Below are positions 1 to 64,000 of a stretch of 64,000 nt of DNA, piece after piece. The notes under the pieces were generated by a model. That model ran no database searches. It had not been told where the DNA came from and worked only from the letters and a program-made list of their open reading frames with translations. The translations under genes and the position numbers were made by a program. Each line of letters opens with the position of its first letter. The stretch's first letter is position 1. The stretch comes from Hydrogenophaga sp. (GTDB lineage: Bacteria > Pseudomonadota > Gammaproteobacteria > Burkholderiales > Burkholderiaceae_C): the NCBI GenBank assembly GCA_030682835.1, contig JAUXNG010000005.1:1-64000 (forward strand). The letters are read 5' to 3'.

Positions 1-885
1 AAGGCCGGCAAGATCAACGAGTTCTCGGGCCGCATTCTGGAAATCGAAGGTCTGCCCAACCTCAAGGTCGAACAGGCGTTTGAGCTCTCCGACGCGTCGG
101 CCGAGCGCTCCGCCGCCGGTTGCACCATCAAGCTCAACCCCGAGCCGATCAAGGAATACCTCACCAGCAACATCGTGCTGATGAAGAACATGATCGCCGA
201 CGGTTACGCCGATGCACGCACCCTGCAGCGCCGCATCGAAAAAGTCGAAGACTGGCTGGCCAACCCCAACCTGCTCGAAGCCGACAAGGACGCTGAATAC
301 GCGCACGTCATCGAGATCGACCTGGCCGACATCAAGGAACCCATCCTGTGCTGCCCGAACGACCCGGACGACGCCAAGTTCCTGTCTGACGTGGCCGGCA
401 CCAAGATCGATGAAGCCTTCATCGGCTCGTGCATGACCAACATCGGCCACTTCCGCGCGGCGGCCAAGCTGCTGGGCGGCCAGCGCGACATCCCGGTCAA
501 GCTGTGGGTGGCACCACCGACCAAGATGGATGAGAGCGAGTTGATCAAGGAAGGCCACTACGCCAGCTTCGGCGCGGCCGGTGCCCGCACCGAAATGCCC
601 GGCTGCTCGCTGTGCATGGGCAACCAGGCGCAGGTGCGTGAAGGCGCCACGGTCGTGTCCACCAGCACCCGCAACTTCCCCAACCGCCTGGGCAAGAACA
701 CCAATGTGTACCTGGCCTCGGCGGAGCTGGCGGCGATTGCGTCCAAGCTGGGCCACATCCCCACCGTGGCCGAGTACCACGAGGCCATGGGCATCGTGAA
801 CAAGAACGGCGCGGCGATCTACCAGTACCTGAACTTCGACCAGATCGAGGAGTACGTGGAGAACGCGAAGGAAGCGACGGCCTGA
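1..885 (+). CDS. acnB: Aconitate hydratase B, C-terminal part (5' end outside window)
   Basis: The frame is open from base 1 and stops at 885, so about 294 residues of the C-terminal part are visible. AcnB interconverts citrate and isocitrate in the TCA cycle and in many proteobacteria also acts on 2-methyl-cis-aconitate. Visible iron-sulfur motifs are IGSCMTN (around base 421) and CSLCMGNQ (around base 604), the cysteine ligands of the [4Fe-4S] cluster, followed by the [10 protein letters not shown] substrate-binding stretch typical of AcnB. An intrinsic terminator follows 24 bp after the stop. The window also holds acnA, so the organism has both aconitase types. Confidence 0.95.
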
Positions 886-908
886 GCCTGCGCTCAGAAC
901 CCATGAAG

Positions 909-932
909 AACGGCCCTGCGGGGCCGTTTTTT
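909..932 (+). terminator. Rho-independent terminator after acnB
   Basis: An 8-bp stem (AACGGCCC / GGGCCGTT) with a TGCG loop is followed by a run of six T. It lies 24 bp after the acnB stop, and the next gene is on the opposite strand. Confidence 0.9.
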
Positions 933-992
933 GTTGGGATATTCAGTAAGGGGTGGTGCCGTCGTTTTTTCCTGGCGATCCGGCTGCGCCGC

Positions 993-2354
993 TCAGCTGC
1001 GCACCGTCTCCAGCCATGCGCCCAACGCCAGCAAGGACGCATCACCGTCACGGCGGGCCACCACCTGCAGGGCGCCGGCCAGGCCGTCGATGCGCCCCCA
1101 CGGTATGGAGAGCGCCGGCACGCCCGCAAAGCTGAACGGGAGTGTCTGGCCGAGCACCACCTCGCGCACCGTCAGCCGGCCGCCTTCCACGTCCACCTCG
1201 GTCTGTCCGCGCAGCGGTGCCGGCACGGCGGTGGTGGGGGTCAGCAGCGCATCACAGCCAGCCAGGATCGCATCGAGTTCGCGCTGCACGGCTTCGCGCT
1301 CGTGCATGGCGAGCAGGTAGGCCTGTGCGCTCACCTCCAGTCCCGCCCGCAGGGGTAGCAGCGCCTGCTCGGAGAAACCCTCACCACCAGCTGCCAGCGC
1401 CTCGCGGTGCACGAACGCCGCTTCGGCTCGCACAATCGTCGTGTAGGGACCCATGGACCCGGGCATCAGTGGCGTCGGCACGTCAATGATGTCGGCGCAC
1501 TCACGCAATGTGGCGAGGAGTTGTTCGAACCACTCGCGCGTCGCCGGGGACAGCCGCCCGTCCAGCCAGTTGCGTGGCACCGCCAGCCGTGGGCGGCGCG
1601 GCAGCGCCGCATGCGCCAGCTTGCGGCCCGACATCACCTCGTGCAGCAGCGCGGCATCGGCAACGCTGCGGGCAAGCGGCCCCGGATGGTCGCAGGTCCA
1701 GGACAGCGGCAGCGCGCCGGCGAGCGGTATCGCGCCGAAGCTGGGCTTGAATCCGACGACGCCGCAGAACGCGGCTGGAATGCGCACCGACCCGCCGGTG
1801 TCGCTGCCGATGCTTGCAACGCCGATGCCCGTGGCCACCGTGACACCCGAGCCACCTGAAGAGCCGCCGGCCTGGCGCGACGGGTCTTGCGGGTTGCAGA
1901 CATCACCCGTCCACACGTTTTCGCCAGTGGCGCCCAGTGCTATTTCGTGCATGTTGGTCTTGGCGAAAAGCAGGGCTCCCGCTTGCCTCAGGCGGGCCAC
2001 CAACGCTGCCTCATCCCCCAGGGGTGGCAGACGCGCTCGCGTACCACCACCGGTCGGCATCCCTTCAACCACGTAGAGGTCTTTGATCGCCACCGGGATC
2101 CCGTGCAGCGGGCCGCGCAGTCTGCCACCGGCGGCCTCCTTGTCCAGCACGTCGGCATCGCGCCGGGCACTGTCCCAGTCGACCCAGGCAATGGCGTTGA
2201 GCGACGCGACGCGCTGCGATGCCTCGAAAGCCTGGTCGAGCAGTGTGCGCGCTCCACCCCTGCTTGAGGTCATTGCACTGACCAGCTTGACGATGCCTGT
2301 GCTTGGCACGCTCCACGAGGGGTTCGGGGCGGAGGGGCTCGATGCGTGGTTCAT
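993..2354 (-). CDS. Amidase signature family hydrolase
   Basis: A 453-residue cytoplasmic enzyme of the amidase signature family, which hydrolyses amide bonds with a Ser-cisSer-Lys triad. The triad is readable: Lys91 in the VAIKDL motif, the cis-serine in AGGSSGGSG (about 165) and the nucleophile in GSDTGGSVRIPA (Ser189). Length is normal for the family (450-500). The substrate cannot be told: GatA, AtzF, indoleacetamide hydrolases and generic amidases share these motifs. GatA is unlikely because no gatB or gatC is nearby. It is convergent with acnB and lies about 180 bp downstream of the DUF364 gene on the same strand. Confidence 0.85.
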   Translation of the reverse strand: MNHASSPSAPNPSWSVPSTGIVKLVSAMTSSRGGARTLLDQAFEASQRVASLNAIAWVDWDSARRDADVLDKEAAGGRLRGPLHGIPVAIKDLYVVEGMPTGGGTRARLPPLGDEAALVARLRQAGALLFAKTNMHEIALGATGENVWTGDVCNPQDPSRQAGGSSGGSGVTVATGIGVASIGSDTGGSVRIPAAFCGVVGFKPSFGAIPLAGALPLSWTCDHPGPLARSVADAALLHEVMSGRKLAHAALPRRPRLAVPRNWLDGRLSPATREWFEQLLATLRECADIIDVPTPLMPGSMGPYTTIVRAEAAFVHREALAAGGEGFSEQALLPLRAGLEVSAQAYLLAMHEREAVQRELDAILAGCDALLTPTTAVPAPLRGQTEVDVEGGRLTVREVVLGQTLPFSFAGVPALSIPWGRIDGLAGALQVVARRDGDASLLALGAWLETVRS

Positions 2355-2532
2355 GGCAGTTTCGGCAGTGGGTTGATCGCGTCGTGACTGTCGTCACTTT
2401 GAATATGACCGCTTCCTGCACGGTGCAAGTGGAGGCGCAGCGGTGGATGTGCGTAACGTAGAGAGAACTCTGGCGCCCTGATCGCTTGCTCGCTAGAGGG
2501 ATGGGTGAAGTGTTGCCCACGCACCGTGCCAG

Positions 2533-3423
2533 TCAGGTGCAACCGGTCATCGTCTGCCACCCCTCCCAGCTGTCGCGCGCGATGGCGAACTTGCGTGTGC
2601 TGGTGCTCCACGAACCGCCCTCGGCCATGGCTTGCGAGAATCCGGGGCCGTCGGTGACGCGCGTGCCGCCGACCAGCGTGACGCCGCGTTCGAAAAGGGC
2701 GTCGGGCCAGAGCCCGGCCGAAGGGCCGATGACGGCGAAGCGTGTGGCCGCCGGGGCGGCGGCGAGCATGGCGTCCAGCGTGTCGTTGAGCAGCATGGTC
2801 GAGGTTCCGACGACGGCGTTGCACGAGGCCAGCAGCCCGCGGTCCAGCCCGATGGTGACACCGGGGAAGCGCTCCTGCTGGCGCATCACCATGGCCTCGT
2901 CCATTTCCACCACCGACAGCCGCCCGCCGGCCTCGGCCACGCGTCGGACCAGGGGCGGGAAAAAGCCGATCATGCCTAGGTGGTCCTGGGCCGTGAGCGC
3001 GATGTCGCCCAGCGAGTTGCCTGCTGGTGGGGGCTCGTAGCCGATGCGGCGCCAGACCGAGTCGGTCATGGCATTGATGGCCGCGAGTGCCAGCGCACGC
3101 TCCACCGCGTGACCATCCACCAGCCGACGGGCCAGCGCCATGGGGTCGGCACCCGAGAGGGGCAGGTCGCGGTTTTCTTTGGCCGCCAGCAGCGCGTCCA
3201 GCGTGTGGTTGAGCAGCACGTAGGAGAGACCGAAGGCGCCGTCGTCGAGTTCGATGGCGCAGAACTCGGCATCGTGCTGGCCGGCTGCCGTGTCGCGGTG
3301 GGGCAGGTGCAGGCGCCGCACGAGGGGAGTCGGCCACAGGGCTTCGATCGCCTGCAGCTGTTGTGTGAGAGCCTGTGCAAGGGGCAGGCTGGCGCGGGCG
3401 GAGGGGGTGTGCATGAAGCACAT
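2533..3423 (-). CDS. DUF364/DUF4213 domain protein (putative heavy-metal chelation family)
   Basis: A 296-residue soluble protein. The N-terminal half (to about residue 120) resembles DUF4213. The C-terminal half resembles DUF364, with a glycine-rich GMIGFFPPLVRRV stretch, a conserved SCNAVVGTSTMLLNDTLDAML segment and FAVIGPSAGLWPDALFERG. Members of this family in other bacteria sit beside metal or molybdenum/nickel genes and are annotated as putative metal chelators, but no activity is established. No metal transporter is adjacent here. An alternative ATG lies 9 bp downstream (3414); the upstream ATG has a weak GGAAG sequence 12 nt ahead. Confidence 0.7.
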   Translation of the reverse strand: MCFMHTPSARASLPLAQALTQQLQAIEALWPTPLVRRLHLPHRDTAAGQHDAEFCAIELDDGAFGLSYVLLNHTLDALLAAKENRDLPLSGADPMALARRLVDGHAVERALALAAINAMTDSVWRRIGYEPPPAGNSLGDIALTAQDHLGMIGFFPPLVRRVAEAGGRLSVVEMDEAMVMRQQERFPGVTIGLDRGLLASCNAVVGTSTMLLNDTLDAMLAAAPAATRFAVIGPSAGLWPDALFERGVTLVGGTRVTDGPGFSQAMAEGGSWSTSTRKFAIARDSWEGWQTMTGCT

Positions 3424-3617
3424 GGTAGCGGTGGTCTTCCCGTTTCCTCTGCGGATGAGCTGTATGCCAGCGCACAGACGACCGTGTGTCGGCGGCTTAG
3501 GCTGACGCTTCCGGGTTTGGGCACCACGTTCCCGGCGTGGGAGTCATTTTTGCCCAGTGGGCGAGCGATCTCGTGGTGCCGGCAGGCACCGAACCCACTC
3601 AACCACCAGGAACACGC

Positions 3618-4016
3618 ATGAAACACCCGATTGCTTTGATGGCCCTGGCCGCCACCCTCGGGCTGGCTGCTTGTGGCCGCGATGACGCGTCCGGCAACAG
3701 CTCGTCCAGTCTGCCGCAGACAGGGATATCGGGCTCATCCGGTACGGTGAACACGCCGGGCACGGAGCCAGGGTCCGATGCGGCGAGGTCATCAGGTTCT
3801 TCCACCACCCCAGGAGCCGGGGGTGTGCCCGGCGTGCCCATCGAGCCCAGCAGTGCGGGCAGCACGGGCGACAGCGGAAGCCTGGGTCGCCCCCCACCCA
3901 CCGGCATTTTCGGCGGTAGCACGGGGAGTGGCTCCTCGGGCGACGCAGGTGCCGTCATGAATCCGTCGACTCCAAGCACCGCAACCGGCACCACCTCGAC
4001 CACACCCTCTCAGTGA
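3618..4016 (+). CDS. Small low-complexity lipoprotein (Ser/Gly/Thr/Pro-rich)
   Basis: A 132-residue protein starting at an ATG preceded by AGGA with 7-nt spacing. It begins with a classic lipoprotein signal peptide (LGLAAC lipobox, lipidated Cys19). Almost all the mature part is Ser, Gly, Thr and Pro with no recognisable domain, and it ends in a Thr/Ser-rich tail. It should be lipid-anchored in an envelope membrane; the low-complexity part is presumably unfolded. I do not recognise the family. It is a single gene between the divergent DUF364 gene and acnA. Confidence 0.7.
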   Translation: MKHPIALMALAATLGLAACGRDDASGNSSSSLPQTGISGSSGTVNTPGTEPGSDAARSSGSSTTPGAGGVPGVPIEPSSAGSTGDSGSLGRPPPTGIFGGSTGSGSSGDAGAVMNPSTPSTATGTTSTTPSQ

Positions 4017-4134
4017 CGCCCGGGTGCCCCTTCAGGTGGGTACCGGGTCGCGGCTGCTGGCCACCATGACGCCGACAGGGTGAGCCGCCAGTGCAAGAAT
4101 GCATCGAATGTCTTCAACCACTTGAGGAGCCTCC

Positions 4135-7065
<2,931 letters not shown>

Positions 7066-7166
7066 GCGGTTCCGCGCAACGCGGCATGATGTGACCGATC
7101 TATTGCCCCGGCGTGCCTCGCCGGACCCTGGCCCCGCCGACCACCATGCCTTCTGGGGAGTCGATC

Positions 7167-8105
7167 ATGCGAAAGCCCGCCCTTTACAGCCAGACGGTTC
7201 GCCGTGAGCCCGCGGTCGGGCCGCGTGCACCACAAGGGGAGCAGGCAAGGCCCGCGGCGCCTGCTGAGGCGCAAGACACAGTGCCTGCAAGAGGCGCTGG
7301 CTGGCGCAGCAGCCTGTCGCGCGCTGCGGTGAACCCCCGGGTGATGTGGGCAGCCCTTGCGCTTCTGGCGGCCCTGCTGCTGGCCAGCACGCTGGCCCCG
7401 CGACCGGGCGGCAACCGCTCTCTCTCCCAAGCCGACATCGACGCGGCCGTGCTGCGTACCCTCACCACCCAGAACATCCCATCGGCGGCAGCGCGCGCGG
7501 CCGAGAAGATCCGCCCGTCGGTCGTGCGCGTGATGTCCTACGTGCGAACGCCCGGCGGTGCCGAGGTGCAGCACGGTGTGGGCACCGGCGTGGTGATCGT
7601 GGACAAAGGCATCATCCTCACCAACCTGCATGTGGTGCAGGGCGGCGGCAAGATCCAGGTGATGTTTTCCGACGGCTCCGAATCGGAGGCCACCGTGACC
7701 GGCGTGCAGGTCGAGAACGACCTGGCGGTGCTGCAGGCCCACACCATTCCGGACGACCTGCACGCCGCCACGCTGCGCGGCACCGGCGACCTGGTGCCGG
7801 GCGACCAGGTGGTGGCGGTGGGCTTTCCCTTCGGCATCGGGCCGTCCACCTCGTCGGGCGTCATCTCGGGGCTGGGACGCTCCTTCCGCTCGCCCGAGGG
7901 TGAGCAGGAAATCGGTAACCTGATCCAGTTCGACGCCGCGGCCAACCCCGGCAATTCGGGCGGCCCGCTGGCCACCATGGACGGCGAGGTGGTGGGCATC
8001 GTCACCGGCATCCTGAACCCCACCAGCCACCGCACCTTTGTCGGCATCGGTTTTGCCGTGCCCATCGAGAGCGCTGCAAGCGCCGCAGGTCTTCCGCCGT
8101 TCTAG
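7167..8105 (+). CDS. Membrane-anchored trypsin-like serine protease (HtrA/DegP-type, no PDZ)
   Basis: A 312-residue protein. I prefer the ATG at 7167 (GGGGAG 6 nt upstream) over an in-frame ATG at 7113. After a Pro/Ala-rich cytoplasmic N-terminus there is one transmembrane helix (about 60-77), then a periplasmic protease domain. The catalytic triad is visible: His155 (LTNLHVV), Asp185 (ENDLAVLQ) and Ser264 (NPGNSGGPL). The chain ends soon after the protease fold, so the PDZ domains of DegP/DegS are absent. It lies 170 bp upstream of the MoxR-DUF58-VWA cluster on the same strand and may act with it in envelope quality control; that link is inference. Confidence 0.85.
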   Translation: MRKPALYSQTVRREPAVGPRAPQGEQARPAAPAEAQDTVPARGAGWRSSLSRAAVNPRVMWAALALLAALLLASTLAPRPGGNRSLSQADIDAAVLRTLTTQNIPSAAARAAEKIRPSVVRVMSYVRTPGGAEVQHGVGTGVVIVDKGIILTNLHVVQGGGKIQVMFSDGSESEATVTGVQVENDLAVLQAHTIPDDLHAATLRGTGDLVPGDQVVAVGFPFGIGPSTSSGVISGLGRSFRSPEGEQEIGNLIQFDAAANPGNSGGPLATMDGEVVGIVTGILNPTSHRTFVGIGFAVPIESAASAAGLPPF

Positions 8106-8137
8106 AGATGAGCACCCCCTGCGCCGCTTCGCGTCTT

Positions 8138-8166
8138 CCCCCTCTCTCGCCTTCGGCGGGAGGGGG
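8138..8166. terminator. GC-rich hairpin after the protease gene
   Basis: CCCCCT and AGGGGG arms enclose an inner CGCC-TTCG-GCG hairpin. There is no T-run, so intrinsic termination is uncertain. It resembles the Comamonadaceae-type intergenic CCCTC/GAGGG hairpin seen again after ntrC. Confidence 0.4.
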
Positions 8167-8180
8167 ACCGCACCCACGGC

Positions 8181-8203
8181 CTGTCCTGAGCTTGTCGAAG
8201 GGC
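8181..8203. repeat. Half copy of the dispersed GTTCG-CTGAGC-GTCGAAG repeat
   Basis: Contains GTCCTGAGCTTGTCGAAGGG, matching the core of the family found at seven other loci in the window. Only one arm is present here, in the gap between the protease and moxR. Confidence 0.7.
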
Positions 8204-8276
8204 AGTTCCGTGGTGCGACTGTGTGAACACCCTTCTGGCCCCCACCCGGCCTTTGTCTGAACGATCAGGAGTGCAT

Positions 8277-9278
<1,002 letters not shown>

Positions 9279-9301
9279 ACCCGCCCACCCCCGAGCCCGC
9301 C

Positions 9302-10351
9302 ATGCTCTTCGGCCTCTTCAAGTCCCGCCCGGCGCCCCCTCCCGCGGCGCCGCCACCCGCTCCGGTGGAGAAGGCCGACACCCTCCTGCGCCGCCTGGAG
9401 TGGACCGTGATCCGCCGGCTCGACGGTCTGCTGCAGGGCGACTACCGCACGCTCATGCGCGGCAGCGGCCTGGATCTGGCCGATCTGCGCGAGTACCAGC
9501 ACCACGACGACGTGCGCCACATCGACTGGAACGTGACGGCGCGGCTGCAGCAGCCCCATGTGCGCGTGTTCACCGAAGACCGCGAGATGGCGGCCTGGTT
9601 TCTGCTGGACCTCAGCCCCTCGGTGGACTTCGGTTCCGGCGATCAGCGCAAGAGCGGCGTGCTGCGCGAAGTGGTGGCCGTGCTGGCGCGGCTGCTCACG
9701 CGCCACGGCAACCGCGTGGGGGCGGTGCTTTATGGCTCGCGGGGCGTGCCCGAGGTGGACGCGGTGCTGCCCGCGCGCGGCGGGCGGGCGCATCTGCTGC
9801 GGCTCATTCACCTGATCCAGCAACCGCCGGTCCCACCTGCGCGCGCGGCGGACCTGAAGAACGGCCCGACCCGCCTGGCCGATCTGCTGAGCGCCGCGGT
9901 GCACACGGTGCGCCAGCGCTCGACCGTGTTCGTGGTGTCGGACTTCATCAGCGAGCCCGGCTGGGAGCAACCGCTGGGCGAACTGGCCCGCCGGCACGAC
10001 GTGGTGGCGGTGCGCCTGCTCGACCCGCTGGAGCTGGAGCTGCCCGACCTCGGGCTCATTCCCATACGCGACGCCGAAACTGGCGAGCAGGTGCTGGTGG
10101 ACACGCACGACGCCGGTTTTCGCCAGCGCTTCGCCCGCATCGCCGCGCAGCGCGAAGCTCAGCTGCGCGAGTCGCTTGGGCGCGCCGGGGTGGACACGCT
10201 GGAGCTGTCCACCGACGACGACCTGGCCGACGCCGTGCTGCGCTTCACCGACCTGCGCAAGCGCCGCTCCCGCCAGGGCCGCGAGAGCGACCGCGCCCCG
10301 CTGGGCGCGCACCTGGCCCTGGCCAGCGCCCCTTCAGGAGCACGAACATGA
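9302..10351 (+). CDS. DUF58 domain-containing protein
   Basis: A 349-residue protein with the DUF58 signature GSGLDLADLREYQHHDDVRHIDWNV around residues 56-81, and a degenerate VWA-like fold beyond it (FLLDLSPSVDFG, about 101-112). DUF58 proteins are constant partners of MoxR ATPases and VWA proteins. The N-terminus is Pro/Ala-rich and I see no transmembrane helix. It overlaps the next gene by ATGA (10348-10351), indicating translational coupling. Confidence 0.9.
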   Translation: MLFGLFKSRPAPPPAAPPPAPVEKADTLLRRLEWTVIRRLDGLLQGDYRTLMRGSGLDLADLREYQHHDDVRHIDWNVTARLQQPHVRVFTEDREMAAWFLLDLSPSVDFGSGDQRKSGVLREVVAVLARLLTRHGNRVGAVLYGSRGVPEVDAVLPARGGRAHLLRLIHLIQQPPVPPARAADLKNGPTRLADLLSAAVHTVRQRSTVFVVSDFISEPGWEQPLGELARRHDVVAVRLLDPLELELPDLGLIPIRDAETGEQVLVDTHDAGFRQRFARIAAQREAQLRESLGRAGVDTLELSTDDDLADAVLRFTDLRKRRSRQGRESDRAPLGAHLALASAPSGART

Positions 10352-11412
10352 ATTGGCCCGTCACCTTCCTCTGGCCGCAGTTTCTCTGGCTGCTGCTGAC
10401 CCTGCCGCTGCTGGTGCTGCTCTACCTCTGGCTGCTGGGTCGAAGACGGCAGGCCGCGCTGCGCTTTGCCAGCCTGTCCATCGTGCGCGAAGCCATGGGC
10501 AGCGGTCCCGGTTGGCGGCGCCACATACCGCCTGTGCTGCTCTTGCTGGCCATTGCCGCCATGCTGCTGGCCTCGGCGCGGCCCATGGCCACCATCGTGC
10601 TGCCGTCGCAGCAGCAGACCATCATCCTGGCCATGGACGTGTCGGGCAGCATGCGCGCCACCGATGTCGAGCCCAACCGGCTGGTAGCGTCGCAGAACGC
10701 AGCCAAGGCCTTCCTGGCCGAGCTGCCCCGCCATGTGCGCGTGGGCATCGTCGCGTTCGCGGGGTCGGCGCAGGTGGTGCAGCCGGTCACGCTCAGCCGC
10801 GAAGACCTGGTCGCCGCCATCGACAAGTTCCAGCTGCAGCGGGCCACCGCCATCGGCAGCGCCATCGTGGTGGCCCTTGGCGAACTGTTTCCCGGCGAGG
10901 GCATCGATCTGGCGAACATGACCTACGGGCGTCAGAGCGACCCCTTCGGCGCGCAGGGCCGCTCGCTGGACCAGCCGCGTGAAGACCGCAAACCCTTTGA
11001 GCCGGTGGCGCCGGGCTCGTACACCTCGGCTTCCATCATTTTGCTCACCGACGGCCAGCGCACCACCGGCGTCGACACGGCCGAGGCGGCCAAGCTCGCG
11101 GCTGACCGGGGCGTGCGTGTGTACACGGTGGGTGTGGGCACGGTCGATGGTGAAGTGATAGGGTTCGAGGGCTGGTCCATGCGCGTGCGCCTGGACGAAG
11201 AAACCCTGAAGTCCGTGGCTAACACCACCCAGGCCGAGTACTTTTACGCCGGCACCGCCGAGAACCTGAAGCAGGTGTACGAATCGCTCAGCACGCGGCT
11301 GACGGTGGAAAAAAAGGAAACCGAAATCTCGGGCCTGCTGGCGCTGGTGGCCTCCATCCTGTCGCTGCTGGCCGCCGGGCTCTCGCTGCTGTGGTTCAAC
11401 CGGTTGATCTAG
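10348..11412 (+). CDS. VWA domain membrane protein (BatA-like)
   Basis: A 354-residue protein. The ATG at 10348 overlaps the DUF58 stop and has AGGAG upstream. Two transmembrane helices near the N-terminus (about 8-30 and 60-78) precede a von Willebrand A domain with an intact MIDAS motif, MDVSGSM (Asp97, Ser99, Ser101), and later ILLTDGQRT. A final helix lies at about 330-350. This is the BatA/BatB layout: a VWA domain held outside the inner membrane by flanking helices. A second VWA gene and a BatD-like gene, present in many clusters, are missing here. Confidence 0.88.
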   Translation: MNWPVTFLWPQFLWLLLTLPLLVLLYLWLLGRRRQAALRFASLSIVREAMGSGPGWRRHIPPVLLLLAIAAMLLASARPMATIVLPSQQQTIILAMDVSGSMRATDVEPNRLVASQNAAKAFLAELPRHVRVGIVAFAGSAQVVQPVTLSREDLVAAIDKFQLQRATAIGSAIVVALGELFPGEGIDLANMTYGRQSDPFGAQGRSLDQPREDRKPFEPVAPGSYTSASIILLTDGQRTTGVDTAEAAKLAADRGVRVYTVGVGTVDGEVIGFEGWSMRVRLDEETLKSVANTTQAEYFYAGTAENLKQVYESLSTRLTVEKKETEISGLLALVASILSLLAAGLSLLWFNRLI

Positions 11413-11441
11413 ATGAGCCACCCCCGCCGCGCTGCGCGCGA

Positions 11442-11511
11442 CCCCCTCAAGGGGGCGGCACCTGCGGGCCGGGAGACCCGGACCCGCGGTGCCCCCGGCG
11501 GAGCGTGGTCT
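11442..11511. repeat. Direct repeat unit 1 (~70 bp)
   Basis: Begins CCCCCTCAAGGGGGCGGCAC and ends GGCGGAGCGTGGTCT. It is nearly identical to the unit at 11630-11700 and carries a CCCCC-TCAA-GGGGG hairpin. Confidence 0.85.
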
Positions 11512-11629
11512 CCGGCTGGACCATCGATGAAACACCCCCGCCGCGCTGCGCGCACGGGCGGCCGCGAGACGCAGCCGCTCTTCGGTCGGTCCGGGCATGC
11601 GCAGGCAGGCCCGGAGCCGCGTCCCTCAG

Positions 11630-11700
11630 CCCCCTCAAGGGGGCGGCACCTGCGTGCCGGGAGATTCGGACCCGCGGCGTCCCCGGGCGGAGCGTGGTCT
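11630..11700. repeat. Direct repeat unit 2 (~70 bp)
   Basis: Second copy of the unit at 11442, with the same CCCCCTCAAGGGGGCGGCAC start and GCGGAGCGTGGTCT end and a handful of mismatches. The copies start 188 bp apart. Confidence 0.85.
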
Positions 11701-11795
11701 GAGGCAGGGCCTTCTCATGCGCAGAGGTGACATCAATCGTGCGGCGCTTGCCCTGCGTCAAGGCAGGGTCGCCACCCACGGGCACAATCCCGCGC

Positions 11796-13022
11796 ATGAA
11801 ACGAGAAGTCTTGGTGGCGGGGGGCGGCATCGGTGGGCTGGCATGTGCGCTGGCGCTTGGCCGTGCCGGGGTGGCGGTGGATCTGCTGGAGCAGGCGAAT
11901 GCCTGGGGCGAAGTGGGCGCGGGGTTGCAGTTGGGCCCGAACGCCGTGCGTGTGCTGGACGACTGGGGACTGCTGGGCACGCTGCGTGAGTGCGCCGCGT
12001 TTCCTGACGATCTGCATGTGCGCGACGCACACAGTGCTGCCACGCTGGGCACGCTGAGGCTGGGTGAGCGTGCCACCGCCCGTTACGGCCAGCCCTATGC
12101 CACGGTGCACCGGGCCGATCTGCATGCGCTGCTCTTGCGCGCCGTGCAGGCCGAAGCCAGCGTGCGCCTGCACACGGGCACTCGCGTGGCGTCGTGCGAA
12201 GCCACCGCCGAGTGGGTGCGCGTCACCTGCGAAAACGAAGACCGCTTCGAAGGCGACGCACTGATCGGCTGCGACGGCCTGTGGAGCCGCGTGCGCACCC
12301 AGCTGCTGGGCACCCAGCCGGTGCGCGTGAGCGGGCACCTGGCCTACCGCGGCATGGTGCGCAGCGCCGATCTGCCACCGCACCTGCGCCAGAACCGCGT
12401 CACGGCCTGGCTGGGACCACGCTTGCACGTGGTGCACTACCCCGTGCGCGGGGGTGCGTGGTTCAACGTGGTGGCGGTGGTGCACGGTGTGCTCGGCCAA
12501 GGCCACGGCGGGCCACCCGGCAGCGATCCGCAGAGCTGGAGCCACGAAGCCCAGGCCGCCGATCTGCGCCGGGCGCTCGGCCCGGCCTGCGCCGAACTCA
12601 TGGCCATGCTCGACGCCGTGCCCGGCTGGAAGCTCTGGGCGCTGAACGACCGTGCGCCGATGCAGGGCGCCCACGAACAGGCGCAGGGCCGCATCGGCCT
12701 GCTGGGTGATGCGGCCCACCCGCTGCGGCCCTACCTGGCGCAGGGTGCGGCCATGGCACTGGAAGACGCCTGGACCATCGGCCGCCTGCGCCAGCAATCC
12801 ACCGGCGTGGTGGACTGGCCCGGCCTGCTCGACCGCTATGCGCGAACGCGCTGGCAGCGCAACGCCCGGGTGCAGACCCGCTCGGCCCGCAACGGCAGCA
12901 TCTTCCACGCCACCGGTGCGGTTCGCCTGGGGCGCAACATGGCCATGGCCTCGCTGGGGGAGCACCTGCTGGACAATCCCTGGCTCTACAGCGGCCCGCC
13001 CGCGCCTCTTGGCGCGGCCTGA
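11796..13022 (+). CDS. FAD-dependent aromatic-ring monooxygenase (salicylate hydroxylase-like)
   Basis: A 408-residue class A flavoprotein monooxygenase. I choose the ATG at 11796 because the Rossmann motif VAGGGIGGLACALAL then falls at residues 6-20. Other motifs are the HRADLHALL region, the GCDGLWSRVR motif and the FAD-ribityl motif GDAAHPLRPYLAQGAAMALEDA near residue 303. Relatives use NAD(P)H and O2 to hydroxylate salicylate, 3-hydroxybenzoate or 6-hydroxynicotinate; the substrate cannot be assigned. The Bug-type binding protein gene follows after 33 bp, probably co-transcribed, which suggests that the substrate or a precursor is imported. Confidence 0.85.
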   Translation: MKREVLVAGGGIGGLACALALGRAGVAVDLLEQANAWGEVGAGLQLGPNAVRVLDDWGLLGTLRECAAFPDDLHVRDAHSAATLGTLRLGERATARYGQPYATVHRADLHALLLRAVQAEASVRLHTGTRVASCEATAEWVRVTCENEDRFEGDALIGCDGLWSRVRTQLLGTQPVRVSGHLAYRGMVRSADLPPHLRQNRVTAWLGPRLHVVHYPVRGGAWFNVVAVVHGVLGQGHGGPPGSDPQSWSHEAQAADLRRALGPACAELMAMLDAVPGWKLWALNDRAPMQGAHEQAQGRIGLLGDAAHPLRPYLAQGAAMALEDAWTIGRLRQQSTGVVDWPGLLDRYARTRWQRNARVQTRSARNGSIFHATGAVRLGRNMAMASLGEHLLDNPWLYSGPPAPLGAA

Positions 13023-13055
13023 GCTTTCTTCACTCCAACACGAGACACGCGCACC

Positions 13056-14060
13056 ATGAACCCTCACGACACCGCCGCCCCCGACATGCCTTCCCGCCGC
13101 CACGTCATCGCCGCCGCTTCGGCCCTGACCGCCGCCCTGGTGTGGCCCCAGGCGCAGGCACAGGCCACCTGGCCCAGCCGCCCGCTGAAGATCGTGGTGG
13201 GCTTCCCCGGCGGATCGTCGCCCGATTTGATGGCCCGCGCGCTGGCAGAGCCCCTGGCCGCGGCCCTCGGCCAGCCGGTGGTGGTGGAGAACCGGCCCGG
13301 TGCCGGCGGCAACATCGCGGCCAGCGCGGTGGCGCGTGCCACCGACGACCACACCATCGGCCTGATGATCAACGGCAACATGACGATCGCCAAGATCCTC
13401 AACCCCGCCACACCCTACGATCCGCTGACCGACCTCACGCCGGTCTCACTGCTGGCGGTGGCGCCCCTGGTGCTGACAGTGCCGGTGAGCGTCACGGCCA
13501 GCGGGGCCGACTTCTTCCGTGTGGCGCGGGAAGCCGGCGACCGCTGGAACTACGGCACGCCGGGCGTGGGCACCGTGGCCCACCTGGGCATGGAACTGCT
13601 CAAGGGCCATGCCGGCCTGGGAACCGTGCACGTGCCCTACCCGGGCAACCCGCAGGTGATCGCCGCCATGCTGAGCGACCAGCTGCAGATGGCGCTGCTG
13701 CCACCCGGACTGGCCATGGCGCAGGTACGGGCCGGCAAGCTGCGCGCCGTCGGCGTCACATCCCGTGGCCGCAGCAGCGTGGTGCCCGAGCTGCCGAGCC
13801 TGGCCGAGCTGGGTGTGCGCGACATGCAGATGGAGATCTGGAACGCGGTGGCAGCGCCCAACAGCCTGCCCAAGGCGCACGTCAACCGGCTGGCCGTGGT
13901 GCTGACCGAGATCGTGCGCCGGCCCGAGATTCGCCAGAACATCCTGAACCAGGGCTGGCAGGTGGCCGGCACGGCGCCCGAGGGTCTGGCCAAGCGCGTG
14001 CAGGTCGACACGGCGGCCATGTCCGACGTGATCCAGCGCAACAACATCCGACCGAACTGA
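13056..14060 (+). CDS. Bug/TctC family periplasmic substrate-binding protein
   Basis: A 334-residue protein with an N-terminal export signal (SRRHVIAAASALTAALVW, residues about 14-31, cleaved near AQAQA); the paired arginines allow Tat export. The mature protein starts WPSRPLKIVVGFPGGSSPDLMARALAE and has VVENRPGAGGNIAA, both hallmarks of the Bordetella uptake gene (Bug) family that binds carboxylates for tripartite tricarboxylate transporters. No tctA/tctB membrane genes are nearby, so it is an orphan, as is common in Burkholderiales. Its ligand may be the aromatic acid used by the adjacent monooxygenase (inference). Confidence 0.9.
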   Translation: MNPHDTAAPDMPSRRHVIAAASALTAALVWPQAQAQATWPSRPLKIVVGFPGGSSPDLMARALAEPLAAALGQPVVVENRPGAGGNIAASAVARATDDHTIGLMINGNMTIAKILNPATPYDPLTDLTPVSLLAVAPLVLTVPVSVTASGADFFRVAREAGDRWNYGTPGVGTVAHLGMELLKGHAGLGTVHVPYPGNPQVIAAMLSDQLQMALLPPGLAMAQVRAGKLRAVGVTSRGRSSVVPELPSLAELGVRDMQMEIWNAVAAPNSLPKAHVNRLAVVLTEIVRRPEIRQNILNQGWQVAGTAPEGLAKRVQVDTAAMSDVIQRNNIRPN

Positions 14061-14077
14061 ACCAGAGGGGCGGGGCC

Positions 14078-15207
<1,130 letters not shown>

Positions 15208-15211
<4 letters not shown>

Positions 15212-15894
15212 GGCGTGGACTCCCGGGCCATGGGCGCGCGGCCCGGCCGCCGGCTGGCCAGCAGCGAGGCGGCGATGGCCACCAGCGAAATCAGCAGCAA
15301 GGTGAGCGACATCAGGTGCGCGCCACGGGTATCAAAGGCCTGCACGCGGTCGTAGATGGCGATCGCGATGGTCTGCGTCTCACCCGGGATGCTGCCGCCC
15401 ACCATCAGCACCACACCGAATTCGCCCAGCGTGTGGGCAAAGGTCATCACCGCGGCCGACATGATGCCGGGCCACACCAGCGGCAGGTCCACCCGCGTGA
15501 AGCGCTCCCAGCTGGACAGGCCGCACACCAGCGCGGCTTCGTGCAGGCTGGGGGGCACGTTCTCGTACGCACGCTGCAGCGGCTGCAAGGCGAACGGGAT
15601 GTTAAATATCAGCGAGGCGATGAGCAGGCCAGTGAAGCTGAAGGTGAGCTGCACGCCAAAGAGCTGCTGTGCCCACTGGCCCAGCGGCGACGCGTTGCCC
15701 ATGCCCACCAGCAGGTAATAACCCAGCACGGTGGGCGGCAGCACCAGCGGCAGCAGCATGGCCGCTTCTACCCAGATCTTCCAGCGCGCCGGGGTGCGCG
15801 CGATCCAGCGCCCCAGCCACAGGCCCAAAGGCAGCAGCAGCGCCACCGTGGCGGCGGCCAGCTTGAGCGAGAGGGAAAGGGCGGTCCAGTCCAC
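15208..15894 (-). CDS. modB: Molybdate ABC transporter permease
   Basis: A 228-residue inner-membrane protein with about five to six transmembrane helices. The EAA loop is ENVPPSLHEAALVCGLSSWERFTRVDLPLVWPGI, followed by the conserved AHTLGEFGVVLMVGGSIPGETQT stretch typical of ModB. It lies 12 bp downstream of modA and overlaps modC, so the three genes are translated as a unit. Confidence 0.95.
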
Positions 15895-15906
15895 GCGCTC
15901 AGCGAC

Positions 15907-16761
15907 TCATGGCGTGCGGCCGGCGGGGCTGTCGGGCAGGCTGAAGCCGTAGCGGCGCAGCACCGCCTGCGCCGCCGGCGCCTTCAGGTAGGCGTAAAAC
16001 GCGCGGGCGGTGGCATCAGCGCCCTGCAGCAACACCATGCGCTGGTTCAGGGGCTGGTGCCAGGCCTCTGGGATCAGCGCAAAGCTGCCTTGCGCGGCTA
16101 CGGCCGGCGCCAGGGCCAGCGAATACGCCACGATGCCGCCCTGCGTGCTGCCCGAGGTGGCGAACTGCGCAGCCTGCGAAATGTTTTCGCCCAGCACCAG
16201 CCGAGGCTGGATCTGCTGCCAGAGGCCGGCGTGTTGGAGCGCTTCCATGGCGCGTGTGCCATACGGCGCGTGCTCGGGGTTGGCGATGGCGAATTTCTGC
16301 AGCCGGCCGTCTTTCAGCGCCAGGGCGAGATCGCGCAATTCGCCGTCGGCCTTCAGCGGCGAGCCCTTGGGCACCATCAGACCGATGCGTCCCACGGCGT
16401 AGCGGTGGCCACGGTCCAGCGTCTTGCCGGCATCGGCCAGCTTGAACACGAAGTCTTCGTCGGCCGAGAGGAACAGGTGAAAAGGCGCGCCCTGCTGGAT
16501 CTGCCGGTAGAAGTTGCCCGATGAACCAAACACCAGCCGCACCGGAGCGCCACCGTCCCGGCGAAACTGCGCGCTCACTTCTTCCAGCGCAAATTTCAGG
16601 TCGGACGCCGCCACCACCACCGGCTGTGCCCACGCCAGTGGAGCGCCGAGCATCAGCAGCAGGGCCACCAGCCAGCCGCTCAGCCTGTTGTTCGGCCAGC
16701 CTGCCGAGCGCTGCGCATGCGCAGTGCCAGGGGCGGAGCGGAGGGCGAGGATCGGGCGCAT
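15907..16761 (-). CDS. modA: Molybdate-binding periplasmic protein
   Basis: A 284-residue solute-binding protein. The hydrophobic export segment LVALLLMLGAPLAWA (about 31-45) follows an unusually long polar N-terminus of 30 residues, so the true start may lie downstream. The mature protein has the ModA pattern: VVAASDLKFALEEVSAQF, VFGSSGNFYRQI, AIANPEHAPYGTRA and GSTQGGIVAYSLAL. It should deliver molybdate or tungstate to ModBC. Its start is only 10 bp after the kynA stop and I see no separate promoter or ModE box, so it may be read through from kyn transcription. Confidence 0.9.
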   Translation of the reverse strand: MRPILALRSAPGTAHAQRSAGWPNNRLSGWLVALLLMLGAPLAWAQPVVVAASDLKFALEEVSAQFRRDGGAPVRLVFGSSGNFYRQIQQGAPFHLFLSADEDFVFKLADAGKTLDRGHRYAVGRIGLMVPKGSPLKADGELRDLALALKDGRLQKFAIANPEHAPYGTRAMEALQHAGLWQQIQPRLVLGENISQAAQFATSGSTQGGIVAYSLALAPAVAAQGSFALIPEAWHQPLNQRMVLLQGADATARAFYAYLKAPAAQAVLRRYGFSLPDSPAGRTP

Positions 16762-16771
16762 CTGCCCATTA

Positions 16772-17653
16772 TCACAAGTCGGTACGCAGCTTCCAGATCT
16801 CGGGGAACAGCACCACGTCGAGCATCTTGCGCAGGTAGCTCACGCCCCCCGTGCCGCCGGTGCCGCGCTTGAAGCCGATGACGCGTTCCACCGTGGTCAC
16901 GTGGCGGAAGCGCCAGAGCCGGAAGGCATCTTCCAGGTCGGTGAGTTCTTCGCCCAGCTGGTACAGGTCCCAGTGGTCCTTGGGGTTCCGGTAGACCTGC
17001 AGCCAGGCTTGTTCCACCGCGTCGCTGGCTTCATAAGGCTGGGTCCAGTCGCGCTCGGTGTGGCTGGCCGGCACCGCCAGGCCGCGGCGCGCCAGCAGGC
17101 GCAGCGCTTCGTCGTACAGCGACGGAGTTTCATAGGCCGACTGCACCAGCGCCAGCCGCTCGGGTGCGTGCGCGTGGGGCTTGAGCATGGCCGCGTTCTT
17201 GTTGCCCAGCGCGAATTCGATGCAGCGGTACTGAAAACTCTGGAAGCCGCTGGAGCTGGACAGGTAAGGCCGGATGGCGCTGTACTCAGGCGGTGTCATG
17301 GTGGCCAGCACGTCCCAGGCGTGCACCAGCTGCTCCATGATCTTGGAAACGCGCGCCAGCATCTTGAAGGCGGGGTTGAGTTCGTCGGCGGCGATGTGGC
17401 GAATGGCGGCCTGCAGCTCGTGCAGCATCAGCTTCATCCAGAGCTCACTGGTCTGGTGCTGCACGATGAACAGCAGCTCGTCGTGCGCGGGCGACAGCGG
17501 CTTCTGTGCGCTGAGGATGGCGTCGAGCTGCAGGTAGTCGCCGTAGCTCATGGACTGGCTGAAGTCGAGCTGGGCTTTCTCCTCAGTGACGATGTTTTCG
17601 GTGTGGTGCGCAGTGGGTGCTGTCGCTGAAAGGGGGTTGTGGGGGCAGGCCAT
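16772..17653 (-). CDS. kynA: Tryptophan 2,3-dioxygenase
   Basis: A 293-residue cytosolic haem dioxygenase that opens the indole ring of L-tryptophan to N-formylkynurenine, the first step of the kynurenine pathway. The conserved haem-pocket and substrate region [19 protein letters not shown] (about 58-76), [19 protein letters not shown] and the C-terminal [16 protein letters not shown] are all present, and the length is typical of bacterial TDO. A GGAG lies 7 nt before the ATG, immediately beside a copy of the dispersed inverted repeat. It is the third kyn gene, after kynB and kynU. Confidence 0.96.
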
Positions 17654-17663
17654 GTTTTGTCTC

Positions 17664-17737
17664 CGTTCGCCCTGAGCTTGTCAAAGGGCTTGTGCAATGC
17701 GGGATGTAGAGGGCTTCGACAAGCTCAGCCCGAACGG
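17664..17737. repeat. Inverted pair of the dispersed repeat between kynU and kynA
   Basis: Left arm 17664-17691 (CGTTCGCCCTGAGCTTGTCA...) and right arm 17711-17737 (GGGCTTCGACAAGCTCAGCC...) are inverted copies that can form a long stem-loop in the kynU-kynA intergenic RNA. The left arm abuts the kynA Shine-Dalgarno. Confidence 0.9.
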
Positions 17738-17756
17738 CGGTTTTGATCAGACAGCG

Positions 17757-19049
17757 TCAAGTGACGGCGTGTTTCTGGTTGAATTCGGGGCGCTGCCATT
17801 CGCCCGTTTCAAGCACTTGCTTCAGGTGCTCCACCGCGTTCCAGACATCTTCGAAACCGATGTAGAGCGGCGTGAAGCCGAAGCGCAGGATGTCCGTGCT
17901 CCCCGTTCGTCCTGAGCCTGTGGAAGAATCGCCGGCCCGGAAGTCACCGACCACGCCGCGCGCAATCAGCGCCTGAACGATGGCGTAGGCGCCTTCGTCC
18001 TTGGTCAGGCACACCTGGGAGCCGCGCTGGCTGTGTGCCAGCGGCGTGGCCAGGCCCAGTCCGTGGCCGGCGCAGCGTTCCTGCACCAGCTGGATGAACA
18101 GGTCGGTGAGCGCCAGCGACTTGGCACGCAGCGCGGCCATGCCACCCAGTGTCTCGGCCGCGGTGAACACGTCCAGCCCGCATTCCAGTGCCGAGAGACT
18201 GATGATGGGCTGCGTGCCGCACTGGTAGCGCGTGATGCCGGGGGCGGGCTGATAGTCGGGCGTGAAGGCGAAGGGTGCGGCGTGGCCCCACCAGCCGGCC
18301 AGGGGTTGCCAGCAGCGGTCGGTGTGGCGCGGGTTGACCCACACGAAGGCCGGGGCGCCCGGACCGCCGTTGAGGTACTTGTAGCCGCAGCCCACGGCGA
18401 AATCGGCGTTCGCGCCATTCAGGTCCACCGGCACCGCGCCGGCACTGTGCGCCAGGTCCCACACCATCAGCGCGCCTGCGGCGTGCGCGGCAGCGGTGAC
18501 GGCGGGCATGTCGTGCATGGCGCCGGTGCGGTAGTTCACATGGGTGAGCATGAGCACGGCCACATCGTCGGTGAGCGCAGCGGCGATGCCCTCGGGCTCG
18601 ACCAGCACCAGTTCCAGCCCGCGTTCCTTGCACAGGGCCTCGGCGATGTAGAGGTCGGTGGGGAAGTTGCTGCGCTCGCTCACGATGCGCCGCGCTGCCG
18701 GGCGGTCTTCGGCGGCGATGTTGAGGGCGGCCGACAGCACCTTGTAGAGGTTGATGGAGGTGGTGTCGGTGGCCACCACCTCGCCGGCACCGGCGCCGAT
18801 CAGGCGGGCGATGCGGTCGCCCACACGCTGCGGCAGGCTGAACCAGCCGTTCTTGTTCCAGCTCTGGATCAGGTCGGTGCCCCATTCGCGTGTGACCACG
18901 TCGGCGATGCGCGCGGGCGCGGCCGCGGGTATCACGCCGAGCGAGTTGCCGTCGAGGTAGATCGTGTCCGGTGGCAGCTGGAAATGCTCGCGCAGCGTGC
19001 GAAGCGGGTCGTTGGCGTCGAGGGTCTGGCAGTGTTGAAGGGTGGTCAT
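17757..19049 (-). CDS. kynU: Kynureninase, with an in-frame repeat-derived insertion
   Basis: A 430-residue PLP enzyme that splits kynurenine to anthranilate and alanine. I start at ATG 19049 ([10 protein letters not shown]); the longer upstream frame translates another copy of the DNA repeat. Family motifs are [20 protein letters not shown], the PLP lysine in [12 protein letters not shown], and [15 protein letters not shown]. Near the C-terminus the conserved [17 protein letters not shown] is interrupted: GDFRAG is followed by [12 protein letters not shown] and then [11 protein letters not shown] (insert about residues 370-383). The extra bases are a degenerate copy of the dispersed repeat. 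The frame is intact, so the gene is probably still functional. Confidence 0.93.
17903..17930. repeat. Dispersed repeat copy inside kynU
   Basis: CCGTTCGTCCTGAGCCTGTG followed by GAAGAATC matches the repeat family with a few changes. It encodes the extra residues within the conserved GDFRAPDILRFG region of kynureninase. Confidence 0.85.
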
Positions 19050-19066
19050 GGGGTGGGATCTGGTGA

Positions 19067-19092
19067 GGGCTTCGACAGGCTCAGCCCGAACG
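19067..19092. repeat. Dispersed repeat copy between kynB and kynU
   Basis: GGGCTTCGACAGGCTCAGCC plus CGAACG, a single arm 17 bp upstream of the kynU start. Translated in frame it gives the spurious N-terminal extension of the longer kynU frame. Confidence 0.88.
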
Positions 19093-19134
19093 TATGAAAG
19101 GGCGTGCGACGGCGCGTGGCGGGTCAGGATGGGT

Positions 19135-19761
19135 TCACAGCTCGCGCAGCACGGCACGCACCGGTGACGCGTCGGCAGTGGTCAGCTTCAGGGGCAGCGC
19201 AATCAGCTCGTAGTCACCTTCAGGCACGTCGTCGAGCAGCAGGTTTTCCAGCACCCGCAGGCCGCGGTGGCGGATGGTCTGGTGGCTGGGCAGCGGCTTG
19301 CTGTCGGCCGGGTCGATGCTGGCGCTGTCGATGCCGATCAGCATCACGCCCCGGTCGGCCAGCAGGCTCACGGTTTCGGGCGCGAAGGCGGGCAGGGCGG
19401 TGTCGAACTGCGTCTGTGGCATGTGTTCGTAGACGCGCACCAGCACCCGCTCGGGCAACTGGTCCATGGCGTGCGCCAGGTGTTCGGGCCGCACCAGCGG
19501 GCCACAGTTGATGGCGTGGATGACGCGGCAGGGGCCGATGAAGGCCTGCAAGTCCACCGCGCCGATGGCCTCGCCCTGCGGGTCGTAGTGCAGCGGCGCA
19601 TCAGCATGCGCGCCCACATGCGGGCTCAGGGTGATGGCGCTGACGTTGACCGGGCAGCCCGGCCCGATGGTCGCCATCCACTGCTGCGCGTAGGCGGTGT
19701 CCCCCGGGAAAACCGGTGAGGCCGCATGGACGGGTGGGGAGATGTCCCAAAGCTTTTGCAT
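19135..19761 (-). CDS. kynB: Kynurenine formamidase (cyclase family)
   Basis: A 208-residue enzyme that hydrolyses N-formylkynurenine to kynurenine and formate. The metal-binding motif [13 protein letters not shown] (His48, His52, Asp54) matches the family HxGTHxDxPxH pattern with Ala in place of Thr. Also present are the [18 protein letters not shown] start and [18 protein letters not shown], which is diagnostic of bacterial KynB. It is the first gene of kynB-kynU-kynA on the minus strand. Confidence 0.95.
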
Positions 19762-19828
19762 GGTCCGGCGAAGGTAGCACCAGCGAAAAAACCATGGTGT
19801 CGGTAATTTCCAACGGCCTGGACAAATA

Positions 19829-19842
19829 CTTCAGGCCTGAAG
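19829..19842. promoter_or_regulatory. Perfect 14-bp palindrome upstream of kynB
   Basis: CTTCAGGCCTGAAG lies about 68 bp upstream of the kynB start in a 101-bp gap. It could be a regulator site, for example of an Lrp/AsnC-type KynR known to control kyn genes in pseudomonads. No such regulator gene is in the window, so the assignment is speculative. Confidence 0.35.
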
Positions 19843-19862
19843 CAAATCAGGGCTCCGGTCTC

Positions 19863-20780
19863 TCAAGACAAGGGCGGCTGGCGCACCAGCAGCACCTTCA
19901 GCGCCCGGTCGGGCGACACATCGGCAAAGGCGGCCGGGTTGGGCAGGCGCTGCACGCATTCCAGCTCGGGGGCTTGCGCGGCCAGCAGCTCGTGCAGAAA
20001 GGCTTCAGGTATTTCGGGCGCGTTCAGGCAGAGCAGGGCGTGCCCACCGGGGCGCAGCAGGTCGGGCAGGCGGCGCACCAGGCGGGCGTAGTCTTTGTTG
20101 GCCACGAAGCTGCCGCGCTGGAAACTCGGTGGGTCGGCGATCACCAGGCCATACGGTCCCATGCGCGTGACTTTTCCCCAGGAGCTGAACAGATCGTGCG
20201 CCAGAAACTTGGCGCCGCTGGTGATGCCGTTGAGCTGCTGGTTCTGCTGCCCGGTGGTGAGCGCGCCCTGGGCCATGTCCAGGTTCACCACTTCCTTCGC
20301 GCCGCCCTGCAGCGCCGCCACCGAGAAGGCGCAGGTGTAGGCGAACAGGTTGAGCACCTTGTGTCCCTGCGAATGAGCGCGCACCCAGCGCCGGCCCTCG
20401 GCCATGTCCAGAAACAGACCGTGGTTCTGGCCGCGCATGAGGTTGACGCGGTAGCGCGCGCCATCTTCCGTCACCACATGGGATTCCGGCACGCTGCCGG
20501 CCAGCACGGTGGTTTCGCTGCGGCCGTCCATGCGTGTCTGCAGCACGGCGTTCAGCGGTACGTCAGGTGCCAGCTCAGCGTGGCGCGCCTGCAGGGCGGC
20601 GGACAGCGCGGCCACTTCCTCGGGTGTGGCGGTGCCGAACTTCGTGAGCAGCCACACCGGCGGGTAGGCGTCCAGCGTCCAGGCCTCGCAACCCGGATGC
20701 AAGCCGCCGCGGCCGTGGAAGACGCGCTGGGCATCCAGGGGCATGGCCATGGTGGCGATGGCGTCGAGCAGGGCTTGCAT
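19863..20780 (-). CDS. Class I SAM-dependent methyltransferase (RlmI/RlmK-like)
   Basis: A 305-residue protein starting at ATG 20780, 17 bp after the upstream gene's stop; the longer frame would overlap that gene by 88 bp. The SAM-binding region VLNLFAYTCAFSVAALQGGAKEVVNLDMAQGAL and the catalytic-type motif VIADPPSFQRGSF are typical of 23S rRNA cytosine or guanine methyltransferases of the RlmI/RlmK-type family. The PUA domain of RlmI seems absent, so the exact RNA target is uncertain. It follows the YkgJ gene closely. Confidence 0.8.
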   Translation of the reverse strand: MQALLDAIATMAMPLDAQRVFHGRGGLHPGCEAWTLDAYPPVWLLTKFGTATPEEVAALSAALQARHAELAPDVPLNAVLQTRMDGRSETTVLAGSVPESHVVTEDGARYRVNLMRGQNHGLFLDMAEGRRWVRAHSQGHKVLNLFAYTCAFSVAALQGGAKEVVNLDMAQGALTTGQQNQQLNGITSGAKFLAHDLFSSWGKVTRMGPYGLVIADPPSFQRGSFVANKDYARLVRRLPDLLRPGGHALLCLNAPEIPEAFLHELLAAQAPELECVQRLPNPAAFADVSPDRALKVLLVRQPPLS

Positions 20781-20796
20781 GGAACGGGGTACTAGA

Positions 20797-21120
20797 TCAG
20801 GCGGCGAGCCTGTTGTCGTCGAGCGGGGCCAGTCCATGCCGGCGGCGCGCCTGGGCGCAGGCGTCGCTGCCTTGCTCGAACTCACGGCAGGGGTTGGGGC
20901 GCCATTCGTAAATGCCGCAGGTGGCCTTCTGGCCGACCTGGCCGCAGAGCGCGGCGCAGCGGGGGCGGCCGTGGTCGGTGCCGCGCATGCGGCTGGTGCT
21001 GTCCGTCACCGGCACCCAGAGCCCGTCGGGCACGCTACCGCCCTCGGATTGCGTCTCGTACACCGAAAAGTCCACGCGGAAGCTGGCGCAGCAGGCGCCG
21101 CAGGTGGTGCACGGGCTCAT
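20797..21120 (-). CDS. YkgJ family cysteine-cluster protein
   Basis: A 107-residue protein with the zinc/iron-chelating cysteine pattern CTTCGACCASF near the N-terminus and later RCAALCGQVGQKATCGIYEWRPNPCREF. Eight cysteines are spaced as in the YkgJ/CxxCxxCC family, which is predicted to bind a metal or Fe-S cluster; no reaction is established. It sits between argF (22 bp away) and the methyltransferase on the same strand. Confidence 0.85.
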   Translation of the reverse strand: MSPCTTCGACCASFRVDFSVYETQSEGGSVPDGLWVPVTDSTSRMRGTDHGRPRCAALCGQVGQKATCGIYEWRPNPCREFEQGSDACAQARRRHGLAPLDDNRLAA

Positions 21121-21142
21121 GGGACTGCGACGGGCCAGGTGC

Positions 21143-22090
21143 TCAGGCCAGCTGGCCGAGCAGCAGGTACTCCATCAGCGCCTTCTGCACGTGCATGCGG
21201 TTCTCGGCCTCGTCCCACACCACGCTCTGCGGGCCATCGATCACCTCGGCACTCACTTCCTCGCCGCGGTGGGCGGGGAGGCAGTGCATGAACAGGGCGT
21301 CGGGTTTGGCCACGGCCATCATGGCCTCGTCCACGCACCATTGCTTGAAGGCGGCTCGGCGCACCTCGTTCTCGGCTTCATAGCCCATGCTGGTCCACAC
21401 GTCGGTGGTGACCAGGTCGGCTCCCTGGCACGCGGCTTTCGGATCGCTGAACACCTTGTAGCAGGCCGGGTTGGAGATGCCGGCGAGCTTCGCATCCACC
21501 TCGTAGCCGCTGGGCGTGCTCACGTGCACCGTGAAGCCCAGCAGCTCGGCCGCCTGCAGCCAGGTGTTGGCCATGTTGTTGCCGTCGCCCACCCAGGCCA
21601 CCACCTTGCCGCGGATGGCGTCCAGTGGGTTGCCGCTGGCGGCCGGGCGGTACTCGACCAGCGTGAACAGATCGGCCAGGATCTGGCAGGGGTGGAACTC
21701 GTTGGTCAGGCCGTTGATGACCGGCACGCGCGAATGCGCAGCAAACGCTTCGATCTTGCTCTGCTCGAAGGTGCGGATCATCACCAGGTCGACCATGCGG
21801 CTGATGACCTTGGCGCTGTCTTCGATGGGCTCGGCGCGGCCGAGCTGGCTGTCGCCGGTGGTCAGGTGCACCACCGAGCCGCCGAGCTGGTACATGCCGG
21901 CCTCGAAGCTCACGCGGGTGCGCGTGCTGGCCTTCTCGAAGATCATGGCCAGCGTGCGGTCCGGGTCGGCGAAGGGCTGGTGTTTTTCCACGGCCTTGAA
22001 CTTGGCCTTGATGAAGGCAGCGCGCGACAGCAGGTAGCCGTACTCGTCGGCGCTCAGGTCCTTGAACTGCAGGTAGTGCTTCAGATTCAT
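21143..22090 (-). CDS. argF: Ornithine carbamoyltransferase
   Basis: A 315-residue enzyme making citrulline from ornithine and carbamoyl phosphate. The carbamoyl-phosphate motif STRTR (55-59), HPCQILAD, and the ornithine-binding HCLPAHRGEE near residue 265 are all intact. I choose ATG 22090 because orthologues begin close to MNLKHYLQF. A GTG at 22102 overlaps the argD stop (GTGA) and would add four residues. It directly follows argD, giving an argD-argF arginine operon. Confidence 0.95.
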   Translation of the reverse strand: MNLKHYLQFKDLSADEYGYLLSRAAFIKAKFKAVEKHQPFADPDRTLAMIFEKASTRTRVSFEAGMYQLGGSVVHLTTGDSQLGRAEPIEDSAKVISRMVDLVMIRTFEQSKIEAFAAHSRVPVINGLTNEFHPCQILADLFTLVEYRPAASGNPLDAIRGKVVAWVGDGNNMANTWLQAAELLGFTVHVSTPSGYEVDAKLAGISNPACYKVFSDPKAACQGADLVTTDVWTSMGYEAENEVRRAAFKQWCVDEAMMAVAKPDALFMHCLPAHRGEEVSAEVIDGPQSVVWDEAENRMHVQKALMEYLLLGQLA

Positions 22091-22098
22091 GGCTGTGC

Positions 22099-23301
22099 TC
22101 ACTCCGCCAGGAAGGCTTTGATGATGGGCAGCAAGATAGCGACCACCTCGTCGGCTTCGGCCGTGGTCATGATCAGCGGGGGCACCAGGCGGATCACGCT
22201 GTCGGCCGTCACGCTCAGCAGCAGGCCGGCGTCAGCCGCGCGCTGCGTGATGACGCCGCAGGGCTTGGTGAGCTCGATGCCGATCATCAGGCCCTGGCCG
22301 CGGATCTCTTTCACGCCTGGCAGGCCTTTCAGGCCGGCTTCGAGTGCGCCGCTCAGGTGCGCGCCCACAGTAGCGGCATTGGCCAGCAGGCCTTCCTCTT
22401 CCATGATGCGGATGGTCTCCACACCGGCGCGCATGGCCAGCGGGTTGCCTCCAAAGGTGGTGCCGTGGTTGCCCGGCTGGAAGATGTTCGCGGCCTTCGG
22501 GCCGGCCACCACCGCACCGATGGGCACGCCCGAGCCCAGGCCCTTGGCCAGCGGCATCACGTCGGGCTGGATGCCCGCCCACTGGTGCGCAAACCACTTG
22601 CCGGTGCGGCCCATGCCGCACTGCACCTCGTCGATCATGAGCAGCCAGTCCTGTTCGTCGCACAGGGCGCGCAAGTCCTGCATGTAGCCCACCGTCATCG
22701 GGTTCACACCGCCTTCGCCCTGGATGGCTTCGAAGAACACGGCCACCACATTCGGGTTGCCGGCGGTCGCTTGTTTCAGCGCCTCGATATCGTTCACCGG
22801 CACGCGGATGAAACCCTCCACCAGCGGGCCAAAGCCGGCCTGGATTTTGGGGTTGCCCGTGGCCGACAGGGTGGCGATGGAGCGGCCGTGAAAGGCTTTT
22901 TCGTAAACCACGATCTCGGGCCGCTCGATGCCCTTGTCGTGCCCGAACTTGCGTGCCAGTTTCAGCGCCGCTTCGTTGGCTTCCAGGCCGGTGCTGCAGA
23001 AGAACACATTGGTGAGTCCCGAGCGCTCCACCAGCATCTGTGCCAGGCGTTCCTGGTCGGGCACGTGGTAGTAGTTGCAGCAGTGGATCATCTTGGCCAC
23101 CTGGTCCTGCAGCGCCGGCACGAGCTTGGGGTGACCGTGGCCGAGTGTGTTCACGGCAATGCCCGCCAGCGCGTCCAGGTATTCCTTGCCGTTCACGTCC
23201 CAGACGCGGCAGCCTCGGCCGTGAGACATGGCGATCGGCAGGCGACCGTAGGTGTTCATCACGTGGGGCGAGGCGGCGGCGAGAGGCGAGGCAGCAGTCA
23301 T
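22099..23301 (-). CDS. argD: Acetylornithine aminotransferase
   Basis: A 400-residue class III PLP aminotransferase that makes N-acetylornithine in arginine synthesis and often succinyldiaminopimelate in lysine synthesis. Motifs are NVFFCSTGLEANEAALKLAR, VYEKAFHGRS, LLMIDEVQCGMGRTG (Asp binding PLP nitrogen), the PLP lysine in MPLAKGLGSGVP, and GTTFGGNPLA. The start MTAASPLAAASPHVM fits orthologues; the upstream extension of 15 residues has no support. It is the first gene of argD-argF, behind a leader with a terminator-like hairpin. Confidence 0.93.
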   Translation of the reverse strand: MTAASPLAAASPHVMNTYGRLPIAMSHGRGCRVWDVNGKEYLDALAGIAVNTLGHGHPKLVPALQDQVAKMIHCCNYYHVPDQERLAQMLVERSGLTNVFFCSTGLEANEAALKLARKFGHDKGIERPEIVVYEKAFHGRSIATLSATGNPKIQAGFGPLVEGFIRVPVNDIEALKQATAGNPNVVAVFFEAIQGEGGVNPMTVGYMQDLRALCDEQDWLLMIDEVQCGMGRTGKWFAHQWAGIQPDVMPLAKGLGSGVPIGAVVAGPKAANIFQPGNHGTTFGGNPLAMRAGVETIRIMEEEGLLANAATVGAHLSGALEAGLKGLPGVKEIRGQGLMIGIELTKPCGVITQRAADAGLLLSVTADSVIRLVPPLIMTTAEADEVVAILLPIIKAFLAE

Positions 23302-23338
23302 GCGGGGCTCCGGTGGACAGTGAAGGCCAAAAAAGAAG

Positions 23339-23360
23339 CGGCTCAACGTGGGTTGAGCCG
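23339..23360 (-). terminator. Terminator-like hairpin in the argD leader
   Basis: Read on the minus strand: a 9-bp perfect stem CGGCTCAAC / GTTGAGCCG with a 4-nt loop, then CTTCTTTTTT. It ends 38 bp before the argD start, so it would attenuate or cap argD-argF transcription. No minus-strand gene ends just upstream that would need a terminator here. Confidence 0.55.
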
Positions 23361-23370
23361 TTGAGAAGCG

Positions 23371-23376
23371 ATTTTA
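23371..23376 (-). promoter_or_regulatory. Possible -10 element for argD
   Basis: TAAAAT on the minus strand, just upstream of the leader hairpin. No well-spaced -35 is clear (TTGCGC lies only 13 bp upstream), so this is weak. Confidence 0.25.
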
Positions 23377-23468
23377 GGGGCAGGCGATGGCGCAACCCTT
23401 GCGCGTTTCGCATCACTGCCATGCTGGCTCAGGCGGCGCCTGCGGCCGGCGCGGCTACGGGTTATCCC

Positions 23469-23496
23469 TTGTCTCAAGTCTTATATAAGATACAAT
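23469..23496 (+). promoter_or_regulatory. Sigma-70-like promoter with embedded palindrome, ahead of DUF3579
   Basis: TTGTCT, a 16-bp spacer, then TACAAT. The spacer contains the perfect 12-bp palindrome TCTTATATAAGA (23479-23490), which touches the -10 box, an ideal place for a repressor. The predicted transcript starts about 80 bp before the DUF3579 gene. The palindrome could also influence the divergent argD. Confidence 0.6.
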
Positions 23497-23581
23497 ACCC
23501 GATGCTGCTTATCGCGAGCGATCCTCGCCTGGGCAGTGGTTTCACGTCCCTCCCAGGGCCCTCCACCCGAAGGCTACCCCG

Positions 23582-23905
23582 ATGGTTTCACCCACCGCCA
23601 AACAAGTGTTCATCCAGGGCGTCACGCGCAGTGGCCGCACCTTTCGCCCCAGCGACTGGGCCGAACGCCTGGCAGGGGTCATGAGCCAGTTCCGCCCTGG
23701 CGGTGCGCAGCCTGGCAGCCACCTGAGTTATTCGCCCTGGTGCGTGCCCAACACCATCAATGGCATCAAATGCGTGGTGGTCCATGTCGACCTGCGCGAG
23801 GAAGAGCCCATGGCATGGGACTTCTGCATGAACTTCGCCAAAGACAACGACCTGCAGGTCGTCGAAGCCTGCCTGTTGTCGGAGTCGCCTCCCCGCTCGA
23901 GCTGA
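23582..23905 (+). CDS. DUF3579 domain-containing protein
   Basis: A 107-residue protein matching the DUF3579 pattern: KQVFIQGVTRSGRTFRPSDWAERLAGVMS, then YSPWCVPNTINGIKCVVV and a C-terminal MAWDFCMNFAKDNDLQVVEAC. DUF3579 genes in betaproteobacteria often sit next to arginine genes (argF and neighbours), as here, but the function is unknown. It is driven by its own promoter at 23469 and is divergent from argD. Confidence 0.85.
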   Translation: MVSPTAKQVFIQGVTRSGRTFRPSDWAERLAGVMSQFRPGGAQPGSHLSYSPWCVPNTINGIKCVVVHVDLREEEPMAWDFCMNFAKDNDLQVVEACLLSESPPRSS

Positions 23906-23949
23906 CAGGCGCCGCAAAGGCACTCGCCGGTCGGCAGGTGTGAGGGGGT

Positions 23950-24537
23950 TCAGGCTTCGGCGTCGGCGCGGTTGCTGCGGGCGCGCAGGCGGCGGTGCCG
24001 CGACCAGCGGGTCTTGAGCACCCACAGTGCGTTGATCAGGAAATAGACGGCGATGCCGCTGATCGTGGCCACGATGGCCAGGCCCAGCGCCAGTGGCTTG
24101 CCCACGGTGCGCAGGTAATCGAACCAGATCCGGATGCGGTCGCGCCAGTCACGCGCCACGTCGGTCGCGGGCTCCACCTTCTCCAGAATGATGACCGCCT
24201 GCCGGTCACTCACCGCGCGTTTGCCCAGCACGAATTCCCCCAGGCGGTAGGCACCGTAGTACACGGGTCCGAAGGTGACGGGATTCGTCACCAGCGTGCT
24301 GGCCACGGCCATCGGCAGGTTGGCCCGCAGCAGCACGGCCACCGAGGCTGAAAACGGAATCTGGGCGACCGGAATCAGCAAGCCGAAAAAGATGCCCAGT
24401 GCCATGCCGAGGGCAATGCCCTTGCGGCTGAAATGCCAGAGACGTGGGTGGTGCAGCACCGGGCCCATCCACTTCAGCCAGCGGCTGTTGTGCAGGGATT
24501 CGCGCGAAGGCAGGAGTTGCTTGAGCTTGGCTTTCAT
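23950..24537 (-). CDS. DUF2062 domain-containing membrane protein
   Basis: A 195-residue inner-membrane protein starting at ATG 24537. The DUF2062 core GIALGMALGIFFGLLIPVAQIPFSASVAVLLRANLPMAVASTLVTNPVTFGPVYYGAYRLG spans about residues 40-100, with a further C-terminal helix (about 150-175). The function is unknown; such genes are often near tRNA or cell-envelope genes. It is convergent with DUF3579 with 44 bp between the stops. Confidence 0.85.
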   Translation of the reverse strand: MKAKLKQLLPSRESLHNSRWLKWMGPVLHHPRLWHFSRKGIALGMALGIFFGLLIPVAQIPFSASVAVLLRANLPMAVASTLVTNPVTFGPVYYGAYRLGEFVLGKRAVSDRQAVIILEKVEPATDVARDWRDRIRIWFDYLRTVGKPLALGLAIVATISGIAVYFLINALWVLKTRWSRHRRLRARSNRADAEA

Positions 24538-24639
24538 CCGTATGCGGCGCGCGGTGGGAGAGGCAGGCGAGAAGTGGGTGCTGCGGATTGTCGCCGAAGC
24601 CATGGAGCCGCCCGGCGCTGCGGCGACAATGCAGTGATC

Positions 24640-25377
24640 ATGATGCAGTTGCAGGACATTCTTTTTTCACAGGGCTTTGGTACCCGCCGTATTTGCTGCG
24701 GGCTGATCCAGCAGGGACTGGTGCAGGTGGGGCCGCAGGCGCTCGTTTGCACCGACCCCACTGAGTTGATCCCGCCCGAGGGTCTGTCGTTCCGGGTTCA
24801 GGGCGAAACATGGCAGTACCACGCGCAGGCCTACCTGATGCTGCACAAGCCGGCGGGCCACGAGTGTTCGCAGAAACCCAGCACCTATCCCAGCATCTAC
24901 ACGCTGCTGCCCGGCCCGCTGCGCAACCGCGGCGGCGGAGCGGCTGCCGGCGTGCAGGCCGTTGGGCGGCTCGACCAGGACACCACGGGGCTGCTGCTGC
25001 TGTCGGACGATGGCAAGTTCATTCACCGCATGACCTCGCCGCGCCACCACGTGCCCAAGGTTTATGAGGTGCAGGTGAAGCACCCGCTGGACGACCGCCA
25101 GGTGGCCCGCCTGCTGGCCGGCGTGGTGCTGGAAGACGACCCGAAGCCGGTGCGCGCTGCCGCCTGCGAAGCCGTGAGCGAGCATCACCTGCGGCTGACG
25201 CTGACGGAAGGCAAGTACCACCAGGTCAAACGCATGGTGGCCGCCGTGAGCAACCGCGTGGAAGGCCTGCACCGCTCGGCCATCGGCTCGATCACCTTGC
25301 CGCCTGATCTGTTGCCGGGCCAGTGGCGCTGGCTGAGCGCCGAAGAGGTGCTGGCGCTGACCCAGAAAACGAAGTAG
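24640..25377 (+). CDS. 16S rRNA pseudouridine synthase (RsuA-like)
   Basis: A 245-residue RluB/RluE/RsuA-family enzyme. The N-terminal S4-type RNA-binding region (MQLQDILFSQGFGTRRICCGLI) is followed by YLMLHKPAGHECS and the catalytic motif AVGRLDQDTTGLLLLSDDG, whose Asp attacks uridine, then YEVQV and the LTEGKYHQVKRM motif typical of RsuA. RsuA modifies U516 of 16S rRNA; assignment within the family is by general resemblance. Start options are ATG 24640 and ATG 24643, with no clear Shine-Dalgarno. Confidence 0.85.
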   Translation: MMQLQDILFSQGFGTRRICCGLIQQGLVQVGPQALVCTDPTELIPPEGLSFRVQGETWQYHAQAYLMLHKPAGHECSQKPSTYPSIYTLLPGPLRNRGGGAAAGVQAVGRLDQDTTGLLLLSDDGKFIHRMTSPRHHVPKVYEVQVKHPLDDRQVARLLAGVVLEDDPKPVRAAACEAVSEHHLRLTLTEGKYHQVKRMVAAVSNRVEGLHRSAIGSITLPPDLLPGQWRWLSAEEVLALTQKTK

Positions 25378-25445
25378 CCGCAGGTCGCTTGAGCCGGCGC
25401 CCCTGCGCTCATGCGCGGATGCGGGAGAGGCCACGCGTGAACGGA

Positions 25446-26177
25446 TCAGAGCAGGTCGCCGCGTCGGCTGTCCAGCGGCATGAGAAACGAGTTCTCGTCC
25501 TGCCATTGCGAACCGAAATCGCTGCGCAAGCCGGCGCTGGTGCTGTTGGGCCAGTTGGACAGCGGGCTGAAGTCGCTGTTGCGCGTGCTGCGCTGGCGCG
25601 TGAGGACGGTGCGCAGGTTGGCCTGCGCCGCGATGATGGAGCGCTCTTCCCGTTCACGCTCGCGCATCGACTGCACCGTTGGCGATTCGCCCAGAAACTC
25701 AGCGCGTATCTCGGCCACCGTGGGCAGGCTGCCGGAGCGCACCACCCAGTAGGGCAGCCCGCACTGGGTGAGCAGGGAGTGCTTCAGCGTGCGGGCGCTG
25801 CGCGGCAGACCGGCGCTGCCCGGCACGTCGACGCAGCCCACCACGCGGCCGTCGGATTTGCAGATGGTGAACGTGCAGTAAACACTGCCCAGCAAACGGT
25901 ACCAGTGCATGCCCTGTTCGCGCTCCCGTGGCAGGGTGAAGCGTGTCACCGGCAGCTTCACCATCACATGGTGGTCGTAGAACGCCCGGGCCAGCCAGTG
26001 CCAGACGCGGGCTTCTTCGCTGTTGGCCAGGCTGCGCGTGTTCAGCGGCCAGTGTTTGGGGATGCGGCGGCGCTCCTGTGCCTGACGTTCGGCCCAGAGG
26101 TGGTGCAGATACGCACCCGCCGCCAGCAATGCGGGCACGAGCACGGCGAGCAGCCATGGGTTGAACGAAAAGGTCAT
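25446..26177 (-). CDS. Membrane-anchored protein with DUF2726-like domain
   Basis: A 243-residue protein starting at ATG 26177 (MTFSFNPWLL). One transmembrane helix (about 6-25) precedes a cytoplasmic domain: RSLANSEEARVWHWLARAFYDHHVMVKLPVTRFTLP, then YCTFTICKSDGRVVGCVDVPG and LKHSLLTQCGLPYWVV. The order resembles DUF2726, a restriction-endonuclease-like fold, but the acidic catalytic residues are not obviously conserved, so activity is doubtful. The C-terminal 70 residues are Arg/Ser-rich and probably disordered. It is convergent with the rsuA-like gene. Confidence 0.5.
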   Translation of the reverse strand: MTFSFNPWLLAVLVPALLAAGAYLHHLWAERQAQERRRIPKHWPLNTRSLANSEEARVWHWLARAFYDHHVMVKLPVTRFTLPREREQGMHWYRLLGSVYCTFTICKSDGRVVGCVDVPGSAGLPRSARTLKHSLLTQCGLPYWVVRSGSLPTVAEIRAEFLGESPTVQSMREREREERSIIAAQANLRTVLTRQRSTRNSDFSPLSNWPNSTSAGLRSDFGSQWQDENSFLMPLDSRRGDLL

Positions 26178-26392
26178 TGGGGGTGCAGCTTGAGTTGTAT
26201 CAAAGTGTATTGACTTGTGGGGACTCTGGCGTGCCGTTGGTAAGTTGCCCAGTCCCCCAGTTGTGAATTCCTTGTGGTTTTTTGCCAACTTGTGAGGGTC
26301 GTGGGGTGACGCTTGGCACGGCCGAGCGGGGCAGCCAGCCCCGTCAGGGCAGTGTTAAGCGTTCCGAACGCCCCTGCGAAGGCAGCCGGGGA

Positions 26393-27211
26393 TCAGCCAA
26401 CCTGCCGCAGGAAAGCGTCAATGGCGGCGGTCAGCGCCTCTGGCTGGTCCCGGTGAGGGCTGTGTCCGCAGTCGGGCAGGGCGCACAGCCGTGCCTGCGG
26501 TACTGACTGCTGAAGGGTGTCGAGCTGCAGCAGCGTCCCGTACTCGTCCCCTTCGCCCTGGATACCCTGCACCGGCGCGGTGATGCGTTCGCATTCGCTC
26601 CGTATGTCGAAGTTCCTGAAGGCCTCGCTCAGCCACACGTCGTTCCACTGCCAGAACGCGTTGTCGACGTCGGCGTGATAACGCGCCAGGCGCTCGCGCA
26701 GACCCGCGCCCCCCGCGGTGTCCAGGTACAGCTGCTGCGCCTGCTTGATGGCGTGCAGTGCCACGTCTTCCACCACCAGATGCGGGGCGATGGCCACGCA
26801 CGCTGTCACCGGGTGCTGGCTGGCGTGCAGCAGGGCGATGGTGGCACCGTCCGAATGGCCGATCAGCACCGGTCGCTCCACGCCCAGCCGCGCCAGCAGG
26901 GCAGGGAGCACGTGGAAGGCCTCCTGGTGCATGTAGTCGGGTTCGTGGCGGCCCACGTGCCAGCTGCCCTGCCACCTGGAGGCGCCCCGCACGTCCGGTA
27001 CCGGATCGGACCGGCCGTAGCCGCGGCGTGAATAGAGCCAGCCTGCCCGCCCGGTCGCGGCGCAGAGTTCGGCAGGCCAGTGGCGCCCGCGCTGCTGCCA
27101 CATCGCCACGCTCCCAAGCCCCTCGTGCAGGAACACCAGTGGCGCGTGAAAGGCGGGCCCCGGGATGTGGGCCACCTCCAGTCGAACGCCTTCGATCTCA
27201 ACGCTGTCCAT
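26393..27211 (-). CDS. Alpha/beta hydrolase
   Basis: A 272-residue hydrolase starting at ATG 27211. Motifs are LVFLHEGLGSVAMW (oxyanion region; HEG replaces HGG/HGF), the nucleophile elbow VLIGHSDGATIALL, and the catalytic histidine in LPDCGHSPHRDQPEAL. The acid is likely in the QGEGDEYG loop. The substrate is unknown; the fold is shared by esterases, C-C hydrolases and epoxide hydrolases. It is divergent from the EI24 gene with a 58-bp gap that must hold both promoters. Confidence 0.82.
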   Translation of the reverse strand: MDSVEIEGVRLEVAHIPGPAFHAPLVFLHEGLGSVAMWQQRGRHWPAELCAATGRAGWLYSRRGYGRSDPVPDVRGASRWQGSWHVGRHEPDYMHQEAFHVLPALLARLGVERPVLIGHSDGATIALLHASQHPVTACVAIAPHLVVEDVALHAIKQAQQLYLDTAGGAGLRERLARYHADVDNAFWQWNDVWLSEAFRNFDIRSECERITAPVQGIQGEGDEYGTLLQLDTLQQSVPQARLCALPDCGHSPHRDQPEALTAAIDAFLRQVG

Positions 27212-27269
27212 GCCGTGTCCTTGCGCCCGCAGCTCGTGTGCCGCTATTGAATCCCTGTATTCTTGCAGC

Positions 27270-28175
27270 ATGAACCTGATGCTGGATTCCTTGTGGCGTG
27301 CGGTGGCGTACTGCATGCACCCGCGGGTGATCGCGCTGTCCTTCCTGCCCCTGGTTGCGATGGTGCTGCTCTCGTTCGGCCTGGGTTACTTCTTCTGGGA
27401 AGGTTCGGTGGCTTCGGTGGCCGCCTGGCTGGAGGAGTACGAACTGGTGCAGGCCTTCCTGGGCTGGCTCGACCGCCTCGGGCTGGGCTCCCTGCGCACG
27501 GTGTTCGCCCCCCTGCTGGTGCTGGTGCTGGCCACGCCACTGATCGTGATGCTGTGCCTGCTGCTGGTGGCCCTGTTCATGACGCCGGCCATGGTGGAAC
27601 TGGTGGGGCAGCGCCGCTACCCGCTGCTGGAACGCCGCCATGGCGGCTCGTGGGTGGTGGGCCTGCTTTGGTCGCTCGGTTCCACCCTGCTGGCGGTGGT
27701 GGCCCTGATGCTGTCCATGCCGCTGTGGCTGATTCCGCCGCTGGTGCTCATTCTTCCCCCCCTGATCTGGGGCTGGCTCACCTACCGCGTGTTCGCTTTC
27801 GATGCGCTGGCCACCCACGCCACCCGGGAGGAACGCCAGCTTATTCTGCGGCGCCACCGCGGCACCCTGCTGCTGATGGGCATTCTCAGCGGTTACCTGG
27901 GTGCCGCACCCACGCTGCTCTGGGCCTCGGGGGCCATGTTCATCGCGCTGGCGCCCCTGCTGGTGCCTGTGGCCATCTGGATCTACACACTGGTGTTTGC
28001 CTTTGCCTCGCTCTGGTTCGCCCACTTCGCGCTCACCGCCCTGCAGCGCCTGCGGGCTACCACGCCGGTGGAGGTGCTCGACGCCGAGCCCGTGCCGCCC
28101 GGCCCCCTTGCGGATTCCGCGGCGGGCCCGCGCCCGCTGCCCCCACCTGAACCCCCCGGTTTTCCCCCCGCATGA
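27270..28175 (+). CDS. EI24 domain-containing membrane protein
   Basis: A 301-residue integral membrane protein with about six hydrophobic helices. The pattern VAYCMHPRVIALSFLPLVAMVLLSFGLGYFFW at the N-terminus and the RVFAFDALATHATREERQLILRRHRG loop are typical of the EI24/CysZ-like family. CysZ is a sulfate channel, but family membership alone does not prove sulfate transport. The C-terminal 25 residues are proline-rich. It overlaps the downstream molybdopterin-binding gene by ATGA (28172-28175). Confidence 0.82.
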   Translation: MNLMLDSLWRAVAYCMHPRVIALSFLPLVAMVLLSFGLGYFFWEGSVASVAAWLEEYELVQAFLGWLDRLGLGSLRTVFAPLLVLVLATPLIVMLCLLLVALFMTPAMVELVGQRRYPLLERRHGGSWVVGLLWSLGSTLLAVVALMLSMPLWLIPPLVLILPPLIWGWLTYRVFAFDALATHATREERQLILRRHRGTLLLMGILSGYLGAAPTLLWASGAMFIALAPLLVPVAIWIYTLVFAFASLWFAHFALTALQRLRATTPVEVLDAEPVPPGPLADSAAGPRPLPPPEPPGFPPA

Positions 28176-29017
28176 GCCATTCTTCCACCCCGTCCGCCGC
28201 CCCCCTTCCGGCCTTTGGCCTCGTCATCATCGGCGACGAAATCCTGTCGGGCAAACGGGCCGACAAGCACATGCCCAAGGTGATCGAGCTGCTCGCCGCC
28301 AGAGGTCTGACGCTGAGCTGGTCGCGCTGTGTGGGCGACGATCGAACACGCATCACCGGCGTGCTGCGCGATGCGTTCGCCAGCGCCGACGTGGTGTTCT
28401 GCTGCGGCGGCATCGGTGCCACGCCCGATGACCACACACGCCAGTGCGCAGCCGCGGCACTGGGGGTGGAACTGGCGTTGCATCCCACGGCCCGGGAGCT
28501 GATCGAACAGCGCATGCGCGACATCGCGGCCGAGCAGGGTCAGACCTTCGACCCCGAGAGACCGGACAACGTGCACCGCTACAACATGGGCGTGTTCCCG
28601 GTGGGCTCGCGCATCATCCCCAACCCCTACAACAGGATTCCGGGCTTCAGCTGCGGCGGGCACGGGGGCGGCAGCGTGCACTTCGTTCCCGGGTTTCCGG
28701 TGATGGCCTGGCCCATGATCGAGTGGGTGCTCGACGAGCTGTACCCACACTGCCACCAGAGTGTCCGTTCGATGGAGCGCTCGGTGGTCGTGATGGGCGC
28801 GATGGAAGCGGCGCTCACGCCGCTGATGGAGCAGATCGAGCGCACCCACGCGGTCAAGGTGTTCAGCCTGCCCAGCGTGGACCACCCCACCTACGGGCGG
28901 CATATCGAACTGGGGGTGAAGGGTGCCGAAGCGGATGTGGCCGCTGCATTTGCCGAGATGCTGGCCGGTCTGCGGCTCAGCGGAGCCCAGCTGGGCCCCG
29001 AACTGGTGCGTTCTTGA
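28172..29017 (+). CDS. Molybdopterin-binding domain protein (CinA N-terminal/MoaB-like)
   Basis: A 281-residue cytoplasmic protein. The MoCF/MoaB-Mog fold is shown by FGLVIIGDEILSGKRADKH and VVFCCGGIGATPDDHTRQ (about residues 15-95). The C-terminal half resembles the middle of CinA-type proteins, with FVPGFPVMAWPMIEW. The CinA nicotinamide-mononucleotide deamidase domain is absent. Proteins of this class are annotated as competence/damage-inducible or molybdopterin-binding; the real reaction is unknown. It is translationally coupled to EI24. Confidence 0.82.
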   Translation: MSHSSTPSAAPLPAFGLVIIGDEILSGKRADKHMPKVIELLAARGLTLSWSRCVGDDRTRITGVLRDAFASADVVFCCGGIGATPDDHTRQCAAAALGVELALHPTARELIEQRMRDIAAEQGQTFDPERPDNVHRYNMGVFPVGSRIIPNPYNRIPGFSCGGHGGGSVHFVPGFPVMAWPMIEWVLDELYPHCHQSVRSMERSVVVMGAMEAALTPLMEQIERTHAVKVFSLPSVDHPTYGRHIELGVKGAEADVAAAFAEMLAGLRLSGAQLGPELVRS

Positions 29018-29019
29018 AG

Positions 29020-29036
29020 TGCACCTGAACGGTGCA
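29020..29036 (+). promoter_or_regulatory. NtrC-binding site upstream of glnA
   Basis: TGCACC-TGAAC-GGTGCA is a perfect match to the NtrC palindrome TGCAC-N7-GTGCA. It lies just after the upstream gene's stop and about 200 bp before the sigma-54 promoter, in the usual enhancer position. Confidence 0.9.
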
Positions 29037-29047
29037 TTCTTACGGTT

Positions 29048-29064
29048 TGCACCAAAACAAGGCG
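29048..29064 (+). promoter_or_regulatory. Second, weaker NtrC half-site
   Basis: TGCACC-AAAAC-AAGGCG has a perfect left half and a degenerate right half. Its centre is 28 bp from that of the strong site, fitting cooperative NtrC binding. Confidence 0.5.
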
Positions 29065-29219
29065 TTTGACGTGGAAGAACCACCCCGCTAAGCCCATCCT
29101 GCACCGCGCAAGCGCTTGCTCTGGTCCGTGACGGTGCGCCGGAGGCGCTGACGGGCTCGGCGATAATCTTTGGAACGAGCGTGGTCCCAGGCGCCTTTCG
29201 CGGTGTCGGTGGCGGGCGG

Positions 29220-29235
29220 TGGCACAAAAGCTGCT
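29220..29235 (+). promoter_or_regulatory. Sigma-54 promoter of glnA
   Basis: TGGCAC-AAAAG-CTGCT places GG and GC exactly 10 bp apart, as RpoN requires. Transcription would start near 29246, about 40 nt before glnA. Confidence 0.85.
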
Positions 29236-29285
29236 TTGCCAGATGGTCGTTTTCATTTCCACTCACCCAGCTACAGGAGTATTTG

Positions 29286-30701
29286 ATGGCCAAGACCGTC
29301 GCAGACGTCATGCAAATGGTGAAAGACAACGAAGTCAAGTTCGTTGACTTCCGTTTCACCGACACCCGGGGCAAGCAGCACCACACCACGGTGCCGGTGT
29401 CGCACTTCGACGAAGACAAGTTCACCTCCGGCCATGCATTCGACGGCTCGTCGATCGCCGGCTGGAAAGGCATCGAAGCGTCGGACATGCAGCTGATCCC
29501 CGACCCGAACACGGCCAACATCGATCCCTTCTTTGAAGAGACCACGATGATCATGACCTGCGACGTGATCGAGCCCGCAGACGGCAAGGCCTACGAGCGC
29601 GACCCGCGTTCCATCGCCAAGCGCGCCGAAGCCTATCTGAAGGCCTCTGGCCTGGGCGACACGGCCTTCTTCGGACCGGAACCCGAATTCTTCATTTTCG
29701 ACGGCGTGCGCTGGAGCACGGAACCCGGCCACAGCTTCTACGAAATTGAAGAGTACGAAGCCCCTTGGAACACCGGCGCCAAGCTCGAAGGCGGCAACCG
29801 CGGCCACCGTCCCACCACCAAGGGCGGTTACTTCCCCGTGCCCCCCGTCGACAGCACGCAGGACATGCGCGCCGAGATGTCGCTGATCCTCGAATCCCTG
29901 GGCATCCCGGTCGAGGTGTTCCACCACGAAGTGGCCGGCGCTGGCCAGAACGAGATCGGCACCCGTTTCTCCACCCTGGTGGAGCGTGCTGACTGGACGA
30001 TCCTGCAGAAGTACGTGGTGCACAACGTGGCGAACGCCTACGGCAAGACCGCCACCTTCATGCCCAAGCCCTACGCTGGCGACAACGGCAGTGGCATGCA
30101 CGTGCACCAGTCGGTCTGGAAAGACGGCAAGAACCTGTTCGCCGGTGACGGCTACGCCGGCCTGTCGGAATTCGCGCTGTACTACATCGGCGGCATCATC
30201 AAGCACGCCCGTGCCCTGAACGCCATCACGAACCCCGGCACCAACAGCTACAAGCGCCTGGTGCCGCATTTCGAAGCCCCGGTGAAGCTGGCTTACTCGG
30301 CCAAGAACCGCTCGGCCTCGATCCGCATCCCGTATGTGGCCAACCCCAAGGGCCGTCGCGTGGAAGCCCGCTTCCCCGATCCGCTGATGAACCCCTACCT
30401 GGGCTTTGCCGCCCTGCTGATGGCGGGTCTGGACGGCGTGGAAAACAAGATCCACCCGGGCGAAGCCGCCACCAAGGACCTGTACCACCTGCCGCCGGAA
30501 GAGGACAAGCTGATCCCCACCGTCTGCGCCAGCCTGGACCAGGCCCTGGAAGCCCTCGACAAGGACCGCGCGTTCCTGACCAAGGGTGGCGTGTTCACCG
30601 AGTCCATGATCGATGCCTACATCGACCTGAAGATGGGCGAAGTGAACCGCGGCCGCGTCGAGGTGTCGCCGGTCGAGTACGACATGTACTTCAGCCTGTG
30701 A
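29286..30701 (+). CDS. glnA: Glutamine synthetase type I
   Basis: A 471-residue GS-I subunit making glutamine from glutamate, ammonia and ATP. The start has CAGGAG 5 nt upstream; the longer frame runs into the promoter. Motifs are [10 protein letters not shown], the metal-binding EPEFFIFD, the [13 protein letters not shown] region, and [12 protein letters not shown], whose tyrosine is the adenylylation site, so GlnE-type control is expected. Upstream NtrC and sigma-54 elements show nitrogen regulation. A strong hairpin follows, yet ntrB and ntrC lie downstream. Confidence 0.97.
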
Positions 30702-30740
30702 TCGCCAGCCCGGCCATGCGCCGGGTGGTCGACGCTTGAC

Positions 30741-30771
30741 GCAAAAGGGACGGCCAGGCCGTCCCTTTTGC
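30741..30771. terminator. Bidirectional hairpin after glnA
   Basis: A perfect inverted repeat, GCAAAAGGGACGGCC with GGCCGTCCCTTTTGC around a single A, 40 bp after the glnA stop. The T-run lies within the 3' arm. It should reduce read-through from glnA into ntrBC. Confidence 0.85.
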
Positions 30772-30912
30772 ATTGGGCCCCCCAATGCACCCGGCAGGCG
30801 GTTGCCGGGCACTTTCAGGCACCAATTCGGTCATACTCAGATGCGTGCGGCCACCCCTGCCGTGCTGTCCGTTTCGACCCCGTTCGCTGGAGTTGCCTTG
30901 CTTTCTTCTTCG

Positions 30913-31464
30913 ATGCAGACCCCCATGCTCCGATGGCTGGCCCCCGCCGTGGCTGCCCTGATCGCGCTGCCTGCACTGGCGCAGGAGCGCATCTACCGTT
31001 GTGGTAACGAATACACCAACAACGCCGAAGTGGCGCGCAGCCGTGGCTGTACCCTGATGGAGGGCGGCAACATCACCATCGTGCAGGGCACCGTGCCGCA
31101 GCGTGCCACCGAGACGCGCCCAGCGGCGGCTCCCCGCGCGTCGCAACCAACTGCCGGTCCGCGCCCGGCAGGCGAGCGGGTGGATTCGGCCGCACAGCGC
31201 GCGCGCGACAGCGACGCGCGCGCCATCCTCGAGGCCGAAATGCGCCGCGCCGAAGAGCGGCTGGCGCAGGCGCAGAAAGAATACGCCAACGGTGAGCCGG
31301 AAAAGCAGGGCATCGAGTCGCGCAACTACCAGCGCTACCTGGACCGCGTGGCCGAACTCAAGGCCAACTTGGACCGTGCCCAGGGCGACGTGAACAGCCT
31401 GCGCCGCGAGCTGGGGCGCTTCAACAGCAACGCCCCGAGCCCCACGGGTTCTGCCGCAAAATAG
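30913..31464 (+). CDS. Small secreted protein with DUF4124-like start and coiled coil
   Basis: A 183-residue protein starting at ATG 30913 (30925 also possible). The signal peptide WLAPAVAALIALPALAQ ends at a clear cleavage site. The mature N-terminus ERIYRCGNEYTNNAE resembles DUF4124, with a second cysteine in RGCTLM. A Pro/Ala linker then leads to a charged helical region (about 110-170, EMRRAEERLAQAQKEY) likely to form a coiled coil. I see no enzyme motif. It is placed between glnA and ntrB, 6 bp before ntrB, so it is probably co-transcribed with ntrBC. Confidence 0.75.
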   Translation: MQTPMLRWLAPAVAALIALPALAQERIYRCGNEYTNNAEVARSRGCTLMEGGNITIVQGTVPQRATETRPAAAPRASQPTAGPRPAGERVDSAAQRARDSDARAILEAEMRRAEERLAQAQKEYANGEPEKQGIESRNYQRYLDRVAELKANLDRAQGDVNSLRRELGRFNSNAPSPTGSAAK

Positions 31465-31469
31465 GCGGC

Positions 31470-32615
31470 TTGAAAACCCCATCTTCTCCCACGCCCCGTC
31501 CCGCCAGCGCGCCGCGCGCTGCCGCGGCCCGCAAGCCGGCTGGCACCAGCCGCGCCACACCCGCAGCGCAACGTTTTCAGTCACTGGATCTGCTGGCCAC
31601 GCTGGTGGCCGTGGTGGCTGCCGATGGCGCGGTGCTGTATGCCAACGCGGCGCTGGAGGACGCGCTCGGCATGTCCCGGCGCAGCATCAGCGGCACCCGG
31701 CTGCAGGAATGCTTCACCGACCCCCAACTGCTGCAAAACGCACTCGCCGGTGCCAGTGGCAACGAATTCGCAGCGCTGCGTTACGACGCCTGGCTCAAGC
31801 GCCTGAACCACGAACCGCTGCCGGTGCATGTGGTGGTCGCGCAGACGGAAACCACGGGCGAGGTCATCGTGGAGTTGCTGCCGCTGGAGCAGCAGACGCG
31901 CCAGGAGCGTGAGGAGCGCCTGATCGACCAGGCGCAGGCCAACAAGGAACTCATCCGCAACCTGGCCCACGAGATCAAGAACCCGCTGGGCGGCATCCGC
32001 GGGGCGGCGCAGCTGCTGCAGATGGAGCTCGAATCAAAGGAGCTGATCGAGTACACACAGGTCATCATCCACGAGGCCGACCGGCTGCAATCGCTGGTGG
32101 ACCGGCTCCTGGCACCGCACCGCCGCCCGCATGTGGTGGGCGACGTGAACATCCACGAGGTTTGCGAGCGCGTGCGCTCGCTCATCCTGGCCGAATTCCC
32201 CAAGGGGCTGCGGGTGGTGCGCGACTACGACACCTCGATTCCCGAGTTCCGTGGCGACCGCGAGCAGCTGATCCAGGCGGTGCTGAACATCGCGCACAAC
32301 GCCGCGCAGGCGCTGCAGCCCAGCATCGCCGCCGGCGAGGGCCAGATCATCTTCCGCACGCGGGTGGGCCGCCAAGTGACATTCGGCAAGCAGCGCTATC
32401 GGCTGGCACTGGAATTGCATGTGATCGACAACGGGCCTGGCGTACCAGACTCGATCAAGGACCGCATTTTTTACCCGCTGGTGTCGGGCCGGGAAGGCGG
32501 CTCCGGCCTGGGGCTCACGCTGGCACAGACGTTCGTCCAGCAGCACCACGGTCTGATCGAGTGTGAGAGCGTGCCAGGCCACACGGATTTCAAATTGCTG
32601 ATTCCGTTGCCTTGA
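31470..32615 (+). CDS. ntrB: Nitrogen regulation sensor histidine kinase
   Basis: A 381-residue cytoplasmic kinase/phosphatase with no transmembrane helix. A disordered Ala/Pro-rich head (1-35) leads to a PAS domain (about 38-135), the phosphoacceptor His167 in RNLAHEIKNPLGGIRGAAQLL, and an HATPase domain with NIAHNAAQAL, DNGPGVP and GGSGLGLTLA. The start appears to be TTG at 31470, since no ATG precedes the PAS domain. It controls NtrC phosphorylation in response to PII/GlnB. Confidence 0.93.
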   Translation: MKTPSSPTPRPASAPRAAAARKPAGTSRATPAAQRFQSLDLLATLVAVVAADGAVLYANAALEDALGMSRRSISGTRLQECFTDPQLLQNALAGASGNEFAALRYDAWLKRLNHEPLPVHVVVAQTETTGEVIVELLPLEQQTRQEREERLIDQAQANKELIRNLAHEIKNPLGGIRGAAQLLQMELESKELIEYTQVIIHEADRLQSLVDRLLAPHRRPHVVGDVNIHEVCERVRSLILAEFPKGLRVVRDYDTSIPEFRGDREQLIQAVLNIAHNAAQALQPSIAAGEGQIIFRTRVGRQVTFGKQRYRLALELHVIDNGPGVPDSIKDRIFYPLVSGREGGSGLGLTLAQTFVQQHHGLIECESVPGHTDFKLLIPLP

Positions 32616-32659
32616 TGATCACAAACACACGCGCCGCGTGACGAAGGGATGACCTGCAC

Positions 32660-34255
32660 ATGAAGCCGATCTGGATAGTGGATGACGACCAATCGATCCG
32701 CTTCGTGCTTGAGAAGGCGCTGTTGCGCGAGAACCTGCCCTCACGCAGCTTCACCAACCCGCAGGACGTGCTGAGCGCCCTGTCCACCACGCCGGAGCAC
32801 GAGGGCCCGCAGATCCTGGTGAGCGACATCCGCATGCCTGGAGGCTCGGGGCTGGAGCTGCTGGAGAAGGTGAAGGAGCGCCTGCCGGGCCTGCCAGTCA
32901 TCATCATGACGGCTTTCTCCGACCTGGACAGCGCCGTCTCGGCCTTTCAGGGCGGCGCGTTCGAGTACCTGCCCAAGCCCTTCGACCTGCCCAAGGCGGT
33001 GGAGCTGATCCGCCGCGCGGTGGAGGAAAGCCAGCGCGAGGAAGTGGCCGAAGAACGCATGAGCGCCGCGCCCGAAATGCTGGGCCAGGCGCCCGCCATG
33101 CAGGACGTGTTCCGCGCCATCGGCCGACTGAGCCAGAGCCAGGTGACGGTGCTGATCACCGGCGAGTCGGGCTCGGGCAAGGAACTGGTGGCGCGTGCCC
33201 TGCACAAGCATTCGCCGCGCGCAGCCGGGCCCTTCGTGGCCATCAACACCGCGGCGATTCCGAAGGATTTGCTGGAGTCCGAACTCTTCGGCCACGAGCG
33301 CGGTGCGTTCACCGGCGCCCAGACCATGCGCCGCGGCCGCTTCGAGCAAGCTGACGGCGGCACGCTGTTTCTGGATGAAATCGGCGACATGCCATTCGAT
33401 CTGCAGACGCGTCTGTTGCGTGTGCTGTCAGACGGGCACTTCTACCGGGTGGGCGGGCACAGCGCCGTGCGGGCCAATGTGCGCGTGATCGCCGCCACCC
33501 ACCAGAATCTGGAGCAGCGCGTCAAAGAAGGCGTGTTCCGGGAAGACCTGTTCCACCGCCTCAACGTGATTCGACTGCGCCTGCCGGCGTTGCGTGAGCG
33601 CCGCGAAGACGTGCCCATGCTCACCCGCTTCTTCCTGCAGCAGAGCGCGAAGCAGCTGGGCGTGGAGCCCAAGCGCATCTCGGAAGCGGCGCTGCGCCTG
33701 CTGGGGACGTTCGACTTCCCCGGCAACGTGCGCCAGCTGGAGAACGTGTGCCACTGGCTCACGGTGATGGCACCCGCCCAGGTGATCGAGCTGAAAGACC
33801 TGCCACCCGAGGTGCTGGCCATGGCCGGGGCTCAGGAACTGGCGCACACGCCGGCGGCAGAGCCGGTACCGGTGGCGCTGGCGGCTGGCTGGGCAGACGC
33901 TCCGCCTGCGGCCTGGACTCCCGCCGCGGCCGTGGCGCCCGCGGCGCCTGCCGTCAACGTTGCGTCCCTGATCGGCCCCACTTCAGGCGATGCAGGGCCG
34001 GCGGTGGTGACGCCATCGGCCATCGCATCGGGCAGCTCGTCCTCAGGCTGGGAAACCGGTCTGCAGGCCGAGGCCCTGGCGCTGCTGGAAAGCGGTCGCA
34101 CCGATGTGTGGGACGCCCTGACGCGGCGATTCGAAACGCAGCTGATACAGACCGCGCTGCTGAACACGCGCGGTCGCCGGATTGAGGCCGCGCACAAACT
34201 GGGCATTGGCCGCAACACGATCACCAGAAAGATCCAGGAACTCGACCTGGAGTGA
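32660..34255 (+). CDS. ntrC: Nitrogen regulation response regulator, sigma-54 activator
   Basis: A 531-residue regulator. The receiver domain has acidic residues VDDD and phosphoacceptor Asp56 (SDIRMP). The AAA+ domain has Walker A GESGSGKE, the sigma-54 contact loop GAFTGA and Walker B GTLFLDEIGD. The C-terminal Fis-type HTH is RRIEAAHKLGIGRNTITRKIQEL. Between AAA+ and HTH lies a long Ala/Pro/Ser-rich linker (about 395-460), making the protein some 60 residues longer than E. coli NtrC (469). It should bind the sites upstream of glnA. Confidence 0.96.
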   Translation: MKPIWIVDDDQSIRFVLEKALLRENLPSRSFTNPQDVLSALSTTPEHEGPQILVSDIRMPGGSGLELLEKVKERLPGLPVIIMTAFSDLDSAVSAFQGGAFEYLPKPFDLPKAVELIRRAVEESQREEVAEERMSAAPEMLGQAPAMQDVFRAIGRLSQSQVTVLITGESGSGKELVARALHKHSPRAAGPFVAINTAAIPKDLLESELFGHERGAFTGAQTMRRGRFEQADGGTLFLDEIGDMPFDLQTRLLRVLSDGHFYRVGGHSAVRANVRVIAATHQNLEQRVKEGVFREDLFHRLNVIRLRLPALRERREDVPMLTRFFLQQSAKQLGVEPKRISEAALRLLGTFDFPGNVRQLENVCHWLTVMAPAQVIELKDLPPEVLAMAGAQELAHTPAAEPVPVALAAGWADAPPAAWTPAAAVAPAAPAVNVASLIGPTSGDAGPAVVTPSAIASGSSSSGWETGLQAEALALLESGRTDVWDALTRRFETQLIQTALLNTRGRRIEAAHKLGIGRNTITRKIQELDLE

Positions 34256-34265
34256 GGGTCCCACT

Positions 34266-34285
34266 CCCTCCCCTGCTGGGGGAGG
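34266..34285. terminator. GC hairpin after ntrC
   Basis: CCCTCCCC-TGCT-GGGGAGGG, 10 bp after the ntrC stop and without a T-run. It belongs to a common Comamonadaceae-type intergenic hairpin style and may act as a convergent terminator with xthA. The rest of the 153-bp gap is GC-rich with nothing else visible. Confidence 0.5.
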
Positions 34286-34408
34286 GCAGGGGTGGGGGCT
34301 CGCGCGAAGGGAATTTCAGCAAGAGGCGATGCGGTGCGCCTGCCGCCCCCATCCCAGCCTTCCCCCGGAGGGCGAAGGGGCCAAGCTCCGCTGATCGGGA
34401 AGGGGTAT

Positions 34409-35170
34409 CTATGCCAGCGTCAGCACCACCGGCGCGTGGTCGCTCGGGCGTTCGTTCTTGCGGGGCAGCTTGTCCACCGCACACGCTGTGGCGCTGGCCT
34501 TCAGTGCGTCGGAGATCAGGATGTGGTCGATGCGCAGGCCGCGGTTGCGGCGGAAGGCGAAGTCGCGGTAGTCCCACCAGCTGTAGTTCTTCTCGGGCTG
34601 TTCGAACAGGCGCACCGCGTCGTGCAGGCCGAGGTCGATCAGGGCGGTGAGGTGCGCGCGTTCTTCGTCGGTGCAGTGGATGGTGCCGGCCAGGCCCACC
34701 GGGTCCCAGACGTCGGCGTCGTCAAACGTGATGTTGTAGTCGCCCATCAGCACCAGTTTGGGGTAGAGCACCAGTTGAGCGCGAACCCACTCGCGCATGG
34801 CCTCCAGCCAGTGCATCTTGTAAGCAAACTTGTCGGTGCCCGGTGCCTGCCCGTTGGGGAAGTAGGCGCCGATCACGCGCACGTCGCCCACCGTGGCGGT
34901 GAGCACGCGCGACTGCACGTCCTCGAAACCCGGCAGGTTGCGCACCACGTCTTCGGCCGGCAGCTTCGTCAGCAGTGCCACGCCGTTGTAGGTTTTCTGC
35001 CCGAAACACACCGTGTGGTAGCCGGCGGCCGCGAAATCGGCCGGGAATTTGTCGTCGGTGAGCTTGAGCTCCTGCAGGGCGAGCACGTCGACCGGGTGGG
35101 TCTGCAGCCAGTCCAGCACCTGCGGCAGGCGCACGGTGAGCGAGTTGATGTTCCAGGTGGCGAATTGCAT
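34409..35170 (-). CDS. xthA: Exodeoxyribonuclease III family nuclease
   Basis: A 253-residue DNA repair enzyme (AP endonuclease and 3'-exonuclease) starting at ATG 35170, MQFATWNINS. Catalytic residues visible are Asn7 (WNIN), Glu34 (LQELKL), GDYNI, and the C-terminal RIDHILIS and SDHAPVVL (Asp-His pair). The length matches the family. It lies 8 bp downstream of folA on the same strand. Confidence 0.93.
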   Translation of the reverse strand: MQFATWNINSLTVRLPQVLDWLQTHPVDVLALQELKLTDDKFPADFAAAGYHTVCFGQKTYNGVALLTKLPAEDVVRNLPGFEDVQSRVLTATVGDVRVIGAYFPNGQAPGTDKFAYKMHWLEAMREWVRAQLVLYPKLVLMGDYNITFDDADVWDPVGLAGTIHCTDEERAHLTALIDLGLHDAVRLFEQPEKNYSWWDYRDFAFRRNRGLRIDHILISDALKASATACAVDKLPRKNERPSDHAPVVLTLA

Positions 35171-35178
35171 GGTGGTCT

Positions 35179-35679
35179 TCAGGCGGAGCGGGTGTAGGTG
35201 ACAAAGGCGAAGGGCAAGCCGCTGGCCGATGTGTGGCTGTCGCGGGCGCTCTCCTGCCACTCGGCCCCCAGGCTGGGCGCGAAGGCATCGCCCTCGAAGT
35301 CGCGGGCGATCTCTGTCACCACCACCTCGCGGGCCAGCGGCAAGGCCTGCGCGTAGATCTGAGCGCCGCCGATGACCCAGGCCACGCTGTCGGGCGGACA
35401 AAGGGCACGTGCGGCTTCCAGTGAATGCGCCACCGCAGCGCCGTCGGCCCGCCAGGCCGCGTCACGCGTGACGACGATGTTCAGGCGACCGGGCAGCGGC
35501 CGGAACTTCGGCGGCAGCGAATCCCATGTCTTGCGGCCCATGATGACGGGGCAGCCCAGCGTGGTGCGCTTGAAGTGCGCCAGGTCTTCGGGCAGGTGCC
35601 AGGGCAGCTGGTTGTCGCGGCCGATGACGCCGTTGGCGGCGCGGGCGTAAATGAGTTTCAGCGTGGCGTGGGTCGTCAT
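35179..35679 (-). CDS. folA: Dihydrofolate reductase
   Basis: A 166-residue enzyme reducing dihydrofolate to tetrahydrofolate with NADPH. Motifs are [29 protein letters not shown] (substrate and acidic residue region), [12 protein letters not shown], and [12 protein letters not shown] in the NADPH-binding part. It lies 8 bp before xthA and 10 bp after the EamA gene, so it likely belongs to a minus-strand unit thyA-eamA-folA-xthA that couples thymidylate and folate metabolism. Confidence 0.96.
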
Positions 35680-35689
35680 GGCGAGATTG

Positions 35690-36577
35690 TCAGGTGTTCG
35701 GCGCGCGGACGGGCCACAGCACGCTGGCGATGGCGACCATCACGAAGGCCATGGCAAACCAGTCCTGCCAGTGGGGCACCTCGCCCACGATGAGGGTGGC
35801 GCTGAGTGTGCCCACCAGCGGAATCGCCATGATGCTCATGGCGCTGGTGGCGGGCGGCAGGTGGCGCGCCATGCCGAACCAGATCAGCTGGGCAAAGCCG
35901 TAGTTGATGAGCACGCCATAGGCCAGGCTCAGCCACATCGGCAGCGAAAAGGTGGCGGGATCGGGCAGGGGCTCCAGCGACAGCGCGAGAACCCAGAGCA
36001 CGCCGCTGCCCAGCAGCAGCATCCACACGGTGACGACCAGCGGCGAAAGTGTGAGGTGGGCGCGGCGGAACATCAGTGTTCCCAGTGCCCAGCAGAAGGC
36101 GGCACCCAGCATCCAGGCGATGCCCGCCGGCTTTCCGCTCAGGCTCTGCACCTCGTGCCAGAGCAGCAGACCGATGGCCACGCTCACGCTGACGACCGCC
36201 AGGCGCACCCGGGGCGTGATGCGCTCGCCAAAAAAAGCCGCGCCGATCAGCACCGTGAAGATGGGCATGGTGAAGCCCAGGATGGCGGCGCGCCCCGAGG
36301 CCAGCTCCTGCACGCCGAAGATGGACAGCGTGTGCCAGCCCAGCACGTTGGGCAGGCCCAGCAGCGCAATGCCCCACCACTCGCTGCGCCCGCGCGGCCA
36401 CATGCGCTCGCCCTTCCAGGCCACATAGGCGAACAGCCAGGCCGCCCCCAGGAGCATGGTGCTGGCGCGGAAGTACAGGGGGCTGAGCTGCTGCAGCGAG
36501 AGCTTCATCATGGGCCAGTTGACCCCCCACATGAGCGTGAGGGCCAGCAGCGCCCAGAGCTGGCGGCGGGAGATCAT
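35690..36577 (-). CDS. EamA/DMT family transporter
   Basis: A 295-residue inner-membrane protein with about ten hydrophobic helices arranged as two EamA repeats ([25 protein letters not shown] at the N-terminus, and [18 protein letters not shown] in the second half). Drug/metabolite family exporters have broad substrates and the sequence does not tell which. It lies between thyA and folA on the same strand, with a repeat pair separating it from thyA. Confidence 0.85.
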
Positions 36578-36609
36578 GGGTCTGAGAAGAGGGTTGGAGC
36601 GCAGAAACG

Positions 36610-36657
36610 CCGTTCGGGCTGAGCCTGTCGAAGCCCTTCGACAAGCTCAGGGCGAAC
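36610..36657. repeat. Inverted pair of the dispersed repeat upstream of the EamA gene
   Basis: CCGTTCGGGCTGAGCCTGTC-GAAGCCC is followed directly by TTCGACAAGCTCAGGGCGAAC. The two arms meet with no spacer, giving a near-perfect palindrome between thyA and the EamA gene. Confidence 0.9.
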
Positions 36658-36687
36658 AGATGGGAGGGGGGCGCAAGCAGCGCCGGA

Positions 36688-37521
36688 TCAAACCGCCACA
36701 GGCGCCTTGATGGCCGGGTGGCTTTCGTAGCCGAGCACCTCGAAGTCTTCGAATGCGTAGTCGAAGATGGATGGCGGCCGGCGCTTGATGTTCAGCGTGG
36801 GATACGCCATGGGCTGGCGGCTCAGCTGCAGTTCCACCTGTTCGTGGTGGTTGCTGTAGATGTGGCAGTCGCCCCCGGTCCAGATGAACTCGCCCACGTC
36901 CAGGTCGCACTGCTGCGCCACCATGTGGGTGAGCAAGGCGTAGCTGGCGATGTTGAAGGGCACGCCCAGGAAGATGTCGGCGCTGCGCTGGTACAGCTGG
37001 CAGCTGAGCTTGCCGCGCTCGCCGGGTGCCTGCGGTGGTGCCACGTAGAACTGGAAGAAGGCGTGGCAGGGCATGAGCGCCATCTGGTCAAGTTCGGCCA
37101 CGTTCCAGGCGCTGACGATGATGCGCCGGCTGTCCGGGTTGGTCGTGAGCGTGTCGATCACCTGCTGGATCTGGTCGATGTGGCCACCGCCGGGCGTGGG
37201 CCAGCTGCGCCATTGAACGCCATAGACCGGACCCAGGTCGCCATCGGCTCGCGCCCATTCGTCCCAGATGGTGCAGCCGTTGTCCTGCAGCCATTTCACG
37301 TTGGAATCACCTCGCAGGAACCACAGCAGCTCGACGATGATGGCCCGCAGAAACACCTTCTTGGTGGTCACCAGGGGGAAGCCTTCGTTGAGGTCGAAGC
37401 GCATCTGGTGGCCGAACACGCTGGTGGTGCCGGTGCCCGTGCGGTCGGTCTTCTGCACGCCCGTGGTGTACACGTGGCGCATGAAATCCTCGTACTGTGA
37501 GCGGACAGGGCGGGTGGTCAT
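36688..37521 (-). CDS. thyA: Thymidylate synthase (ThyA type)
   Basis: A 277-residue enzyme converting dUMP to dTMP with methylenetetrahydrofolate. The nucleophile Cys152 lies in [14 protein letters not shown]. The phosphate-binding arginine region [19 protein letters not shown], the [10 protein letters not shown] motif and [19 protein letters not shown] are all intact. It produces the dihydrofolate that folA, two genes downstream, recycles. Confidence 0.97.
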
Positions 37522-37617
37522 CGGGGAGTGCGCAGAGGGCCGCCGGCGGCAGCGGTGAAGGTCAGCTGCAGGGCCAGGTGCCCGCAGCGGTCGAAAAATG
37601 GCCGATTATCCCCTCGT

Positions 37618-38562
37618 TCAGGGCCGCTTGTTTTCGACGATGCGCAGCCAGTGTGCCGTCGGCTTGGTGACGGCCTCGTCGTACGGGTGCTGCTGCAGGT
37701 GAAACACTTCTTGGATGCGCCGGATGTAGCCCTGCGTTTCGGGGAACGGGGGCACGCCGCGGTACCGCTCCACATTGCCTTCACCGGCGTTGTAGGCTGC
37801 CGCCACCAGGGGCACCTGGCCCTTGAAGTAAGCCATGAGCCAGCGCAGGTACGACAGCCCCCCCCGGATGTTCTGCTCGGGGTCGAAGGGCTTTCGCACG
37901 TTGAAGCGCGCCGCCGTCTCGGGGATGAGTTGCATCAGCCCTTGAGCGTTCTTGGGCGACACCGCCTGCGGGTTGAAGTTGGATTCGGCACGGATGATCG
38001 CGTAGGCCAGGTTCGGGTGGATGCCGTACTCGGGTGCCACCCGCTGCACGATTTCCATGATCTTGCGCTGCTGGGCGTTGGTGGCCAGCAGGGCCGGGTT
38101 CACCAGCGCCACCGGCTCCAGGCCCGGGGTGGCGTTGGCCAGCTGCACCGCCCGGCGACCGGCCACGGCGGCCGTTTCCAGCTCTGCCACGCAGGGCGGC
38201 TTGACCACGTCGGGGCCGACCGATTGCAGCATGCGCTGGGCCGGCCCGTCGCCCTGGTCGGCGGCCAGCTTGAAAAAATAGGCGGCATAGGCGTCGTTGC
38301 GCTCCATGCCGCGCCCGTTGGCGTAGATCCAGCCCAGGTTGTAGCGAGCCAGCGTGTCGCCGGCCAGGGCGGCCTTGCAGTAGAGCGACACCGCCCGATC
38401 AGCATTGCGCGGCACGCCCTCGCCATGTTCGTGCGCCCGCGCTTCCTCGCGCCACGCCGCTGCCTGCTGGCGCTGAGTGTCAGAGGGTGCGGCGGCCGCG
38501 GGCCACGCCATCGCCACCAGGGCAGTGGTCATGAGCAGCGGGCGCAGCAAGGCAGGGGTCAT
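37618..38562 (-). CDS. Lytic transglycosylase with Sel1-like repeats
   Basis: A 314-residue secreted protein. The signal peptide LLRPLLMTTALVAMAWPAAAA is followed by Sel1/TPR-like repeats (DRAVSLYCKAALAGDTLARYNLGWIYANGRGMERN, about 55-110). A C-terminal SLT domain follows, with catalytic Glu in YAIIRAESNFNPQAVSPKNAQGLMQLIPETAARF and AAYNAGEGNVERYRG. It should cleave peptidoglycan glycan strands in the periplasm. Its ATG overlaps the stop of the FAD oxidase gene (ATGA). Confidence 0.9.
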   Translation of the reverse strand: MTPALLRPLLMTTALVAMAWPAAAAPSDTQRQQAAAWREEARAHEHGEGVPRNADRAVSLYCKAALAGDTLARYNLGWIYANGRGMERNDAYAAYFFKLAADQGDGPAQRMLQSVGPDVVKPPCVAELETAAVAGRRAVQLANATPGLEPVALVNPALLATNAQQRKIMEIVQRVAPEYGIHPNLAYAIIRAESNFNPQAVSPKNAQGLMQLIPETAARFNVRKPFDPEQNIRGGLSYLRWLMAYFKGQVPLVAAAYNAGEGNVERYRGVPPFPETQGYIRRIQEVFHLQQHPYDEAVTKPTAHWLRIVENKRP

Positions 38563-40028
38563 GGCAGGATCACGCGACCAGGATTCAGCAGGTTGTGGGG
38601 GTCCAGCGCGCGTTTGATGGCTCGCATCAGGTCCAGCGCGACGGCGTCCTTGTAACTCGGCAATTGGCGTGCCTTGAGGCTGCCCACCCCATGCTCGGCG
38701 CTGATCGACCCCTGGTAGCGCGCCACAGAATTGAACACCAGGGTGTTGATGCGTTTTTCCTGGTCGCGCAGGAAGCCCGGCGCGTCGTCGGCGTAGGGGC
38801 CGGTGGCAGGGGCCTGCACGTTGTAGTGCAGGTTGCCGTCGCCCAGGTGTCCGAAATTCACCAGCCGCACGCCCGGCAGTTCGCGCTGCAGCAGCGCGTC
38901 GGTCTCGGTGCAGAAGGCGGGAATGCTGGACACCGGCAGGCTGATGTCGTGCTTGATGTTCAGGCCTTCCTGTGCCTGCGCCAGTGGAATGCTCTCGCGG
39001 ATGTGCCACAGCTGGCGCGCCTGGGCGATGCTCTCGGCCACCACGGCGTCCAGCACCAGGCCTTGCTCGAACGCGGTTTCCAGCAGGCCTTCGAACTGGG
39101 TGCGGGCGTGTTCTTCGGACTCGCTGTCGCTGTTCTCCAAGAGCACACCGTAGCTGGAGCCGGAGATGTCCTCTTCGGCTGCATCGCTGGCCGTGTTGAC
39201 AAAGGGCACACGCATGGCTGGAAAGTGCTTGCTCACCAGGCTGAGCGCGAAACCGCCCATGACCTCGAAACCGGTCAGGCCCGCGCCCAGGCGCTGGTGC
39301 GCCAGCCCGAGCAGGGCCACGGCGGCCTCCAGCGTGGGCACGGAAGCCCAGGCGGTCAACCGTGCGGCGGGCTGGGGATAAAGTTTGAGTGTGGCGGCGG
39401 TGATGACGCCCAGCGTGCCCTCGCTGCCGATGTACAGATCGCGCAGGTCGTAACCCGTGTTGTCTTTGCGCAGCCCCGACAGGCCATGCCAGATCTCGCC
39501 CTGCGGCGTGACCACTTCCAGGCCCAGGCAGAGGTCGCGCGTGTTGCCGTAGCGCAGCACCTGCGTGCCGCCGGCGTTGGTGGCCAGGTTGCCGCCGATG
39601 GTGCAGCTGCCTTCTGCTGCGAGGCTCAAGGGGAACAGAAAACCCGCCTGCTGCGCAACTTGCTGCAAATTTTGCAGAACGCAGCCGGCGTCCACGGTAA
39701 TGGTGAGGTTGGCCGCATCCAGCGCACGCACGGTGTTCATGCGTCCCAGGCTCAGCACCACCTGCGTGCCGCTGTCGTCGGGCACCGAGCCTACCACCAG
39801 ACCCGTGTTGCCGCCCTGCGGCACGATGGACACGTTTGCCGCAGCGCAGGCTTTCACCACCGCCGCCACCTCACCCGTGTTGCCCGGGCGCACCACCGCC
39901 AGGGCGCGCCCGTGGGCCCGCTTGCGCCAGTCGAGCTCCCAGGCGGAGAGGTCGGTGGCCGGGTCCTCGTGGGTGAGTACGTGGGCGGCGCCGACGACGC
40001 CCCGCAGTTGGTCAAGCAAGGTGGTCAT
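38559..40028 (-). CDS. FAD-binding 2-hydroxyacid oxidase/dehydrogenase (GlcD/D-LDH-like)
   Basis: A 489-residue flavoprotein starting at ATG 40028 (an ATG at 40040 is possible). The FAD-binding type 4 domain shows VVRPGNTGEVAAVVKACAAANVSIVPQGGNTGLVVGS and EGSCTIGGNLATNAGGTQVLRYGNTRDL. The C-terminal FAD-oxidase domain has VNFGHLGDGNLHYNV and ISAEHGVGSLKARQL. Relatives oxidise D-lactate, D-2-hydroxyglutarate or glycolate. No GlcE/GlcF partners are adjacent, which favours a stand-alone D-2-hydroxyacid dehydrogenase. Confidence 0.85.
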   Translation of the reverse strand: MTTLLDQLRGVVGAAHVLTHEDPATDLSAWELDWRKRAHGRALAVVRPGNTGEVAAVVKACAAANVSIVPQGGNTGLVVGSVPDDSGTQVVLSLGRMNTVRALDAANLTITVDAGCVLQNLQQVAQQAGFLFPLSLAAEGSCTIGGNLATNAGGTQVLRYGNTRDLCLGLEVVTPQGEIWHGLSGLRKDNTGYDLRDLYIGSEGTLGVITAATLKLYPQPAARLTAWASVPTLEAAVALLGLAHQRLGAGLTGFEVMGGFALSLVSKHFPAMRVPFVNTASDAAEEDISGSSYGVLLENSDSESEEHARTQFEGLLETAFEQGLVLDAVVAESIAQARQLWHIRESIPLAQAQEGLNIKHDISLPVSSIPAFCTETDALLQRELPGVRLVNFGHLGDGNLHYNVQAPATGPYADDAPGFLRDQEKRINTLVFNSVARYQGSISAEHGVGSLKARQLPSYKDAVALDLMRAIKRALDPHNLLNPGRVILP

Positions 40029-40044
40029 CGGGGATTCCATCGGT

Positions 40045-40527
40045 TCAGTTCTGGGGCCGCGGCGGTGGCGCCACCGGGTCGGCTGCGGCGCCGGTGGCGG
40101 CGGCGTGCTGGGCCTTGTCGGCGTCCACCGCCTCCTGGCCCGCGGCGCGCAGTCGGATGCGCACATGCAGTGCGCAGGCGGCAAACAAGGAGATGCACAG
40201 CAGCACCTGCAGCGCAGCCAGGCCGGCCGACAGGCCGCCGTCGCTGGTGGCGCGCACCACGCCCTCGGTGAAATAGAGCCACACCATCAGGCTCAGCCAG
40301 CGGTAGGTGTACATGCGGTTCTTCAGCAGGCCAGCCAGCGGAATGGTCAGCGGCAGCACCTTCAGCGCCAGCCACGAACCGCCGGGACGCAGCGGCGCCA
40401 GCCACAACTCCCACGCCAGCCCGAGCACGATCAGGCCGAGCAGGCTGCCCACGGCAAGCCAGCGCGTCTGGCGCACCGCTGCGGTGGCGTCGGGAAATGG
40501 AGAGGTCGCTGGGGTGGAATCGGTCAT
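40045..40527 (-). CDS. DUF2069 domain membrane protein
   Basis: A 160-residue protein starting at ATG 40527 with four hydrophobic helices between about residues 22 and 125: WLAVGSLLGLIVLGLAWELWL, LKVLPLTIPLAGLLKNRMYTYRWLSLMVWLYFTEGVVR and so on. This is the DUF2069 pattern, of unknown function. The C-terminal 35 residues are Ala/Pro-rich. It lies 16 bp upstream of the FAD oxidase on the same strand and is divergent from yihY. Confidence 0.85.
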   Translation of the reverse strand: MTDSTPATSPFPDATAAVRQTRWLAVGSLLGLIVLGLAWELWLAPLRPGGSWLALKVLPLTIPLAGLLKNRMYTYRWLSLMVWLYFTEGVVRATSDGGLSAGLAALQVLLCISLFAACALHVRIRLRAAGQEAVDADKAQHAAATGAAADPVAPPPRPQN

Positions 40528-40602
40528 GGCGTGAGGGGAGGGCGGTGAAGGCTCCCGGGGGGAAGCAGGGCGCTCGGATGAGGCCGATGGCATGATACCG
40601 GG

Positions 40603-41889
40603 ATGACCCTGAATGAGCGCCTGCGTGCGATCGAAACCCTGGCGCGCGCGCTGTGGCGCGATGCCCTGAAGTTTCCGTGGCAGAACACCGCGCTAACCCT
40701 GCGCGAACGCTTCGGGGAAGACCGCCTCGGCATCACCGCCAGCAGTCTGACCTTCACCACCACCATTTCGCTGGTGCCACTCTTCACCGTGGCACTGGCC
40801 GTCTTCAGCGCGTTCCCGGTGTTCGCGCGCCTGCAGGACACGCTGCAGGACTGGCTGATCCGCAGCCTGGTGCCCTCGAACATTGCCCAGCAGGTGCTGA
40901 GCTACCTCAACGAATTCGCCGGCAAGGCCGGGCAGATGGGCTGGGCTGGCGCGCTGGTGCTGCTGGTGACGGCGCTGGCCCTGGTGCTGACCATCGACGG
41001 CAAGCTCAACGACATCTGGCGCGTGCGCCAGTCGCGCTCGCTGACCCAGCGCGTGCTGGTGTACTGGGCCCTGCTGACCCTGGGGCCGCTGCTGCTGGCG
41101 GGCAGCCTGACCCTCACGTCTTACGCGGTCACGGCGTCGCACGGCGTGGTGTCGGCCCTGCCGGGCGGGGTGCGAGTCCTGCTCGAATCGGTGCAGTTCG
41201 CGCTGGTCACGGTCGGCATCGCGGCCCTGTACCGCTACGTGCCCAACACGCATGTGCGCTGGAGCCACGCGCTGGTGGGCGGGGTGTTCGTGGCGCTGGG
41301 GCTTGAGTTGGCCAAGAAGGTGCTCGGCTGGTACCTGGCGTCGGTGCCCACGTATTCGGTGGTGTACGGCACCTTTGCCACCGTGCCGATCCTGCTGGTG
41401 TGGATTTACGTGGCCTGGGTGATCGTGCTGCTGGGTGCGGTGGTGGCAGCTTACCTGCCGAGCCTGCTGTCGGGCGTGGCGCGGCGCGGCAGCACGCCGG
41501 GCTGGAATTTCCAGCTGGCGCTGGAGCTGCTGGAGCACCTGAACCGGGTGCGCGACGATGCCCAGAAGGGCTTGAGCCTGGAGGTGCTGGCGCAGGTGAT
41601 GCGGGTCGATGCGCTGCAGCTGGAAGAGCCCGTGGCGGCCCTCGTGGGTCTGGACTGGCTGGGCAGGCTGGACGAGGACGACGAGCGTTATGTCTTGCTG
41701 GTCGACCCGGCGCAGACCCCGCTGGCCCCGCTGCTGGACCGCCTGCTGCTCAGCCGGCAGCCCGGCAACCAGCGTTTCTGGAGCGAAAGCGGCTGGGCGC
41801 GGCTGACCGTGGCACAGGCGCTGGCCACGGTGCCGAACGCCGCGGTACCCGAGGCAGAAGTGGTGGGGCCTTCGGTGGGCTCGGGCTGA
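40603..41889 (+). CDS. YihY/BrkB family inner-membrane protein
   Basis: A 428-residue protein with about six transmembrane helices in the first 290 residues and signatures ASSLTFTTTISLVPLFTVALAVFSAFPVF and VPIYVAWVIVLLGAVVAAYLPSL-type segments. The family was once called ribonuclease BN; that activity belongs to another protein, so I avoid the name. The C-terminal 130 residues form a soluble domain resembling a winged helix (LSLEVLAQVMRVDALQLEEPVAALVGLDWLGRL), found in long YihY proteins. The function is unknown. Confidence 0.85.
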   Translation: MTLNERLRAIETLARALWRDALKFPWQNTALTLRERFGEDRLGITASSLTFTTTISLVPLFTVALAVFSAFPVFARLQDTLQDWLIRSLVPSNIAQQVLSYLNEFAGKAGQMGWAGALVLLVTALALVLTIDGKLNDIWRVRQSRSLTQRVLVYWALLTLGPLLLAGSLTLTSYAVTASHGVVSALPGGVRVLLESVQFALVTVGIAALYRYVPNTHVRWSHALVGGVFVALGLELAKKVLGWYLASVPTYSVVYGTFATVPILLVWIYVAWVIVLLGAVVAAYLPSLLSGVARRGSTPGWNFQLALELLEHLNRVRDDAQKGLSLEVLAQVMRVDALQLEEPVAALVGLDWLGRLDEDDERYVLLVDPAQTPLAPLLDRLLLSRQPGNQRFWSESGWARLTVAQALATVPNAAVPEAEVVGPSVGSG

Positions 41890-41897
41890 ACCCCATC

Positions 41898-41974
41898 CCG
41901 TTCGGGCTGAGCCTGTCGAAGCCCTTACCCGCCCAGGTGACGTGAGCCCTACGACAGGCTCAGGGCGAACGGGG
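41898..41974. repeat. Inverted pair of the dispersed repeat between convergent genes
   Basis: Left arm 41898-41925 (CCGTTCGGGCTGAGCCTGTC...) and right arm 41944-41974 (...ACAGGCTCAGGGCGAACGGG) lie between the yihY and P450 stops. They could serve as a terminator stem-loop for both strands. Confidence 0.9.
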
Positions 41975-41980
41975 ATGCGC

Positions 41981-43264
41981 TCAGCGCACGCTGAACGGCG
42001 CGGCCAGAAAACCTCGGAAACGCGCCCGCCCGCCCCGCACCGGCGCCTCGGTCAGCCGGAAGTCCGGGAAGCGCTGCAGAAAGCGGCCGATGGCCACCCG
42101 GCCTTCCAGCCGGGCCAGGCTCAAACCCGCGCACTGGTGAATGCCGAAGCCAAAGGCCAGGTGCTTGTTGGGTGCACGGGCGATGTCCAGCGCCTCGGGC
42201 TCGGGAAACTGCGCCGGGTCGCGGTTAGCGGCGCCGATGCACAGCGTCACCAGCGCGCCGGCCGGCAGGGCCACGCCGCCCACGCAGGTGTCTGCCAGGG
42301 CGCGCCGGTTGCCCAGCTGGTTCGACGACTCGAAGCGCAGGAATTCGTCCACCGCCAGCGTCAGGACCCGTTCCTGCGCCACATCGCCGTCGGCGCCGCG
42401 CAGCTCGGCCAGCAGGCGCTCGCGCGCGACAGGGAATTCCTGGAGCAGGATCAGGCCGTTGCCGATGAGGTTGGTGGTGGTTTCGTGCCCGGCGTTGAGC
42501 AGGAAGATGCAGTTCTGCAGCAGTTCCACCTCGCTCAGCTGCTCGCCGCTGGCCTCGCCCTGGATCAGGCGCGTGAGCACGTCGCGCTCGGGGTCACCCG
42601 GGCGCTGCCGCCGTGCGGCCACCAGGGTGCGCAGGTAGTCGAGCATTTCCGTCACGCTCTGGTTGCCCAGGGCGTGCTGCTCGGGCGTGACCACCGGCTC
42701 CAGCGCGCCCAGGATGGCGAGCGACCAAGCGCGAAGGGGCCCGCGGTCGGCATGCGGCACGTCGAGCAGGTTGCCGATGATCTCAACCGGGATGGCCGAG
42801 GCAAAGTCCTCGATCAGGTCGCCGCCCCCGCGTGCTTCCAGCCCGTCCAGCAGGCTGTCCACCAGCTGGATCAGGCCGGGCTCCATGTCGGCAATGGCAC
42901 GCCGGGTGAGGGCGCCCATGATGAGCCGGCGCACGCGGGTGTGCAGCGGCGGGTCGTTGAACACCAGGCTGGTGGTGTGGTGCTCAAACAGCGGCGAGCC
43001 CGCGCCGTACTTGGGTGCGAATTCGACGTGCTTGTCGGAACTGAAGGTCTGCGCGTCGCGGTACACGGCCACCAGGTCGGCATAGCGCGTGAGGAAGTAG
43101 GACCCGTCGGGCATGCGCCGCACGGGTTCCGCCTCCCGCAGAGCGGCGTAGACGGGAAAGGGGTTGGCCAGAAAGTCGGCCGGCAGGGCGCGCAGGTCGA
43201 ACGCGGCGGCGATGTCGCGAGCGCGCTCGGCGGACATCGGCGGCGTGATGGCATCGGTGCTCAT
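41981..43264 (-). CDS. Cytochrome P450
   Basis: A 427-residue soluble bacterial P450 starting at ATG 43264. The I-helix oxygen-activation motif is LLNAGHETTTNLIGN; the K-helix region is EFLRFESSNQLGNRRALAD; the haem-thiolate loop is HLAFGFGIHQCAGLSLARLEG, with Cys near 378. It needs ferredoxin and reductase partners that are not encoded nearby. The substrate is unknown. An alpha/beta hydrolase gene lies 22 bp upstream on the same strand, so the two are probably one operon. Confidence 0.93.
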   Translation of the reverse strand: MSTDAITPPMSAERARDIAAAFDLRALPADFLANPFPVYAALREAEPVRRMPDGSYFLTRYADLVAVYRDAQTFSSDKHVEFAPKYGAGSPLFEHHTTSLVFNDPPLHTRVRRLIMGALTRRAIADMEPGLIQLVDSLLDGLEARGGGDLIEDFASAIPVEIIGNLLDVPHADRGPLRAWSLAILGALEPVVTPEQHALGNQSVTEMLDYLRTLVAARRQRPGDPERDVLTRLIQGEASGEQLSEVELLQNCIFLLNAGHETTTNLIGNGLILLQEFPVARERLLAELRGADGDVAQERVLTLAVDEFLRFESSNQLGNRRALADTCVGGVALPAGALVTLCIGAANRDPAQFPEPEALDIARAPNKHLAFGFGIHQCAGLSLARLEGRVAIGRFLQRFPDFRLTEAPVRGGRARFRGFLAAPFSVR

Positions 43265-43286
43265 GGGAACGGGGGCTTTCGGTGGC

Positions 43287-44105
43287 TCAGCGGGCCAGGA
43301 AATCACGGATGGCAGACAGCGTGGCCTCGGGTGCCTCGCTCATCTGGTGGTGGCCCACCGGCACGTTCGCGACCTGCACCGTCTTGCCCGCGGCCTGCGC
43401 GGTCTTGACGAGCCCTTGCGCGGCGCGCGGCTGGGTCATCTGATCTTGTGCGCCCAGCAGGAACAGCACGGGGGAGGTGATCTGGCCGATGGCGACTTCG
43501 CCGTTGGCGTAGCGGTCGCAGGCCACGAAGCCGCGGTGGAACACGTTCACCGCCGGGTTGCTGCGCAGCACGCGCCGCCCCAGGGCCATGCCCGCGCCGT
43601 ACACCCAGGTGCCCGGACCCAGCACCGAGGGCGGCGCGGCCAGCGTGCTGCGAGAGAACACGTTGACCATCTTCAGCGCCTTCTCGGGTTCGTTCAGCGA
43701 CGACTCGATCAGCGCCGGCGACACTTTCATGGGGTAGGCCGTGCCCACCAGCATCAGGTGGCTAACGCGCTCCTTCAGCTGGGCCGCTGCCTCCAGTGCA
43801 ATCAGCGAGCCCCAGCTGTGGCCGACCAGCGCGGCTTTCTGCACGCCGGCAGCGTCGAGCAAGGCGGCGATGAAGCCAGCCGCCTCTTCGACCGTGGACG
43901 GTGCCTCGCCGCCGCTCTTGCAATGGCCGGGCAGGTCCACCGCCAGCACGTTCCAGCCGTGGTGGGCGAGGTAGCGGCTCTGCAGGATCCACACGCTGTG
44001 GTCGTTGAGCACGCCGTGGATGAACACGACCGTGGGTTTGGCCGGGTCGAAGGCCTTGCCACCGGTGTAGCAGTAGGTGCTAGCGCCTTGAACGTTGATG
44101 TACAT
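43287..44105 (-). CDS. Alpha/beta hydrolase (operon with P450)
   Basis: A 272-residue hydrolase. The oxyanion region is PTVVFIHGVLNDHSVW, the nucleophile elbow is ALVGHSWGSLIAL (Ser about 96), the acid is near FLLGAQDQMTQP and the histidine is in VPVGHHQMSEAP. It resembles small esterases and haloperoxidase-like or C-C bond hydrolases; the substrate is unknown. It is the first gene of a probable two-gene operon with the P450. A repeat pair lies just upstream. Confidence 0.85.
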   Translation of the reverse strand: MYINVQGASTYCYTGGKAFDPAKPTVVFIHGVLNDHSVWILQSRYLAHHGWNVLAVDLPGHCKSGGEAPSTVEEAAGFIAALLDAAGVQKAALVGHSWGSLIALEAAAQLKERVSHLMLVGTAYPMKVSPALIESSLNEPEKALKMVNVFSRSTLAAPPSVLGPGTWVYGAGMALGRRVLRSNPAVNVFHRGFVACDRYANGEVAIGQITSPVLFLLGAQDQMTQPRAAQGLVKTAQAAGKTVQVANVPVGHHQMSEAPEATLSAIRDFLAR

Positions 44106-44122
44106 GGTGAACCCTCGGTTCC

Positions 44123-44197
44123 ATTCGCCCTGAGCCTGTCGAAGGGCAGCGAAAGAAGACAGTGTTTAAGGGCTTCGACAGGCTCAGCCCGAACGGG
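44123..44197. repeat. Inverted pair of the dispersed repeat
   Basis: Arms 44123-44147 (ATTCGCCCTGAGCCTGTCGA...) and 44170-44197 (GGGCTTCGACAGGCTCAGCC...) face each other in the 104-bp gap between the metY stop and the hydrolase start. Confidence 0.9.
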
Positions 44198-44209
44198 AAT
44201 GGCGCGAAA

Positions 44210-45526
44210 TCAGGCGGCCGCTCCGGCGGCTTTTTCGGCCGCCTTCAGCGCGCGCTTGAGGTCGTCGATCAGGTCGTCCGCGTCCTCCAGTCCGATGGAC
44301 AGGCGGATGGTCCCCGGGCCGATGCCAGCGCCCGACAGCGCCTCGTCGCTCATGCGGAAGTGGGTGGTGCTGGCCGGGTGGATCACCAGCGAACGGCAGT
44401 CGCCCACGTTGGCCAGGTGGCTGAAGATCTTGAGCGCCTCGATGAAGGCCTTGCCCTGCTCGCGGCTGCCTTTGATGTCGAAGCTGAACACCGAGCCGGC
44501 GCCCTTCGCGCCGTGCTTCAGGAGCTTGTTTGCCAGCGCGTGGCTGGGGTGCGATTCCAGCAGCGGGTGGCCCACGCGGCTCACCAGCGGGTGGCTGGCG
44601 AGGAAGGCCACGACCTTCTCGGTGTTGGCCATGTGCCGGTCCATGCGCAGGGTCAGGGTCTCAATGCCCTGCAGGATCAGCCAGGCGCTGTGCGGGCTGA
44701 GACAGGCGCCGAAATCCCGCAGGCCTTCGCGCCGCGCACGCAGCAGGAACGCGCCCACGGTGCTTTCCTCGCTGAAGCTCATGCCGTGAAAGCCTTCGTA
44801 GGGCTCGGTCAGTTCGGGGAATTTGCCCGATGCCTCCCAGTCGAAGCTGCCGCCGTCCACCACCACACCACCGATCACCGTGCCGTGGCCGCTCAGGAAT
44901 TTGGTGGCCGAGTGGTACACCAGGTCGGCACCGTGTTCAAAGGGCTTGATGAGGTAGGGGGTGGTCAGCGTGCTGTCCACCAGCAGCGGCACCTTGGCCT
45001 CGTGCGCGATCTGCGCCACGGTCGGGATGTCGAGAACGTCCAGCCCCGGGTTGCCCACGGTCTCGCCGAAGAACAGCCGGGTGTTGGGGCGCACGGCGGC
45101 TTTCCAGCCGTCGATGTCGCCAGGCTTCACAAACGTGGTCTCGATGCCGAAGCGGGGCATCGTGTAGTGCAGCAAGTTCTGGCTGCCGCCGTAGAGCGCC
45201 GTGCTGGCCACGATGTGCGAGCCCGCCCCCATGAGTGTGGCAATCGACAGGTGCAGCGCCGCCTGCCCGCTGGCCACCGAGATGGCGCCGATGCCGCCTT
45301 CGAGCGCCGCCATGCGCTGCTCGAACACCGCGTTGGTCGGGTTGCTGATGCGGCTGTACACATGGCCCGCTCGTTCGAGGTTGAACAGCGAGGCGGCGTG
45401 CTCGCTGGACTCGAAGACAAATGAGGTGGTGAGGTGGATGGGCACTGCGCGGGCGCCGGTGCTGTCGGGCACGGCACCGGCGTGCAGTGCGAGGGTGTCA
45501 AATCCGGGGTCGGAATAGCCGGGCAT
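44210..45526 (-). CDS. metY: O-acetylhomoserine sulfhydrylase-type PLP enzyme
   Basis: A 438-residue Cys/Met-metabolism PLP enzyme starting at ATG 45526. Motifs are YSRISNPTNAVFEQRMAALEGG, ASTALYGGSQNLL, VDSTLTTPYLIKPFEHGADLVYHSATKFLSGHG (PLP lysine), and a C-terminal HFRMSDEALSGAGIGPGTIRLSIGLED. The ~430-residue length and the FSEESTVGAFLLRARREGLRDFGACLSPHSAWLILQGIETL region fit MetY rather than the shorter MetB/MetZ. It makes homocysteine directly from sulfide and acetylhomoserine. Confidence 0.9.
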   Translation of the reverse strand: MPGYSDPGFDTLALHAGAVPDSTGARAVPIHLTTSFVFESSEHAASLFNLERAGHVYSRISNPTNAVFEQRMAALEGGIGAISVASGQAALHLSIATLMGAGSHIVASTALYGGSQNLLHYTMPRFGIETTFVKPGDIDGWKAAVRPNTRLFFGETVGNPGLDVLDIPTVAQIAHEAKVPLLVDSTLTTPYLIKPFEHGADLVYHSATKFLSGHGTVIGGVVVDGGSFDWEASGKFPELTEPYEGFHGMSFSEESTVGAFLLRARREGLRDFGACLSPHSAWLILQGIETLTLRMDRHMANTEKVVAFLASHPLVSRVGHPLLESHPSHALANKLLKHGAKGAGSVFSFDIKGSREQGKAFIEALKIFSHLANVGDCRSLVIHPASTTHFRMSDEALSGAGIGPGTIRLSIGLEDADDLIDDLKRALKAAEKAAGAAA

Positions 45527-45656
45527 GGGGGTGTCTTTCCAGTGAACAGGGCCGACCCGACAGGCGCGGGTGCAGTGGTTTTGCGGGCTATTGTGGGCTA
45601 TATTCATGTGCATGCCAGACGGGCTGGCGACACCGACAACCACGAGGAGATCAGCC

Positions 45657-46124
45657 ATGAAAGTCAGCGACATCCTGCGCGTGAAGGGCGGCACGCTTTA
45701 CACCTGCACCCCCGACGAAACCCTGGACCAGGCGGTGCAGACCATGTCCGAGTTCGACATCGGCTCGCTGGCGGTGATGGAGTACGGTGAACTCGTCGGC
45801 ATGCTGACCTTCCGCGAGGTGATCCACACGCTGGCGAAAAACGGCGGCACGCTGGGCACCCGCACCGTGCGCACGGTGATGGACGACCACCCGATGAGCT
45901 GCACCCCGCAGACCGAGCTGGACCAGGTGCGCCCGATGATGCTGGAGAAGCACACGCGCTACATGCCGGTGATGGACAACAAGATGCTCATGGGCGTGAT
46001 CAGCTTCTACGACGTGGCCAAGGCCGTGGTCGACAGCCAGAACTTCGAGAACAAGATGCTCAAGGCCTACATCCGCGACTGGCCGGAAGAAGAGTCCAGC
46101 CCGAACGAAACCCAGGTGCCTTGA
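45657..46124 (+). CDS. Two-CBS-domain protein
   Basis: A 155-residue cytoplasmic protein starting at ATG 45657 with GAGGAGA 7 nt upstream. Two CBS motifs are visible: MSEFDIGSLAVMEYGELVGMLTFREVI (about 30-58) and MLEKHTRYMPVMDNKMLMGVISFYDV (about 94-121). Paired CBS domains bind adenosine nucleotides and usually sense energy state. No catalytic domain is attached. It is a single-gene unit with its own terminator, divergent from metY. Confidence 0.9.
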   Translation: MKVSDILRVKGGTLYTCTPDETLDQAVQTMSEFDIGSLAVMEYGELVGMLTFREVIHTLAKNGGTLGTRTVRTVMDDHPMSCTPQTELDQVRPMMLEKHTRYMPVMDNKMLMGVISFYDVAKAVVDSQNFENKMLKAYIRDWPEEESSPNETQVP

Positions 46125-46143
46125 GCGCCCCCGGGTCTGCATG

Positions 46144-46168
46144 AAACGCCCCGCTTGCGGGGCGTTTT
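46144..46168 (+). terminator. Rho-independent terminator after the CBS gene
   Basis: An 11-bp stem, AAACGCCCCGC / GCGGGGCGTTT, with a TT tip followed by T, 19 bp after the CBS-gene stop. Confidence 0.85.
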
Positions 46169-46224
46169 GCATGGCGCACTGGCCAGCCAGGGCGGAGGCT
46201 CGCCCTCGGGGATAATCCAGCCCC

Positions 46225-47325
46225 ATGAGCGGCAACACCTTCGGCACCCTGTTTTGCGTCACCAACTTCGGTGAATCCCACGGCCCGGCCATTGGCTGCG
46301 TGATCGACGGCTGCCCGCCTGGCATGTCGCTGAGCGAGGCCGACATCCAGCAAGACCTGGACCGCCGTCGGCCTGGCACGAGCAAGTTCGTGACGCAGCG
46401 CAACGAGCCCGACGCGGTGGAAATTCTCAGCGGCGTGTACGAGGGCAAGACCACCGGTACCCCGATTGGCCTGCTGATCCGGAACACCGACCAGCGCAGC
46501 AAGGACTACGGCAACATCCTGCAGAGCTTCCGCCCTGGCCACGCCGACTACGCCTACTGGCAGAAATACGGCGTGCGCGACCCGCGCGGAGGCGGCCGCA
46601 GCTCGGCCCGCCTGACCGCGCCCACGGTAGCGGCCGGTGCGGTGGCCAGGAAGTGGCTGAAGGAAAAATACGGCACCACCTTCCACGCCTGCATGACGCA
46701 GATCGGCGAAGTGCCCATCGGCTTCGAGAGCTGGGACCATGTGCCCATCAACCCCTTCTTCGCCCCGGTGGCCGACGTGTCGGCACTGGAGGACTACATG
46801 AACGCGCTGCGCAAGAGCGGCGATTCGTGCGGCGCGCGCCTGCGCGTGGTCGCGAAAAACATGCCTGTGGGCCTAGGCCAGCCGCTGTACGACAAGCTCG
46901 ACGCCGACATCGCCTACGCCATGATGGGCCTGAACGCAGTGAAGGGCGTGGAGATCGGCGCCGGCTTCGCGTCCGTGGCCGACAAGGGGTCCACGCACGG
47001 CGACTCGCTCACGCCCAATGGCTTCGTGGGCAACAAGGCCGGCGGCGTGCTCGGTGGCATCAGCACCGGGCAGGACCTGGATGTGTCGGTCGCCATCAAG
47101 CCGACCAGCTCGATCCTGGTGCCGCGCGACAGCATCGATGTTTCTGGAGCGCCCACCGAGGTCATCACCAAGGGCCGTCACGACCCCTGCGTGGGCATCC
47201 GCGCCGCGCCCATCATGGAGGCGCTGCTGGCCCTGGTGGTGATGGACCACGCGCTGCGCCACCGTGCGCAGTGCGGGGATGTGCGGGTGGGTACGCCGGA
47301 CATCGCAGCCGCCTCGCGCGCGTGA
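46225..47325 (+). CDS. aroC: Chorismate synthase
   Basis: A 366-residue enzyme making chorismate from EPSP with reduced FMN. Signatures are [30 protein letters not shown] at the N-terminus, [25 protein letters not shown] and KGVEIGAGF. The C-terminal [32 protein letters not shown] is also present. Length is normal. There is no strong Shine-Dalgarno before the ATG. The other shikimate gene in the window, aroQ, lies 2.2 kb away on the opposite strand. Confidence 0.97.
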
Positions 47326-47356
47326 TCGACCGTCCGCTTTGGTGCGTCAATCAACG

Positions 47357-47417
47357 CCGTTCGCCCTGAGCTTGTCGAAGGGCTCACGAGGGCTTCGACA
47401 GGCTCAGCCCGAACGGG
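47357..47417. repeat. Inverted pair of the dispersed repeat between aroC and the MFS gene
   Basis: Arms 47357-47384 (CCGTTCGCCCTGAGCTTGTC...) and 47390-47417 (GGGCTTCGACAGGCTCAGCC...) are separated by only 5 bp. The right arm ends 4 bp before the GTG start of the MFS gene. Confidence 0.9.
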
Positions 47418-47421
47418 GTGA

Positions 47422-48612
47422 GTGGTGAGCCAGCGCAGGCCATTGCTGCCCTTTGCCGCCCTGTCCGCGAGCTACTTCGCGCATATCGGGTTTTTCAATC
47501 CTTACCTCCCGCTCTGGCTCAAGGATCTGGGCTTCAGCCTGATCGCCATTGCCGTGCTCACCTCGGTGCAGTCGGCCACGCGGCTGTTCGCGCCCTATGC
47601 CTGGGGCACGCTGAGCGACCGCACCGGCGAGCGCGTGAAGTTGCTGCGTTTCGGTGCCACCGCGGCTTTGCTCCTCTCGCTGGGGCTGTGGTTCGAGCTG
47701 GGCGGTGTGGCGCTGTTCGTGGTCCTGCTGCTGATGTTCACCCACACCAGCGCCATGATGCCCATGAGCGAGGCCGCGCTGGCGCACCTGGTGAGCCAGG
47801 GCGGCGCCTTTGATGCCCGGCGCTACGGGCGCGTGCGGCTCTGGGGTTCGCTCGGCTTTCTGGTGACGGTGGTGGCAGCCGGCTGGTGGTTCGAGCGCTT
47901 TGGCCTGGGGCATTTCCCGGCCTGGACCACGGCCTCCCTGGCCGCCGTGATGCTCAGTGTGTGGCTGCTGCCCGACTTCAAGGAAGTGCACCACCACGAG
48001 GAAGCCCACCCCGATGTGTGGCCGGTGCTGCGCCAGCCACCCGTGCGCTGGTTCTTCCTGGCGGTGTTCTTCCATGTGCTCTCGCACATCTTCATCTACG
48101 TGTTCTTCTCGCTCTACCTGGACTCGCTGGGCTACAGCAAGACCGTGATCGGGCTGCTGTGGGCCCTGTCGGTGGTGATCGAGATCGGCTGGTTCTACAC
48201 GCAGGGGCGCTGGTTGCCTCGGTTTTCCCTGCCGGGCTGGCTGGTGCTGGCCGCGGGCCTGATGGCCCTTCGCATGGCGCTCACCGCCGGCCTGCCGCTG
48301 GTGTGGCCGGTGCTCCTGCTGGCACAGGCGCTGCACGCCATCACCTTCGCTGCCCACCACTCGGTGTGCATCGCGCTGCTGTCGCACCATTTCCCTGGCC
48401 GGCTGCGCGGGCGCGGGCAGGCGCTCTACACCGTGGTGGGCTACGGCCTGCCGGGTGTCATGGGCGGCCTGGGCGGCGGCCTGCTCAGCTCGGCTTTCGG
48501 CCTGGCCAGCGTGTTCTGGCTGTCGGCGGTGTGTGCGGCGGTGGCCATGGGGTGTGCGCTGCGGCTGCGTCACTGGACGCGCCACCCGCAGGCACTGCGC
48601 GCTGGGGCCTGA
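47422..48612 (+). CDS. MFS transporter (phenylpropionate permease-like)
   Basis: A 396-residue protein with about twelve transmembrane helices. The start is GTG 47422, or GTG 47425. The N-terminus SASYFAHIGFFNPYLPLWLKDLGFSLIAIAVLTS, the WGTLSDRTGERVKLL loop and the second-half HSVCIALLSHHFPGRLRGRGQALY pattern fit the HcaT/LacY-like phenylpropionic acid transporter branch of the major facilitator superfamily. The substrate is not proven. The dispersed repeat lies immediately upstream of the start and occupies the usual promoter position. Confidence 0.85.
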   Translation: MVSQRRPLLPFAALSASYFAHIGFFNPYLPLWLKDLGFSLIAIAVLTSVQSATRLFAPYAWGTLSDRTGERVKLLRFGATAALLLSLGLWFELGGVALFVVLLLMFTHTSAMMPMSEAALAHLVSQGGAFDARRYGRVRLWGSLGFLVTVVAAGWWFERFGLGHFPAWTTASLAAVMLSVWLLPDFKEVHHHEEAHPDVWPVLRQPPVRWFFLAVFFHVLSHIFIYVFFSLYLDSLGYSKTVIGLLWALSVVIEIGWFYTQGRWLPRFSLPGWLVLAAGLMALRMALTAGLPLVWPVLLLAQALHAITFAAHHSVCIALLSHHFPGRLRGRGQALYTVVGYGLPGVMGGLGGGLLSSAFGLASVFWLSAVCAAVAMGCALRLRHWTRHPQALRAGA

Positions 48613-48627
48613 AGGGGAACCCGGCCC

Positions 48628-49488
48628 TCAGCGCTTGCGCATGCTCATGGCGCCACACAGGGCGATCAGGGCAATGCCTGCCGTGGCCCAGCCATCGGGC
48701 ACATAGCCGAACACCAGCCACCCGGCCAGGGTGGCGAAGCCGATCTGCGCGTACATCAGCGGCGTGAGGCGCGACGCGGGCGCGTGCTGGTAGGCCTGGA
48801 TCAAAAAGTAGTGGCCCAGCGACCCTAGCACGCCCAGCAGGCCGGTGAGCACCCACACCTGAAGGCTGGCCAGCGGCTCCCAGAGCCACATAACGGCCAC
48901 CGAGCCCACCACCAGGCCGCACAGGCCGGTGTAGAAATGCAGGGTGCCAGGGTCTTCGGTCCTCACCATCCGGCTGGTGGTGATCTGGTACAGCGCGTTG
49001 ATCAGCACCAGGCCCAGCGGTAGCAGGGTGGCCAGCTGGAAATCTTCGCCTTGCGGGCGAATCACCAGCATGGCTCCCGTGAGGCCGAGCAGCACCAGCC
49101 ACCACGTGCGCGGCGGCACCCGTTCGTGCAGCAGGGGTCCCGCCAGCAGCGTGATCGCCAGTGGCACCAGCATCAGGATGGCCGTGAAGGCGCCCACCTG
49201 CACGAACTGCAGGCTGAGATAGGCCACCGTGGCAGAGGTCACCATGAGCGCACCGCGCAGCAGCTGCCAGCCCGGCATGCGGGTGTGCAGCAGTGCGCGC
49301 CCCTGACCCGGCCACAGCAGCGCGAGCGTCATGCCGGTCTGGACCAGGAAGCGCAGCCAGATCGCCATGGCCACCGGCACCACGCCGCCCACGAACTGCG
49401 AGGTGGTGTCGAGCAGGGCAAAGCAGGCGGTGGCGGCCAGGGCCAGCGCAACGCCCAGCGCAGGGCGCCGTGGGGGCGAGGGATTCAA
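48628..49488 (-). CDS. EamA/DMT family transporter
   Basis: A 286-residue membrane protein with about ten helices and two EamA repeats: ALAATACFALLDTTSQFVGGVVPVAMAIWLRFLVQTGMTL, then SLGHYFLIQAYQHAPASRLTPLMYAQIGFATLAGWLVFGYVPD, a strongly conserved second-repeat signature. Probably an exporter of a small metabolite. It is convergent with the MFS gene (15 bp) and lies 43 bp downstream of aroQ on the same strand. Confidence 0.87.
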   Translation of the reverse strand: MNPSPPRRPALGVALALAATACFALLDTTSQFVGGVVPVAMAIWLRFLVQTGMTLALLWPGQGRALLHTRMPGWQLLRGALMVTSATVAYLSLQFVQVGAFTAILMLVPLAITLLAGPLLHERVPPRTWWLVLLGLTGAMLVIRPQGEDFQLATLLPLGLVLINALYQITTSRMVRTEDPGTLHFYTGLCGLVVGSVAVMWLWEPLASLQVWVLTGLLGVLGSLGHYFLIQAYQHAPASRLTPLMYAQIGFATLAGWLVFGYVPDGWATAGIALIALCGAMSMRKR

Positions 49489-49531
49489 GGGTGTGGAGCG
49501 ATCGGGTGCGGGGCCCGGTTTCGCGTGTGGT

Positions 49532-50008
49532 TCAGGGTGCCTGGCGGGCTGCCGAGTTCGTGCACTTGCGCACCAGGCCGTCCATGGCGATCAGGTAACC
49601 GTCCACGCCGAAGCCCACCACGATGCCGGCCGCTGCCGGGGACACCCAGGAATGGTGCCGGAAGGTTTCCCGTGCGTGCACGTTGGAAATGTGGCATTCG
49701 ATCACCGGCAGCGGGTCCACGCCCTTGATGGCGTCGTGCAGCGCGATCGAGGTGTGTGTGTACGCCCCCGGGTTGAACACCACGCCCAGCGCCTCGCCTG
49801 CGCGGTACAGGCGGCCGTATTCGTGGATCTTGTCGATCAGCGCGCCTTCCCAGTTGCTCTGCAGGCACTCCACCTCGTAGCCCAGCCGCTCGCCATGCGC
49901 ACGGCAGAACGCCTCCACATCGGCCAGCGAGGTGTGGCCGTACTGCGCCGGCTCGCGCGTGCCCAGCAGGTTGAGGTTCGGGCCGTTGAGGATCAGTATC
50001 TTTTGCAT
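49532..50008 (-). CDS. aroQ: Type II 3-dehydroquinate dehydratase
   Basis: A 158-residue shikimate-pathway enzyme starting at ATG 50008. Type II signatures are [21 protein letters not shown] (catalytic Tyr23 and Arg18), the [13 protein letters not shown] loop, [17 protein letters not shown], and [19 protein letters not shown] with the catalytic His. Length is typical (about 150). Confidence 0.96.
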
Positions 50009-50108
50009 GGGAGGGCCTTGGTCAGCTGCGATGGCGTATTTTCGCCCGGGCCTCACCTGCGCTCACCGCGATGATGGCAGCGGTGTTGCGCGCGGCCGAC
50101 TGTGAAGC

Positions 50109-50999
50109 TCAGGGCGCCGGGTCCACCACGGCACTGCGTCGCAGTGGATTGAAGCCGGTCACCAGTGCCGTGGCCAGCAGCACCAGTGCGCCGCCGGCGA
50201 AGATGCCGGGTGACAGCGCCTCGCCCAGGAACAGGTGGCCCCAGGTCACGCCGAAGACCGGAATGAGGAACACCGGGCTCATGGCCGCCACGGGCGACAC
50301 GTGGCGCACGATGCGCAGGTGCACCCAGTAGGCCAGGCCCGAGGTGACCACGCCCAGCAACACCATGGAGAGCGTGGCCGGCAGCGTGAAGCGCGCCTGC
50401 GGCAGCGCCAGCGCTGCGCCGGGCAGCAGCATCAGCATGGCCATGGCGTGCAGGCCGGCCGCAATGGCCAGCGGCTGCATGTGGGTGGTGGCCCGTTTCA
50501 TGAAGGGCGATGCCAGGCCGTAGCAGGCGGCGGCTGCCACGCAGGCCAGGGCGGCCAGCACGGTGGTGGTGGTGGGCTGCACCGGGCCCAGCCGCACGAT
50601 CAGGCCCACGCCCGCGAAGCCCGCCAGGCAGCCGAGCAGTTTGCGCGCGGTGAGCGTGTCTTCCTTGAACCAGGCGGCCGACAGCGTGCCGAACAGCACC
50701 GCCGTGGTGTTGAGCAGCGCGCTGTAGCCTGCCGGCAGGTGCAGCGCCGCCCACGAGAACAGCACGAAGGGTGCGGCCATGGTGAGAAAGCCGAGAAACG
50801 AGAGTTCGCGCCAGTGCCGCCACGGCCAGTCGTGCCGCAGCGCGCGCATCACCACCGCCAGGGTGAGCGTGGCCAGCACCACGCGCAGGCCGGCCAGCAC
50901 CCAGGGGCCGAGCGCCGGGCTGGCGATGCGCAGGAACAGGAACGACGCGCCCCACAGGGCGGAGAGGAACAGGAGCTGAAAGAAATGTCGGGTTTGCAC
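50109..50999 (-). CDS. EamA/DMT family transporter
   Basis: A 296-residue membrane protein with about ten helices: FFQLLFLSALWGASFLFLRIASPALGPWVLAGLRVVLATLTL in repeat one, and YWVHLRIVRHVSPVAAMSPVFLIPVFGVTWGHLFLGEAL in repeat two. It is the third DMT exporter of this window; the substrate is unknown. It lies about 100 bp downstream of the HMG-CoA lyase-like gene on the same strand and 100 bp upstream of aroQ. Confidence 0.87.
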   Translation of the reverse strand: MQTRHFFQLLFLSALWGASFLFLRIASPALGPWVLAGLRVVLATLTLAVVMRALRHDWPWRHWRELSFLGFLTMAAPFVLFSWAALHLPAGYSALLNTTAVLFGTLSAAWFKEDTLTARKLLGCLAGFAGVGLIVRLGPVQPTTTTVLAALACVAAAACYGLASPFMKRATTHMQPLAIAAGLHAMAMLMLLPGAALALPQARFTLPATLSMVLLGVVTSGLAYWVHLRIVRHVSPVAAMSPVFLIPVFGVTWGHLFLGEALSPGIFAGGALVLLATALVTGFNPLRRSAVVDPAP

Positions 51000-51108
51000 C
51001 GCTGCGATTGTGCGGCTGCCGCGGCCTGGCTGCTGTCGTGTGGCGGACGAGGGCGAGGCCTGGCAGGGTGGGGCCTGCGCCCCCCGGGCAAGCCCGGGGT
51101 GCGCAGGA

Positions 51109-52095
51109 TCAGCCCGCCACCCGGCCCGCCGCCCGTTCGGCGATGGCTGCGAAGTCTGCCGGCAGCGGGTGCAGGTCCAGGCGCCGGCCCGCCTTGAGCA
51201 CCTGGCTGGGCACGTCGTGGCCGATCAGCCCGGGCAGGCGGGCGGCGGCGGCCAGCAGGCGCTCCAGGTCCACACCGGTGTCGTAGCCCATCAGGGCCAG
51301 CGCGTGGGCGATTTCCTCGGTGCACACATTTCCGGACGCACCGGGCGCGTAGGGGCAGCCGCCGATGCCGCCGACCGAGGCGTCGAAGCGGTCGGCGCCG
51401 GCGTCGATCGCCGCCAGCACATTGGCCAGGCCCATGCCCCGGGTGTTGTGGAAGTGCAGCGTGAGTTCGGTGTCGGGCCAGCGCTCGCGGAACGCCTGGG
51501 TGAGGGCGTTCACCTGCGAGGGGAAGGCCATGCCCGTGGTGTCGCACAGGGTCACGCCGCGGGCACCGAGTTCGTCCACGAAGCGGCGGCACCAGTCCAG
51601 CACCGCCGGCGTGGGTACATCGCCTTCCATGGGGCAGCCGAAGGCGCAGGACAGCGACACATTGAGGGCCACCCCGCTCGAACGTACGGCCTGCGCCACC
51701 TCCGCCAGCGCGGCGAAGGACTGGGCGCGCGTCATGCGCAGGTTGGACAGGTTGTGGCTCTCGCTGGCCGACATGACCAGGTTCAGCTCGTCGGCGCGCG
51801 ATTCCACGGCGCGCTCGGCGCCACGCACATTGGGGACCAGGGCGCTGTAGACCACGCCGGGGGCCCGGCGGATCTCCCTCAACACCTGCTCGGCATCGCG
51901 CAGCGCGGGGATGGCCTTGGGCGAGACGAAGGCCGTCACTTCGATCTTGGACAGGCCGGCGTCGGACAGGGCATTGACCAGCGCGATCTTCTGGTCCGTC
52001 TCCACGAAGGCCAACTCGGCTTGCAGCCCGTCGCGCGTGCCTACCTCCTGCAGGTGGATGCGGCGCCCGGCGCCCTGCCAAAGCGATCCACTCAT
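51109..52095 (-). CDS. HMG-CoA lyase family protein (candidate citramalyl-CoA lyase)
   Basis: A 328-residue TIM-barrel lyase. Family motifs are LQEVGTRDGLQAE (catalytic Arg-Asp), SLSCAFGCPMEGDV, metal-ligand HFHNTRGMGLAN, and the mobile loop with catalytic Cys, GGIGGCPYAPGASGNVCTEEI. Compared with true HMG-CoA lyase, the HDT of HCHDTYG is HNT and flanking residues differ, so the substrate may not be HMG-CoA. The (R)-citramalyl-CoA lyase of Chloroflexus belongs to this family. Its ATG overlaps the stop of the CaiB-type gene (ATGA), so the two work together. Confidence 0.85.
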   Translation of the reverse strand: MSGSLWQGAGRRIHLQEVGTRDGLQAELAFVETDQKIALVNALSDAGLSKIEVTAFVSPKAIPALRDAEQVLREIRRAPGVVYSALVPNVRGAERAVESRADELNLVMSASESHNLSNLRMTRAQSFAALAEVAQAVRSSGVALNVSLSCAFGCPMEGDVPTPAVLDWCRRFVDELGARGVTLCDTTGMAFPSQVNALTQAFRERWPDTELTLHFHNTRGMGLANVLAAIDAGADRFDASVGGIGGCPYAPGASGNVCTEEIAHALALMGYDTGVDLERLLAAAARLPGLIGHDVPSQVLKAGRRLDLHPLPADFAAIAERAAGRVAG

Positions 52096-53294
52096 GCCAC
52101 CACCTTCGATTCGCGCAGCTGTGCAATGGCCTGGGGGTTCAGGCCCAGTTCGCCGAGCACGGCATCGGTGTCCTCGCCCAGCCGGGGCGAGGCGCTGCGA
52201 ACCTGGCCGGGTGTGCCCAGCAGCTTGGGCACCACGCCGGGCACCTCGACCAGGTGGCCGTCGCGGGTGATCTGGGTCAGGATCATGTCGCGGGCGCGGT
52301 AGTGCGGGTCTTCGACGATGTCCTTGGCCGTGTACACGCGCCCGGCGGGCACGCGGGCCTCGCCCAGGGCCGCCAGAACCTCGGTGGAGCTGCTTGTGCG
52401 CGTCCAGGCCTCGATGGCGGCGTCCAGTTCCTGGACCCGGCTGACGCGCCCGGCGTTGTTGGCCAGGCCGGGGTCGTTGCCCAGGTCGTCCCGCCCGATC
52501 AGCTGCATCAGCCGGCGGAAGATGCTGTCACCGTTGCCGGCGATGAGCACCACGCCGTCCTGGCAGCGGTAGGCATTCGATGGCGCGATGCCCGGCAGCG
52601 CCGAGCCCGCGGGCTCGCGGATCGCGCCAAAGGCGCTGTATTCCGGGATCAGGCTTTCCATCACGTTGAACACGGCTTCGTTCAACGCCACGTCGATCAC
52701 CTGGCCCTTGCCCCCGTGCACGTTGCGGTGGTGCAGGGCGGTGAGCACGCCGATGGTGCCGTGCAGCGCCGCCAGCGTGTCGCCAATGGAAATGCCGCAG
52801 CGCACCGGCACCTGGCCGGGCTCGCCGGTGAGGTGGCGCAGGCCCCCCATGGCTTCGCCAATGGCGCCAAAGCCGGGCAGGTCGCGGTAGGGGCCGGTCT
52901 GCCCGTAGCCTGAAATGCGCAGCATCACCAGGCCGGGGTTGTCGCGCGAGAGCGTCTCGTAGTCCATGCCCCAGCCCTCCATCGTGCCCGGGCGGAAGTT
53001 TTCCACCAGCACGTCGGCCTGGGCGATCAGCTGCCGGGCGATGGCCTGGCCCTCGGGGTGGCGCAGGTCCAGCGCGATCGAGCGCTTGTTGCGCGACTGC
53101 ACCTGCCACCAGACCGAGGTGCCGTCCTGCAGCAGGCGCCAGTTGCGCAGCGGGTCCCCCGTGCCCGGCGGCTCGATCTTGATGACGTCGGCGCCGAAGT
53201 CGCCCAACGTCTTGCCGACGAAGGGGCCGGCAATGAGCTGGCCCATCTCGATGACGCGCAGCCCCTGCAAGGCGCCCGGCTGAAGTGGTGGCAT
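52092..53294 (-). CDS. Class III (CaiB/BaiF) CoA-transferase
   Basis: A 400-residue CoA-transferase starting at ATG 53294. Motifs are LIAGPFVGKTLGDFGADVIKIEPPGTGDPLR, SRNKRSIALDL, VLVENFRPGTMEGWGMDYETL and the catalytic Asp172 in ISIGDTLAALHG. Such enzymes move CoA from succinyl-CoA or acetyl-CoA to another carboxylate. It is translationally coupled to the HMG-CoA-lyase-like gene and preceded by the Bug gene 20 bp upstream. I infer that it activates the hydroxy-dicarboxylate that the lyase then cleaves. Confidence 0.92.
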   Translation of the reverse strand: MPPLQPGALQGLRVIEMGQLIAGPFVGKTLGDFGADVIKIEPPGTGDPLRNWRLLQDGTSVWWQVQSRNKRSIALDLRHPEGQAIARQLIAQADVLVENFRPGTMEGWGMDYETLSRDNPGLVMLRISGYGQTGPYRDLPGFGAIGEAMGGLRHLTGEPGQVPVRCGISIGDTLAALHGTIGVLTALHHRNVHGGKGQVIDVALNEAVFNVMESLIPEYSAFGAIREPAGSALPGIAPSNAYRCQDGVVLIAGNGDSIFRRLMQLIGRDDLGNDPGLANNAGRVSRVQELDAAIEAWTRTSSSTEVLAALGEARVPAGRVYTAKDIVEDPHYRARDMILTQITRDGHLVEVPGVVPKLLGTPGQVRSASPRLGEDTDAVLGELGLNPQAIAQLRESKVVA

Positions 53295-53314
53295 GGTCAA
53301 GGCGGGTCTCCCGT

Positions 53315-54280
53315 TCAGTCGATGGTGGCGCCGGATTCCTTGACGATGCGGGCCCAGCGCGGCAGGTCCTCGCGCACGAGCTGGGCGAACTGGTCCGGCG
53401 TGGACTTGAAGGGCTCGCAGCCCACGGCGGCCAGGCGCTCCTGCACCTCCGTGGAGTCCAGCGCCTTGGCGATCTCGGCGTTCAGCTGCGTGATGATGGC
53501 GCGCGGCGTGCCGGCCGGTGCGAACACACCGTACCACGGCGTCGCGCCGAAGCCGGGCACCGTTTCACCAATGGTGGGGGCATCCACCGCCGGCAGGCGC
53601 TTGGGGTTGACCACACCCAGCACCTTCATGCGGCCCGAGCGGATGAAGGAGATGGAAGACGGCAGGCTCTGCACCGACACCTGCACCTGGCCGGCCACCA
53701 CGTCGGTGGCGGCAGCGGCGGCCCCCTTGTAGGGAACGTGCGTCAGATCGATGCTGGTGGCCTTGCCCAGCATCTCGCCGATCAGGTGGTTCAGCGTGCC
53801 GTTGCCGGCCGAGCCGATGTTGATCTTGCCCGGCTGCTGCTTGGCCAGCGACACCAGTTCGGCGACGTTCTTGGCCGGGAAGGCCGGGTTGGCCACCAGC
53901 ACGTAGCCGGCCGTGGCCACACTGCCCACGGCTTCGAAATCCTTCAGCGGGTCGAAGCCCGTGCTCCTGTACAGCGAGGGGTTGATGACCATGGAGCTGT
54001 CGGCGGTCAGGATCAGCGTGTAGCCGTCCGGGCGGCTCTTGGCTGCGGCCACGGTGCCGATGTTGCCGCCGGCGCCCACGCGGTTTTCCACCACGACGTT
54101 CTGGCCGAGCTGCTCGCCCAGCTTCTGCGCGATCACGCGCGCGATGGTGTCGTTGGCGCCGCCGGCGGCGTGGGGCACGATCAGGGTGATGGGCCGGTTG
54201 GGGTACCGGTCCTGCGACAGGGCGGGAACTGCGGCTAGCGAAAGGGCCAGGGCCAGCAGGGTGCGGCGTTTGGTGAACAT
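53315..54280 (-). CDS. Bug/TctC family periplasmic substrate-binding protein
   Basis: A 321-residue protein with a signal peptide (TLLALALSLAAVPALSQD, cleaved around 22). The mature part begins RYPNRPITLIVPHAAGGANDTIARVIAQKLGEQ and contains VVENRVGAGGNIGTVAAA, both Bug-family signatures. It sits between leuD (24 bp) and the CoA-transferase (20 bp), all on the minus strand. Its ligand is therefore probably the di- or tricarboxylate consumed by this operon. No TctA/TctB genes are adjacent. Confidence 0.92.
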   Translation of the reverse strand: MFTKRRTLLALALSLAAVPALSQDRYPNRPITLIVPHAAGGANDTIARVIAQKLGEQLGQNVVVENRVGAGGNIGTVAAAKSRPDGYTLILTADSSMVINPSLYRSTGFDPLKDFEAVGSVATAGYVLVANPAFPAKNVAELVSLAKQQPGKINIGSAGNGTLNHLIGEMLGKATSIDLTHVPYKGAAAAATDVVAGQVQVSVQSLPSSISFIRSGRMKVLGVVNPKRLPAVDAPTIGETVPGFGATPWYGVFAPAGTPRAIITQLNAEIAKALDSTEVQERLAAVGCEPFKSTPDQFAQLVREDLPRWARIVKESGATID

Positions 54281-54304
54281 GGTTTGTCTCCTCTTGGGGG
54301 TGGG

Positions 54305-54943
54305 TCAGTTGAAAAGCCAGGGGCTGGCCAGGCGGTGTTGCGCCTCAAAGGCACGGATGCGGGTTGTCTTCTGCAGGGTCAGGCCGATGTCGTCCAGGCC
54401 CTGCACCAGGCGCTGCTTGCGCGAAGCGTCGATGCTGAAGCTGGTGCACAGGCCCGTCGACGAGCGCAGGGTCTGCGTCGGCAGGTCCACGCTCAGCGTG
54501 AAACCCGGGTGGTCGTGCACGGCCTGGAACAGCTGGTCGATCTGGGCGGTCGGCAGCACGATGGGCAGCAGGCCGTTCTTGAAGCAGTTGTTGAAGAAAA
54601 TGTCGGCGTAGCTGGGGGCCAGCAGCACCCGGATGCCATGGTCGGCCAGTGCCCAGACCGCGTGCTCGCGGCTGGAACCGCAGCCGAAGTTCTCCCGCGT
54701 CAGCAGGATCTGCGCACCCGCGTAGCGGGCCTGGTTCAGGGAGAAGGCCGGGTTGCGCAGCCGCCCGGACACGTCCTGCCCCGGCTCGCCGCGGTCCAGG
54801 TAGCGCCACTCGTCGAACAGGTTGTCGCCAAACCCGGTGCGGCTGATGGACTTCATGAACTGCTTGGGGATCAGCGCGTCGGTGTCCACGTTGGCCCGGT
54901 CCACGGGCACCACCAGCGATTGCAGTTGGTCGAAGGGTTTCAT
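54305..54943 (-). CDS. 3-isopropylmalate dehydratase small subunit family (LeuD-like)
   Basis: A 212-residue swivel-domain subunit starting at ATG 54943, which overlaps the leuC-like stop. Motifs are [57 protein letters not shown] and [13 protein letters not shown]. With LeuC it forms a hydro-lyase that isomerises isopropylmalate or hydrates citraconate. Neighbours are catabolic and no leuB lies nearby, so I think this is a paralogue of the biosynthetic enzyme. Confidence 0.9.
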
Positions 54944-56394
54944 GCGATCTCCTGCGCGGGCAGTTGGACGGGTGGCAGGTCTTCCACGCGGGCCAGGTGG
55001 CCGGCGATGGCCGCGGCCGCTGCCAGCGCAGGGCTGAGCAGGTGGCTGCGCCCACCAGGCCCTTGCCGGCCCTCGAAATTTCGGTTGCTGGTCGAGGCGC
55101 AGCGCTCGCCCGGCGACAGCCGGTCGTCGTTCATGCCCAGGCACATTGAGCAGCCGGGCTCGCGCCACTCCAGTCCCGCCTCGGTGAAGATGCGGTCCAG
55201 GCCTTCGGCTTCGGCCGCGGCCTTCACCAGGCCGGAGCCGGGCACCACCAGGGCCTGCACCACGCCGGGCGCCACGCGGCGCCCGCGCACCACGGCGGCG
55301 GCGGCGCGCAGGTCTTCCAGACGGGCGTTGGTGCATGAGCCGATGAACACCTTGTCGATGGGCACCTCGCGCATGGGTGTGCCGGGCTGCAGGCCCATAT
55401 AGGCCAGCGCGGCCTGCATGCCGGCGCGGCGCACCGGGTCGGCTTCCTGCGCCGGGTCGGGCACGTGGCCGTCCATGGCCACCACCATGTCGGGCGACGT
55501 GCCCCAGGTCACCATGGGCTGCACATCGCGCGCGTCGATCGAGACCACCCGGTCGAACTCGGCGCCTTCGTCGCTCACCAGCGTGCGCCAGGCCGCCACG
55601 GCCGCCTCCCACTGTGCGCCCGACGGCGCCTTTGGACGGCCCGCCAGGTAGTCGATGGTGGTCTGGTCCACCCCCACCAGGCCCACGCGGGCACCGGCCT
55701 CGATGGCCATGTTGCACACCGTCATGCGGCCTTCCATGCTCAGGGAGCGGATGGCGCTGCCGGCAAATTCGATCGCATGGCCATTACCGCCGGACGTGCC
55801 CAGCACGCCGATCAGGTGCAGCACCAGGTCCTTGGCGGACACCCCGGGCGCCAATACGCCGTTGACCTGCACCAGCATGCGTTTCATGGGGCGAAGGGCC
55901 AGGCACTGGGTGGCCAGCACATGCTCCACGTCGGACGTGCCGACGCCGAAGGCCAGGGCACCGAAGGCGCCGTGGGTGCTGGTGTGGGAGTCGCCCGCCA
56001 CCACGGTCATGCCCGGCAGGGTGGCGCCCTGCTCGGGCCCGACCACATGGATGATGCCCTGTGTGCGGCTGCCCAGGCCGTGGAAGGTGATGCCGAATTC
56101 CTGGCAGTTGCGGTCGAGCTGGCGCACCTGGGCCCGCGAGAGCGGGTCCTGGATGGCTTCTGTCGATGCGCGCTGCGCCGCGGTGGTGGGCACGTTGTGA
56201 TCCGCCACGGCGATCACCGTCTCGGCCCGCCAGGGCTGGCGGCCCGACAGGCGAAGGCCCTCGAAGGCCTGGGGGCTGGTGACCTCGTAGACCAGGTGGC
56301 GGTCCACGTAGATGAGGCACTCGCCGTCCTCGCTTGCGTCGACGAGGTGGCTTTGCCAGAGTTTGTCGAACAGGGTTCGCCGGGCGTGTGTCAT
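54940..56394 (-). CDS. 3-isopropylmalate dehydratase large subunit family (LeuC-like)
   Basis: A 484-residue aconitase-superfamily subunit. Motifs are [14 protein letters not shown], the [30 protein letters not shown] region, cluster cysteines in [21 protein letters not shown] and [32 protein letters not shown]. It is slightly longer than E. coli LeuC (466). It heads the unit leuC-leuD-bug-caiB-lyase, with a LysR gene 120 bp upstream and two palindromes in the gap. A citraconate or related hydratase role is inferred from the partners. Confidence 0.92.
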
Positions 56395-56462
56395 GGGGGC
56401 GGTGCGGGCCGGTGGGTGGAATGGCTCGCAGTCTAGGAGCCCCCCCCGCGCGGCAGAAGCGT

Positions 56463-56477
56463 TGCTTGGGCAAAGCA
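56463..56477. promoter_or_regulatory. Palindrome 1 upstream of leuC-like gene
   Basis: TGCTT-GGGCA-AAGCA, an imperfect LysR-type dyad 69 bp before the leuC ATG. Confidence 0.45.
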
Positions 56478-56479
56478 GG

Positions 56480-56496
56480 TTTCGCCAACGGCGAAA
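56480..56496. promoter_or_regulatory. Palindrome 2 (LysR-type T-N11-A box)
   Basis: TTTCGCC-AAC-GGCGAAA, a perfect 7-bp dyad with the T-N11-A spacing of LysR operators. It sits 2 bp from palindrome 1, in the gap between the LysR stop and the leuC start. Confidence 0.6.
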
Positions 56497-56514
56497 GCGG
56501 CGGGGTTCCCCTCT

Positions 56515-57414
56515 TCAGCCCACCCCGGCGCGCAGGTGGTCGAAGAGGCTGCGCATCGGGCGCGCCAACGCGCTGAAGTCGCGCGCGCCCAGCAGCAGTT
56601 CGCGTTCCACCCAGGCATCGCTCAGATCGATCACTCGCAGACCCATGGCACGGGCCAAGGGTTGGGCGGCCGCCACGGGCAGCACGGCGATGCCCAGACC
56701 GGCGCGCACCATCTGGCACATGGCGTCGAAGCTGCGCACATGAATGCGGATGCGCAGCGGCTGGCTCAGTTGCCCGCTCTCCAGCGCCAGCCGCTGGGCC
56801 AGCGAGGTCGATTGCGACAGGCTCACGAAGTCGTATTGCACCGCCTCGGCAAACTCGGCTTTGCGGCGGCGCGCCAGCGCATGGCCCGGCGGCACCACCA
56901 GCACCAGCCGGTCGCGGCGGTAGAGCGCGGTCTGCAGGCCGAGTTCTGGCGTGCGGTCGGCGAAGATGCCGAGCTCGGCGCGGCCGTCCAGCACGGCCAG
57001 CACCACTTCGCGGCTGTCGGCCTCGTTCAGCTCGATGCGCAGGCCGGGGCGCATGCCCACGAACCCGGCCAGATCCGTCGGCAGGAACTGCGTGATGGCC
57101 GAGGTGTTGGCCCACAGGCGGACCTCGCCGGTGACGCCCCTGGCATGGTCGGACAGGTCGCCGCTCATCTGGTCCACGTCGTTCAGGATGCGCTGCACGT
57201 GCCGGTGCAGGGCCTCGCCGGCCAGGGTGAGCTTCACGCCCCGGGAATGGCGCTCCAGCAGCGACACGCCAAAGGCGAGTTCGAGATCGGCCATGCGCTT
57301 GCTCGCCGCGCCAATCGCCAGCCGGGCAAGCTCGGCCCCCTGGCTGATGCTGCCGGTGCGCGCCACCAGGTTGAACAGGGACAGCGAGACGAGGTCGATG
57401 CGGTGCAGGTTCAT
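56515..57414 (-). CDS. LysR-type transcriptional regulator of the leuCD-CoA module
   Basis: A 299-residue regulator starting at ATG 57414. The N-terminal winged HTH is LSLFNLVARTGSISQGAELARLAIGAASKRMADLELAFGVSLLERHSRGVKLT (about 10-65), then the effector-binding domain (about 90-290). It lies upstream of and in the same direction as the leuC-like gene rather than divergent, with two palindromes in the 120-bp gap. The effector may be the operon's substrate or intermediate. Confidence 0.9.
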   Translation of the reverse strand: MNLHRIDLVSLSLFNLVARTGSISQGAELARLAIGAASKRMADLELAFGVSLLERHSRGVKLTLAGEALHRHVQRILNDVDQMSGDLSDHARGVTGEVRLWANTSAITQFLPTDLAGFVGMRPGLRIELNEADSREVVLAVLDGRAELGIFADRTPELGLQTALYRRDRLVLVVPPGHALARRRKAEFAEAVQYDFVSLSQSTSLAQRLALESGQLSQPLRIRIHVRSFDAMCQMVRAGLGIAVLPVAAAQPLARAMGLRVIDLSDAWVERELLLGARDFSALARPMRSLFDHLRAGVG

Positions 57415-57559
57415 GAGCGAGGTAGGCGGGCGTGCGCGAGGCAGTTTTCCCCCGTGCAAGGTTGAAACGAGTGTAATTCCCGGGCCTGGCATCAGACCCC
57501 TGGAATCCCCGTATGGGGCGGGTCGCAGCGCGCCGGGCAAGCGCCCGGTGCAGCGCCCC

Positions 57560-58192
57560 TCAGCGGGGCTGCGCGGCCCGCATGGCTTGCGCGAGCGCGT
57601 CGTGCCCGAGGGCGGCGAGCCCGTCGGCGGCGCCCAGGCGGTCGCGCGCTTCGCCGTTCTGGCCCAGCTTGAACTTGGCCGTGAGCCGCGTGAGCGGGAT
57701 CTCGATGCCCACGATGGCTTTGAGCATGCCGTCGACGAACTCGGGTGCCGAATCGCCCATCTTCCAGGGCCGCGGCTGCTGCGAGCGTTGCTCGTGCTCG
57801 CGCGTGAGGCGCGCGACCAGGCCGCGCACGAAGCGCTCATCCTCCATCACCCGCAAGGTGCCGTGGGCGTGCACCACGGCGTAGTTCCAGGTGGGCACGT
57901 GGCGGTGGTGCTCGGGCTTGCTGGGGTACCAGTTGGGCGAGATGTAGCCCTGAGCCGCCTGGAAGATCACCAGCACGTCGTCGCCAGCGGCCTGCTGCCA
58001 CACCTGGTTGGCGCGCGCCACGTGGGCGCGCAGCGTGCCGTGCGGGCCGGCCGTGGCGTCGAATTCGAACGGGATGGGGTTCGCGTCAAGCCCCTCGGGG
58101 CCGTGCGTGACCAGCTGGCCCAGCGGGTGGGCGGCCATCAGCGCGTGCAGCACGTCGGCGCGGTCTTCCTCAAAAGCGGGCGGAAGGTACAT
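57560..58192 (-). CDS. PaiB-type FMN-binding protein
   Basis: A 210-residue protein starting at ATG 58192 (MYLPPAFEEDR), the canonical PaiB N-terminus; a TTG at 58207 is a less likely start. Motifs are HPLGQLVTHGPEGLDANPIPFEF, ARANQVW, YISPNWYPSKPEHHRHVPTWNYAVVHAHG and MLKAIVGIEIPLTRLTAKFKLGQN. In Bacillus PaiB is called a negative regulator, but the fold is a flavin reductase-like split barrel, so enzymatic activity is possible. It lies 40 bp downstream of the LysE gene. Confidence 0.88.
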   Translation of the reverse strand: MYLPPAFEEDRADVLHALMAAHPLGQLVTHGPEGLDANPIPFEFDATAGPHGTLRAHVARANQVWQQAAGDDVLVIFQAAQGYISPNWYPSKPEHHRHVPTWNYAVVHAHGTLRVMEDERFVRGLVARLTREHEQRSQQPRPWKMGDSAPEFVDGMLKAIVGIEIPLTRLTAKFKLGQNGEARDRLGAADGLAALGHDALAQAMRAAQPR

Positions 58193-58232
58193 GGGGGGCT
58201 TCTTCAAGGGCGGTCAGCAGCGGGGTGGCTCA

Positions 58233-58880
58233 TCATGCACCGGCCATCGCATGGCGCACCAGCAGCGCGGCGAGCACCCACATGGTCAGGCCGATCAGCC
58301 CGTCCAGCACCTGCCAGGCGCGTGGCCTGGCGAACATGGGCGCCAGCCAGCGCGCGCCGAAACCCAGCGCTGTGAACCAGCCCAGGCTGGCGACGCTGGC
58401 CCCGGCGATGAACCAGCGCTGCAGCCCGGCCGGCTGCTGGGCGCCGACGCTGCCCACCAGCAAGACGGTATCGAGGTACACGTGGGGGTTGAGCAGGGTG
58501 AAGGCGGCGGCCTGCGCCAGCACGGCACCGCGGCTCATCCCGGCGCCACCGTCGGCCGCCTGCAGCCGGCTGGCCCGCTGTGCGCGGCGCAGCGCCTGCC
58601 AGCCGTACCAGGCCAGGAAGGCTGCGCCGGCCAGCGCCATGGCGCGGGCCACGCCAGGGCTGTTGCCCAATGCCTGGGCCATGCCGAGCACGCCCGCGGT
58701 GATCAGCGCGGCATCGGCGAGCGCGCAGAACAGCACCACGGGTGCGACGTGCTCGCGCCGCAGACCCTGGCGCAACACGAAGGCGTTCTGCGCGCCAATG
58801 GCCACGATCAGGCCCAGGCTGAGCACGAGCCCCTGCATAAACGCGGGCAGGACGGAAGCGGCAGCGGTGACAGACGGCAT
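58233..58880 (-). CDS. LysE/ArgO family amino-acid exporter
   Basis: A 215-residue inner-membrane protein with about six helices. GLVLSLGLIVAIGAQNAFVLRQGLRREHV (about 17-45) and FTLLNPHVYLDTVLLVGSVGAQ are diagnostic of LysE/ArgO, exporters of arginine or lysine. The true start may be the internal ATG at 58838, since the first 14 residues are poorly supported. It is followed by the paiB-like gene. Confidence 0.9.
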   Translation of the reverse strand: MPSVTAAASVLPAFMQGLVLSLGLIVAIGAQNAFVLRQGLRREHVAPVVLFCALADAALITAGVLGMAQALGNSPGVARAMALAGAAFLAWYGWQALRRAQRASRLQAADGGAGMSRGAVLAQAAAFTLLNPHVYLDTVLLVGSVGAQQPAGLQRWFIAGASVASLGWFTALGFGARWLAPMFARPRAWQVLDGLIGLTMWVLAALLVRHAMAGA

Positions 58881-58989
58881 GCCCCGAGCTTGCCAGCCTG
58901 TGACCGGGATGACAAACGGTCTTTCCCTTGCGGGGCGGCGACGCGGGCGCGGTTTCGACCGGCCTGGACACCCGTCCCCGGCGGCGCGA

Positions 58990-59847
58990 TCAGGTCAACA
59001 TGTCGGGCTGGGTCGCTACCAGCTGGGTCCAGATGGTCTGGAAGTGCAGCCAGCCGATGTATTCCGAACCCACGTGTTCGCGGCTGTAGCGCGAGCGGTC
59101 AGCCGGCACGAGGGCGGGCTTGTGGCCGGTGGCTTCCACCAGCAGCTGCTGGCGGCAGCACCGCTCCAGCGCAATGAACCAGAACGCCGCCGCCTCGATG
59201 CTGTGGCGGCTGGCGGTGAACAGGCCGTGGTTCTGGTGAATGGCCGCTTTCACGCCCTTGAACCAGTCGCACATGGCCATGCCCGCGCGCTCCTCAACCG
59301 CCACCTGGCCGGCCTCGTCGTTGATCACCACATGGTCCTCGAAGAAGGCGGCCGCGTCCTGCGAAATCGGCTCCAGCGGACGGCCGAGCGCGGCAAAGGC
59401 GGTGCCGTACACCGTGTGTGCGTGGCACATGGCAATGATGTCCGGGTGCGCCTCGTGCACCGCCGCGTGCAACACGAAGCCGGCGCGGTTGATGGCATGG
59501 CTGCCTTGCACCACGCGGCCCTTGTGGTCGGCCAGGATCAGGTTTGACACCTTCACCTGCGCGAAGTGCACGCACATCGGGTTGGTCCAGTACAGCTCCG
59601 GGTGTTCCGGGTCGCGCACCGTCAGGTGGCCGGCGAAACCGTAGTCGAAACCCTCCAGCGCGAAGGCGCGGCAGGCCGCCACCAGGCGCTGCTGGCGGTG
59701 CAGACGTTCGGCGGCCACGTCGGTGAAGGCGGGCACCTCGGGGAAGATCAGGCCCTTCTGCTCGGGCTGGTAAATGGACACGCGGCCAGGCGACACGAGG
59801 GGTGTGGCGGGCGCGCTGACGGGGGCATGGGCAGTGGCGGTGTTCAC
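58990..59847 (-). CDS. Class II aldolase/adducin family protein
   Basis: A 285-residue protein. The zinc-binding histidines are visible in FGFAGHLTVRDPEHPELYWTNP (family xGHxSxR-type loop) and AAVHEAHPDIIAMCHAHTVYGTAFAALG, with a third His in INQNHGLFTASRHSIE-type sequence. The family includes fuculose-phosphate aldolases and decarboxylases, but many members in Burkholderiales with this length have unknown substrates. It is divergent from a GcvA-type LysR gene that probably regulates it. Confidence 0.85.
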   Translation of the reverse strand: MNTATAHAPVSAPATPLVSPGRVSIYQPEQKGLIFPEVPAFTDVAAERLHRQQRLVAACRAFALEGFDYGFAGHLTVRDPEHPELYWTNPMCVHFAQVKVSNLILADHKGRVVQGSHAINRAGFVLHAAVHEAHPDIIAMCHAHTVYGTAFAALGRPLEPISQDAAAFFEDHVVINDEAGQVAVEERAGMAMCDWFKGVKAAIHQNHGLFTASRHSIEAAAFWFIALERCCRQQLLVEATGHKPALVPADRSRYSREHVGSEYIGWLHFQTIWTQLVATQPDMLT

Positions 59848-59925
59848 GGGCGGTCTCCAACATCTGGGTCAATCCACGGATGTTCCGCTGTTGCCACATG
59901 AATGACAAGCGATGGTTGTTCAAAC

Positions 59926-59948
59926 TCATATGAATGCCATTCACATGA
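59926..59948. promoter_or_regulatory. 23-bp dyad in the aldolase/LysR divergent promoter
   Basis: Arms TCATaTGAAT and ATTCAcATGA flank GCC, with 9 of 10 positions in each arm pairing. It lies 31 bp before the LysR ATG and 78 bp before the aldolase start. A related ACATGAATGACA lies at 59896. Confidence 0.65.
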
Positions 59949-59978
59949 ACTGGGGGCCCTGCCATACTCGCGGGCACC

Positions 59979-60857
59979 ATGCGCAAGATCCCCAACTTCG
60001 TGCTGCTTCGCGCTTTCGAGGCCGCGGCGCGGCTGCAGAGCTTTTCACGTGCCGCCCATGAACTGCACCTCACGCCCTCGGCCATCAGCCACCAGGTGCG
60101 CGAGCTGGAAACCTTTTTTGGCCGCACCCTGTTCGCGCGCAGCCACCGGCGGGTGGACCTCACGCCCGAGGGCCGGCGCCTGGCTGACAGCCTGGGACGG
60201 GTGTTCGACTCGCTGGAAGCCGCTTGCGGCGAGGTGCGGCTGGCGCCGTCGGGTCAGGTGCTCTCGCTGCACTGCGCGCCCAGCTTCGCGGTGAAGTGGC
60301 TGGGTCCGCGCCTGCCCGATTTCATGGCCGCCCACCCGGGCATCACCATCCGCCTCTCGACTGGGGCCGAACCCATGGACCTGACCGCCGCGCGCGAGGT
60401 CGATCTGGCCATCTCCTACGGGCAGGTGGTGCGCCGCCCGGGCATCGAGGTGACCGGGCTCGGGCCGGAAGACATCGTGCCCCTGTGTTCACCCCGGCTG
60501 CGGCCGCGCGGCGGATCGTGGAAGACGCTCATGGCCACCGCCACCCTGATCGACTCGCAGCTGAGCGACATCACCTGGCGGGACTGGTTCGCGCTCAATG
60601 GGCTGCCCCTGCCCGAGCGCCCGCGCCAGTCGTTCGACCGCGGCGCGCTGTCCATCTCGGCCGCGGTGGACGGCATGGGCATTGCGCTGGAAACCACGCG
60701 CTTTGCCGAGCGCGAGCTGGCGCGCGGTGACCTCGTTGAGGTCGGGCGCTCCGTGTTCAAGCGCATCCGGCGCGAGGTGCACTTCCTCTCGGTGCGCAGC
60801 AACGAGCGCCAGGTGGACAAGATAGGTCGCTTCCGGCAGTGGTTGCTGGGCCAGTAA
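59979..60857 (+). CDS. LysR-type regulator, GcvA-like
   Basis: A 292-residue regulator. The GcvA-style HTH is [58 protein letters not shown] (about 5-63), and the C-terminal domain has [32 protein letters not shown] and [28 protein letters not shown]. It is divergent from the class II aldolase gene with a 131-bp shared control region containing a strong dyad. Confidence 0.93.
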
Positions 60858-61032
60858 CCACCGCGGGCAATGGGCTCGGCCCGCCGGGCGCATATCTCGG
60901 CGCCCCGCGATGCCGCACTTATCTGGCGTACGGTGCTGCGACGCGGCCAGACCCTTCGCCGATTCCCACGGGGTCCGTGCACGACTTGACGTATGTCAGC
61001 TGCCAGAAAACGTCGCGTGGCAACAATGGCAT

Positions 61033-61788
<756 letters not shown>

Positions 61789-61822
61789 GCCCGGGGCCCG
61801 AGATTCAAAACCCGACCGGCCG

Positions 61823-64000
61823 ATGACCGCCCTGCAAGTCAAGCTCTGGCGCGACCTGAACCGCCTGCGTGCCCAGGTCATCACCATCGCCGTGGTGGTG
61901 GCCATTGGCGTGGCCGGGTTCGTGGGCATGTTCGCGGTGCACGACTCGCTGCAGACCTCGCGCGCGGCGTTCTACCGCGACAACCACCTGGCCGATCTGT
62001 TCGCCGGCGTGCGGCGGGCACCCGTGTCGCTGCGTGAGCGCATCGAAGCCATTCCCGGCGTGGCCGAGGTGCAGCTCACCGTGGCCTTTGACGCGCAGGT
62101 GGCTCTGCCCGAGGTGCTGCAGCCGGTCACCGGCCGCTTCATCGGGCTCGACCTGGCCGCTGTGCACGCCGGGCGCCAGGGCCTGAACGCGCTCACGCTG
62201 CGCGCCGGCCGCTGGCCCGAGCGCAACAACAGCCAGCTTGAAGCCCTGGTGAGCGACCGCTTCGCCGCTGCCCGCAGCCTGAAGCCTGGTGACGCGGTGC
62301 AGGCCATCTTCAACGGCCGGCTGGAACGCGTTCACATCGTGGGCACGGCGGTGTCGCCCGAATACGTGTTCGCGTCGCAGGGCGGCGCGCCAGACGACAC
62401 CAGCTTCGGCATCTGGTGGATCGACGCCCAGCGCATGACGGAAGCCTTCGACATGCAGGGCGCCTTCAACCAGGCCGCGCTGCGCCTGCACGCGGGTGAG
62501 GCCGAGCCGCCCGTGCTCACCGTGCTCGACCGCCTGCTGGCGCCTTACGGCAGCATCGGCGCCGTGGGGCGCGACCGGCAGCTCTCCACCAAGATCGTGT
62601 CGGACGAGCTGGCGCAGCTCAAGGTGATGGGCACGGTGCTGCCGGCCATCTTCCTGGCCGTGGCCATGTTCATCCTCAACGTGGTGCTCAGCCGCCAGGT
62701 GGCCACGCAGCGCAGCCAGATCGCCGCGCTCAAGGCGCTGGGCTATGGCGATGGCGCCATCGCCTGGCACTACATCCAGCTCGCGCTGGTGATTGCGGGC
62801 CTGGGGGTGCTGGCCGGGCTGGGCCTGAGCCAGCTCATCGGGCGCGGCATGCTCAGTCTGTACGACGAGGTGTTCCGCTTCAACCGCCTGGTCTACACCA
62901 CCCACGCCGGGCTGGTGCTGGCCTCGGCGCTCATGGCCGGGCTGGCCGCCGCCGCCGGCACCTGGACGGCCATCCGCGCCGTGGTGCGTCTGCGCCCGGC
63001 GCAGGCCATGCTGCCGCCCGCGCCCCCGGCCTACAGCGCCACGCTGCTGGAGCGCCTGGGGCTGGGGCGCTTCCTCTCCACCAGTGCGCGCATGGTGGTG
63101 CGCAACCTGGAGCGCCGGCCGCTTCGCGCGGCCTTCACCGTCACCGGGATCGCGCTGGCCGTGGCGCTGCAGATTTCCGGCGCCTTCTGGCTGGACGCCA
63201 TCGCCCACATCGTCGACGTGCAGTTCCGCCAGGTGCAGCAGGGCGATGTGCTGGTCAACTTCCACCGCCCGGTGCCGGTGGACGCCGTGCGCGACCTGCG
63301 GCGCCTGCCCGGCGTGATCGACGCCGAGGTCTACCGCACCGAGCCCGTCAAGATCAGCCTGCGCGGCACCACCCAGGACACCGCCGTGATGGCCCTCAAG
63401 GGCGACGCGCGGCTGATGCGCCTGGTGGACGAACAGCGCGGCGCGCTCTCGCTGCCGTCCGAGGGCGTGGTGCTGTCGGCGCTGCTGGCCAACGAGCTGG
63501 GCGCCCGCGTGGGCGACCGCGTGCAGATCGCGTTCCGGCTGTGGAGCCAGCGCACGGTGGAGGTGACCGTGGTGGACATCGCCCACACCATGTTCGGCCA
63601 GCTGCTCTACATGAACCTGGACACGCTCAACCGCCTGGCCGGCGACGGCCACGGCGTGGCCGACGCCGCGCTGCAGGTGGACCCTGCGGCCATGCCCGCC
63701 TTCTGGGCGGCGGTTAAGGGGGCGCCGCTCATCAACTCGGTGTTTGACAAAGCCAGCACCATGACCGAGTTCAACCAGCGCACCTCGCGCAACATGGGCG
63801 TGTTCAGCGGCATCCTCACGCTGTTTGCCGTGGCCATGGCCGTGGGCATCATCTACAACGCGGCGCGCATCTCGCTCTCGGAACGCTCATGGGAGCTGGC
63901 CAGCCTGCGCGTGCTGGGCATGACCCGCGCCGAGGTGTCGGTGCTGTTGCTGGCCGAACTGCTGGCCGAACTGTTGATCGCCCTGCCCATCGGCGCGCTG
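61823..64000 (+). CDS. FtsX-type ABC transporter permease (3' end outside window)
   Basis: The frame is open from ATG 61823 to the window edge (726 codons, no stop), so the C-terminus is missing. The N-terminal helix [24 protein letters not shown] (about 19-42) is followed by a large periplasmic domain, then an FtsX core with three helices ([57 protein letters not shown]) around residues 275-390. A second membrane half begins near 430 and a second FtsX core near 670. This double-FtsX layout resembles DevC/YbbP-like permeases and pairs with the ATPase upstream. Confidence 0.9.

Follow-up and report, generated by a model that had tools for sequence, protein, structure and literature searches.

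How does a LeuC/LeuD pair come to lie next to a CoA-transferase and a lyase, and what does it do there? This question is raised by a locus of Hydrogenophaga sp. within the 64,000-nucleotide stretch of DNA that we analysed (the window). On its minus strand, at 51109-57414, six tightly packed genes follow one another in the order LysR-LeuC-LeuD-Bug-class III CoA-transferase-HMG-CoA-lyase-family lyase. The first-pass annotation had described a same-strand unit with gaps of 20-120 bases and ATGA overlaps; its coordinates, starts and stops were confirmed, and Pfam profiles of all six genes bore out the protein families named there. With modest confidence, we propose that this operon is dedicated to breaking down a small cis-dicarboxylate to acetyl-CoA and pyruvate; the likeliest substrates are citraconate and/or (R)-citramalate.

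Composition of the unit

The first gene encodes a LysR-type regulator (56515..57414, minus strand as for all six; 299 aa; LysR_substrate 2e-33, HTH_1 2e-13). It is followed after 120 bases by the gene for a LeuC-type large subunit of the aconitase family, a predicted catabolic paralogue (54940..56394; 484 aa; Aconitase 4e-178), and, through a 4-base ATGA overlap, by that for the LeuD-type small subunit (54305..54943; 212 aa; Aconitase_C 5e-34). Family membership of both subunits is also clear from the NCBIfam models leuC (715.7 bits, cut-off 560.25) and leuD (249.1 bits, cut-off 116.25). A gap of 24 bases separates LeuD from a Bug/TctC periplasmic solute-binding protein (53315..54280; 321 aa; TctC 5e-70), and 20 bases further on lies a class III (CaiB/Frc) CoA-transferase (52092..53294; 400 aa from ATG; CoA_transf_3 3e-125, 418.7 bits). 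Its gene shares a second 4-base ATGA overlap with that of the HMG-CoA-lyase-family lyase, which carries an HNTRG motif (51109..52095; 328 aa; HMGL-like 3e-49). Asp172 of the transferase, counted from the ATG start and taken by us to be the catalytic Asp of class III CoA-transferases, is present as previously noted; an alignment of 81 transferases has D at this position in 80 and a gap in the other.

The transferase/lyase core and the identity of the lyase

Locus counts were taken from tblastn matches. Of the 80 nearest loci, 79 have a transferase on the strand of the lyase and no more than 400 bases from it, the exception being L065 with a distance of about 1.1 kb, and the unit is thus more than a chance arrangement. 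A LysR match was found at 71 of the 80. LeuCD was present at only 13; among the other 67, the flanking sequence of 9 is too short for a decision. These 13 remain from 14 LeuC matches after removal of L061, a 26% match remote from the unit; they include L040, with a partial LeuC and a fragmentary LeuD, and L025, where LeuC is cut by the contig end. Counted on the tree, the distribution of LeuCD at the nearest loci takes 11 changes, and again 11 when 12 undecidable rows are left out. Forty further loci partly overlap the 80 nearest, at least six of them (L151, L152, L153, L156, L160 and L161) coming from contigs that match those of loci among the 80 in length; LeuCD occurs at three of the 40, and a transferase is absent within 400 bases in six, with less than 250 bases of contig upstream in L126 and L148. 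The core of the module is therefore the transferase and the lyase, and LeuCD is accessory to it. A replacement hydratase was considered for relatives without LeuCD and rejected: eight loci share a gene placed between LysR and the transferase, and in the two that were scanned it encodes an MFS transporter.

The lyase tree, built by a quick method with SH-aLRT as its only support and with a warning that long branches meet, separates a 114-row group including the lyase of the window from the canonical lyases by a branch of 1.86 (SH-aLRT 100). The enzyme thus falls outside the HDTYG clade of canonical HMG-CoA lyases and has N145, N217 and R219 where these have R, D and Y/W. R21, D22, E52, D185, H214, H216, C247 and N256, whose metal-site and catalytic roles we presume by transfer from human HMG-CoA lyase, are each conserved in at least 105 of the 106 aligned group members, the rest being gaps. 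The previously noted HNT sequence is indeed present (residues 216-218), but it is not diagnostic of a new activity, because 5 of the 106 lyases have HDT and two of these, L141 and L145, sit directly beside LeuCD. No entry for the Chloroflexus (R)-citramalyl-CoA lyase was among the PDB matches to the lyase.

NCBIfam labels the protein hydroxymethylglutaryl-CoA lyase (340.8 bits, cut-off 246) with a model that seems broad. Taken at face value, the label would make this a unit for leucine or 3-hydroxy-3-methylglutarate catabolism, with the transferase acting as a succinyl-CoA:HMG transferase; the matches to the transferase include structures of succinate-HMG CoA-transferase. Moreover, the genome, which is 87% complete, yielded no further HMG-CoA lyase; its other two HMGL-like genes encode an isopropylmalate synthase and a 4-hydroxy-2-oxovalerate aldolase. 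The missing second lyase may, however, reflect the draft state of the genome: contig C52 breaks off in a carboxyl-transferase gene that shares 77% identity with a gene of a leucine-degradation locus. Because of this cut and the incomplete genome, the absence is unsafe as a sign that the lyase does double duty. A separate lyase of 36-43% identity is held by 14 of 17 LeuCD-carrying genomes (two with a partial LeuC), the exceptions being G000, its near twin G150 and G154. Aconitase-family enzymes require a carboxylate on the hydroxyl-bearing carbon; in 3-hydroxy-3-methylglutarate that carbon has none, and an aconitase-type LeuCD would consequently be left without a role. We consider this explanation distinctly improbable.

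A hand count over 150 genomes of the family gave 53 lyase matches of at least 290 bits, in 49 genomes, with the next match at 240 bits. These matches stand apart, and our data suggest that the names HMG-CoA lyase and LeuC are wrong for many of the proteins that bear them.

A LeuCD paralogue apart from leucine synthesis

As the first-pass annotation had stated, leuB is absent from the unit. It had also proposed a genome search for a second leuCD beside leuB, and such a copy was found in a separate leuC-leuD-leuB-asd block, so that the leuCD of the unit is not the sole one. Another LeuC, of 62-67% identity, is kept by all 15 genomes whose cluster-type LeuC is full-length, and it adjoins leuB in each of the 10 carriers examined. 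Cluster LeuC proteins form a single clade of 15 rows (support 100/98) and do not group with more distant LeuC paralogues (46-61% identity). The sister group of this clade comprises 17 rows, 16 of them with leuB in the examined stretch. Neither leuB linkage nor grouping with leuB-linked LeuC, the criteria for a leucine-biosynthetic LeuCD, was found for the pair in the unit. In most carriers LeuCD lies upstream of the transferase; it lies downstream of the lyase in L025, L141, L145, L147 and on pBB2 of Cupriavidus necator N-1, where LeuC is ambiguous (identities of 72.8% with a cluster LeuC and 71.1% with a leuB-linked LeuC). Sequence comparison thus identifies LeuCD as a predicted catabolic paralogue coupled to the lyase of the unit, because it forms its own clade, occurs on either side of the transferase/lyase pair and is accompanied by another LeuC in 15 of 15 carriers. 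The earlier reading of the locus as a catabolic module and not one for leucine synthesis is upheld by the separate leuB-linked block and by the lyase-tied LeuC clade.

Two genomes depart from this arrangement. In G044, a cluster-type LeuCD adjoins a P450 and a reductase, about 8 kb away from the transferase and lyase, and G090 has a partial LeuC match (70% over 360 residues), the only LeuC match there, and no lyase of the high-scoring group.

Several LeuC changes near conserved segments are specific to the cluster clade. At position 133, directly before GDSHTSTHG, 14 of 15 cluster rows have A, whereas all 17 leucine rows have C; C164 and M294 occur in all 15 cluster rows, against T and Q in the 17 leucine rows, and Y36 in 14 of 15, against H in the 17.

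Spare leucine-synthesis genes could have come to lie by chance beside a CoA-transferase/lyase operon. Most relatives have no visible LeuCD, and in L128 about 2 kb separate a leuB-linked leuCD from the unit, which means that nearness alone proves nothing. The separate LeuC clade, the lack of leuB, the ATGA overlaps and the occurrence of two gene orders within one LeuC clade nevertheless make such a coincidence very improbable.

Alternatively, the enzymes could run the leucine pathway in reverse, with LeuCD converting 3-isopropylmalate or isopropylmaleate to 2-isopropylmalate, which would be CoA-activated and split to acetyl-CoA and 2-oxoisovalerate in a salvage of compounds secreted by other microbes. 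LeuD of the window shares a 14-residue stretch with the leucine LeuD of the same genome, so an isopropylmalate substrate is possible; by our own reasoning (2S)-isopropylmalate spatially matches (R)-citramalate, and isopropylmalate synthase is a distant relative of the lyase. Yet clade-specific LeuC changes near conserved segments would be unexpected with an unchanged substrate, and a phrase search, weak in that it does not match names with a bracketed (R), found no paper on such a route. We therefore regard salvage of isopropylmalate as improbable.

Proposed route and comparison with known systems

The carboxylate requirement of the aconitase family implies that the lyase product should be a 2-oxoacid. 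LeuCD needs a 2-hydroxydicarboxylate, and the best reading is therefore citraconate to (R)-citramalate, (R)-citramalyl-CoA and finally acetyl-CoA plus pyruvate. The sequence itself supplies the gene content and packing, the separate leuB-linked leuCD, the lyase-coupled LeuC clade and the predicted catalytic residues, which are intact; from these we infer all the reactions, together with substrate, stereochemistry, transport and regulation. The Bug protein would deliver the acid to a permease of the TctAB type whose genes lie outside the unit; the genome encodes TctA permeases at three other sites, including position 71851 of contig C4, about 8 kb beyond the window. LeuCD would then form (R)-citramalate by hydration of citraconate, the class III transferase would load CoA onto the product, probably from succinyl-CoA or acetyl-CoA, and the lyase would cleave (R)-citramalyl-CoA to acetyl-CoA and pyruvate, with LysR responding to the acid or an intermediate. 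In most relatives, which lack LeuCD, the compound degraded by the transferase and lyase would be the hydroxyacid itself.

All the individual steps are known reactions. Conversion of citramalate to citraconate by E. coli LeuCD is described in passages of PMC5882075 and PMC6561320, and transfer (EC 2.8.3.20) and cleavage (EC 4.1.3.46) with (R)-citramalate in passages of PMC8307300. Our literature search, in which phrase matching was weak for names with a bracketed (R), found no paper joining the steps and no bacterial route for citraconate or (R)-citramalate.

The gene content fits equally well a conversion of maleate by LeuCD to D-malate, and onwards through D-malyl-CoA to acetyl-CoA and glyoxylate. 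The same passages of PMC8307300 name EC 2.8.3.20 for (R)-malate as well and mention a Methanocaldococcus LeuC-type enzyme with maleate hydratase activity. Cluster LeuC is, however, sister to the leucine-type LeuC, whose natural substrate is branched, and not to the distant paralogues, and a ring-cleavage gene is absent from the six genes. Maleate thus seems an unlikely substrate, and we retain the citraconate route.

Compared with isopropylmalate isomerase, the LeuCD of the unit belongs to the same families but to a separate clade, lacks leuB and lies beside a CoA-transferase and a lyase. The lyase likewise has the fold family and metal-site residues in common with canonical HMG-CoA lyase of liu/leucine catabolism; canonical enzymes show HxHDTY (13 of 14) or HxHDTW (1 of 14) and none of the 14 has a transferase within 400 bases, whereas all 106 members of the unit's lyase group show HxH[ND]TR.

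The itaconate route uses (S)-citramalyl-CoA and a CitE-type lyase. As the first-pass annotation had argued, the unit is distinct from it, since neither the itaconyl-CoA hydratase nor the CitE-type lyase family is represented among the six genes. The ict-ich-ccl cluster of Pseudomonas, Paraburkholderia and Cupriavidus shares with our proposed route the passage of a C5 branched dicarboxylate through citramalyl-CoA to acetyl-CoA and pyruvate (passages of PMC12290011), and P. putida with the itaconate cluster is described as not using (R)-citramalate or citraconate (a passage of PMC9875883). The operon hence offers candidate genes for what may be an (R)-side counterpart to this (S)-side route in Burkholderiales. 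Its closest parallel in two-step logic would be the (R)-citramalate pair of Chloroflexus, also a class III transferase with an HMG-CoA-lyase-family lyase; unlike that pair, the Hydrogenophaga unit adds a LeuCD paralogue, a Bug protein and a LysR regulator, and does so in Burkholderiales.

Gene organization and the transferase/lyase pair

The six genes of the unit occupy the positions given in the first-pass annotation, running along the minus strand from 57414 to 51109, and their products carry, in order, the Pfam domains LysR, Aconitase, Aconitase_C, TctC (the Bug protein), CoA_transf_3 and HMGL-like. ATGA overlaps join LeuC to LeuD and the class III CoA-transferase to the lyase, and the remaining intergenic gaps measure 120, 24 and 20 bases. 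Asp172 of the CoA-transferase (numbered from the ATG at 53294), which we take to be the catalytic aspartate by analogy with formyl-CoA transferase, is conserved: of the 81 homologues in the alignment, 80 have D at this position and one has a gap. No TctAB partner for the Bug protein is encoded inside the unit; TctA genes occur at three other places in the genome, one of them at position 71851 of contig C4, ~8 kb outside the window.

The CoA-transferase lies within 400 bases of the lyase in 79 of the 80 nearest loci (named genomes) and in 34 of the 40 loci that the family scan supplied, which are partly on the same contigs, and in none of the 14 rows of the ordinary (canonical) HMG-CoA lyase clade. 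Cluster-type LeuC, the kind found in the unit, adjoins this pair in 13 of the 80 loci, the flank being too short to tell in 9 of the other 67, and likewise in three of the 40 (L141, L145 and L147). We conclude that the unit is a real, conserved catabolic module, made up of a common transferase/lyase pair with LeuCD as its dedicated add-on.

Distinction of the lyase from canonical HMG-CoA lyases

By a hand count over the match list, the scan of 150 family genomes gave 53 lyase matches of at least 290 bits in 49 genomes, the next match scoring 240 bits. A 128-row tree, built by a quick search with SH-aLRT as its sole support measure and carrying a warning about meeting long branches, splits 114 rows from the canonical 14 along a branch of 1.86 changes per column (support 100). 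Besides the 106 lyases compared here, the larger group takes in L149, L150 and six members of a second HNTRG group. The 106 lyases and the canonical rows agree in their metal-site and catalytic columns. Position 145 is N in 105 of the 106 and R in all 14 canonical rows; position 217 is N in 101 and D in five, against D in 14 of 14; position 219 is R in all 106, against Y in 13 and W in one. The HNT motif noted in the first-pass annotation is thus a tendency, and R219 directly after it is the steadier mark, although the B. subtilis HMG-CoA lyase 1ydo likewise reads HDTRG. Members of the second HNTRG group (L169, L181, L182 and L183; 45-46% identity) also adjoin a class III CoA-transferase, 29-32% identical to that of the window. 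The nearest solved relative, PDB 6nds, carries HNTRG and is named 3-hydroxy-3-methylglutaryl-CoA lyase, a name that may be automatic.

Among canonical loci, L174 is flanked by acyl-CoA dehydrogenase, carboxyl transferase, enoyl-CoA hydratase and methylcrotonyl-CoA carboxylase alpha genes, a leucine-degradation set, and in L165 one of the neighbouring genes encodes an enoyl-CoA hydratase. Two further HMGL-like genes complete the set in the window's genome and best match the isopropylmalate synthase and 4-hydroxy-2-oxovalerate aldolase models. Contig C13 (L092:1-14000) holds an aromatic meta-cleavage cluster that includes a 4-hydroxy-2-oxovalerate aldolase and, named by eye, an extradiol dioxygenase, a semialdehyde dehydrogenase, hydratases, an acetaldehyde dehydrogenase and a Bug protein.

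A LeuCD paralogue apart from leucine synthesis

The view that this LeuCD does not serve leucine synthesis was borne out by a second copy in the same genome (3.6 Mb in 104 contigs, 87% complete), where contig C56 carries leuC followed by leuD, leuB and asd. Full-length cluster-type LeuC occurs in 15 of 22 genomes selected for carrying the lyase, and all 15 have another LeuC of 62-67% identity, with leuB nearby in each of the ten surroundings examined (10 of the 15 genomes). In a LeuC tree whose 44 rows were a non-random choice from the loci analysed, the cluster type forms a single clade (15 rows; bootstrap/SH-aLRT 100/98). Its sister clade (17 rows; 94/90) has leuB within the examined stretch in 16 cases, and the remaining 12 paralogues fall outside both. 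Clade-specific changes in the cluster type are Y36, A133, C164 and M294. The window's LeuD and the genome's leucine LeuD share the sequence [14 protein letters not shown]. This stretch could conceivably be the counterpart of the small-subunit region that governs which substrate the Arabidopsis isopropylmalate isomerase accepts (passages of PMC7308503).

LeuCD is coupled to the unit's lyase, though not in every locus. It lies upstream of the transferase in most carriers and downstream of the lyase in L025, L141, L145 and L147, and the LeuC state requires 11 changes on the lyase tree with undecidable rows in or out. Five full-length LeuC matches of at least 68% were found across the 150 family genomes; those of the window, G135, G032 and G121 directly adjoin the lyase. 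The fifth belongs to a cluster-type LeuCD in G044 (L276:4483-9134), which sits ~8 kb away from the transferase/lyase pair and directly follows genes for a cytochrome P450 and a Fer2 reductase; these may carry out an oxidation that supplies the LeuCD substrate. A sixth, partial match (70% over 360 residues) is the sole LeuC match in G090, where the family scan found no lyase of the high-scoring group. In the contrary case of L128, it is the leuB-linked leuCD that lies near the unit, at a distance of ~2 kb. Plasmid pBB2 of Cupriavidus necator N-1 carries, in this order, LysR, CaiB, lyase, leuC, leuD, Bug and a 3-hydroxyisobutyrate-dehydrogenase-like gene (L238:10123-11040, end of unit), and its LeuC is similarly close to a cluster LeuC (72.8%) and to a leuB-linked one (71.1%), so that it could be assigned to neither type. 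Where LeuCD is missing, the gene next after LysR is often a transporter, either Bug or MFS (eight loci, two Pfam-confirmed). Paraburkholderia phenazinium (L040:7706-8734) retains transferase and lyase next to a partial LeuC match and a fragmentary LeuD, where LeuCD seems to be in decay. A further LeuCD paralogue (L219:270-8109; LeuC 52%) is accompanied by three Bug matches and by no transferase or lyase match.

Predicted substrate and relation to known pathways

Aconitase-family enzymes bind their substrates via a hydroxyl and a carboxylate sharing one carbon, so that malate-type acids fit, whereas 3-hydroxy-3-methylglutarate does not. With LeuCD acting ahead of the transferase and lyase, the CoA ester would be a 2-alkylmalyl-CoA, predicted to be cleaved to acetyl-CoA and a 2-oxoacid. 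In our stereocentre comparison, (R)-citramalyl-CoA, (2S)-isopropylmalyl-CoA and (S)-HMG-CoA share the same spatial arrangement, which is consistent with a lyase derived from the HMG-CoA lyase family. Together with the chemistry and stereochemistry, the LeuD and LeuC sequence features point to a branched substrate, with citramalate and isopropylmalate both compatible. Our preference for citramalate rests on the existence of known enzymes for both of the later steps, CoA transfer to (R)-citramalate being EC 2.8.3.20 and cleavage EC 4.1.3.46 (passages of PMC8307300). E. coli LeuCD converts citramalate to citraconate (passages of PMC5882075 and PMC6561320). Citraconate/(R)-citramalate degradation is the best single hypothesis for the unit, and we consider it slightly more likely than not.

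Titles, abstract beginnings and passages of the papers searched, with few subscription journals and some narrow phrases, held no description of the gene set or of a similar citraconate route, and narrow phrases over the same kind of coverage, again with few subscription journals, returned no paper on an isopropylmalate route. Passages of PMC12290011, PMC6689899, PMC9007349 and PMC4213383 do not describe the unit. Passages of PMC9875883 report that P. putida carrying the itaconate cluster used mesaconate and (S)-citramalate, whereas neither citraconate nor (R)-citramalate was used. The parts of the unit are known enzyme kinds, and their combination looks new among the papers searched.
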